A DNA stretch of 64,000 nt from Mansonella perstans (Eukaryota; Nematoda; Chromadorea; Rhabditida; Onchocercidae), in NCBI GenBank assembly GCA_037074765.1, contig JBAMDO010000017.1, positions 186,001 to 250,000 on the forward strand. The letters are read 5' to 3'. Positions 1 to 64,000 of the stretch are shown here, in pieces. Position numbers and translations under genes: made by a program. Every line of letters starts with the position of its first letter. Within the stretch, counting starts at the first letter, position 1. Under the pieces are notes generated by a model that searched no databases, was not told where the DNA came from, and saw only the letters and a list, made by a program, of their open reading frames with translations.

Positions 1-126
1 AACCTTCTCATTATATAACTTTATTGAATAAGTTTTTCAACGAAATCTTTTTACTAAATAAAGAGCACAAAAATAAATGGCAGCTCTCTTAGTGTCCCTT
101 TATAAACAAGCAAATAATAAACTAAC

Positions 127-2485
127 TTGATGTCGCCAACGTTTGCTCAGGAAAGAAAACGTTTTCCAGTATGCCGGTGAAGGTATTTGCTCAAGACGAG
201 CAGCACACAAAAATACATCCAGAAGTGTTTTTGTGACTTTAGCAGCCATTAGAGATGTAACATCATCTGTATATATTGAAAAACTATCAAACCTTTAAAT
301 GATAAGAGGAAGTCCATTCAAAAAAGACGCTTATTTAAACCTGATTTTATTATGACTTGAATATTATGTATTAACTGTAAATTTGAATGACATTTAATGA
401 GTATAATATCTGCTATTTATTATAATGAAACCATAGTGTAGTATTTCATAAATATTATTTAAGCAGAGTTCAATTATAAATAACCAACCCGCACAAGTTT
501 GTCCTGAAAGTAATAAATCAGCAGCATTGAGTAAAAACTTTAAAACTGCTGGCCAGATTATATCTTTGCATTTTCCATCATAATTCAGTAAACATTGTGC
601 GACAGTTCGAAGAACATTGTCAATTTCGTGTGCCTGTTGCGTAGTAGCCACCGCTGTTCCTGTTTCGCTATTCTTCCGAACGAACAGTGTTCGTAATGAA
701 TCCAAGAGAATGCTTCAATGATATGTTTTAATTGAAGTAACAAAACGAAAAAATTAAACAATTAATAAATTTCCAATAAAAAAGTAAATGAATAAAACAT
801 AGAGCAAAGAAATCATTATCTAGTTCAGGGAAGCTCGTAGGTTATTTATACAATTATTATGATATAAAATGTCAGATTTTCGCTATTATATACAAAAGCC
901 TAGTACCTCCAAACATCGCACTCTTTCAAATACTCTAATGAACATCATTATAAGATTAAAAACAATTCGAAACTTAGACAATCTGATGAGTTTTCTGTTA
1001 GAGATTTATCTGTAATACTCAGTGGTAATGAAGAATTGAACAGGAAATTATTCATAAAAGATTCCCTGATCACTTACGAAAAAAGGAGAAATAAAAGAAA
1101 AAAGAAACAGTTTCTGCTGTTGTGCTTTATAGGTAATTTAAGAAAACGTGTTTATTATGTGTATAAAAAAACTAGTTCATGAGTTGCCACTAATCCATAA
1201 AAAAGCAAATTTTTTTAATTTTTTATCATTTATTTTATACAAATAATAAACACTATTTTTGAACAATGTTATTTGAAAAATGTTACATATTACCTTAAAT
1301 TATCCATAAAGTATAGCAACAGCAACTTGTAATTAATGAACGGAACTAAAGACTCTCTTTCACCAAACGAGAGCAATGAAAAAACACAGATAGTCTTTAG
1401 CGAAGGTAAAAAAAGTCTTGAAGATGCAACAAACTGTATATAATTCCCAGGATCGCGCTTCATCGGATCAGGAAGATGCGCTGTTATACCTTTTGATAGT
1501 GCGTTCAGCCACGTACAGTAAGCACGAACTGCAACACAAAGTGCTTCGTGTTCTTTGTCTGTAGAATGAGATAACGTCAGAGCATAAGATATTACCTGAA
1601 AACGACTAACTGTTGGAGAAATCATCAATTCGATAAAGCATATACGCAAAAAATAGCCCTTTCAGATTGTTTTATGCAAGTAAAGAATTAACGAACAAAT
1701 GCTTTACACTAATGTAAGTTAACACAACCTAACTATAAGTTTTATTTTTACATAAAATGCATTGCTTGCCAAATCGCCAGGATATGAATTGGTGTAAAAA
1801 GTGAAACAAAAAATTAAATTTATAACTTAAGAGTTAGTGGGGTAATTTTTAACTCCGTGGAAAAAATAAAATGTGCGGCTATTCTATGCAGATATTCATT
1901 TCTAAACTACAAAATTCACAAGCGCTTCATGTCCGTAAAATGATTCTTTGAACAAGCAGATTTAAACGTCATATTGCGCTAATCGCTTTGTGACTGAATA
2001 TGCAAATATATAAATCATTGAAAATTCCAGTACATTTCAACCATTTCAACATTATTTTGTTCGCAAATACCAATTCCAACCTGTATTTTAACAATGTTTA
2101 ATTTCTAAAAATTGAATACGAAAATGGAACCTGTAAAATCCATGTGAGCTGTTCCTCGGTATCAATTTTAAGATGCATTCGTCCATTTAAATTCTCACCA
2201 ATTTCATGTAGCAATAACTCAGCTATACTATCACTCGTCTTCCTGCAAAATAAAATAATTACATTGATAGTAATATTTTAAAACTTGGACAAATTCTAAA
2301 AAATTTCTTTCAAATATCAACAGAACGCTTTAAGACAAATGCTTAAGTTATGGTATTATTCAGATATAAGCAGAAAATTACCTGTAAATAAAGAAAAAAA
2401 CATACTTTGAAAAAACCGATAAAGATGACTGAGTAATATTTAATGGAAAAAATTCAATTAGTGGCCATTCCTCATAAAGATCCAT
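127..2485 (-). CDS. RALGAPB: RalGAP beta subunit, N-terminal exons (partial)
   Basis: RalGAP beta is the non-catalytic subunit that partners RalGAP alpha to switch off Ral GTPases (cytosolic, mTOR-linked signalling). Exons read on the minus strand: 2485-2406 (ATG start), 2242-2131, 1595 to about 1390, about 672-489, 266-127; the gene continues off the left edge. Phases join exactly at the 1/2 junction (AA|G), the 2/3 junction (phase 0) and the 4/5 junction (G|AT). The predicted start MDLYEEWPLIEFF aligns with the start of vertebrate RALGAPB. Further matches to my memory of the family are VISYALTLS, CTWLNAL, NYIQFV, LFLPS and PAYWKT...RWRHQ. The end of exon 3 and the start of exon 4 are uncertain: several donors and acceptors fit. 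Assignment is by remembered family sequence, not by a search. The GAP-like C-terminal half lies outside the window. Confidence 0.85.
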
Positions 2486-2489
2486 TTTA

Positions 2490-3063
2490 AAATCATACAA
2501 ATCAGCACACAATTTGTGCTATTGTTACATTTTCATTGATTTCGTCAAGCAATCCTCAAATTTGAGAACGGTAATAATACGATGATTGAATCCAACAAAT
2601 GATCGATTTGAGAACCATATTACATCGATCCGCTTGTGATTCAAATAATACTAAATGAATTAATGATACCATTACAATAAACTAATTAATACGAAGCTTC
2701 CGATAGTTTGGGATAAATCAGAAAGATTATCCTTCAAGAGAAAATTGAACTTATAATGAATAGCGTCAATCTTACTAATAGCTAAACATTGAACAATAGA
2801 AATAAATTCTTCATAAAAGTAATGCTAACCACTAAACAATGGCTGAAAAAAGCCCGACAAAAACTTCCAAAATAATATGAATTACAAATAAAACAACTGA
2901 CCACAACTTCAAAAATTTGAGATAGTTTAGTAGCACTTTCTTTTTAAGTTCCTACGATCTAATTTAACATTTAAAAGAAATCAACTCGACTGGTATGACA
3001 TTTTTGAACTAAGACATTGGCCAAAAAATCGAAACATTATTCATATTAAGAAAAGTTTCATTC

Positions 3064-3094
<31 letters not shown>

Positions 3095-4190
3095 AAACAA
3101 CAAGAAAATAAAATAAGACAAAACTGATTAAAAAAAAAAATCATCAAATAAAACGAACAATACATGAAAAACTTTGGGCACAGAGATCAATGGTTTGAAA
3201 ATCGTTTTGAATTCTAGAAGTCTGCAGAAATAATATCTTAGCAAACTGTAAAGCTCCGAACAATTTAGGTGCGAAATCCTGAATAATTCTTATCTTTCAT
3301 TTCAACAAAATTTTTTGGAACAAAAACTTTGAAATTTGAAATACAATCAGCACTGATAATATCAGTATGGAATACAAATTGAAGCATGACTGTTATTGTA
3401 TCAATAACACAGCCTAAACGATAGCTGAACAAAAATAAGAATAAAAACCATAATCTGAAGTGAAAACGAAATAACAGCAATATTGATAAGAGATAATCAA
3501 ACAAAAGAGATAAATAAATAATGTCTAATATATAGCTTCACGATCCTATATGAATAAATTAATACGGCGTAAAGAAATCATAATGGAATCTTGAAAAAAG
3601 CTTTAATAAGTTTGGACAATGTGAGCAGTTTCAGAAATTAGAAAAGAAAGCAAGCTTTGCAGGAAATGTTTTGAAGTAACGTAAAATGCTGCGGAGATCA
3701 TTCACATACTCTGCAAATTCATGGAGAGTATTGAAGTTGTGAAGAAAAATTATATAATAAAGAAAAATCGTCCAAAATATATTAAATTAACAATCGTTAT
3801 TGCAAGTTGGAAAGTCTTGGTAAATAAAGAGAAAATTGCAGCAAGCAATCGGATTTTCAAAATTAATTTTCAGCAGTACTGTCTGGATATAGAAGATTTA
3901 ATAAAAACAACAAAAATGAAAATGTAGCACATATCGCTAAAAGTCGCTAAAAAATAATCCCCTATAGCAAAATTTTCAAAAATTTTATAGCTTATGAAAA
4001 ATTTAAAAATAAAGGAATTCAGTTTTCTTTAATTCTGGCTTGATTTCCGTAATTTGCAGTTGATGCAGAAAAAGATCTCATCTCCATCCAGTCGATCAAC
4101 TTGCCATTCTTTAGTTCTCAATAAGGCCAAGATATTACTATACGCAAAAATTGAATTTACAAATACGAAAAGAAAATATCTATACATTGC
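2490..4190. other. Intergenic, AT-rich, no gene seen
   Basis: Between the RALGAPB start and the end of the next minus-strand gene I see no exon with good splice sites. It holds an A-run of about 27 at 3065-3092 and scattered short ORFs (for example 3265-3504 minus, 3721-3927 plus) with composition typical of AT-rich noise. Confidence 0.5.
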
Positions 4191-4194
4191 CAAT

Positions 4195-7095
4195 TTATCC
4201 ACCGAATGCCACTTTATCTTTGCAGGATGCATGTGTAATCTGCAAATAATGCATCCTCCCAGAATCGCGCAATTCCCTTTTCCGCTCTTCCTCAAACAAC
4301 ATCAAACAAATTCTCATTGTTTTGTCGATTTCAAATTCTGCAACAATTTCGGTATTAAATGACAAATTCTGCTGAAAGAAAAAAAACGCGCAACTAAAAC
4401 CAAAAAAAAAAGGTTGCAAAAAAAGTGTTAAAGCGACTTTAGTTCATAAAATATAAATAAAGATCTTGTCGTTAAACTTCTATGTATAAAAATATTCAAA
4501 AACTCTTTGAAAGAATAAATTTATACCATCGAATCTGCAGTTTTCCATTAGATGACGTGCATGTAAAAGTGCTAATTCCCTATCAAATAAGGATGTGCCA
4601 GTGCCAGGAACGAACGACAAAATCTGAAATAAAATAACAGCAGTAAAATATTTTCATAAATCTGCAAATTCTGAAAATCAATCTGATACTGGATTTTTAT
4701 AACACATGATCAAAACAGCAATAACTGTCGAAGACTATCCAGTACTTTTAATACGCATTCATAATAAGTTATTTATCATAATAATCTTTTTCAGAACCGT
4801 ACAATGTAAAAAAGTTTCAGTGAAAAAAATGTCTCAGGGATTCGATTTATGCAGAAAAAAATTTTAAATAATTTGCAGAAAATAATTTAATTTAACTTAC
4901 ATCATTACAATAATCCAATGCATGGATAAAATTAGAGGCCTCCCGTTTGGTATGAACTACATAATACAGAAGCAAAACAGAGTAACACATCAACGTGATA
5001 CCGACTAAATGGTGTCTCAATCCATCAACTACATTCACATTTCGTCGTTTTAAATGGTTCGTTTTCAGATTCTCAAAATTAGGATCCTGAAATTAATTCC
5101 AAAGTGAAAATTTCCGAAATAATCATAAAAAAGAAGTAACCTCACAATTATAGATGAAGCAGTCCATAATCGACCCAAAAAAGTTCAGCTTTGATATTTG
5201 TGAACGATGTGTATGTGTAGCTTGAACGAAATTAAAGCATATGTTTCAAACGCAATCAGGTGAACAATGAAATTATTATCGGTGATAAAGACTTGTTGAA
5301 ACGCTGAGTGAAATAAGTGGTAAAAACATAAGTAAGTAAAACAACAGACATCTTTCTTAGCATGAATCATGGACAATTAAACGGATAATTATGAAAGCAA
5401 AGATAATTGTGAATAAAAAAAAAAAAAATCACCGACATATCGTCATTATCACCAGGCATATGTTCACCATCACAAGCACCAGATTGCGCATGCTCCCAGA
5501 ATATTTTTCCCTCAGCTCTTGCATGCTCTGTACGAGCCAGTTCTGAAAATGCTTTTCAAAAACTTGTAATTTTTTTTTTTAAAATAATACAGAAAATATT
5601 CTCAAAGTAGAAGTGAACAAGTTTTAACAAAGACTTTTTTAATAATCCTATCTGCATAAAAATAAATCCGTTACGAATTTCAAACTATCTAATCTTTTCA
5701 GAAAATAACATAACAATGATAGAATTGATGCTTTTGTAACTGTTTTTTCTATTCAATGATTGTATAAACTACTTGAACTCAAACTTAGGTAAACAGCTTC
5801 CGATTTTTCTAGTCATAACGATCCATGAAATAAACCAGAGGTATTAAAAGGCAACAAAGGATTCGACAGAACTTTTAGAAGTTTGTAAAATCAAAAGTGC
5901 AGTACAAATAAAAAATTGCTTCTATTATTCAGAATGACTGAATAAAGTTTCAAAAAGCTTTAAAACTATTTATATAAAGATCAATAAAATGAGCATACTG
6001 TTATTACCACTAGGCATTAAAGAATTTGTCGTCTATGACAAAGCAAATAACTTTGCAACTGAGATTTGATAGCTGTGCAGTTGATCTTAATACAATAAAT
6101 CTTCCAGAAAAAAAAAAAAAAAGACAATTTGCAATACTTGATGTATTTCTTAGGTCCAAAGTATAATATTCAATGGGAACATAGTTTAGTTTTGATTTAA
6201 AAAAAAAATGAATATAGCTAATACCTTCAAAAAGATCATTTGGAAACAACTCAATAACACGTACAGCGAGTACACCACGTCGAAGCGCATGGACGGCTAA
6301 TCGAAAAGTATGTCTATCTAGCGCCAATCTGTAAAAAAGAAAGATAAGAGAGGAATTAATCAGATTATTTACAATTCTTATCAGTTAAATTGGGACAACA
6401 TTTGCACTATTAAGTAAATGCAATAGAGTATCTGGAAATGCTAGAAGGAAGATGAATGAAAGCTTCAAGGATCAAGCAGAAATGATATTTAAATCACTGC
6501 AGTAAGAACTATGACCGCTAATTTAATCAATTAGATCAATTAAACATGCAATCAATTCAAATAATCAATTAAATCAATTAAAATCAATTAAATCAATTAA
6601 TAATCAATAATCAATTAAACATGACAGATGAAAGCATAGCTAAGTCTCGTTTATATGGTAGTAGGTGAATAATTTTCACAATTTTCGAGATAAAGCTATG
6701 TACACTCTGAAAGAACAAAATGAAAGCAAAATATCGAATAATTAAGCATAAATGAAAGTATTTTTAACCAAACTTCATAATGAAAAATTTATACTAACAT
6801 AGCTTAGTAAAGTTATGTGAACGTGAAAACATTAATGATTGTTTCCTTGTGAAAAAATAAACATAAAATTAAATTTTGTAGATAATTAATTGTAAGAATA
6901 GAAATCAACAAATAATAATTTGCTCACTCGGCATCCTCTTTTGGGCCAGAAAATAAGCCGATTGCTTCCAGAATACATTTATGTGCTTCCTCTAACAGAT
7001 GGCAACCTTGTGATACAGTTAGATCAACATCATCTGCAGCATTATTATCATTGTTTCCATTCATATTCATTACTATCCGAGAAAATTTGCTATCT
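4195..7095 (-). CDS. Unidentified multi-exon protein, likely conserved
   Basis: I do not recognise this protein. Six exons join cleanly by phase: 7095-6928, 6328-6225, 5542-5433, 5086-4901, 4623-4527 and a probable last exon 4337-4195 ending in TAA. A first ATG inside the 7095 exon (MNMNGNNDN...) could be the start, or an earlier exon may exist. Visible stretches include GCHLLEEAHKCILEAIGLF, LDRHTFRLAVHALRRGVLAV and NVVDGLRHHLVGITLMCYS followed by a hydrophobic VLLLYYVV. The whole looks alpha-helical with heptad-like leucines and one possible short membrane or buried helix. Arginine-rich, evenly conserved-looking exons with textbook TTTCAG acceptors argue for a real gene. It sits about 1.7 kb upstream of RALGAPB in the same orientation. 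The last exon is the least certain part. Confidence 0.65.
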
Positions 7096-7465
7096 CTAAA
7101 AAAGATTATAGCAAAAATGCGATATAATTACGATGAATGCAAGCAAAGAAATAAGATTTATAAATAAGTGCGAACTAAAATTAAAATTAAAACAATTAAA
7201 ACAGCAACTAACTATAGTGAAATGAAATAAATCTATTCGTGTTCAGTTAGAAAATAGAGTAAGTTTAAATAAAACGTCGAGAATTAACATAAGCATTTTC
7301 AACTCATTGTCATTTTCAATATTGAAATATAATGAAAATAAAAAAGTAAAGTTTTGTAACCTACTTTTTTTTTTTTTTTTTTTGATAAATATATAAATAT
7401 ATCTTCCAGAGATTGGCTATTACTGATAGTGACCACAGGTACCAAACCAGGAAAATATGTGATAA

Positions 7466-7530
7466 CCTGCAAAAATGAACTACGTGATAACCTACAAAAA
7501 TGAACTACGTGATAACCTGCAAAAATGGAC
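7466..7530. repeat. 25-bp tandem repeat (about 2.6 copies)
   Basis: The unit GATAACCTGCAAAAATGAAC plus TACGT recurs at about 7459, 7484 and 7509 with one or two changes. Each copy carries, on the minus strand, a TTTTTGCAG-like splice acceptor, so the repeat duplicates an acceptor-like signal just upstream of an open minus-strand stretch (about 7380-7465). Confidence 0.7.
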
Positions 7531-7767
7531 GTAAAATTTTTGATTTTATTTAGATATTTCAATATAAAATTTTGATGATACGATAATATATGAAAAAAAA
7601 AAAAAAAATGACTGCAATCAAAAATCTTTTTGGGAAGTATCAGTGCAACTACCAGCAAGACCAGAAGATATAAATAACATTTCAATGACAACCAAATGCT
7701 GTAAGGCGACATCTGTTTTCTCATTCGATTCCACATCGACACTCCTCCCTTTCTTCCGTTCAATTCA

Positions 7768-8036
7768 TTCACATACACACACATACATACACACACACAC
7801 ACACATACACACACACACACACACACACATACACACACTATATTCTCATATTCTTGACTGCTCAACTGCTACTATCTTACAGCAATACCTTCTTCACCTT
7901 TGGCTACCTTTTAGCACACCTTCTTCACCTTCGACCTTTAACTCTTTTCAATCACTGTCGTAGAACAACCACTAATGAACATGGTGGTCATGCACACACA
8001 CACACACATACACACAGGCACACACATATATACACA
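7768..8036. repeat. (CA)n microsatellites
   Basis: Two CA-rich tracts, about 7768-7840 and 7994-8033, interrupted by TA steps. Open frames across them on both strands are a consequence of the dinucleotide repeat and are not genes. Confidence 0.95.
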
Positions 8037-8236
8037 GTCGTTGCACTTGTCGACATGCAAATCGTGGAAAGGCAATGAGGTGTGCATGTTTGTTGCACAT
8101 TGAAGTAGAATATATGAAAGGGTTATCATTCATCTCTTGCAAACCTATTGATAAGCAATTTACATAAACTGATAGATTCATCGTCCAAATTATCCAACCA
8201 CTCCATTTCAGTGAATCAGAAGTCCCTATAATTGCT

Positions 8237-8470
8237 CAAATCGTGAATCAGAAGTGTCGAATTGCTCGAAGCGTGAATCAAAAGTCTCTAGCAATTGCTC
8301 AAATCGTGAATCAGAAGTCTCTAGCAATTGCTCAAATCGTGAATCAGAAGTCTCTAGCAATTGCTCAAATCGTGAATCAGAAGTCTCTAGCAATTGCTCA
8401 AATCGTGAATCAGAAGTCTCTAGCAATTGCTCAAATCGTGAATCGAAATTCCCTAGAATTGCTCAAATCT
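8237..8470. repeat. 33-bp minisatellite, about 7 copies
   Basis: The unit starts GTGAATCAGAAGTCTCTAGC and ends AATTGCTCAAATC. The central copies are identical and the outer ones are diverged (for example at 8245 and 8435), as expected of an array growing from the middle. The period is a multiple of three, so frames stay open on both strands (an 11-residue repeat in each). I treat these as repeat artefacts unless transcripts show otherwise. Confidence 0.95.
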
Positions 8471-9630
8471 CACAAACAATCCTTCTTCACTAGAATGAAA
8501 ATTATTTAGCTGAAATGTTACTAGATATCAGATATGATGCATTACTCTACCCAGAGCCATTCGATACAGCAATCTGATAAAATGGAGAGTTGTTATCCTG
8601 ATGATTTAATCAGAATCTGACTATGTAGCACGCTGATTTTCAGTACAATCGTCTTTTGTCTACTTATTTCAATTTAATTATTGATTACCTCATTTCATAT
8701 TAACGTAATCATTTGACTACCTGAACTGTTTGTTGTAACTATCGGCTAACCTTTATCATATGTTAATGCTTCTGCAACATAAATATCAAACGTCCACGTA
8801 AGATATGAAGAGGTAAATGAGTATGTGGAAAGATATTAGGAGATGAAATAGCAAATACTTGAAGGAATGAGGAAAAAGTTAACAGCTAGATAAAAATTAA
8901 GGCTATCACAAAAAAAGTAAAAAGTACTGAAAAGATAGATTTGAATTCAATTAAAGTTGATAGTATATGCTGCTATTGACAATGTTGAAACTCCAAGTAG
9001 TGCTGTCTCATCCGCTTTTTTTTTTTGGGCATTTATAACTGAAAGCATTTTGAAATTTTAAGGCTTTACGAATTTTTGCCGAATTAGTACCGAATCAGTT
9101 GGTCCATGAAATCCAAGTTTCATGCCTATATTTGATTAATTAATATTTATTTGAAAATTACAACTAGTGAATTACTTTAAACTATGCGTGACTCTTGGGA
9201 ATATTAACCTGTCTGTGACCCTTGCAAGTTGATTTATGATGCAGTCAACGTCCACGCAAATGTTGGTAATTATATTTTGTCACTTCCAGCTAAAACTTTC
9301 ATCGTTCATATCAATTAATGATTAATAGCTGAGTCGAATTACTTCATCTTTTATATCATTTTTTTATTTCAGTCTTGTAATAGTATTAGTAGCTGCAGCT
9401 TTGTTCTCTTTTGGTAATTCTGGTCGTTTTTTTTTTTCCTTAGATTAGCTATCAGCGAAAGAGAAGAAGGATTTGACCGAGTTTGGGATTGTTTTGAATG
9501 ATTGTTTTGTTCGACATTTTGCGCCAGGGGATACGAAGTTGTAATTTTCATCAGCGTCAGATTATGCCATTTCAAATTACAATCATTTTCAGAATCGAAA
9601 ACAGGCTTGGATGATTCTCTGATAGAATAC

Positions 9631-9701
9631 CTGCATATTAATGACTGGTCATTCAGACTGTTTTTAATCGAAGCAATTCCGATAACTCTTGCCCGAATAT
9701 A
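9631..9701 (-). CDS. Possible GT92 (DUF23)-type exon
   Basis: A clean internal exon: acceptor GGTTTCAG before 9701, donor CAG|GTATTC after 9631. It encodes YIRARVIGIASIK and ends in LIC. This resembles the N-terminal pattern of nematode GT92 glycosyltransferase-like proteins (YxRVIGI...C). A neighbouring open minus-strand stretch (about 10140-10250, LFLPRKSGKSNYYNRIAVAF) could be an upstream exon, but its phase does not join. Family assignment is weak and the stretch could belong to the downstream end of the MBL-fold gene. Confidence 0.3.
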
Positions 9702-10884
9702 CTGAAACCGTTCTTGATGAATAATTTTGCAATTTTTAACAATCATCGTTATCTATCACCCGGAAAAAATTTATAAAAAATTTCAAAAAAATTGCAAAAT
9801 TTCCACTGTACTGATTTGGCAAAGCAATTATTACATGGCATATTAACAGAATAAATTATACTTTTGCAAATATATTGGCAAAAATGCGAAAGCATCTAAT
9901 TCGATATTGATTCATCAGATGATTCTATGTTGATTCATCAAGTTCATTCATCAAATGATTCATCAAATTCATTAATCAAATGATTCATCAAATCAAATAG
10001 TCTAAAGCTAGTGAGCTCATTATTTACCAATAAGAATTTTACGTAACAATTAAAGAAGTCCCAGAATCATAATTTCTTGTTTGAGGTTTTCATCCAATTT
10101 CTAAACAAATTTCTACTGATCTCGTTACCAAATGGTGTTCTTACATGAACCGAATGCAACTGCTATCCTGTTATAGTAGTTTGATTTGCCGGATTTGCGT
10201 GGTAAAAAAAGTCGAAGTTGTAATTCACATTGCGGAAACAAAAATGACAAATTATTGAATGACAAGATTTTCATTTTCACGTGGAAAATCATTAGGTCTT
10301 GCTGTTTGATCACTAAGAACAAAATAAAAATAAATGATTCCTGAAACACAGAAAATTTTTTCAGTTCTTTTTAAAGGATAAACATAACTTCGATATTCGA
10401 ATTTCAGCCTTTTATTTACCGTACAGACAACTTTTAAAACTTTACAAGATTTAAAGCCCAGGAACCGGTTTCATGCTGGAATGCATGTCAGAATATCGTT
10501 TTTGAGAATTGTTAATAATAAAATGTTACGACTGTCACTACTCTTTTACTTATCAAAGATTAAATAGGCATAAATCAATAATTAATCGATCAAAATTGTC
10601 AATTTTTAGAGACTTTGAAGTCAAAAAATTATTTTCAGTCACAAATTATTGTTTATTATAAATTACAAAACAACTGTAAAAAAATATGGAACAAAAGGTT
10701 CCAACTAGATGGTCGTCTTATTTTTTTTTCCGGTTTTACCGATTACATCTTACGGGATTTCTGCTGTGCTGACAAACGTGTACATCCTGCTCGTTGCCTA
10801 AAATGAATTTTTTTTTTTGATTTCAAAAAACTAACAAATATCTTCTGCCGATAAAAAATTTATTGGTAAAGAACAGGACTTAAA

Positions 10885-10948
10885 GAAACTGTTTGCTCTT
10901 CCGGACAGTAAGTGTTTGCTCTTCAACTGTTTGCTCTTCCGGACAGTA
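10885..10948. repeat. Direct repeat of a 20-bp motif
   Basis: TTTGCTCTTCCGGACAGTAA occurs twice (near 10891 and 10929), separated by a partial copy. It lies just downstream of the last confident MBL-fold exon and may sit in its terminal exon or 3' UTR. Confidence 0.6.
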
Positions 10949-11098
10949 AAATAAACAACAATTAGAGATTTACGTTAATTTGCTAGAAATTAAAAGAAAA
11001 TCATTTTCGAATTCTTTAAAATTTTTTGGACCATCAAATTTTCAGGAGTACATCGGTTCAAATGGTTTCTTCAGCAAAAAATTTCGATATAAATTTAC

Positions 11099-14000
11099 CT
11101 ATAAAGCGGTGACACTTTGAAAGGTTGCCCATGGCCAGGAATGATCCAGTCCGCTAAACATATGATCAAATTCGAGTTTTGCCTATTGATCAGTGGATTC
11201 CAAACACTTTCATCTCGATCTACACTTGAATCTGTCTGAAGTTGCTTTTTAATTATTTGTTCTTATGTTGGATAATACAAGATATAAAGAGTTTCTTTCA
11301 TTACTGCCAAATGAACTCAAAGTGATGATAACAGCAATGAACAAAATTAACTGAAATTTGAAATAAAATTAACTAATTATTTTCCTACTTTGTTGAACTA
11401 ATTTTTTTTCTTTTTAAGCTTTTTGAGCGAAGCGAGTGCTAAGTAGATGTGCAATGAAATACTTTCTTTGGTGGGTTTGAAAAGTCTTTGTAAAAAGTTT
11501 TAATTCCAGAAAATCTCTAAAGATGTCAGTCATAGAATTCAATTAATATCCAGGCAGTGACTTTGCATGCGTAATATATTATCGGTGAAGCGGAAATTCG
11601 ATTACTTCGCCGTTTTAATGAAGAGCTAACCCTGTTGAAAATGCAATTCTCTGTCGGTATTAAATCGCCAACAATAGCTACTGTCCCATACCCCTTCACG
11701 TCATAAACCAGAACACTAAGACTTTGTTGTGTAGGACCGGGAGTTTTCCAAACTTCTACATTTTCCGTTAGTTTACGGTAAGGTCTCTAAAAATGAAAAT
11801 TGAGTTATATTAAGGAAAACTTATACTATCTCCTTAACTGGAGCGATGTTGCTTACATCTGAAATATTTTCAAACTACTCATTATATTTAATTTATTTTT
11901 TGTGTAAAAGAACGGAAAATTAAAATTTAAATATCTCATTGATTCTATTTTTCCATATTGTATCATATTCTACTGCATAGTCATTTAGGTCATTTAAATT
12001 CAATGTAAATTCTTCTCTTTGTTTCGAAATTTCATTTCAAGTAAACGAGATTTAGTTGAATGATAAGAAAAAACAAACATTTTTAAGTTCGCTGATAGTA
12101 GCATGTTGTCCTACATATTCCATCGTATGGAAAAGTATTGGTTTCAGGGAAAAAAGGTTAAGGTTACCCGCATAACTTGGATGTCCACTTGTTATTACAA
12201 TTACAGCAATTTCATCCATGTAATTTATTTCTTTCGAAAGACCTGAAAGAGATTCTAGGTGGTTTTGAATTTTTATATTAAATTATTGTCTTGTCCAAAC
12301 ATTTGGGCTGGAATCCAATGATCTAAACTTTACTTAGATTGCGATAACAACTAATCAAAATATAAACTCTTTGACAGGTATGCCATCAATCAAAACTTTT
12401 CCACTCGAAAATATAAGACTTTCTGACATTGTGGAAGTTTATGGGCCCGAATACTTCTTCCTGAGTGAATTTAGAACGGTCGAAGACTATCTTATAACCA
12501 CAATATGTAGTTTGCGAAGAGTGAGAGATTTAATAATCAAAATATGCTTTAGTGAAAGCTGGAGTCACAATCCTGTTTCTTTGCATGATACTTCCGGAAA
12601 AATTTTCTGAAGGATTCATCTAGTGATTTTCATTTAGTGCCCCAATTAATTTTTACTTTTTCATATTTTAATTAGTACTTATTTTCGTTTTACTTGTTGC
12701 TTACTGATAGTCATCGCTTTCCAAAATGCATTTTTCAAAAATTACAATTTGATATTATTCACTTATTAAATTATAAATATATGTATAAATATGGGTTGAA
12801 ATGATATAAAAATTTGTAATAATCATGCTTTAAAATTACTTTGCTTTAATCAAAGATGTCTGAAAGTTACAATTTCGCTTTACGTTTTTGCTTTATCAAA
12901 GTATTTCTTAGCTTACCAAATTTTGTTTCGTTGCTTTGTGAATTTAATTTTTTCAAAATATCTCATTGCTAACTGTCCTTTGCAAAAAATGCGTATAGGA
13001 TAAACATGTATAATGAAATACATATGGTTTTAAATATTTGGTTGGAATTTATTAACAAATACTTAAAAATTAGGTAAATTTAAAGGATTTTAAATCTAAA
13101 TGGAATGAAGGTAGACGCAATACGTCTTTTAAACTATGCACAACCTTACTTTCTGACTTTTTATTTGACATTTAGCTATCACGACACTCTTATAGGAAAG
13201 TTTGCAGGACTCAAAACTTACGTAATTGTAAGATTAGCAGATTTACAAACGTAGCCCAGCATAAGTCTAAGAAAGTTTGTCATCCATTCTCTTTACTTTT
13301 TTCTTTTTCCCTCACATCGCTAATAACTCCAATAACGAGAATTCCATTTAAATTCTTCCCAAAGATTTCAATGGATTTTAGAAACCTTTGATAAATTACT
13401 TCGGCATTTCTCTTTAGACATCCGTCGAATGAAATGCAATTATTATATTATTAAATTCTCTGCTACTCGAAATTATTTGCTTATATAAAGCTGCTTTTTT
13501 TTCAATTGTCAAATTTGACGAATCTAAGAACGAAAAAGTTGAAAAAACTTTTGCTCTCCGACCATGAGTTCTTCACGAAAATTGCCTATCTTGCAAAGCC
13601 CGTGGATTGAAATTTATCTTCTGAAACTTAATTGAGTAGAGAATGCTTACTCACATTCAAGGATTGTTTTTGACTATAGTGAAAGGAAAAAGAAGCGAAT
13701 AATTTGAAGCTCAAAAAACTCGGAAAAATTTATAGATACCTTGCAGCAACGTCTCGGTATCAGCAGCAGATCCGGTATCCACTAATATCCGGTAACCCTG
13801 ATCGTTAATAAGAGTAACTGTTCCAACAATGAGCATTTGCAAGTCCATCAATTTCTTGATATTACCAACTTGAATTAAAGACACGGATGTCAGATGGTCG
13901 GCAGGTAAAGAAGAAGTTGGGAAAAACGGTAGTGTTGTTTGAGATGATTTTCTTAGATCGCCAAATTTAGATGCATTGCGATTTACGATTTCTTGCTGTT

Positions 14001-15778
14001 CACTTTTAAGCCTGAAATTAGCAATTTTTTTCAGATCCATTAAAAAATTTAATAAGAAGCCTTACTCCAATAATCAAAAATATAATCATAAATTATATTT
14101 GAACGTTTTTAGAAACATTTTAGAAGTATCCCAAATATATTTATTGCGACATTTTTAGGACAGTGCATAATATCATTCAATGAATATTTAAATCATCTCC
14201 ATCCAAACTTCTGGAAGTCTCAAGAGCAGTAGCCTCACAATTATGATAATCCTTAAAGTCAGTACTTCACAGAAGATCCATCGCAAGTTAATACCGCTTA
14301 TTGTCAAGATTCTGTTTGATCTCTCTTTCTATCGATCACCACCTTTTTCGTCTAACATATTAGCCTATGCATATCGATGAAGAAAAAGTTCAAAAAATTT
14401 GTCTGGTCAAATTTCTTGGAATTTTAAATAAATTCGCTGTCCAGATATTGCCTTATTTTATAATAATTTCTCTTTATTGAAATGGATAATCTTTTTCAGA
14501 CAAGTTGCAGTTTCTAGCTTTCCAGCCTAAATTGACTAATAATTTCACATTAGTTAGGTATATTTTAGGACAGTAAAGTGTTTTAAAACAATAAACCGTA
14601 TAGTAGTAGCAGGGCATTTGAAAATGATAATTTTTTACAGTTTTCATCAGTTTGTTATTTTGAAGTCTTTGAGCACAGCGTGTAAATGATTCAAAACTAA
14701 ATTTACTGATTACTTACTGGCCAAAATTACCAATAAAATTAAAAGAAAGGCTCAATTTCGTAGTAACTTAACGATATTAAGGAAAATTTTGTTAGAAGCG
14801 AGCCAATCTTGTCAATTACTAGCAGTAGAATGTTTTAAACATTTGTGTTTTTTTTTTTTTTTTAAGTATTTTTTTTTTTTTTTTAAGTACTTACTTGATT
14901 TTGTTCATAGTACCTTCAGATGAAAGCTCTTTACTATCGGTATCTTCGATAGATTCTGTTGTTGGTAATTTAGAAAACAGTGTTGTAGGCGCAATTGTCG
15001 CCCCGGAAGGTACAAGGTTGTGTCCACTTCCATCCCACGGAATTCTGTACAGTGGTTTTCTACAGAATGTAACTTAAACCAAGATAACAAAAAACGTTTA
15101 ATCATATTATCAGAGGAAATCTTCTGAACTATGATTAGGTGCTTAGATCTGATACTTTTAAGGAAGAGAATGATAATTAATAGATTCATTTATTTAATTG
15201 ATTGTTCCGGTGGAATTAAGTAATTGAAAAATACTGCGTTTAAAGCACTTTATTTTATCATATACCAGAATAGTAAAAAAATTATTACCTCTCTCTGATG
15301 TACCAGGGTGATTGACGGTTGGGAACTGTAGATGACCAGATATGTTCTCGAGTTGTATTCCTTTTCTCACTCGATAAAGGCGCTGCTAAAAAGGGTTTGA
15401 GGTTGAATTTTAAATATAAAACTTGACACGAGAAACAATGCAGTCAATAGAATTAAAGCCAATACTATAAATCAATTAACTTTGATTAGTCAATCAACAG
15501 ACATATAAACAAAAAACACGACGACAAATTTTCAGATTCAAAATTGTTGAAAATTGGAAAAATCAAAAATTAGAGATTTTTTATAAAATTCGAACTTGTT
15601 AACTGCTTCACTTTTATACTAATAATCGGTTTATTACGCATGTCATGGCAGCATATTGATCGGCCAAGTACCGGGCTTAAATCGCAGACGAAACCAGCTG
15701 GGCATTCTCCAACTGCTGTTGGCTTACAGTAACTGTATTCGCCAGATAAGATTAATGGGTCGGCATCGAAAGAACAAA
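11099..15778 (-). CDS. Lustrin-like Cys module + degenerate metallo-beta-lactamase fold (MBLAC1/SWIP-10-like)
   Basis: Seven exons join in phase: 15778-15638, 15385-15289, 15059-14895, 14011-13740, 12242-12079, 11786-11631, 11235-11099; both ends are missing. The first exon encodes a lustrin/EB-type cysteine module (C...C...CPAGFVC...CC), implying a secreted or extracellular N-terminus. A Ser/Thr-rich linker follows. From exon 4 the MBL fold matches MBLAC1: VGTVTLINDQGYRILVDTG, then VITSGHPSYAGNLNLF, VEVWKTPGPTQQSLSVLV, VAIVGDL and ADWIIPGHGQPF. The usual THxHxDH motif reads TSGHPSY and the TPGH motif reads TPGP, so four metal ligands are replaced; the GD aspartate and the final PGHG histidine remain. 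Intact relatives are metal-dependent hydrolases. Here hydrolysis is unlikely and a binding or scaffold role is inferred. The last exon, with stop, probably lies at 10.8-11.0 kb. Confidence 0.82.
12379..12553 (+). CDS. Possible VWA-like exon nested in an intron
   Basis: An open plus-strand stretch follows the acceptor TTTGACAG at 12378. It encodes GMPSIKTFPLENIRLSDIV and EYFFLSEFRTVEDYLITTIC, which resembles the C-terminal end of a von Willebrand A domain (aspartate-phenylalanine-rich strand then helix ending in Cys). A donor (A|GTGAAAG) could end it near 12553. It lies in the intron between MBL-fold exons at 13740 and 12242, on the opposite strand. No partner exons were found with confidence. 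Confidence 0.3.
12880..12990. repeat. Dispersed repeat copy A
   Basis: A stretch of about 110 bp (GTTTTTGCTTTATCAAAGTA ... TTTCAAAATATCTC) closely resembles 22552-22660. The two copies differ by scattered substitutions, so this looks like an old dispersed repeat. Confidence 0.65.
13290..13500 (-). pseudogene. Broken coding-like stretch, possible VWA fragment
   Basis: Two overlapping minus-strand open stretches in different frames: one ends EFNNIIIAFHSTDV then stop, the other continues CLKRNAEVIYQRFLKSIEIF ... GILVIGVISD. They read as one protein interrupted by a frame change at about 13420. The pattern (hydrophobic strand with D, helix, GILVIGVISD strand) is reminiscent of a VWA or Rossmann core. 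It could be a real gene with an unseen splice, a decayed fragment, or chance. Confidence 0.25.
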
Positions 15779-16743
15779 CTAGAAACAAACAATGTGGAAG
15801 TTATTCACTAATTGCTGAATTGTCTTAATACCATGACTGGTGCTCTTTATTTTAAGCACACTTATTATTTGAAAATCTAGGCATGCAGTCAATATCCTGA
15901 ATTGAACTGCTCATTCAGTCATTCTCATCCAATTTCCAGTCATGAATATTAAGAAAAATAACATGAAATCAAATTAAATCAAATTTAACTGAGAAAAATT
16001 ATAGTGAGCCACTAAAAAAAATCACAAAATAATGCACGTGACCGAGATTGGCGAATTCAGTTTTAATTTCCAGTCCAATTCAGGATATTGACTACATCCC
16101 TAATTTTTCAAACAATCAATGTAATGAACATTTGTAGACTCCAATAATTAATGTATAAACTTTATATTTTCATTTAGCCTAAGGTCTTTCATTCAGCCTA
16201 AGATCTTGATGTACTTTAGATTGACAATTTCCATTTTATATTAAAATATTCATTAATATATAATCAATTGGTCTTTTCTCAGCCAACGATAGTTAGTCGT
16301 AATTTCAAACAAATTAAAACTCATTTGAATGCAATTCCTGTCTTCAGTTAATATTATATTATTTCATTTCACGTTGCTGTTTATTAATTTGTTATTGAAA
16401 GAGCAATACAATAGAGAAATTGACTTTTGATAAATAAGAATTCAAAATTTCTGATTTATAATTTTGTAGTGATGCTGATTGTTGTTTAGTATCAAGGAGA
16501 AATGTATGGATAGCATGAATGGATTTATTTCATTATTACATTGATTAGTAATTGAAATAACTTGGTAATGAAAAATTGAATAGATGAAAAATATATATAT
16601 AAATCTAGTTCTTATTTAACTGTAACTTTAAATATTTAAGATATAACTAGGAGTACTTAATTTGAAAGATCAATGAAGATAATTTGATATTGGCCTTTGT
16701 TCTAATCATGTAATTAAATCATCTATGACTAATTATTGATTTT

Positions 16744-17036
16744 TCAAATTTTTCCATATCTATTAAATGATTGGATAAAATCAAAGATCTTAGTCATACC
16801 ATTTCTTTCAGCAATTTTAATTCCATTACGTGAAATCATTGGTGAGTTGGTTGTTTTGACTAATTGTGCTTTCGGTTCAAGACCAAAAATTTTGAGTATA
16901 GTTGCAGCGATATCATTGTTGCCAGACATAGATGAGATTAAATCGTCAGTTATGGGTTGTGGTAAAGAATTACGATTTGTTTCAAACCATCGCTTCAAAC
17001 GATCACTTTTATCATCTATTGAATATTGTCCGCGAA
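16744..17036 (-). CDS. Terminal exon of unidentified gene
   Basis: Minus-strand open exon from acceptor TTTTTAG at 17037 to a stop at 16744. It encodes RGQYSIDDKSDRLKRWFETN, then ITDDLISSMSGNNDIAATIL and KIFGLEPKAQLV. I do not recognise a domain. Codon usage and the acceptor argue for coding. It may be the 3' end of the gene represented by exons at 19.1-20.1 kb, but the exons between were not resolved. Confidence 0.45.
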
Positions 17037-18989
17037 CTAAAAATGAATCATTTTCAACGATGTTTTTGGTTTTCTTGCTGAATGAAACTTTTGAAAGAAA
17101 TGATTGAATGAATGTTTGTCCTCACATTCTTGAAATAAATGTAAGTCTTCTAAAAATGTTTTTACTGGGTACTTCAAAGCAGCGTCACTTCAATAAAGTA
17201 AAACAAAACTCCTAAGCCTATCATCTAAATTCAAATATGCAAATGTGAGAATGAGTTCTTCCATCTATGAATCGTCCGATAAGAGGCCAATTTTGTTTAT
17301 AAGAATGAATATTTTAGTTTATCATGCAAAGGAACTTTAAGTTTTGACAAGTTTATTGTTTTATTGTAGAAGCTTAATTTTAATATGGTAAATAAAGGTG
17401 CAGTATGTGAAAAGGAATAATTAATAAGGAAAAATAATAACCTGATAATAATGCAAAGGATATAAGTAGAAAAAATACAGTTGTTGAGTAACAAAACATT
17501 TTAAGTCGAAGCATCAAAAATTTTACACAAGCATGAATATGCGCAATGAATTTTTAACAACGTTGCAAACGTGAGCAGAAAGTTCAAATTTGTTAAAGAA
17601 ATTGAGAGTGAAGTAGTATTGGCTGGTTAAATACTATTGCTGTTACAGTTTCTTACTTACAATTACGCAGTACAAATATACTAATGGACATAGGTAGGGA
17701 TAATGGGACTAACTTGTTTACCTAGCTCTTTTCCACCTCACTATACCGGTAAATGATTAATGAGCTATTTCTCCTCCCCCTCTTAGAATTTCCTCTTAGA
17801 ATCTCTTAAGTCACGAATAGAGTTCATATTTTAAAAACACGGAAGTAAAATGCAGACGTGGGAAAGAATTGACATGGTCATTTCTAATGTGAATAATGAA
17901 AGAATAAAATTGATGCATTAAATAAAATCAAACTAGATGACATTCATCACTTCATTTATATTAATTATTTGTTATTTCTGGAAAATTCTAAACCATTCAT
18001 TCAAATTTTAACAAAATATATTATTTTAGCTTGTTTACTTTTATAGTTCGTACATTTCTTCTTGCTCTCTAAATATGTCTACCACCGGATTAATACGAAT
18101 GGTAAATAGTAGATGATCCAGCCGGTAACGCGGTACAAATTCTTTTTCAGATGAAATATTAAAAGAAGTAATAAATGTTAACTGACTGATTTTCAGAAGG
18201 CGAAATTAATAAAACAACCGATGTGAAAGTGAAATAAACATTGAACCTGAATGACGTAAAGAGTGTTAGTAAGTGGAATTTTACGAGTTTAATGAATCTT
18301 AATAAAGTTAAATGTGTATCAGGATAGAATAAAAAAAATCATTAACTGATTTTCCGAAATTTAAAATCAGATTCGGAGTGAAAATCTAAATGTGCGTACG
18401 AATTCTTCGAATCTAAGAAATAATAATGAGAATTTTATTACGCAATTATACATATTAAAATGATTCATCAAGTAAAAGAACGGTTGGCAAGAAGTGGTTT
18501 TCTGATAAACCTTCCTTAACGGTCACATATCAAGACTAATTTTGTTCCTTACCTAGGAAGTATAAGATCAGCTATTCCTGAAATAGATGACAACACCAAT
18601 GAAGAGAATCGTTCCAACGGCATGAAATAATTATCTAAACTTGCTAAATCTTTTTAAACTGCCTTATTGCTCAATTAAGTTCAACTGTGCATGTCGCAAA
18701 TTGTCAAGTTTTAAAAATTATGCAACTTTTCTTAATTTTCTGTGCTTTTCTAAGTTTTCCAACTTCCAAAAGCGAATAATTGTGTTTTACAGACTTATTC
18801 GAGAATGGTAAGTGATAAATCGGTTATTTCGAGCTACTTGCCATCTCTTCTCATTTCGAAAGTCCTGTTGCGAAGAACAAAACTTCAGGAAAACTTTCTC
18901 TCTCGAGATTTCTTTGATTGATTAGACATTTTTTCAATCCATTACGAAACAAAGTCGAAATAGCAACAACTAAAAAAATATATATATAT

Positions 18990-20055
18990 CAAGAAAAAGC
19001 AAAGGAATGAAAATTAACTGCATAATTTGCGTTTTTAGGATATCTAACATCTGCTTCGAAAATATTGAAATATGGTCATAATATTTTAATGAATTCTGCA
19101 TTTTTGAGAGGGATCGAAAGAAATTATTCACTTGTGGGTACTGCTTTCCAGACATGACATCAATTTTATGAAGGCTACTTGATTTAAATCTAATCTAAGT
19201 AAACTTGTAAAATCATTCGTAACAGTTGAATTCATAACTTTGTATATGGATATTTTATTGCCTATTATTGTTTCATAATTAAGGAAAGTCCAATTATCCG
19301 TGACTGTATTTCCGTTTTTCTTCTTTTTCAAAATAAGCAATCCAAACTAATGAAAAAGTGCTAGGAAATGGAATATGAAGTTGCGCTAGCGATTAAGCTT
19401 CTAAATCGACTTTTTTAGTTTCAGACTTTCACTCAAATGGCAATCACCTGTTTTCGAAATTTTTCGGGTGAATTAATGTGAATGCTTGAATATTAGATCT
19501 AAAACAATTAGTAGATGATGGAGGATTTAGGCATGGTGAGTGAGTTGGTCACTCTCAGAGGAATTGTCTCAGAACAAATATTCTACTTCTCTTATCTTTT
19601 TTCTATACATCTTCTTCTTTCTCCCCCTTATTAATTTTTATTTTTCTCTTTTGCTCATAACGATCAAAGGCTTTTCACTTTTCTTTTGCTTTTCCAGCGG
19701 ATGGAACAGGACTTTGGTTTAAAGAAACTAAAAACTCAAAAACAAAGTTCTGTGAAATCGTTTCTAATTTTCGGCGAGCGTTTTCAAATTGAAATATGAC
19801 TTTAAATATGGTTGAATTCAGTTTTTCAATCATTTCTATTAATAGCTCTGGACTTACCTGCTCATTTACCTGCTCTTTATCCGTTCAAAATTGCATTGCT
19901 AGTTTAATTTAAGTGGTGCGATTTCTCTTAAACAAAACATTCAAATATTTCGATAGCGAAAATTTCATGTTTTTGTGCATCTGCTACACTTTTAACTTTC
20001 AATTTTCGAATTTGGAATTCATAATTAAAAGCTTGCATGATATCACTAATAACTC
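18990..20055 (-). CDS. Exons of an unidentified minus-strand gene
   Basis: Two exons join at phase 0: 20055-19934 (GVISDIMQAFNYEFQIRKLK ... AIEIFECF) and 19869-19744 (VNEQVSPELLIEMIEKLNST ... ARRKLETISQ). Further open stretches at about 19322-19150 (TDNWTFLNYETIIGNKISIY) and 19155-18990 (KQYPQVNNFFRSLSKMQNSL) look coding, but the junction between them is unresolved. The first two exons look helical or coiled-coil. No family recognised. Probably continues to the terminal exon at 16744-17036. Confidence 0.45.
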
Positions 20056-20099
20056 CTAACTCCCTAATTTATAGCTGCTTACTGACCATTTTAATAGAT

Positions 20100-22700
20100 T
20101 CAAAAAATGAACCGTTGAGCAGAATCGACATACTGCAACGAAAAATCTACAAATTCAGCTTAGTCCCACAGCCCTTCAGAAATGTGCTTCGATTGTTCAT
20201 AGCACTAATAAAGTATGCAGTAATGATGATATCAGTATAGCGACAATAGTGATAGTAAGATATCAGTGCAAATTTGACTAGAAAAATATCATGCGAGAAA
20301 GACTGAGAATGGAAAGTGACAAAATAATTATGAGAGAAATTAAAAAATTTTATAATTCTGTACAAGGAATATTTGCAGTGAAGAGAAGAATCATTTCAAA
20401 TCAGATATACAGGCATGAAGAGAGTCAAAACTAAATTATATCGTTCATCTTGAACACATCGTAATAAAATTTGTAATAAATTTAATATTTTGTTACGTTT
20501 CAATTTTTTTAAAGCAAAAAGTGAAAGGTACACTTGTTATTAAATCTAAAATGTATTTTGTGTTTCGTATATTTTACATTCTTCAATGGATCATCTATTC
20601 ATTTATTTTTTTATTCTTTATTCATTCATCATTCATTCATTCCAAAGTTATTACAATTAGTTACTGCGTATGTGATGGAAAGAAATGAAGAGTGAAATGA
20701 AATTGTCATGACAGAATGTAATTGGTGAAGTGAAGTGTATATCGTAAGCATCTAATGGCGTAATATGTTTTTAGGAAAGATTCATTTTCTTTAGGCCCTT
20801 AAAAAATTGACACTGAAGAGTGAAGAAAAAAAGATTTAAAATTCCTTTCACTTGCGAAAGAGGAAGAAAAGCAAATGGTCCACCTTCAATTGGAAAGAAG
20901 CTTTCCTTCATTCGTCATTTAAATTAATTGAACTTGAAAGGCCTAAATCATGCAATCACCTCTTATTGTAAATAGACATATGTCTATATCTGTACGTATG
21001 CGTGTTTGTTTACTCATTCAGTGTCTTTCTTTCAATGAATACATGTTTGCATGATTGGGATGAAGTTTGGGAAATGATTCGGTATATCAAAATGTTGAGT
21101 GTGCATGAAAGAGATAAAAGGGATTCAAGTATATAATAAGGAATTCGGACACATTTAATTGCACCAGTGATAGACTTGCTTCACTCGTTTTAGTTTTACA
21201 ATAAAGTTTATATTTTGAAAATTAACTGACACAAATTTCAACTAATCATAGGACAGATATCTAATCACGAAATTCTTGTAGCAAATTTTGGTGAACAACT
21301 TCTGACTTCTAAATTTATAGAACTTGTTTGTTCAATAAATTTTTAATCAGTAATTTTCAAATAAAGAAGGCAGAGGCATGTTGCTTCAATGATTTGTGCT
21401 TAATTTTATAGTTCCTCAAAATTATCATTCAAAAATGCAAAAATGAACTCTGTCGGATGGCACTTATGACACGTATAAAATAGTTGTTAGAATCGCTTTT
21501 ATATTTTCCTCTTCTTAAATTCATGTTTTCATGTTGCCACGCCAGATTCCTGTCATGCATAACTTTCAGAAACGATCTGTCTAACCTAAAAAGATCTGTC
21601 TTATCTCCTTTCCGTATTTTCATACTTTTGCCTATCTTTTTCAACCTTTTCTTCCGATGTCTTAAAGAATGAAAACTTAATCAAATCTTATTGTAATTTC
21701 CACTTCTTGCAAAACACTTTTCAATAAAATTTTTTCCATTGAGTCTCATCCATTGAATGCTTGTAATTTGATGAAATTCAGCTACCATTCAGTCATTTCA
21801 TTATCATCAGACATCACTTTTATTGATTTGCTAAAAGACAATCGGTCCTAATTACTCGATTCACTGATTTAACTTGCTTATAGACCGATTTATTTTTAAA
21901 TAGAAGCTTGACAATTTTAGGCATTTTTGAAACTTATTGGTCAAATGTGTTTGAATGTGCGATGTTTGCTTAAGCATAAAGAACCTTGAAAATGCTCGCG
22001 CTAGCTATCAAGATTAATAGATCAGCGAAAACTGTGCTTAGTAAACATTGAGTTTAGGTTTTATTTGTTCTCACTAAAATAAAGTCTAAATCTCAAGAAA
22101 AGGCTCTCGTAAAAAATATTCATTTATTAAGTTTTAGTATTATATATAATTATGAGCCCATAAGCACACCATTTACTTTCTGACAGTTCTCATGGCTTTA
22201 AGCTAGAATTACAATAGATTTTAAATGATCACTTTATTTATGCAGAGTAATATTAGTTGCAATTTCAAACATTCGATATTTACTGCAACATTGATTTAAA
22301 TTTATGACAATGCAGAATTGATCTTTGAGTAGCACATAGATAGATTCAAATCCAGAAAGTACTCTCGTAGTTGTCTAATTGCAAAGTGTAAGTGTTGCTG
22401 TCGTTGGAATGAAAACATACGAGATAACGACATATCGACTATAAAAAAAAACTTTGAAAATACACTTTGAAACTTCTAATTTCTCTTACAATAAAGGAGG
22501 CCACAGTAACAGATAAACAAACTCATTTCAAAATAAAATTAATTCGGGATTTTTTTTGTCGTTTTTGCTTTACCAAAATATTTCCCAGCTTATCAAATTT
22601 CGTTTCGTTATTTCGTGAATTCGATTTTTCCAAAATATCTCGTTTTTAATCATTCTTTTCAAAATTTTTGGTATATTCAAGAAAATGACATCTGATGCTA
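20100..22700. other. AT-rich interval without a recognised gene
   Basis: No exon with convincing splice sites and homology seen between the unidentified minus-strand gene and the CPG4-like gene start. It contains the second dispersed-repeat copy near 22552. Short ORFs here (20037-20240, 21484-21672 plus) look like noise. Confidence 0.4.
22552..22660. repeat. Dispersed repeat copy B
   Basis: GTTTTTGCTTTACCAAAATA ... TTCCAAAATATCTC, similar over about 110 bp to 12880-12990 in the same orientation. It ends about 60 bp upstream of the CPG4-like start codon. Confidence 0.65.
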
Positions 22701-22719
22701 GCAGCTGGACATCGACATC

Positions 22720-25700
22720 ATGATGACGTTATCATTTATCATCTCAATTGCATGTAAGGTTCTTGTTGATGATTTTTCCTCGTCATTAATTAATTTCTTC
22801 GATAACGACAATCCTCTTTGAATATTTTTAAGTATTTGTAAAATTAATAAGCAATTTTTTGTTTAAATTTCTCCTAAAGTAAAAGTAACAGAATTGGTTT
22901 TCATTTTTTTAATTTTTCAATAGATGCAACTATTTTACAGATATTATAAGTGCGCCATGTATGGGAAGCTTTTTGCGCCATGATTGTGTGGGGCAGTGCG
23001 TTAGTGAAATGCAATATATGATGGAAAGTATGCCAATCAGTAAAAGTGACCATCGAGGGCAACTTTCTTGGACACAACTTTTACAAGTTCCTACTTATGA
23101 CGCTTGTATTTGCTTGCTATAACCAATGGTTTTCTATTTGCTTAATGGCATATTAAAAATTAATAAATTTAAATTAGAATGTGAAATGATTGAATACCAA
23201 AGATAGTGTCGTGTCAACATTGGAAGTTATCTTAATTGTGATGTAATTATAAATTATATCAGCAAATTTTATAAATTGGATTATTTATGTTACGATTAAA
23301 AAAAAAAAAAAAAACTCATTTACTTTTTTATTCATTTACAAAAAAAATTCATTTACTTATATTACGATTACAAATCGTTTCTTCCTTGCCGCTTAGAACT
23401 TTCACAATCACTGGGGAAAAATTTTTTTTTTTGAAGTTAAACGTTTTAAAGTTAATAAACTTTCGTTTATGCCAAATTTTGATGGAAATCAGTGAAAATC
23501 AAATAACTTTTCCAGGCATCACGAAATCGACAAGTGACCGAAAATTCATTTCATAGTATTTGTGAGTAAGTTAATTTGTTCTTTTTTTTTGCTTTCACAC
23601 TAATTTTAAAAACAGGTGATGGAATGTACTAAAATCATTGAATACTAGTAATTTTGGCTAAACTCCTCCGCTCATCTCACATTTATTTGGAGCTTAAGAT
23701 GAGAAAATCAAGATTATAAGTGCATTCAGGGCTTATAAACGAGTGGATAAATGTTTGGCGGAATGCGAAAAAATATCCGAGCATAGAGCAAGTATTCGTC
23801 GAATATATGTCGGATTACGCTTCATTTGTATTGAACAGAAAGAAGGTTTGTTTTCCATTTAGCCTCCGCTAAGGTAATTTAGTAAAAGTGAATTCCTGAA
23901 ATTGAATCGTAAACTTCAATAAATATTTACGAAATTTCTTATCAATTTTCCGATAAGGAAGAAAATTTTGAAAAAGATGATGCTATCCTCGTATTAGCTA
24001 AATATATAAACATAATGATAAAAGAGAAGAGGTAGGATATACATATGTAAACCGTGTGCAGCTGCATTATTTCTCCCCGGGGAATTTTGCATTCAATGGT
24101 TTGTAATAACAATACTATTAAAAGATTAGTTCTGGAGTTATCTATCTATCTTTGGAGTATCTATCTATCAGGACAAGAAACGATCATAAAATTTTCTTTT
24201 GTCATAAATAGGTATTGTGCCAAGTGGAAATATTTAATGGATCATTCCGCGGAAAAAACACTCACTCTTATTGAGTTCCCAGTAAAACTTGAATGAAAGT
24301 CCATTTATCTCTACATTTCTTCAGCTAGCTGACTTCAATGAATTCATTGCATCTCTCAGTTTATTTGAAAATTCAACTTCATTTACAACTTTGGAAACTT
24401 TTTCCATTGTCTACTAGCCCTAAGAATTCTCTCCATTCCCTTTCCTCTCTCCTCATACAAGCAAATGAGAAGTCTTTTTACTTGTATACCCAATTTCTGG
24501 TGCAAGTGAACCAATCTTCCCGTAATTTTCCTAATGTCTTATGGCGTAGCTCAAAAGCAATATATATATTGAGATCAACCAACTTCTGCATTCTCATTGG
24601 TTTCAGTATCTTATAAATCAGATATTAAGTTTCAGTCTCATATCGATAGAGAATAGTATGTAAGTGAAAACTTACATTAAGAATACTGTAAAATAATTTA
24701 ACTGTTTTGATAATGTTGGTATTAAATTTCTACTTGTTGCTCAGACCTCCATACAAAATCAATGTTGCAATTATAATAACCGATTAAACCTGATTCAAAT
24801 CTAGATCCCATTATTTCTAAGGAACCAGTAATTTCAAAATTTATAAAAACCAGACAAAATATGAAGCGCCACCTGACCCATGATCAATCGATTACAATTT
24901 ATGTATTATGAATACCCAAATAAATTTCAATTTTTTCAGAATTCTTCAACTATTTGCCATGCCTCGCCCAGTAAGTTTCGTATCTTTTTGTATTGCAAAT
25001 TAAAATTCATAAAATGAAATTTCATTGATAAAAATTCAGGAAACAATTTTTTGTTTCATCTTTTGGCGAAATAATACTAAAATAATACTCGTTCTCCAAA
25101 TCGATCAGTAATATTAACTTTTAATAACTAAACTGCAATAGATAAGAAATACAGGTATGAACCAGTGGCAATGTCACGATGTCAAAATGAAATTAATGAA
25201 TCGTTGATTGGTAGCAATTCATTCAGCGCAGCTCTTATCGATCGTGAACAGCACAGTATTCAGAATAAGTTGGGAACACTTTGCAGGTGAGCTTCAATTA
25301 TTTATTCTAGGAAATTTAATCACAGTGACAATAATTAACAAAACAGATGACTTTTTTTCCCCTAAACTGTTGCTTGAAATATTGACGATCATATCCAAGA
25401 ATCAGAATCTTTAAACATTCATCAACATAAAAATTTCTCAATACTTACTCAGAAATCTGGAAAATATGATCAAATGTATCGAACCAGTTACGCGAAATGG
25501 CTGTGGAGAAGCTGCGGCTAAAATGATGCTTAAATTCATTACTGTTGGCTTTACAAGGTGAACTTATCAATCATATCGATCCAATCGATTACTATAAAAG
25601 AAAAAGGATAGTATAAATGAGAAAGAGTCATGTCTGATCAGAAACAATTTGAATATGCTCCTTCAGAATTTTTTGCAATTTCGGTTTCTTGGTTTATCAT

Positions 25701-26156
25701 CGTCTCGCCAAAAATATTTCGTACTTTTCTCCGGCTACGAAGACTGTTGTTTTCTTCTTTTTCTTTCATGGCCAAAACTGAATACAAGAAAAATCATATC
25801 CTCCTATTTTTATATTCCAGTCACTCCAAAGGTTTTCAATTTCTGGGGTCTCCAAATACTTAAAATACTCGTTTTCCCGCGACTGAAAAAATATGAATTA
25901 ACTATGTTTATTAAAAAAAATTTTCAGCTTTGAGCAATTGTACAATCATCTCGGTATTACTGATCAGCTGCCTCATTCTTGCCGGCAACTGCTTTATCTT
26001 AACGTTGAAGATCGAATTAACAATGACAGATGGTTGATTCTTTCGCCTTTACAGTCAGGTAATCCTTATCCGAAAAATGTCATGAATTCGGATAGTTCTC
26101 AAGCCATTCCAAGTACAACCTTTTTATTGCTTAGCATTTCATTATACTATAGCTAA
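22720..26156 (+). CDS. Secreted CPG4-like cysteine-rich protein, probable GPI anchor
   Basis: Eight exons with perfect phase agreement: 22720-22753, 22941-23086, 23516-23565, 23730-23845, 24940-24970, 25155-25286, 25453-25557, 25928-26156 (TAA). The product is 280 residues. It starts with a signal peptide (MMTLSFIISIAYIISA, then PC). The mature part has 13 cysteines in a pattern like the nematode chondroitin proteoglycan 4 (CPG4) domain: HDCVGQCVSEM, then SICEAYKRVDKCLAECEK, RFICIEQ, LPCLAQ, SRCQNE, TLCR, IKCIEP and HSCRQLL. The C-terminus is NSDSSQAIPSTTFLLLSISL, a small-residue site plus a hydrophobic tail, typical of GPI attachment. Family members coat eggs or the extracellular surface; a surface role here is inferred. 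The CPG4 name rests on cysteine spacing and could be wrong; the gene model itself is strong. The 3' end converges on MCAT, with 111 bp between stop codons. Confidence 0.8.
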
Positions 26157-26189
26157 GTTTTCCATGACATATTTTAATAAAATCAAAGA

Positions 26190-26510
26190 AAAATTGAAAT
26201 ATTTAAGCTTGAAATTACATTAAAATCATAGGGAAAATCCTTGTGGAGTGAAATCAAAAAAACAGACCTATATAGGATAGCTCACGTAGTTCTTGTAAGC
26301 TTTTTTGCTGATTTTCAAAAGCATCGCACCAAGTTGTTTTCCTGGCCCGAGTTCCATGAATGTTGGAAACTTGAAATCCTGAAATGCAATTCACGAAATG
26401 TCACATTGAAATACTTAAGCTTGAAATTACATTAAAATCATAGGGAAAAAAAATTGAAATACTTAAGCTAAATCATAGGGAAAAAAAATTGAAATACTTA
26501 AGCTAAATGG
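26190..26510. repeat. Repeat copies flanking the MCAT last exon
   Basis: GAAATACTTAAGCTTGAAAT followed by TACATTAAAATCATAGGGAAA occurs at about 26193-26235 and again at 26405-26448, then partly twice more to 26505 in a 35-bp tandem form. The copies bracket the 111-bp terminal exon of MCAT. Confidence 0.8.
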
Positions 26511-29226
26511 GCCGAAATCCTGGTATCTTCAAATAACCTACTTCCGAAAAAAAAAAATTTTCTACTTGCTCCTTATTCAAAAAATAGCAAGTAAAGTAAC
26601 GTTTACTTGGTGTTTTGCATGAAGTAATTGTTGGATTTGCTCCCACTTAACTGGTGAACAAACTTGCTTGACGATTGCTTCACGAATCTGTTTCTCGTTA
26701 TGTATATACGGTTTACCAGTATAATTTGAATAAATATTCATTCGTGGCTGCTGATTAATTTTTACATCTGAAAATAGAAACTTTTTAATTCATTTTCTAT
26801 ATTGAACAATACTGTAACATCCCAAATGATGTATTCTTCACTATTTTTTATATCTAGTAAGTGATAAAATAAAAAGAAATTAGCTTACAGCATCCGTAAT
26901 CTACCATGTTTTATAAGGAAGAGCCATTGTGAGTATTATGCATGAAATTTAAATATAAATGAAATTTCAAACAGTATCCTTCACAGCATCAAAAAATTTA
27001 AGAAAACGAATAAATAATTACAAATAACCTGAAATTGAGCATGCTGTCAGATTTAAGAGCAAGAGTCTCTTCCAAATCCGTACGGCTAGTAAGATTTGTA
27101 ATTGCTACAATTATTAAGAAGTACAACAAAACCTGAAATTCCAAACAATACTGCTAACCTTTGAGAGCATCTTTCAGCGTATTAGCGGCATCATTCATCA
27201 AGGTAGTATGAAATGCACCATTTACGTCCAACCTTTTAACCACCCGAAAACATTAACGATGAAGAAATGCAAAAATAAGGATGAAAAACAACACGAGAAA
27301 CAATTACATCAATATTCAAACAAAAAAAAGATCATCAGGAAATTTATTTTACAAAAATACCTGAAAAACATATTTTTCTTGATTATTATTTAGAAATTCA
27401 ATGCAATTTTCCGATGCTCCAATAACTTTCACACCACAAAACAAGTAATTGGCTACCTCACATAATGGTAACTCGTCCTTCTCCCTAAATAAAGCAAAAG
27501 CTATGTTCATTTCCAAAGACATTTTGAAGTTCTAACTTTAATTCACATTTTAGGAAGTTGAATTCTATACAAAGTGAAAAAAATTTTTAATACCATATTA
27601 TACATTCGCATAGGAATGCAACAGCATAAAAAGCAATACAAACGAACCAGGCATAATTTTTAGCGTCTTCCAGCGCATCCTCCAATCGTGTAGCCGCATT
27701 TACCCGTATCGTTATCATCCCAGTATGATACCGTAAGCTACACTGCTGCATCGCTTCAGCTCGAATTTTTATCAGTCGAAGAGCTATATAATCAAGTTTG
27801 ACAAAGTTTACACAAAACTTATCCAAATAAGTGACAAAAAAAAAACGCATACGCAAAACAAAAAAACCAAGAAAAGGCAAAACAACATCGCTATTAAAGC
27901 AAAACTTACCATCCTCGAAAGTAAGCACTTCAGAAAGCACAAATGCAGCAAATTCACCAACACTGAAACCAGCCACATCAGTCGTACGAGCATTCAGTGT
28001 TTCATCTTCAGCTTTTGCTTTTTCCCATGCTGCCAAAGAACTAACGAAAATAGCTGGTTGAGAATAAATTGTCTGATCGAGTTTCGATTTTGGTCCTATT
28101 TTTGCAAATGTCAATCAAATTTGAAGCACATCCACAGCTTTAACATTAAGCTTGAAAATGCATGCACAACATAAATTTTATTTTAATAAATACTTACAGA
28201 CTTTATTTCAAGAAGTCAAATTATAAGATCAATTTAGCATAATGCAAATAGAATTAACAGTTGAGTTTATTTTTCCGAAATTTTTGAACAACTGCATAGC
28301 AAGCTTTTAACAGAAGAACCACTGAACCAAAATCTTTTATTATAAAAACCTACCCTCCAAGCACAATTTCAGCAAATCATACTGCAACACTTCTGATGCT
28401 TTTTTATAAAGATCAATTACTCTGCCACAGTCCACTACCTAAATAAATTGAACTGAAATTCTTGTCAACATTTAAATTTCCACATTAAAGATTCAAAGCT
28501 AAAAAGCACAAACTTAGCCTACCTTTTTACCCATGCCGACATATTGACTCCCTTGACCAGGAAATAAAGCAACCACTTGTTCTTCAATAGGAATATGACT
28601 AAAATCAAGCTTTCCACTAGAATTGCTTCTTCTGTCAACATTTTTTTTCTTTATCTGCGGTGTTTTGTTTTCTATAAATCGCTGTAATTCCTGGAAGTAA
28701 AGACAGATCCTTATAAATGAAGTATAGATGTAAATAAGAGCTAAAGCTTAGATTAGGCACAACAAAAGTACGGTTATACAACTGAACAGTTTTTTCGCAT
28801 AACTGAATTGAACACAATATAAGGATAATGCAATACAGATTACAAAGTATAAAATTAAACCAAGATACATACAACTAATTTTCATATCACTTCCATGCAG
28901 TTTTAATTGACGAATCGCAGGAATTTCAGGGATTCACAGAACAAACAACAGAAATGAGCGAAAGATTCACAGAACAAACAACAGAAAACCCATATATTTG
29001 CGACCAAATTCAATAAGTATTATTAATAACGAATTCAAAAATTAACCTTTTCTGGATACGGCAGTGAAGTACAAGGATCTACGAAAGATGTCGCCACATC
29101 TGCATAAGTTACAGCTTCATCTAACCATTTAGCTGGTCCATCACTCTTTTTACTACTAACAATTCTACTGTTAAGCTGAACTTGCTTTAATAAATCCAAT
29201 ACAGTACGCTTGCTGAGGAACGCCAT
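26268..29226 (-). CDS. MCAT: Malonyl-CoA:ACP transacylase, mitochondrial
   Basis: Transfers malonyl from CoA to acyl-carrier protein in mitochondrial type II fatty-acid synthesis, feeding lipoic-acid production. Nine exons agree in phase: 29226-29047, 28690-28523, 28438-28354, 28095-27910, 27783-27648, 27484-27353, 27232-27159, 26767-26607, 26378-26268 (TAG); 410 residues, close to the animal norm of about 390. The N-terminus (MAFLSKRTVLDLLKQVQLNS) looks like a mitochondrial presequence. Family motifs present: FPGQGSQYVGMG, nucleophile elbow AGFSVGEFAA with the catalytic Ser, KIRAEAMQ with the Arg that binds malonyl carboxylate, CEVANYLF, NGAFHT with the catalytic His, CSPVKWEQ and ELGPGKQLG. 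All key residues are intact. It starts about 960 bp below the ADPGK stop in the same orientation. Confidence 0.95.
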
Positions 29227-29639
29227 ATCGCAATGAAAACTGAAAATTGAAATGAATTAAACAGAACTGAAATACAAGAATTTTCAAAACAATTTTGATC
29301 TATGGCTTGCACATATATCGAATCGTTGCTCATTATCGCATGGAATGAAACTGTAAAAATGCCATTCTAGCGATGCAAAAATAAAACTTCCAAATCAATC
29401 GCAGATACACTAATATTACTACAGCTCACATTTACTTAATGAATATTGAAATTTGGTAAATTTAATTAAGTCTTCTCTTTTACCAAAAATTAGCATTCCT
29501 ATGTATTTTACATGTATTAAACTCCACTAAAATAACTTTCCGATCCAAATAATTCTTATTTGAATGATATCTTCAGCGATTTAATCACAGTAACTTCGTT
29601 GAGTAAAATAATCAAATCAATGAACACTTTATTAAAGTT

Positions 29640-29720
29640 ATCAACAAATCATAAATATATATTTTATCAGTAAATCATAAATACACATTTTATCAGTAAA
29701 TCATAAATACATATTTTATG
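29640..29720. repeat. 26-bp tandem repeat
   Basis: About three copies of CAGTAAATCATAAATACACA plus TTTTAT, in the gap between ADPGK and MCAT. Confidence 0.8.
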
Positions 29721-30183
29721 CAACAAAGGCTTAGGAAAAAAAGAAATGAATCAGAAATGAATTATGCATAGAAATGAATAATTGGAATATCGCTTGAAAG
29801 CATTGTACACAGTAAAAAAAGAATAATAACAGCATAAAAGCACTAGCAATATGAAATGCATTAAAAAGTATAAAAGCACTAATAAGCTCTTTCATTTAAA
29901 AAGTTCAGGAAAAAATTTGAACTGGAAAAATACATTTCTCTTGTAGTACAACCAATTAATGTTGCTTTTGCATTTCACGAAATTTTTTTTTGTAATAATT
30001 TTTGTTCTGGATAATTTCTACCATTAATTTGAATAATTTTGTACAATCTATAATCTACAAAGATTTGAGAAAAATAAATCATTCCACCTCAAAATTAACT
30101 TGCAGCTTCTTTAAAAAAAGCCACATTACCATTTGAAATCTAATTTCTTTGTCAAACATTGTTGACTATATGATTACATCGGT

Positions 30184-33100
30184 TTACCAGGACGAAAAGC
30201 GATAAAACTGCGAAAATATAAGTCCTGTAGCTGAAACTGCCTCATCAATACCAACAGTTCTAGTTGGGAATTTGCATATTAGCGTGGGAGTATAAATAAA
30301 TACGACGTCATTACGCATCCATGAAGCTATAGGCCTGAAACTCAAAATACATTTAGAATAGCTTCTATTAAATATTCTAAATTGATAGAATATCAAAAAA
30401 ATTTGGAAGTAACTGATATGCACTTTTCAAAACTCTAATTTCTGAATCTGCAGTTTTTCAACTAAAGATGAAATACGAAAAATACCTCTGCGGTTCGAAG
30501 ACATATCGCTTTCCGACTTTTTTGTCAAGCAAATGAACCTTCGATATTCTTAATTCCAAATTATCCACATTCAAGTCATTTGTAATTTTGCAAGACTGAC
30601 GAGCTGCAACTTTAGCACCTGCCGCAAGACCAGAAGCTAAATTTGACCAATCTGTCCCTTTATAAACCTTCAAAACATAGCAAGCATAATAAATTACAGT
30701 TCATTAACTGAAAATAGATTTGCTTTTTTCTTGAAAGGTTGAGGCATATCAAACTTAAAGATTTCGAAAAATAGATTCCACAGATTAACAAATATCGATA
30801 AAATGATGTTATTGATGATTAACAAAAACTTACCATTAAGTGAAAGGTTAAGGAATGAAAATGTATTCTCGACAGCCTATACTGATAATTTTTCGATTCT
30901 GGATCACTACTATTATGCCCAAATTCCGTCAACAACCAGTACAGCATTTCGACTACCTTCAGTAAAATAAATTTTTATTAATTAATGTAACAGTAAAATC
31001 CAGCAAATTTCATAGAATTGCTTGGAGAAATACTAAAATTTTTGCAAAGTTATAAAAATACTTCAGAGAAATACTAAAATTTTTGCAAAGTTATAAAAAT
31101 ACTTCACCTTATGCACATGTATTGCACCAGGAAAAACAGGATAAAGATCTGTGTATGGTCCCTTGGCCACATGAGAGAAAAATGTTAGCTCTTGTTCGTT
31201 CAAACCCAATGAATCAACGTAAGGTACGATCTAAACAAAAATAAATAATCTTCCTAACAAAACTAAAGAAGTCTTTTAAAATATACGAAGAAAGTATATG
31301 AGAAATAAGCCCTACAAAACGGTGAGTACGATCCATGAAATGTAGCGTATAGTGACGATTACGGCGATATGTGAGGAATTGCTATTAAATGAACTTATAT
31401 TCATCAATATTATTAACATGCGTTAAAAAAACAAACTACTCATGCAAATGAACAGCAAGTAAATTTTGTATAATTGAAGTAACTGAAACTTTAAAGTTAA
31501 GAAAAAAATAACAAACTCTGTGCAACACTTCAGCAACGTAGTCAGGATTACCCATATTTCCAAGTTGGAAATGGATAGGGATATTGTGTTTCACTTGTAA
31601 CAAACTTCGCTTAATTAAGCGAAGTTTCTCCATTCGCATTTCCTCGTTCTACAATAGCCAAATATGGGTTTAACAGAAAGGGCAGGTGCTGAGAGAATGG
31701 AACCAATTCAACTAAAAATAACTCAAGAGAATTAAAATTTCAAAGTTTTTGGTAAGTGATATAACCAAACAAACTCACCTGATTTTGTAGAAGATGAATG
31801 CCAGTTAAAATGACTAGATCTGGATTAAACTGACTTATGGCTTTGAAAAACATTTCAATCACAACAGCACTGCCACTGAATAATGATAATATGAGAAGCA
31901 GGAAATTATAAGCGTAAATCGTAAGTAAAACAAAAAAGATCTGGGTTTCGGAAAGTCCTCAACACTTTTCTGAAATCTGAATCAAACAGGCAAAGTTTTC
32001 ATTATATACATCAAAATCTCAGGTTTTTTTTTTTTTTTTTTTAAAACGAACCCATATTGATCGTGCGAAATAATGAAACGTGAAGAAGCTGGTGCTACAT
32101 ATTCGTCAAGAATTTCACCTCGTTTGTATTCTATAATAATATGTACCTCATCCTTCACGATGCGAGTCGAATTCGTACGAATCACTGACGGATGAAGTAA
32201 AACTTGGCTTCGAGGTCCAATAGGTCCAACCAAGTATGCCTAAAACACCGACAAGTGTAGCAGGAATCATGCGGATTTATCCAGATAAACTGATACTAAT
32301 GGAATGAATGCCATAAAATTAGGAACTATTAGCATACTTTTTAAACAATGTGATAGTCACTTCATTTAGCACGAAATCCACTGTTTTCGGATAATGCAGC
32401 TTAGTAAAACTTACAGTAGTTTTTGGAAAAGAAGTAGCTATCTTCTGAGCCATTAAAGCAGCACTCCCACCGATGTAATGATGAGGTCGATGACGAGGTT
32501 CACTAGCGCACTGTGTAAGTGTTTGAAACATTTTCAGATCTGATACATGTCTAGAATAGCATATGAATTGGAAAGTATCAATTTCAAGAGATCTCACTAA
32601 TAACAATAATAACAGTTGAACAAATAATTCCGTCCAATGTCAACAGAAAATCACCTTCCAGCAGCAGCTCCACGCGAAAAGAAGTACGCAAAAGATTCAT
32701 ACAAATCGTTAACATTATTGATCACCTAAAAATAATTTCAATTAAAAATATACCATTGTTTTGCTTCTTTTATGTATTAATTTACATTGGTCAGAATTTT
32801 CAGGTTTTTTAGCTTTGCAATATTAATACTATGAGTTTAGTGAGAATATTTCGTTCAACTGACTAACAATGCTTAGCTTCTCAAAACTTCTGAAGACGAG
32901 TTACACTTATCAAAAGTAAAATGCTTAGCATCTCAAACCTCTTATTCTAAATTCCCAAGCAGTGGTAGATAGCGACGATGAGTTAAGAGATTAAATCAAA
33001 AACGATAAGAAGAAATATGTTAAATGTGACAACTTCGTGATCCTTACGATGAGTAGAAGTACTATTTATGCGGTCCAGTAGACTTGTCCCCGTAACAACC

Positions 33101-33558
33101 ACATCAACGTTACAATTAATCCTGTAAATTACTTTGAAACTTGTAATAAGAAGTCCGAAACAGAACTAAAAATTACGGAGATTATTTTTAATATTAAATG
33201 AACGTTTAAAGTAAAAATAAAAGAGCGATTTTTTCATGGAAAAATTTCGAATCAAAAAAAAAAAAAAAAAGACTCGAAATTTAGAATCCTGATCTTCAAA
33301 GTATTTCGGAAGATGAAGCAGATTGTTTAGTAGGTTGAGAGAAGTAAAAACAAACCCGATCACTACCCGTTGAAAAAGCATCGTAGGTTGAGTAATTGCT
33401 TTATCCCATGCTAACATTACAGCTTGCTCCATTGAATACGACTGTTTTCGATGTTGTTCATTGAAATAGCTATAGAGCCATGGTACCACGGCAAAAACTA
33501 ACGATAAATGTAGTAAATGGCAGCAACGTGTATTCCACCACAGTATTTTCATTCCCAA
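30184..33558 (-). CDS. ADPGK: ADP-dependent glucokinase with altered catalytic motif
   Basis: ADPGK phosphorylates glucose using ADP; animal enzymes are ER-associated. Eleven exons agree in phase: 33558-33356, 33121-33034, 32725-32655, 32550-32415, 32239-32052, 31875-31779, 31648-31517, 31230-31108, 30956-30834, 30667-30486, 30334-30184 (TAA); 497 residues, the same as the human protein. The N-terminus has a hydrophobic signal-anchor (HLLHLSLVFAVVPWLYSYF). Matches in order: NCNVDVVVTG, RGAAAGR, YIGGSAALMAQK, VGPIGPRSQVLL, FIISHD, PDLVILTGIHLL, SLGLNEQELTF, SRIHFHSL, LAAGAKVAARQ and FPTRTVG. In the family the next residues are GxGD (catalytic Asp and anion hole). Here they read GIDE, so both the second Gly and the Asp position are changed. 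Whether it is still a glucokinase is therefore open. Everything else looks normal. Confidence 0.93.
31024..31105. repeat. 41-bp tandem duplication in ADPGK intron
   Basis: GAGAAATACTAAAATTTTTG followed by CAAAGTTATAAAAATACTTC is present twice in direct succession. The second copy runs into the donor side of the exon ending at 31108. Confidence 0.85.
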
Positions 33559-33978
33559 TCAATCCCTACAAATATTTCTTATTTTAAAAGAACCATATAG
33601 CACAAATGTAGAAACAAATGAATGGATTAAAATTAACAATCGAAATATTAAAATTAATAGTTCAACATACATATATATGTCACACAATTTCTATCCTACT
33701 ATAGAAGTCATCCGTAAGTTATGTAAGGATATGGAAACGTAAACGGAAACGTACGATAGCAATCGCTATCGAATTGAAATTGCGCAAAAAACTAAAATAA
33801 TTATTGGTTAATTGTTTAATTTTGTTAGAAACCTGTTCGAATTAGTTTATTTCAGTTTTTCCAATAAAAATCGATGAATTTTATCACAACGATTTATCAC
33901 ACAATATTGCTATCCAGCAAAAACGTCACTTTGTTTGTTTTCTTGTGATAAAGGAGTATCACTAGTGCTTTACATGAA

Positions 33979-34073
33979 ACTAATACTTTATACGTAAGTT
34001 AATACTTTACACGCAAGTTAATACTTTATACGCAAGTCAATACTTTACACGTAAACTAGTATACTTTACACGA
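33979..34073. repeat. 19-bp tandem repeat upstream of ADPGK
   Basis: About five copies of AATACTTTACACGYAAGTT with small changes, roughly 420-510 bp upstream of the ADPGK start codon. The purpose is unknown; it could be a promoter-proximal minisatellite. Confidence 0.85.
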
Positions 34074-34079
34074 GTTTAG

Positions 34080-35540
34080 CTTCTACCAACAACAACAACA
34101 CATAAAATGCTCAATTCAAGCTGCAACAAATTCACGGTTCCAATATGCAAAAGCTAAAACATATATTTTTATTGAAAATTCTACAAACTTTTTTACACTT
34201 TATCACTTCGTTCAAATGCTTCATAATAACAGCTTCATTCTTTCTTCTCATTTTAAATTTAAAATAAATAATTTTTTACAACAATCATTTCTCCCAATCA
34301 TTTGACCCTAAGTAAAAACTAAATCTACAAGAAATGTCTAAAATTTTGAAAACAAAATTAATAAAGTAAGAAATTAAGAAACCAAGCAAAAAATTTTATT
34401 GCCAAAATTAATGAGATACTTCAAATCAATAACAATTGAAATTACACTTATATGATAACAGATGGAATAATAACAAAAAAAGGAACATGAATGAATCAAA
34501 ATAAAGCATTTCACTCTTTTGAAATTTCAAAGTGGAACAAAAAATTTTGAAAGATGCACTATCAAATGTTTTTACAGTAAATAAAAAATAAAAATTACGC
34601 ATTTGAATGAAGGTAGAGCGAAATCATAATGAAATAGATTAGGACTGCAAAAAGAGAAAAAAGGAGAGAATGAGAACTAATGTAAGTCTAATGTATCCTA
34701 CGCCATTCGGAATTTATATCAAGAAGATCTGAAAATGTTTTCAAATGATGACATCTTGATTTTCACAAATTTCCAAATTTTATTTATTTTTGAACTCAAA
34801 TCTCTTCTGTTGATATATGACACCTCAAGAAGCCACAAAAAAAAAACCCTCGCGTAATGGGAAAATTTCAAAAAAGAGAAAAAAAAACAATTTCAAAAAA
34901 GAAACTAAAAAAAGACAACAAAAAACGACAGTAACATCAAAATTTTCCATTAAAATATTTATAACCAAAGTCAAAAATTTAAACAAAATCAATAAATACT
35001 TTAATCTTCAAGTTAACTTCAAAATACACTCAAATTTAGTTTTTCAATCTTCCAATTGCTACCATATATAGTTTGAACCTCTCCAAATAAATCTTTCGTC
35101 CATCAAACTTTATTTCTATAAAATAATGCAGAGAGATTAAATCAAAAAAAAAAAAAAAAAGAAAAACAGTTCGGATTCTACCATTATTATTTGCTTGATG
35201 AAGAAATCATGAGCTTTTTTGAACTTTAAGGGAAACTTTGAAAAATGACTGAAAAAAATTTTTGTTCTGATGAAATTCGAACTTTAAAGAGTTTTGGGAA
35301 TTTTTACTTGCCTCAGCCCCTTATTTCCCTCTTTTTACCTTTTGTCACTTACTTCTGTCACACCTTTTTCTTAATTTGATCATTCTACATCATTGTGGCA
35401 AAGGTTTCCAAAATAATTTTTGTGATGTATGCAACAGATAATGCGACAAAATTGTGCAAACAGTAATGCCGAATCTCAGACCTACATGATTTAAAACATC
35501 AGTATCAACTTAAATTTTTAGAATATAAATTTGAAATAAA
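34080..35540. other. AT-rich interval between HORMA gene and ADPGK
   Basis: No confident exon seen. The C-terminal exon or exons of the HORMA gene should lie here, but I could not place the stop codon. An A-run lies at 35143-35160. The lysine-rich plus-strand ORF at 34817-35071 is an A-rich artefact. Confidence 0.4.
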
Positions 35541-35544
35541 TTAC

Positions 35545-38500
35545 CTTATGATAGTCAACTTTTGAACGACTAATTTTCATCTTTTTTGCCTTTGGTTCAA
35601 CATTCGAGGATTTTCCAATATTCGAACTGGACAATTCTCTGGAATTTTTCTTTAAAGTGTTATTGAAAGAAAATGTTAAAATAAGAAATCTGAATACGGT
35701 GATTTACCTTGTATCATCCGACTCGGTACTGATGCTGATTCTGGATGAAGGGCTTCTGATACTTGAATCTTTCTTAAAAATGGATTCGGGACTAATAAAT
35801 TCCGTGACCGCTGGTAAAGCTAAATTGAAAAAATAATGTGCTTTTTCTTCAATTTTTGATAATCATCAATATGTTAGTAGAGAATAAATAAAAGAAGTGA
35901 CAAAAATTAGGTGTGTAAACTTTTTTACAACTTAAAAACTGTGATGTGCTAGACAACCACGTAAAAATGCAGTGCTTTAACGACGAAATCAAAGGAAAGT
36001 AAAATAAATACTAGAAAAAAGTCTTTTCTAACAACTTACAAACGGCAGAATCCATATGTGGTGAATTTATATAAGTACCAGTCAGGGAACCGAAGGTTGC
36101 GAACTGTCCCGAACTTTCTGGGACTTCTTCGCTGTCTATTCATAAAACAAAATAAATAAAAACAGAAAGCGCAAAAATAAAAGGAGAAAATAAGGAAAGA
36201 AGTTTTCCAGCGTCGATTCTCGTAATCCTAAAAGATACTGTGCCATTTCATTTGCCAACATTTCGCCACGCGTTTTACAAAGCACTCGAGTAATTTATAC
36301 TGATTTTTCTTAGAGCAAAGTCAAAACATATGCAAAATGCTTTTCACTACATTTGAACCAATTTTTCTGCTTACTAATTACAGATTTAAAACAAAATTCA
36401 ACATTCAAAATGAAATCCGGACAAAACTCAATATTTAAAACAAAATACAACATTAAAACAAAATTCAAAAAATGATAAAACTGAAAAATAATGAACAAAA
36501 ATACTGACTAATAACGATAAATTCACATTGCTAACGTCGTACTCAAATTAGAGGCTAGGAAAGAAAAAATACCTTCAGAATACTCAGGACCGAAATCACT
36601 TTTCTGCAAATCTGTCGCGCTGGCTACCGCTTCTACACAGCTTAAAATGACTTTCCCTACTTCGGCAGGTTCTGCAATGAAAATAAAGCTAAAAATAAAA
36701 TCATACTTCTATTCATTAAACATATTTCAAAACGGTAAAATGAATTAACAGTTTCTTCAAAATTCTGTTCATGTTATACAATTGACATTTCTATTCGGAT
36801 ATCGCTCTCGTAGATAACGATTAATCGTAATAAAATCAAGAAAAAAGCTACCGTTTGGAGAATTATCATCCAATCTCATTGATTCAATAATTTCATCACT
36901 GTTTTCCTGTGAAGTATAGCTTACAGCTTCTGCTTGTGCATCTGGTGAAGAAATGCGTAAATTCGTTAACTCGCGTCCGTTATCTTCATCTTCTGTGATT
37001 TTCTGGAATATATCTAACCACTGATTATTTAAGGTGCGCTGCTGCTAATTCGAAAAAAGTGCATTAATTCTCTTGTAGGTGTAATTGGATACTGTAATGC
37101 TTCTGAGTGGCAGTTAATATTTACCTTACCCTTCCTTTCTTTTGCTTTTTTACCATACTTTATCTTCGTCGGCTTCTAAAATTCAAAATTATGTTACGAA
37201 ATTCCAAATACACCTTGGAAGTTATATAAATCATAAAAAAATTTAATCTGTAAACGCAAAACGGTTATAAAATCACAAACGATTAGTCTGTCCTTTTTGG
37301 GTCTACTCGTCGGGGTTCCGCCGGTTATTCTTCTAATCATCTGCAAAAGTTAGTCGGTGAAAAATGGAGTTATGGAACATCCTTTTTGAACAGAATGATA
37401 ATATTATTAGCTCCCGAAAAAATTTACGAAAAAAAAAATAGATGAATCAGAAGAAATTTTCAAATATTTACTGGAGAAAAACAAGGTTCCGCTGAATAGT
37501 AGAGATGAATTTTATGTTTTATAATAGACATGAACAAATTATTTTACGAATATAGTGAAATTTTTAGAAGTTGGACGTTTTCTACTGAACGGCGAATTAG
37601 CTGCTATTCGTCTGTCCGAATTCACTAACAGCATAGCGCGTAGAAACTACAGATTTCTTATATGGCACTATAAATTTCTTTTTGTATTCAGCAATTCCAA
37701 CATGTAATTATTTTACCACCACAAGAATACCCCGATGCATGTTCAGATTAGTCTAAGATTTATTCGGATATGCAAAGGTCCCAACGTTGAAAATAGAATG
37801 GTATGTATGAGTATTGATAAAGCTTGGAATAAACAGTGTGCTATAATATGTAATTTCATATTTAACATTTTTAGACTTCATTAACTACCTTCATTAATAT
37901 AAGTTCAAAACGAATGATGAAAGCATTCCGAGCAATCCTAGTATTGACAAACAATAAACATCTACTGTCATTTTGAGTTGCATGATTTGATTTGCTAGAA
38001 GCTTACTTGTAGCTCGTTCTTGTCAACAGAAGTATCCTTTTCATACTGCTCAGTCCCGCTCTCAAAGAAAATCGATTCCAAACATAAAGAACAGCTAAAA
38101 AAAAAGCAGAAATTCTCTCTGACTGCATTCTTTCTTCTCTATCCTGTCTCAAAGCCTGAGACGAAGCAAATACATTTCTAACATTTTCAAAAAAGAAAAA
38201 GAAAAAATACAAGACCAAGAGTTGAAAATTCATGTGATTTAAAACTTGAATTGAAAATTTGAGAAGAGTAATAGTTAAGGTTTTTTAAGTTAATCCACAT
38301 AAGACATCAATTTCGTTAAGCTTTAATTTCATTTGTGTCCTTTAATAAGGGAAGTCCACCCTTCAAATTTTGTACTGAAATTGCCAGCTGTTATTTTCGA
38401 AGTAAAAGTCATATTTTTGAAGTGATATGTAGTTGATGATGGCTTGAAACCGATCGGTTCATAACTATGTGGAGTGCCTGAAATTTGCAAATTAAAATAA

Positions 38501-40066
38501 AAAAAAAAAAAAACGGAGCTTCATATTATGTGAAAATGGATTTATTTTTTAGCAGTTGCGCCAACCAATGCTTGTTATAAAATAATATAAACTGAGATGA
38601 TAGATTCTCCTTTAAGAAATTAATTTATTAGGGACGATAATAGGGTATTCAGCATTCAGTGTGGCATTCGGTATTCATTCTTATGACTCATGCGAGCCAA
38701 TGGAAGAATAAAGATTAAAAACAAAAATATACGGAATTCGTAGGCACAAAAGTGAACTGATGCTAAATTTCAAATTAATGAAGCTGATAATTTTAAATTA
38801 ATAACTTCAAAGATACCAAAATAATCAAAATTGAATATCACAAAAGGAAACAAACCTGCGTAATAAGTAAGTTTGAAATACGGAAAAGCATTTTGCGGAA
38901 TTGGTGATAGTACATTCATAAGAATATCTAAGCGATACAGCAAGGCGATGACTTCGTTTCGCAATTCAGAGACACTTTCACATGACACTGAAGTTTCGTA
39001 CATTGGACTGAAATTATTGTAATAGTTAGAATATATATGTACTTCACTATTCATCAAATATTTAAACGTTGTGAAAACACTTTTGAAAATAGGCGAAACT
39101 TCTTAAAACAAATTTCTTGAAAGAAATATCAATGAAATCAAGTAATGAACTTGTTTTAACTTACCTACGAAGAAATAATTTACCACCCTCAGCGTAAGTA
39201 AAAGTAAGAGTATATACTTCAATCACTTCATCCATATTCTCTGCTTTTTCAGTTGAAACCAAAATAAAGAAATCACGTAACTGAAACAGATGTTTCATGT
39301 TTACTTTTTATTAATGGCGAAGAGAATTCAGTGCAAATATAAACAAATCCTTCAAATGTTAGAAATCAGTAAGATTCTGAAAATGATTAAATTGGGTGAG
39401 CTCTTTCGAAAAAATAAAACATAAGTGTAACAAATAATTTTGAAAAGCAATAATTGTATGCTTCATTTTAGCTTTTAAATTAAGTGGAGATATAATTTAC
39501 CACCATCAGCGTAAGTAAAAGTAAGAGTAATTGACTGGCGTCACACATGATTCCTATACGACTTCGAAATACCCTAAACAAGTATAAACATTTTTACAAT
39601 CGCTAACTTACATAATGTTTTTCAATAGCTTCCGAGACGGCATAAAGAAGTGCGGATAATTTCTTGCCAAGGTCTGTATCCTCAATAACAATGGAACATT
39701 TCAAGCCTTCAATAATAATATTTTGGAACTTTGGTTATTGCAGTTCAAATTTTGTGAAATACTTGAAAATGTCAGCTTATCATTTCAATCCCAAATCTAT
39801 AGACTTAATTTTCCAAACAAAGCTAAGTAATTTTCAAACAAACGCATCACTTGACTTTAACAATGCAATACGTAAAAAAGGTAAATAAGAAAAGTCAACT
39901 ATCACTTGCCGTCAATTATGACATTTTTGAAGTTCGACGTTGGAATAAGCGGGCGTTTTTTGATGATTTCTGATACGACAATAAAAAGGAATCTCTTCAT
40001 GAAAAGCGTAGAAGAATGTCTGTCCAATACTAATGGGAAAAGCTTCATTTTTCGATCTTTCTGATA
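35545..40066 (-). CDS. HORMA-domain meiotic chromosome-axis protein
   Basis: HORMAD/HIM-3/HTP-type proteins build the meiotic chromosome axis and bind closure motifs. Exons with agreeing phase: 39969-39910, 39706-39612, 39280-39165, 39007-38856, 38477 to about 38344, 38177 to about 38010, then C-terminal exons 37340-37281, 37175-37125, about 37041-36852, 36671-36573, 36135-36040, 35819-35708, 35638-35545. A likely N-terminal exon is 40066-40031. HORMA matches to HORMAD1 include IIKKRPLIPTSNFKNVIIDG, DTDLGKKLSALLYAVSEAIE, VIEVYTLTFTYAEGG, NEVIALLYRLDILMNVLSPI and SYEPIGFKPS. The C-terminal third is Ser- and Lys-rich and probably disordered, as in the family. The first exon or exons and the stop codon are not placed. 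The exon at 38.0-38.2 kb shows a frame problem at a 9-T run. Confidence 0.85.
39499..39531 (-). repeat. Duplicated HORMA exon fragment in intron
   Basis: 33 of about 34 bases match 39180-39213 inside the exon encoding TLTFTYAEGGKL. The intronic copy would read TLTFTYADGGKLYL. It has no obvious acceptor of its own except a CGCCAG just upstream, so a duplicate relic is likelier than a used alternative exon. Confidence 0.75.
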
Positions 40067-40262
40067 CTGTAATAACGGAAGAAAAATTAAATAGATTCTA
40101 AATGAATTAAGATAGATGAAAATAAAAATAAATACTTCAATTAAAAAAGTGTGGCAACTTACACAATGAAATAATTTTATTCAGAAATAAGAGCGCCAAA
40201 ATAAAACAAATACCAGAATTCACAATCTCACATGAAGCGAGAAAAGGAATAGAGGAAGGACA

Positions 40263-40478
40263 ATGAATCAGCAGAACATGATTCAATGTTAGAGTTATCC
40301 GAAAATATCTGGAGGATACTGAATCAGCAGGACATGATTCAATGTTAGAGTTATCCGAAAATATCTGGAGGATACTGAATCAGCAGAACATGATTCAATG
40401 TTAGAGTTATCCGAAAATATCTAGAGGATACTGAATCAGCAGAACACGATTCAATGCTAGAGTTATCCAACAATATCT
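40263..40478. repeat. 56-bp tandem repeat, about 4 copies
   Basis: The unit begins GAATCAGCAGAACATGATTC and continues AATGTTAGAGTTATCCGAAA. The last copy is diverged. It lies 200-400 bp upstream of the first HORMA exon I can place, so it is in its promoter or first intron. Confidence 0.9.
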
Positions 40479-40769
40479 GGACATGAGCACAAAAATAAAA
40501 TATATGTACGAACGAATAGAAGTTAGCAAAAAATGGTGTACCGATTGCATCTGCTTCCCATCTTCGCTCATCTTTGAAAAAGCTGATTTGACAATTTATC
40601 TAAATTTTAAACTTTTTAGAGATTAAATAATTAGGGTAAGCCAAGCAACTCAAAATTTTATTTTTCTTTATAAACTTTTTTAGAAAATTAAAAAAATTTG
40701 CATGAAAAAAGGCCACAAAAAGACAAATAAACATTCTAGCGACTACTATCAATGCGTCGCTACCACGTC

Positions 40770-40835
40770 GCGGTGTGTTGAAGCAAACGTCTGAAATCAA
40801 CGTATTGAAGCAAACGTCTGAAATCAACGCAATAA
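40770..40835. repeat. 27-bp direct repeat
   Basis: TTGAAGCAAACGTCTGAAAT plus CAACG occurs twice in tandem near 40777 and 40804. Confidence 0.8.
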
Positions 40836-40849
40836 CGTAATGCAGCGAG

Positions 40850-43055
40850 TATTGCGAAACAATTGCGTGCACTTATGCAGCATCCTTCAATCACATCTAA
40901 GTGCAAAGACTATCTTAAAGTTGAAAGAATCCGTGTCAAAACTGCATATACGTGCAAAAAGCAAAATCCTGAAAGGATCATTTCAGAAACTTCAAATCTC
41001 GCCTGACTCTCTTGAGATGACTTAAAAAATAATTTGCACGTGTGAAAATTCAGCTAAAGTTACTGCGATGTCGCGGGGAATATATTCCTGCGTGGCATAT
41101 TGATTTAGCTCTAAGAAACAATGATAGGAACTAAATTAGTATACAGGTGAATGAATCAAGGAAGAAGAATCTATTTTTAGATAAATTTTCTAACTACGGT
41201 ATCGAGCTTTGTTTCGGATGATACAATTAGAATTCAAGATAAAAATCATCACTCTCTTGGCGTAGAAATTGTTTCTCAGACTAATTTGTTAGAATAATTC
41301 CCAATAATCTAGAAAGGCTAATAATCTATGCAATTAAATTTCAATATTGAATTATTTAAGATTTACATAAGTTAATTTAAAATGAATGAAAGAAATTATG
41401 ATATAATTATGATTTTTAGCAAACAATATAGATAAATAAGGAAAAAAAAAATCGGAAAAAATAAGCAAATGGAAGAGAAAAATGAAACGATTCTACGTAT
41501 ACAAATAAACTTCAATAAAATTACAAATGCAAACAATTGAGAATAATTTAAAAAAATCAAATTATAGGTTGGAAAATTTTACCTGAAAATTAGGACTTAA
41601 AATTGGACCCAATGTCATCAAATAAACATTCTTTCTTTAAAAATAACACATTAACATATTAACTTAACTTAACATTTTAACTTAAAATTAACATATTAAC
41701 TTAATACATATTAATTTAACTAGTTATTGTTGTTGATCAATGAATTGCCTGGATGACTGATAAAGACTTGAAAAAGATGAAATTGAATCTGTAGTATGTC
41801 TTTTGTAAAATGCTATCATTTCTGGTGTACAATCATAAAATATGCAGAAATTTGCTTGTTAGCCACTTTCAAAGTCTCAACTTTGGAAATATTTTTACAC
41901 TAGAATTTTTTCAAAAGATAAAGTTCATATGACATTTCGAATCACCCAGAAGATCTAAGTTGTTTCACAGTATGTGCAAGATATCATCCAACATCGTAAT
42001 GAAGTTCGTTTTCATTACAGTAACCTTTCATAGAGTATATCGCTACCGTAACCCCCATTATTTACCTTCTTTCTTTCAGATGGTTGTACTACTATATCTG
42101 TACAACTTAAGTAGCAGATTTAGTGTATTGTTAGGCATCAGATGAGTTACAACAAGTAGTGAAATGTTAACTTGTTTCATTTTATTATCTCAGGTAATTA
42201 CAGATATTTGATGATGAAAATATGAACAACAAACAAATACCAAAACAATCGAAAACAATATATTCATCAAAATTTCCAACAAAAAAAAAGATAATTCCAT
42301 TTACTTGAGCAACATTCCTGTACTTTAGTAACCTGTTTGAAATTGAACATACAATCAAATTTGCTAGCAACAGTTAGAATAGTTGAATAATTTACACAGT
42401 AATTTTCTACTTCATTAAATTCTCAAATAAAATAGAAATATTTTAAATTGGCGTTCATGCCAATGATTTTTGAACTCCAACTTATTCTTATTTGATATCC
42501 TATTCAATATATGTGGCACTAAAAATAATAGAATATACCATACAAACAGAGATTGGCAATATAAAAATAATAGAAACCGGGCCTTATAAATTGCAATATT
42601 AATTACACAAACATGCATTGGAAATAAGCAAAATTTGTACAGAAAGCATGCAACCATCAAATCAAAAAACTTCAGAAATACTAGCCTAAGCCTGAATATA
42701 GCGTTCATAGAAGCATTGCAAAAAAAAAAAATAAAAAAAATAAAATCAAAACCCAAAATTGATAACATATAAATCAACAACAATTGAAAAAAATACTAGC
42801 AGAAGAATTCTTCTGATTCATTTATACCCACAAACAACTGAGGTTACTCAAAATAAACAATAATGAATTCGGAAAAGTCTAGAAAACTCAAATGAATTAG
42901 CTTCAGTTCTATGGGAAGAAAAAACAGTTTCAGTAATAAAAAGGCTAAAAAAGAATGCTATGAATTTCTTCCTCAATTGAAAAGACAAATTACGCTATGT
43001 AAACAGAAAACTTTAAATATGAAATAATTACTGGAATGTCTCAGAAATTGGGTCA
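40850..43055. other. AT-rich interval between POLR1A and HORMA genes
   Basis: No convincing exon seen. It contains a low-complexity tract of AACATATTAACTTAA motifs at about 41645-41720. Missing 5' exons of the HORMA gene could be here. Confidence 0.4.
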
Positions 43056-43059
43056 GTTT

Positions 43060-56688
<13,629 letters not shown>

Positions 56689-56979
56689 GATCCTTGAGAA
56701 AAATGGGACACTTAAAAGAAATCAAAATTAATGAATAGTATGAGATAATGAGTAAAATAATCCTCTTCAAACATCCATCTGGAGTTGCATGTATTACAAA
56801 CTAATTGTAAGGTCATTTAAATGAAAGTAAAGTTATTTTAGATTTTTATGAAGTTATCGAGTAGACGCTGAATTGGCAAAATCAATCAGTTATATTGCAC
56901 TTTTTTCAGATATTTAATTCATAAATTATAATACAAAAACACACAACATAACTTTTGTTATATTAGTAAGGATTACTAT

Positions 56980-57338
56980 GTGGTGACCACTGGAAAACTT
57001 GAAGACGGAATACTAGTGAGGATTGGTGTGGTGACCACTGGAAGACTTGAAGACGGAATACTAGTGAGGATTGGTGGGTGACCACTGGAAGACTTGAAGA
57101 CGGAATACTAGTGAGGATTGGTGTGGTGACCACTGGAAGACTTGAAGACGGAATACTAGTGAGGATTGTTGTGGTGACCACTGGAAGACTTGAAGACGGA
57201 ATACTAGTGAGGATTGGTGTGGTGACCACTGGAAGACTTGAAGACGGAATACTAGTGAGGATTGGTGTGGTGACCACTGGAAGACTTGAAGATGGAATAC
57301 TAGTGAGGATTGTTGTGGTGACCACTGGAAGACTTGAA
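56980..57338. repeat. 48-bp tandem repeat, about 7.5 copies
   Basis: The unit runs GTGGTGACCACTGGAAGACT TGAAGACGGAATACTAGTGA GGATTGGT. Copies are almost identical, differing by GGT/GTT and one 1-bp deletion. Each unit carries the near-palindrome GTGGTGACCAC and the palindrome ACTAGT. The period is a multiple of three, so long frames stay open on both strands; I do not call these genes. The array begins about 290 bp upstream of the POLR1A start codon. Confidence 0.97.
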
Positions 57339-58175
57339 GAGTCACACGGAATAGGTAACTCCGTGACAATGTGTTTCTTTTTTCAGAAGGCAGTATCCAC
57401 TTTTTACTTCGACTATCTCTTTGTATGCCAAAGTTATCCCACTATTACATAATTGCAAATTTATAACATCACTTTCCTCCCACTCCAAAGTATAAAAAAG
57501 ATAAAAAAAAGAACAAACGTTTAACTGTATAAAATCTAAATACATATCTTAGGAATGATCTATTGCACATTTATCACACTAATCGTAACATAATATAAAC
57601 TCATGATTTTAGCAAACCATTTGTTAACTTTGAGACTTTGACATAGGTTTGAAAGATTGGACGAATGAGATTGTAGTTTAGCATTGTGGTGTAGTTGTTT
57701 GCTGTCATTTTAATAGTGTGGGGAATTGGATCACTAAATTATAAAATACTGATAATTTTATGACAAAGATATGATGAGAATAGGTCATTTTTTGACAAAA
57801 GAAGATTTGATAGAAATTAAAGAAGAGCTTATTATTTTGAACTTTGACCGTATTTTGAACACAGATGTAATTGAGCCAATTTCTGCCGAATTGCTTTATA
57901 GTTTGGCGATAAGTAACGATACGATATGACAAGATCAGTTGTGCAAAACATATAATTTACCGATTCTAATGATAATGCGAAATGAAAAATCACGAAAAAT
58001 ACTAGGATACACGTAGTTTTGATATGTAGAAATTTCTAATGAAGAAACAATGAGACTGTAACTGATTCTAATATTGATACTATATTTGAATGCTAGTAAT
58101 TTTTGTGTGATAGGTTTAGAGCTTTATTAATTATGGAATTGTTAAGGAAGATGAAAGGGGACAACACATATTGAA

Positions 58176-59073
58176 TTACTGAGAACTGCTTGAGATAATA
58201 TCCATACAAATAGAATTATAATAGCTTTTTGGAAATTTAGCAATAACATCCATCATTCCCAATACCATTTGTCGAAAATTAGCTGGTGGCAACAACGCAT
58301 ATGGACTAGCTGATGCTGCGACAATAAATTCACGGGAATATATGATACGAACATCCAAATTGCCATCTTGACGTCGTCGAGTAACAATTTTACTTCCACC
58401 AGTGGGATCCGCATTTACAATACTAACCTGCAGATAAGATATGTTTATCAAAAGAAGGATAGAGAAGATACAGATACAATACAGATAAGATACAGATACA
58501 AGATACAATAAGATAGGATATAGAAGAAGACATGTTTATCAGACTTAATTTTTCTGTCAAAAGTTTACAAAGAATCCTTTTTATGAGCAGGCAACCTTAT
58601 TTGTCAAATAGTGCCATAAATCAATAGCAGATTTATTTGCTCGTTACTGATTGCCTGAAAACGTACAATTTTTCCGGCTGTTTGTAGACTATGGTTTACC
58701 AAGGACTGGTCACTTTGTTGAGATGGTACCCAAATTGGACTCAATTCACGAATACGAAATTGACGTCGACGACGAAAATGCGCTTCGTCACTAAGAGTTG
58801 GTGGTGGAAGCATATACTGTAATGAATTAAATTGTTGATAATATGACCATTATTTGCTTTTCAAGTGGGCAAAATTTGAAGAGGAAGGAAGACCTTTGTG
58901 AGTGTTGAATTTTACAATTTCAAGATCTGAAATTCATACAAATTATCAAATAAAGCTAACATTATTTGGTGTGATGGGAAGTTGCCGTTCTAGTGGTGTG
59001 ATAAGAAATCCTTGACTTAGTAGCCAATTTACCGCAAGTTTTGTCGGTACTACATTCATTCTGTTTGAAATAA
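58176..59073 (-). CDS. Unidentified protein, three exons (5' incomplete)
   Basis: Exons: 59073-58961, 58816 to about 58660, and 58427-58176 (TAA). The first two join at phase 0, and the third is phase 0. The end of the middle exon is uncertain (ATT|GTACGT fits). Visible text: NVVPTKLAVNWLLSQGFLIT, LPPPTLSDEAHFRRRRQFRI, RELSPIWVPSQQSDQ, SIVNADPTGGSKIVTRRRQD, NLDVRIIYSREFIVAASASP and ANFRQMVLGMMDVIAKFPKS. Basic, proline-containing, no membrane segment. I do not recognise the family. An upstream coding piece may lie near 59790-59830 (MPFIPSNEP). Confidence 0.55.
58438..58535. repeat. GATACA-type short repeats
   Basis: Irregular runs of GATACAGATACAATACAGATAAG type sequence in the intron just upstream of the last exon of the unidentified gene. 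Confidence 0.8.
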
Positions 59074-59099
59074 CTGGAAAAATTAATAAATCATAACTC

Positions 59100-62000
59100 A
59101 TAATTTAAAACATCTAGGCTTTGGGACACATAGTGTGCTTGACAGAGCCATTTTTGAGGAATTCAAAAAGAAACTGGACATGAACAATGTTAAATTTTAC
59201 GGAAATCATTAACTTTAGTTCTCATTCTTGCTGCATTTATCCAAAATAATTTTAGTTGTAATTAATATTTAGCTAAACATACTGTGAAAGCGCCATCTTA
59301 TCAACAAGGTATTACTATCGCTGCTGCCATACTCATTTATGACGTCTTAATAAACATTTGAATCAGCATATCATAAAAATGTAAACAAATGGAATTTCAA
59401 ATTTGAAAAAGTTTACATAACTTTATATGTATCGGCCAAAATGTCTCCCTAAATATCTAAACGCTTAGCTGTAAATTATAGAAATGCATATGCAGTTGTT
59501 GGAAACAGAAGCAATTAAACAGTTAAATTAACTTCCAAATTAACTCATTAACTAACCATTTTATTTTATATTATTTGGGCTCATCATGGAACTTTATTTA
59601 TAATTATTCTAGTTAATCCAAAATTTTATTTGGTTTTTATCAAAAATTTATATTAGAAAAGCTCTTTTTCGGCTATGACATGACAGTATGACAGTTTAAT
59701 TTCAACTTATTCATTTCCCAGATACATTAATACTGCTTTCAGTTATTCCTTCAACTTTGTACTATTCGCTACAACAAAAATCTGAAAAAACTCACAAGGT
59801 TCGTTGCTAGGAATGAAAGGCATATTTGCGTGATAAAATCTGATCCAGTCTGGATAGATATCCATTTCTATCGGTTAAAGGTATTGACTTCGAAAAGAAT
59901 AGGAGTAAACTTCTCCAAACGTATGAGAAGAAAAAAATGCACACCGAAAACAGGAAACAATTGATGATATTATGCAGGTGTTTATAGTAGCGATTTATGC
60001 AAATATTGCAAAAAAAATTATGCAAATATTACAAAAGAAATTTCTCTTATTTGAATTTCACATTAAACTGTCGATATCTTAGCTCTTTCTTCTTTATTAC
60101 TTGCTACATTAAGGCCTGATATCAAGAGCATTTAGTAGATCCATTGTAAGTCTTTCTCACTGCATCTAATAAAGGAACACATAAAATTCCCAAATGAAAC
60201 GTTACTTTGACATATTTCGAGAACTTATTATATGAGCTATTCTCTTTCCTGTACAAAATGGACAAAATAAAATGATAAACTAACACTATTGAAAAAAAAA
60301 ACAGATCAATAGAATAGTAATAGAATGTCTGAAAATTTCGGTCTAGAAAGGTTTGAAATATTAATTGTAGCTATATAAGACGATTCTGTCAACCAGTTCC
60401 AGAACTCGGCATGAAAAAATACTCTACCTGTAGTAATATAAGTAAGCTGTTAATAGTACGATTTTTATATCAATCACAGAACTTTTGTAGAAACCATTCT
60501 TCGAATAATTCAATTAAAATTCAACATATCCATATCCATCAGAAAGAAACTTGAAATCCCATTGATATATCATCACGTTTCATTACACCAGTTTATGTAA
60601 TCATTCCGTCAATGAAATGAACATTGTAGTGAAATATTTTAAAAATTATTATTCGAAATTGCTTTCTTGACACTTTCTGAAAATTTCTGAGCCTTATAGC
60701 ATTTATTTAACATTGCAGGCATATCATTTGAATTTTTTGTTTTTCCAAACTTGAAAAATTTTTAATCAATTAAATCTGGAAATGAATTATATTAAGATGG
60801 AATAATGAAAATCCAAAACACAAGGAGAAGTAAGGGGACTGGACATTTCATTTAAGATAAAAAACATAGTTCTGGTTTCTCATATAACTAAAATATTATC
60901 ATTTTAATTCACAGTTTAGAAATTTGAGAAATGCCCTCTCAGAATATAAAAAGGATTCCTTTGCACATAAATAGCAGGGAATTGTTCTTTTATGTCGAAT
61001 GACAGTTCAGTAGAAGATAAAGAGTACAATTTGCAATTAAAATTTTTTTTCAATGATTGAAATAGCAAAAGTAACTCATCCAATTAAGTCTATCAAGTTT
61101 GCAAATGGTAATACAGTATTTTAAGTTTATAGTATATTGGCAGCAACTTATCTTGTATTTATGTGATATTCTATTGATCAGTCAGAACGGTGTTCTGTTT
61201 ATATTTTAAAAAAGCGCAAGATCATATCGAATTATTGTTTTTGAATGATTGTTTATTCAATTACATAAGAATTCTTTGTTGAATTATTCAAATGAACAAA
61301 ACACCTGTTCAAATTTCTTGTTTCAGGCGATAATTCTAGCAGATATTTAAATTTTATCAGATGATTGAATAATATAGTGATTTTGATCAATACAACTAAG
61401 TTACTGTAAAGATGATCTCTTCCCTTAGTTACCTTGAAATGTTGTGGAAGTTTCTGCAAAATTACGAAAGTATGCACTTTCACAATCAACACATCCTTTA
61501 AATATACTTTAAATATACTGTAGATACATGACGAACAATTCCAGAGTAATTATAAAGTCATGAGCGAACTATTAAATTTTTTAAAAATTCACCATCAGTT
61601 TCTCTTCGTGTCATTGCCATTTAGAAGAGTGGCATCAGTTGTGTGAAACTTGTTAATATTAGTTTTAAAATGAATCATTAAGTTTGCACAAAACTGATTC
61701 ATTTAATTATGGGCGAATTAGTGAAATCTGGAATTTAATACTGTCAAAGTTTCATCAAATTTTAGGATCAGCTTGTTAGCAGAAGTAGTCCTGCAGTTGA
61801 ACATCCCAGGAAAATTTTCGTAGCAACAAACATTCCAAAACAATCAAGCATTTTAAAAAAAAAAAAAACAGTTTAAAACGCCATGTTTAGTGTTACATCA
61901 TGTGTGACTAATCGAAACATAGTCTGTGATGTAATGCAATCAATAAATATTCATTGAAAAGCAGTAATAATATACGACCACAAATGATAAAAAAAAAACT

Positions 62001-63100
62001 TCAAAAATTAGAATTCTGATGGATATAAAAGATATTATAATAAATAAATGGCAATTTAAATCAATGTAATTGCATTAATCGGTCTGTTGCAGTAATTGAT
62101 GAGGTTACTCGCTCTTTTTAAAACTTTCTTTAGTCAAAAATTATAAAATTCTTTATTTTATTCATATTTTGAAGCTATATTATGCTTGAGATAGCATATA
62201 TTACAACATTTAATATCACTCTATTAATCATTGTAAAAAATTTGTGTAATTTGATATGCATTCCAATGAATTCTGACTGATCATTAAAGATAATGTAAGA
62301 CTTAAATTTCTCCATTGATGGAAATTTATCAAGATCGAATGGTTCTGTCATGTCTTTTTTGCTCATATCACTAATTATGGCAGGACTTTAGTTATTAACG
62401 AAAAAGAAAAAAAAAAAAACGAGCAAAAGACGAATAATTTATCTGAGAAATCCCAGGGATGCATTGTTTTTTGGGTGTTTCTGTTATTCTTCGAGTTTAC
62501 ACATTCCTAACATCTCTTAGCAAAAGAGCGACTTTGTGTTACTTAGAAACGAGAAAATGTTATTAAAAGTATTACCCAAATCTGAAAATGTGTGGAAATT
62601 TCCGCAAATTGCTATTTACTATTATTTCAAATGACTTTAGGATTAAATTCATCTACCTGTTTTTAACCTTTTTTTTTTTGAAATTACTACAAGTTTTAAT
62701 TGTTTGGAAGGTAAATTCATGAGAAATTTTTCTTGAAATAATTTAAATAAATTGATTCATTAAAGATGAAAGATGACAATATCAAAATGATCATTGTTTC
62801 ATATTTTTCCCTTGTATCACCTTAATTTTTTCAAATCGATGAGGACAGAATTATCTCCTAGAACTCTTTATTAACTGTACGAATAAACATTTATTTGTTT
62901 ATTTGCTATTTTATTAAACAATATCTGTGTTAATATCTTGACCTCTTCAGAATCCAATGACATCTGAAACAGAAAGCATTGAAAATAGATCGATAGATGA
63001 GACTAACACAGACAGGAAGGCTTGTTGATTACATATCTTGTACCGTTTTCTTGAGGACTGTTTAGGCTATCATATACCAGTAATTATTGATTTCACTTTA
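59100..63100. other. Gene-poor AT-rich interval
   Basis: Four kilobases in which I see no exon with good borders, apart from the possible MPFIPSNEP piece near 59800 and a possible first exon of the transporter near 62957. Small ORFs have noise-like composition. Confidence 0.45.
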
Positions 63101-63146
63101 ATGATATGTTTGCTCTACATTGTAATATGTAACTAACAAATTTCAG

Positions 63147-63746
63147 CATCAGCTAATCAGCACTGGTGACACCACTGAAAATCCAGATCTGCGTGAAGTT
63201 ATTTTTAATTAACATTTTGCACTAATGAGCCATATAAGCAAATATAAAGCGGTGTTTAAGCCTTTATTTCCCATTTCTATAAAAAACTTCCAATAATTTT
63301 AGGCAACTTCAGTTTTTCCTTGTTAGAGTAATAAATTTTCATTATACAGCAGATTCTATTAGAGGATTGGTTTTCAAACATAGTTAAGCATTTGAATGTT
63401 TTCCATGAATAAATAAATTTTGTAACAGCAATTGTCAGTATATCTTTCAAATAATTTAATAAAGCAAGTTGGATGAGATTAATTAATAATGAACTGAAGA
63501 TTTTCTGCACTTAAATTACACATTAATATCCTTGGCTATGTGCCGAAGAATTTCGAAAAGCAAGACTGAACTGAAACAAAGATACAGAGGTTTTTGAGCT
63601 TTCATGTCAAAATTTCCAGATCAAATCTGGAACAAATTCAGTCGAAAATGAGGAAGGAATTAACTGGTTCACAGCTTCGATGTTCATTCTAGGTGACTTA
63701 GTTGGTGCTGGTGTTGTTGCAATGCCTGTCGCGTTCGCTCAAACAG
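63147..63746 (+). CDS. AAAP-family amino-acid transporter, 5' exons (partial)
   Basis: Exon 63620-63746 encodes EEGINWFTASMFILGDLVG followed by AGVVAMPVAFAQTG, the first transmembrane segment of amino acid/auxin permease (SLC36/SLC38/SLC32-like) proteins, with the family's G-AGVVAMP motif. Exon 63147-63197 (HQLISTGDTTENPDLRE) joins it at phase 0 and would be the acidic cytosolic N-tail. A start exon may be at 62957 (MTSETESIENRSIDETNTD), but its donor phase does not fit. The rest of the gene is beyond the right edge. The substrate cannot be told from this part. Confidence 0.7.
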
Positions 63747-64000
63747 GTTTTCTCAAACTTCATTTCAAAGAATCTGAACTTTATGAACCTTAGTTTAAAC
63801 CAACTTTATTGACTAATTTAAGCCTGAAATACCTTTCAGGAAGTCGAAAATTTCCCAAATTGCTTTTTTGGTCTCTGTGAATAATTTGTTCCTACTTTTG
63901 TTGATAATTGAAAAAAATTAATATTTTTTTTTGCAAATATTTGCTAATTTGTAATTGTCACAAGAATTTTGCATTGGGAATATACAACCCAATAGAGCAG

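What the first reader, a model, noticed from the sequence alone, without database searches (positions are those of the whole stretch)
11099..15778. Metallo-beta-lactamase pseudoenzyme fused to a lustrin-like extracellular module
All seven exons join in phase, so this is one protein. The MBL fold is clearly MBLAC1/SWIP-10-like, but the THxHxDH motif reads TSGHPSY and TPGH reads TPGP. Four of the usual metal ligands are lost, while one motif His, the GD Asp and the final PGHG His remain. The surrounding fold motifs are well kept, which suggests selection on the structure rather than decay. Coupling to a secreted cysteine module suggests an extracellular binding role for a dead hydrolase. I am not aware of such a description.
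Basis: partly seen in the sequence, partly recalled or inferred. Interest (0 to 1): 0.8.

Follow-up and report, generated by a model that had tools for sequence, protein, structure and literature searches.

The report
Secreted worm protein with dead-enzyme domain
A real, conserved secreted worm protein joins a cysteine-rich module to an enzyme-like domain whose metal-binding residues are lost in filarial worms although its fold is kept, so it probably works by binding rather than by catalysis.

The parts
17442..17499 (-). exon 1: start ATG and signal peptide (MFCYSTTVFFLLISFALLS)
   Evidence: in phase; tblastn with the Brugia N-terminus is weak, E 0.097; hydrophobic window at residue 1
16800..17036 (-). 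exon 2: N-terminal region
   Evidence: tblastn with Brugia E 2.2e-27; phases fit
15596..15778 (-). exon 3: lustrin-like cysteine module (alternative donor at 15638)
   Evidence: cysteines at residues 100,116,124,130,141,142
15289..15385 (-). exon 4: linker
14895..15059 (-). exon 5: Ser/Thr-rich linker
13740..14011 (-). exon 6: end of linker and first part of MBL domain (VDTGS)
12079..12242 (-). exon 7: MBL motif II, reads TSGHPSY
12187..12189 (-). codon AGT, Ser at the H116 position
   Evidence: sequence, alignment
12181..12183 (-). codon CAT, His at the H118 position (kept)
12175..12177 (-). codon AGT, Ser at the D120 position
12172..12174 (-). codon TAT, Tyr at the H121 position
11631..11786 (-). 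exon 8: MBL motif III (TPGP) and motif IV (GD)
11733..11735 (-). codon CCT, Pro at the H196 position
11664..11666 (-). codon GAT, Asp at the D221 position (kept)
11099..11235 (-). exon 9: MBL motif V (PGHG)
11131..11133 (-). codon CAT, His at the H263 position (kept)
10743..10797 (-). exon 10: C-terminal RQRAGCTR segment and stop codon
   Evidence: tblastn with Brugia E 0.038

Best explanation
This is the filarial member of the uncharacterised nematode family of C. elegans C23H3.9. It encodes a protein with a signal peptide, a short N-terminal region, one lustrin-like cysteine module, a Ser/Thr-rich linker and an MBLAC1-type metallo-beta-lactamase-fold domain. An MBLAC1-like domain was joined to the cysteine module in a nematode ancestor, and the second-metal ligand Asp120 is missing throughout this family. 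In the spirurine lineage (filariae, Setaria, Thelazia) two first-metal ligands (H116, H196) and a neighbouring conserved Asp were lost while most of the rest of the domain stayed conserved. The most likely way it works is as a non-hydrolytic, fold-based binding or scaffold module outside the cell, with the lustrin module attaching it to extracellular matrix or partners. Shown: open frame, family, shared ligand loss, sequence conservation, predicted fold of an orthologue. Inferred: splicing, purifying selection, secretion, absence of metal and catalysis, matrix attachment, binding role.
Against: H118, D221 and H263 remain; D221 is kept in 43 of 43 and H263 in 41 of 43, so a weak or single-metal site is not excluded. 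Glu is newly fixed at one column in 12 of 12 and common at another (10 of 12), and Tyr at two further columns in 11 of 12; whether they lie near the pocket was not examined. 16 of 111 conserved non-ligand columns are retained in under half of the spirurine rows. Support for the 12-row spirurine clade is 96/79 in the tree and 97/79 without Plectus, below the tool's star; the tree tool also warned of long branches meeting. The D. immitis model is less sure just after motif II (pLDDT 68, 76, 56, 69 for residues 371-410) than the six-ligand Steinernema control (79, 76, 78, 68 for residues 311-350). No transcript, metal, localisation or dN/dS data; the window protein itself was not folded.
Confidence: 0.7

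Rival explanations
1. A residual or re-wired metal enzyme: the remaining H118, D221 and H263, perhaps with other residues, still hold a metal and do chemistry.
For: D221 kept in 43 of 43 and H263 in 41 of 43 C23H3.9-type rows; 24 of 31 non-spirurine rows keep six ligands.
Against: The kept set differs by species: Brugia and Wuchereria have D, and Setaria N, at H118; Thelazia has N at H121 and Y at H263; H196 is P, S, R or F. No His, Cys or Asp is newly fixed; Glu and Tyr at a few columns are the only candidates.
Confidence: 0.12
2. The gene is decaying after loss of function.
For: Four ligands and a neighbouring conserved Asp are gone; the lustrin score is below the Pfam cut-off.
Against: Open frame through ten exons; MBL part 84% identical and ungapped among nine sequences while the linker is at 55%; spirurine root-to-tip distances (mean 0.41) are not longer than those of other nematodes (mean 0.66), with the caveat of a long outgroup.
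Confidence: 0.05
3. Assembly error, or alternative exons that restore HxHxDH.
For: None found.
Against: Ser at H116 and a non-His at H196 occur in proteins of all 11 other spirurine species in the tree; tblastn of the window with the Brugia and Dirofilaria proteins listed no further MBL exon in the intron between exons 6 and 7 (at most 20 pieces per query).
Confidence: 0.02
4. The lustrin-like and MBL exons belong to two adjacent genes merged by annotation.
For: In other nematodes gene models place transmembrane exons between the two MBL halves, so the locus may have more than one product.
Against: At least 29 of 36 rows match both domains in one protein; phases fit here throughout.
Confidence: 0.04

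Closest known systems
C. elegans C23H3.9 and related nematode proteins (uncharacterised)
   Same: Same module order, 55% identity over 57% of the query in C. elegans P0025, shared absence of Asp120
   Different: C. elegans keeps H116, H121, H196, D221, H263 and has lost H118; this protein keeps only H118, D221, H263
MBLAC1 / SWIP-10 (human structure 4V0H)
   Same: Closest solved fold and sequence and sister group in the tree
   Different: MBLAC1-type rows keep all seven ligands, as SWIP-10 and MBLAC1 are said to (PMC5891035, passages); a separate such gene lies on contig C12 here
INTS9 and CPSF100, inactive MBL/beta-CASP proteins
   Same: MBL fold kept after loss of HxHxDH ligands, used for assembly (PMC7980224 and PMC4819959, passages)
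   Different: Partners of active nucleases in RNA-processing complexes, with a beta-CASP domain; no partner is known here
Secreted nematode proteins with lustrin domains, e.g. MLT-11
   Same: Signal sequence and lustrin domains (PMC13181417, passages)
   Different: Kunitz and thyroglobulin domains in place of an MBL; its lustrin domains were dispensable; Anisakis lustrin-Kunitz peptides are likewise different (PMC5763927, passages)

Membership tests
C23H3.9-type nematode family | tree position with C. elegans P0025 apart from MBLAC1-type rows | tested here: met
   43 rows against 12, split 100/100
C23H3.9-type nematode family | signal peptide, lustrin-like module, linker, MBL in that order | tested here: met
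   signal peptide judged by eye and hydropathy only
MBLAC1/SWIP-10 orthologue | falls within the MBLAC1-type group | tested here: not met
   the gene on C12 does. C. elegans SWIP-10 itself was not in the tree
MBLAC1 family, metal site | H116,H118,D120,H121,H196,D221,H263 | tested here: not met
   3 of 7 kept
MBL fold | Lactamase_B profile over its cut-off; fold match | tested here: met
Lustrin_cystein PF14625 | score over the curated cut-off | tested here: not met
   19.3 against 27 bits; D. immitis 26.9
Lustrin_cystein PF14625 | cysteine pattern shared with orthologues that match the profile | tested here: met
   six cysteines in residues 100-142, aligned with eight orthologues
MBL/beta-CASP pseudonucleases (INTS9, CPSF100) | beta-CASP domain | tested here: not met
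   Pfam scan at E<=1 lists only Lactamase_B and Lustrin_cystein
pseudoenzyme | no catalytic metal, no catalysis | not testable with these tools
   needs protein chemistry

The most novel reading that the evidence does not exclude
A nematode branch of MBLAC1 moved outside the cell by fusion to a lustrin-like module, lacks its second-metal Asp throughout, and then lost further ligands separately in several lineages (spirurines, Anisakis, Aphelenchoides bicaudatus, Caenorhabditis, Oesophagostomum, Mesorhabditis), ending in filariae as a metal-free extracellular binding module: a graded natural series from metalloenzyme to pseudoenzyme beside a ligand-complete paralogue in the same genome.
Probability: 0.45. 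Interest if true: 0.65.

Novelty: new variant of a known kind. Interest (0 to 1): 0.52.

Why it matters
It offers a stepwise case of an MBL-fold enzyme becoming a secreted non-enzyme, with six-ligand relatives, three-ligand relatives and a ligand-complete paralogue to compare. In the one search made with this protein (word-based, 54 of 58 rows bearing nematode names, the other four unnamed) no protein named for another phylum appeared, so filariae may carry a conserved secreted protein of an architecture restricted to nematodes. The C. elegans gene makes its role testable.

Tried and rejected
SWIP-10/MBLAC1 orthology: rejected by the tree and by the separate ligand-complete gene on C12; C. elegans SWIP-10 itself was not recovered by these searches and is not in the tree. 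Transmembrane exons between exons 6 and 7, as in gene models of other nematodes: searched with pieces of five proteins in the window and with the Thelazia and Ascaris proteins in the whole genome; none found, but these segments diverge fast (Thelazia against Toxocara 32%), so absence is not shown. A database search with the Thelazia transmembrane part found only itself. dN/dS: I found no way to coding sequence of another filaria with the tools held; regional protein identity was used instead. Independent loss in Anisakis: it groups with three ascaridoid rows at 100/97 when Plectus is left out, but the AU test does not reject joining it to spirurines (p 0.106), and its gene model lacks part of the domain. 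NCBIfam gave only weak matches far under their cut-offs. The other MBL matches in the genome (contigs C428, C537, C185, C539) were not examined.

Papers: MBLAC1 with swip-10, 4 papers; lustrin with metallo-beta-lactamase and nematode, 0; C23H3.9, 0; lustrin with filarial, 1, listing only; two of pseudoenzyme / metallo-beta-lactamase fold / CPSF100, 12, of which 10 listed; locus names Bm2328, LOAG_04103, WUBG_02647, C23H3.8, F53B1.6, 0; lustrin with nematode and cuticle, 4; MBL domain with Brugia and secretome, 0. Passages only were seen of PMC5891035, PMC13181417, PMC7980224, PMC4819959, PMC6303110 and PMC5763927.

Rows dropped before counting: 53 of the 76 proteins went into the tree, plus the two sequences of this genome; 23 were left out as isoforms, near-duplicates, fragments or distant hits (P0006, P0010, P0013, P0039, P0041, P0044, P0045, P0048, P0050, P0052-P0055, P0058, P0062, P0065, P0067, P0068, P0070, P0073-P0076). 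Among these P0041 (O. flexuosa fragment) reads TSGHPSY like this gene, and P0058 (Aphelenchoides besseyi) is a distant row with ligand changes of its own. The nine-sequence identities use the window model with the 15638 donor and include two Brugia species. Root-to-tip figures depend on a long outgroup branch.

Full report
Gene. Comparison with the Brugia and Dirofilaria proteins added exon 1 (17499-17442, signal peptide), exon 2 (17036-16800) and the last exon (10797-10743), giving ten exons and 507 aa with a single stop. The exon-3 donor at 15596 makes the product collinear with Brugia; 15638 also keeps the frame. Exons 1 and 10 are short and rest on weak matches (E 0.097 and 0.038) plus phase. 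The window lies in a 75.7-Mb genome of 539 contigs and the gene sits inside a set of ten filarial rows (98/94, starred), so I take the organism to be a filarial nematode and do not name the species.

Family. The search found 58 proteins at E<=1e-3, 54 of them bearing nematode names. The eleven best rows, filariae and Setaria, are 59-68% identical over 96-99% of the query; C. elegans P0025 is 55% identical over 57%. The label C23H3.9 comes from the name given to P0033 (Aphelenchus) and C23H3.8 from P0050 (C. elegans, same C-terminal sequence as P0025); using C23H3.9 for P0025 is recalled. Module order is the same in the sequences read, and at least 29 of 36 rows match both Pfam domains. The genome also has an MBLAC1-type gene, MBL part at about C12:213040-214370, reading THGHPDH, TPGH, GD and PGHG, 84% identical to an Elaeophora protein named MBLAC1; its upstream exons were not worked out. 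In a 55-row tree built without the seven ligand columns, 43 C23H3.9-type rows and 12 MBLAC1-type rows separate at 100/100; the tool warned of long branches meeting.

Ligands. MBLAC1-type rows keep seven of seven in 12 of 12. C23H3.9-type rows lack Asp120 in 43 of 43. In the 12 spirurine rows the ligand is kept in: H116 0, H118 8, D120 0, H121 9, H196 0, D221 12, H263 11. In the 31 other rows: H116 30, H118 27, D120 0, H121 28, H196 29, D221 31, H263 30. Twenty-four of those 31 keep six ligands. Fewest changes of letter on the tree: H116 2, H118 4, D120 6, H121 6, H196 7, D221 0, H263 2. Outside spirurines the seven rows with extra losses are Anisakis (N at H116, Y at H121, Q at H196), Aphelenchoides bicaudatus (F at H121, Q at H196, V at H263), three Caenorhabditis (S at H118), Oesophagostomum (P at H118) and Mesorhabditis (V at H121). 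In human MBLAC1 the two metals are held by H116/H118/H196/D221 and D120/H121/D221/H263 (PMC6303110, passages).

Conservation. Among nine sequences (window and eight others) mean pairwise identity is 85% in the lustrin part, 84% in the MBL part with no gapped column, and 55% in the linker with 27 of 163 columns gapped on average. In spirurines the H196 column has the highest entropy of 202 usable columns (1.83, next 1.79), while T, P and G before it are fixed in the rows shown. Of 111 non-ligand columns conserved at 85% or more in the 31 other rows, mean retention in spirurines is 82.5%, 65 are fully retained and 16 are retained in under half of the rows; the Asp after TPGHTxx is lost in 12 of 12. 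I read this as release of the metal site with the fold held by selection; dN/dS was not computed. Root-to-tip distances show no speed-up in spirurines (mean 0.41 against 0.66).

Function. MBL-fold proteins without the metal motif are known as assembly subunits: INTS9 lost three of four motif-II ligands, and CPSF100 is regarded as inactive (PMC7980224, PMC4819959, passages). In MBLAC1 the active site lies next to the dimer interface and an active-site variant was mainly monomeric (PMC6303110, passages), so ligand loss may also have changed oligomer state; this is inference. A protein with a signal peptide, a cysteine module and a flexible linker fits an extracellular binding or matrix role, also inference. 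The three lustrin domains of MLT-11 could be deleted without overt phenotype (PMC13181417, passages), so the attachment step is the weakest.

Print. In the held library no paper holds the term C23H3.9 or the five locus names tried, and none holds lustrin, metallo-beta-lactamase and nematode together. Most subscription papers are not in that library.

Noticed in passing
window 12243-13739 (intron between exons 6 and 7); proteins P0022, P0031, P0036, P0046, P0047, P0049, P0050, P0051: In other nematodes gene models place multi-pass transmembrane sequence here; in P0036, P0046, P0047, P0049, P0050 and P0051 it runs straight into the start of exon 7 (second MBL half), in P0022 and P0031 close by. 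This suggests a nested gene or a membrane-bound form with half an MBL domain; not found in this genome.
   Followed up: partly
L017 about 3040-4370 (G000:C12): Separate MBLAC1-type gene with all seven ligands.
   Followed up: yes
window 15595 and L017 about 4234: Both genes appear to use a GTTCG 5' splice site, judged from alignment with homologues only.
   Followed up: partly
window 8211-8469: 33-bp tandem repeat, 8 copies, open in two plus-strand frames and one minus-strand frame.
   Followed up: no
window 56979-57340: 48-bp tandem repeat, 7.6 copies at 97% match; part of it translates on the minus strand to a Ser/Pro/Thr-rich repeat.
   Followed up: no
window 40257-40481: 56-bp tandem repeat, 4 copies at 94% match.
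   Followed up: no
G000 contigs C18, C69, C88, C134, C180: Clusters of lustrin-type exons; 42 matches listed in the genome, a lower bound.
   Followed up: no
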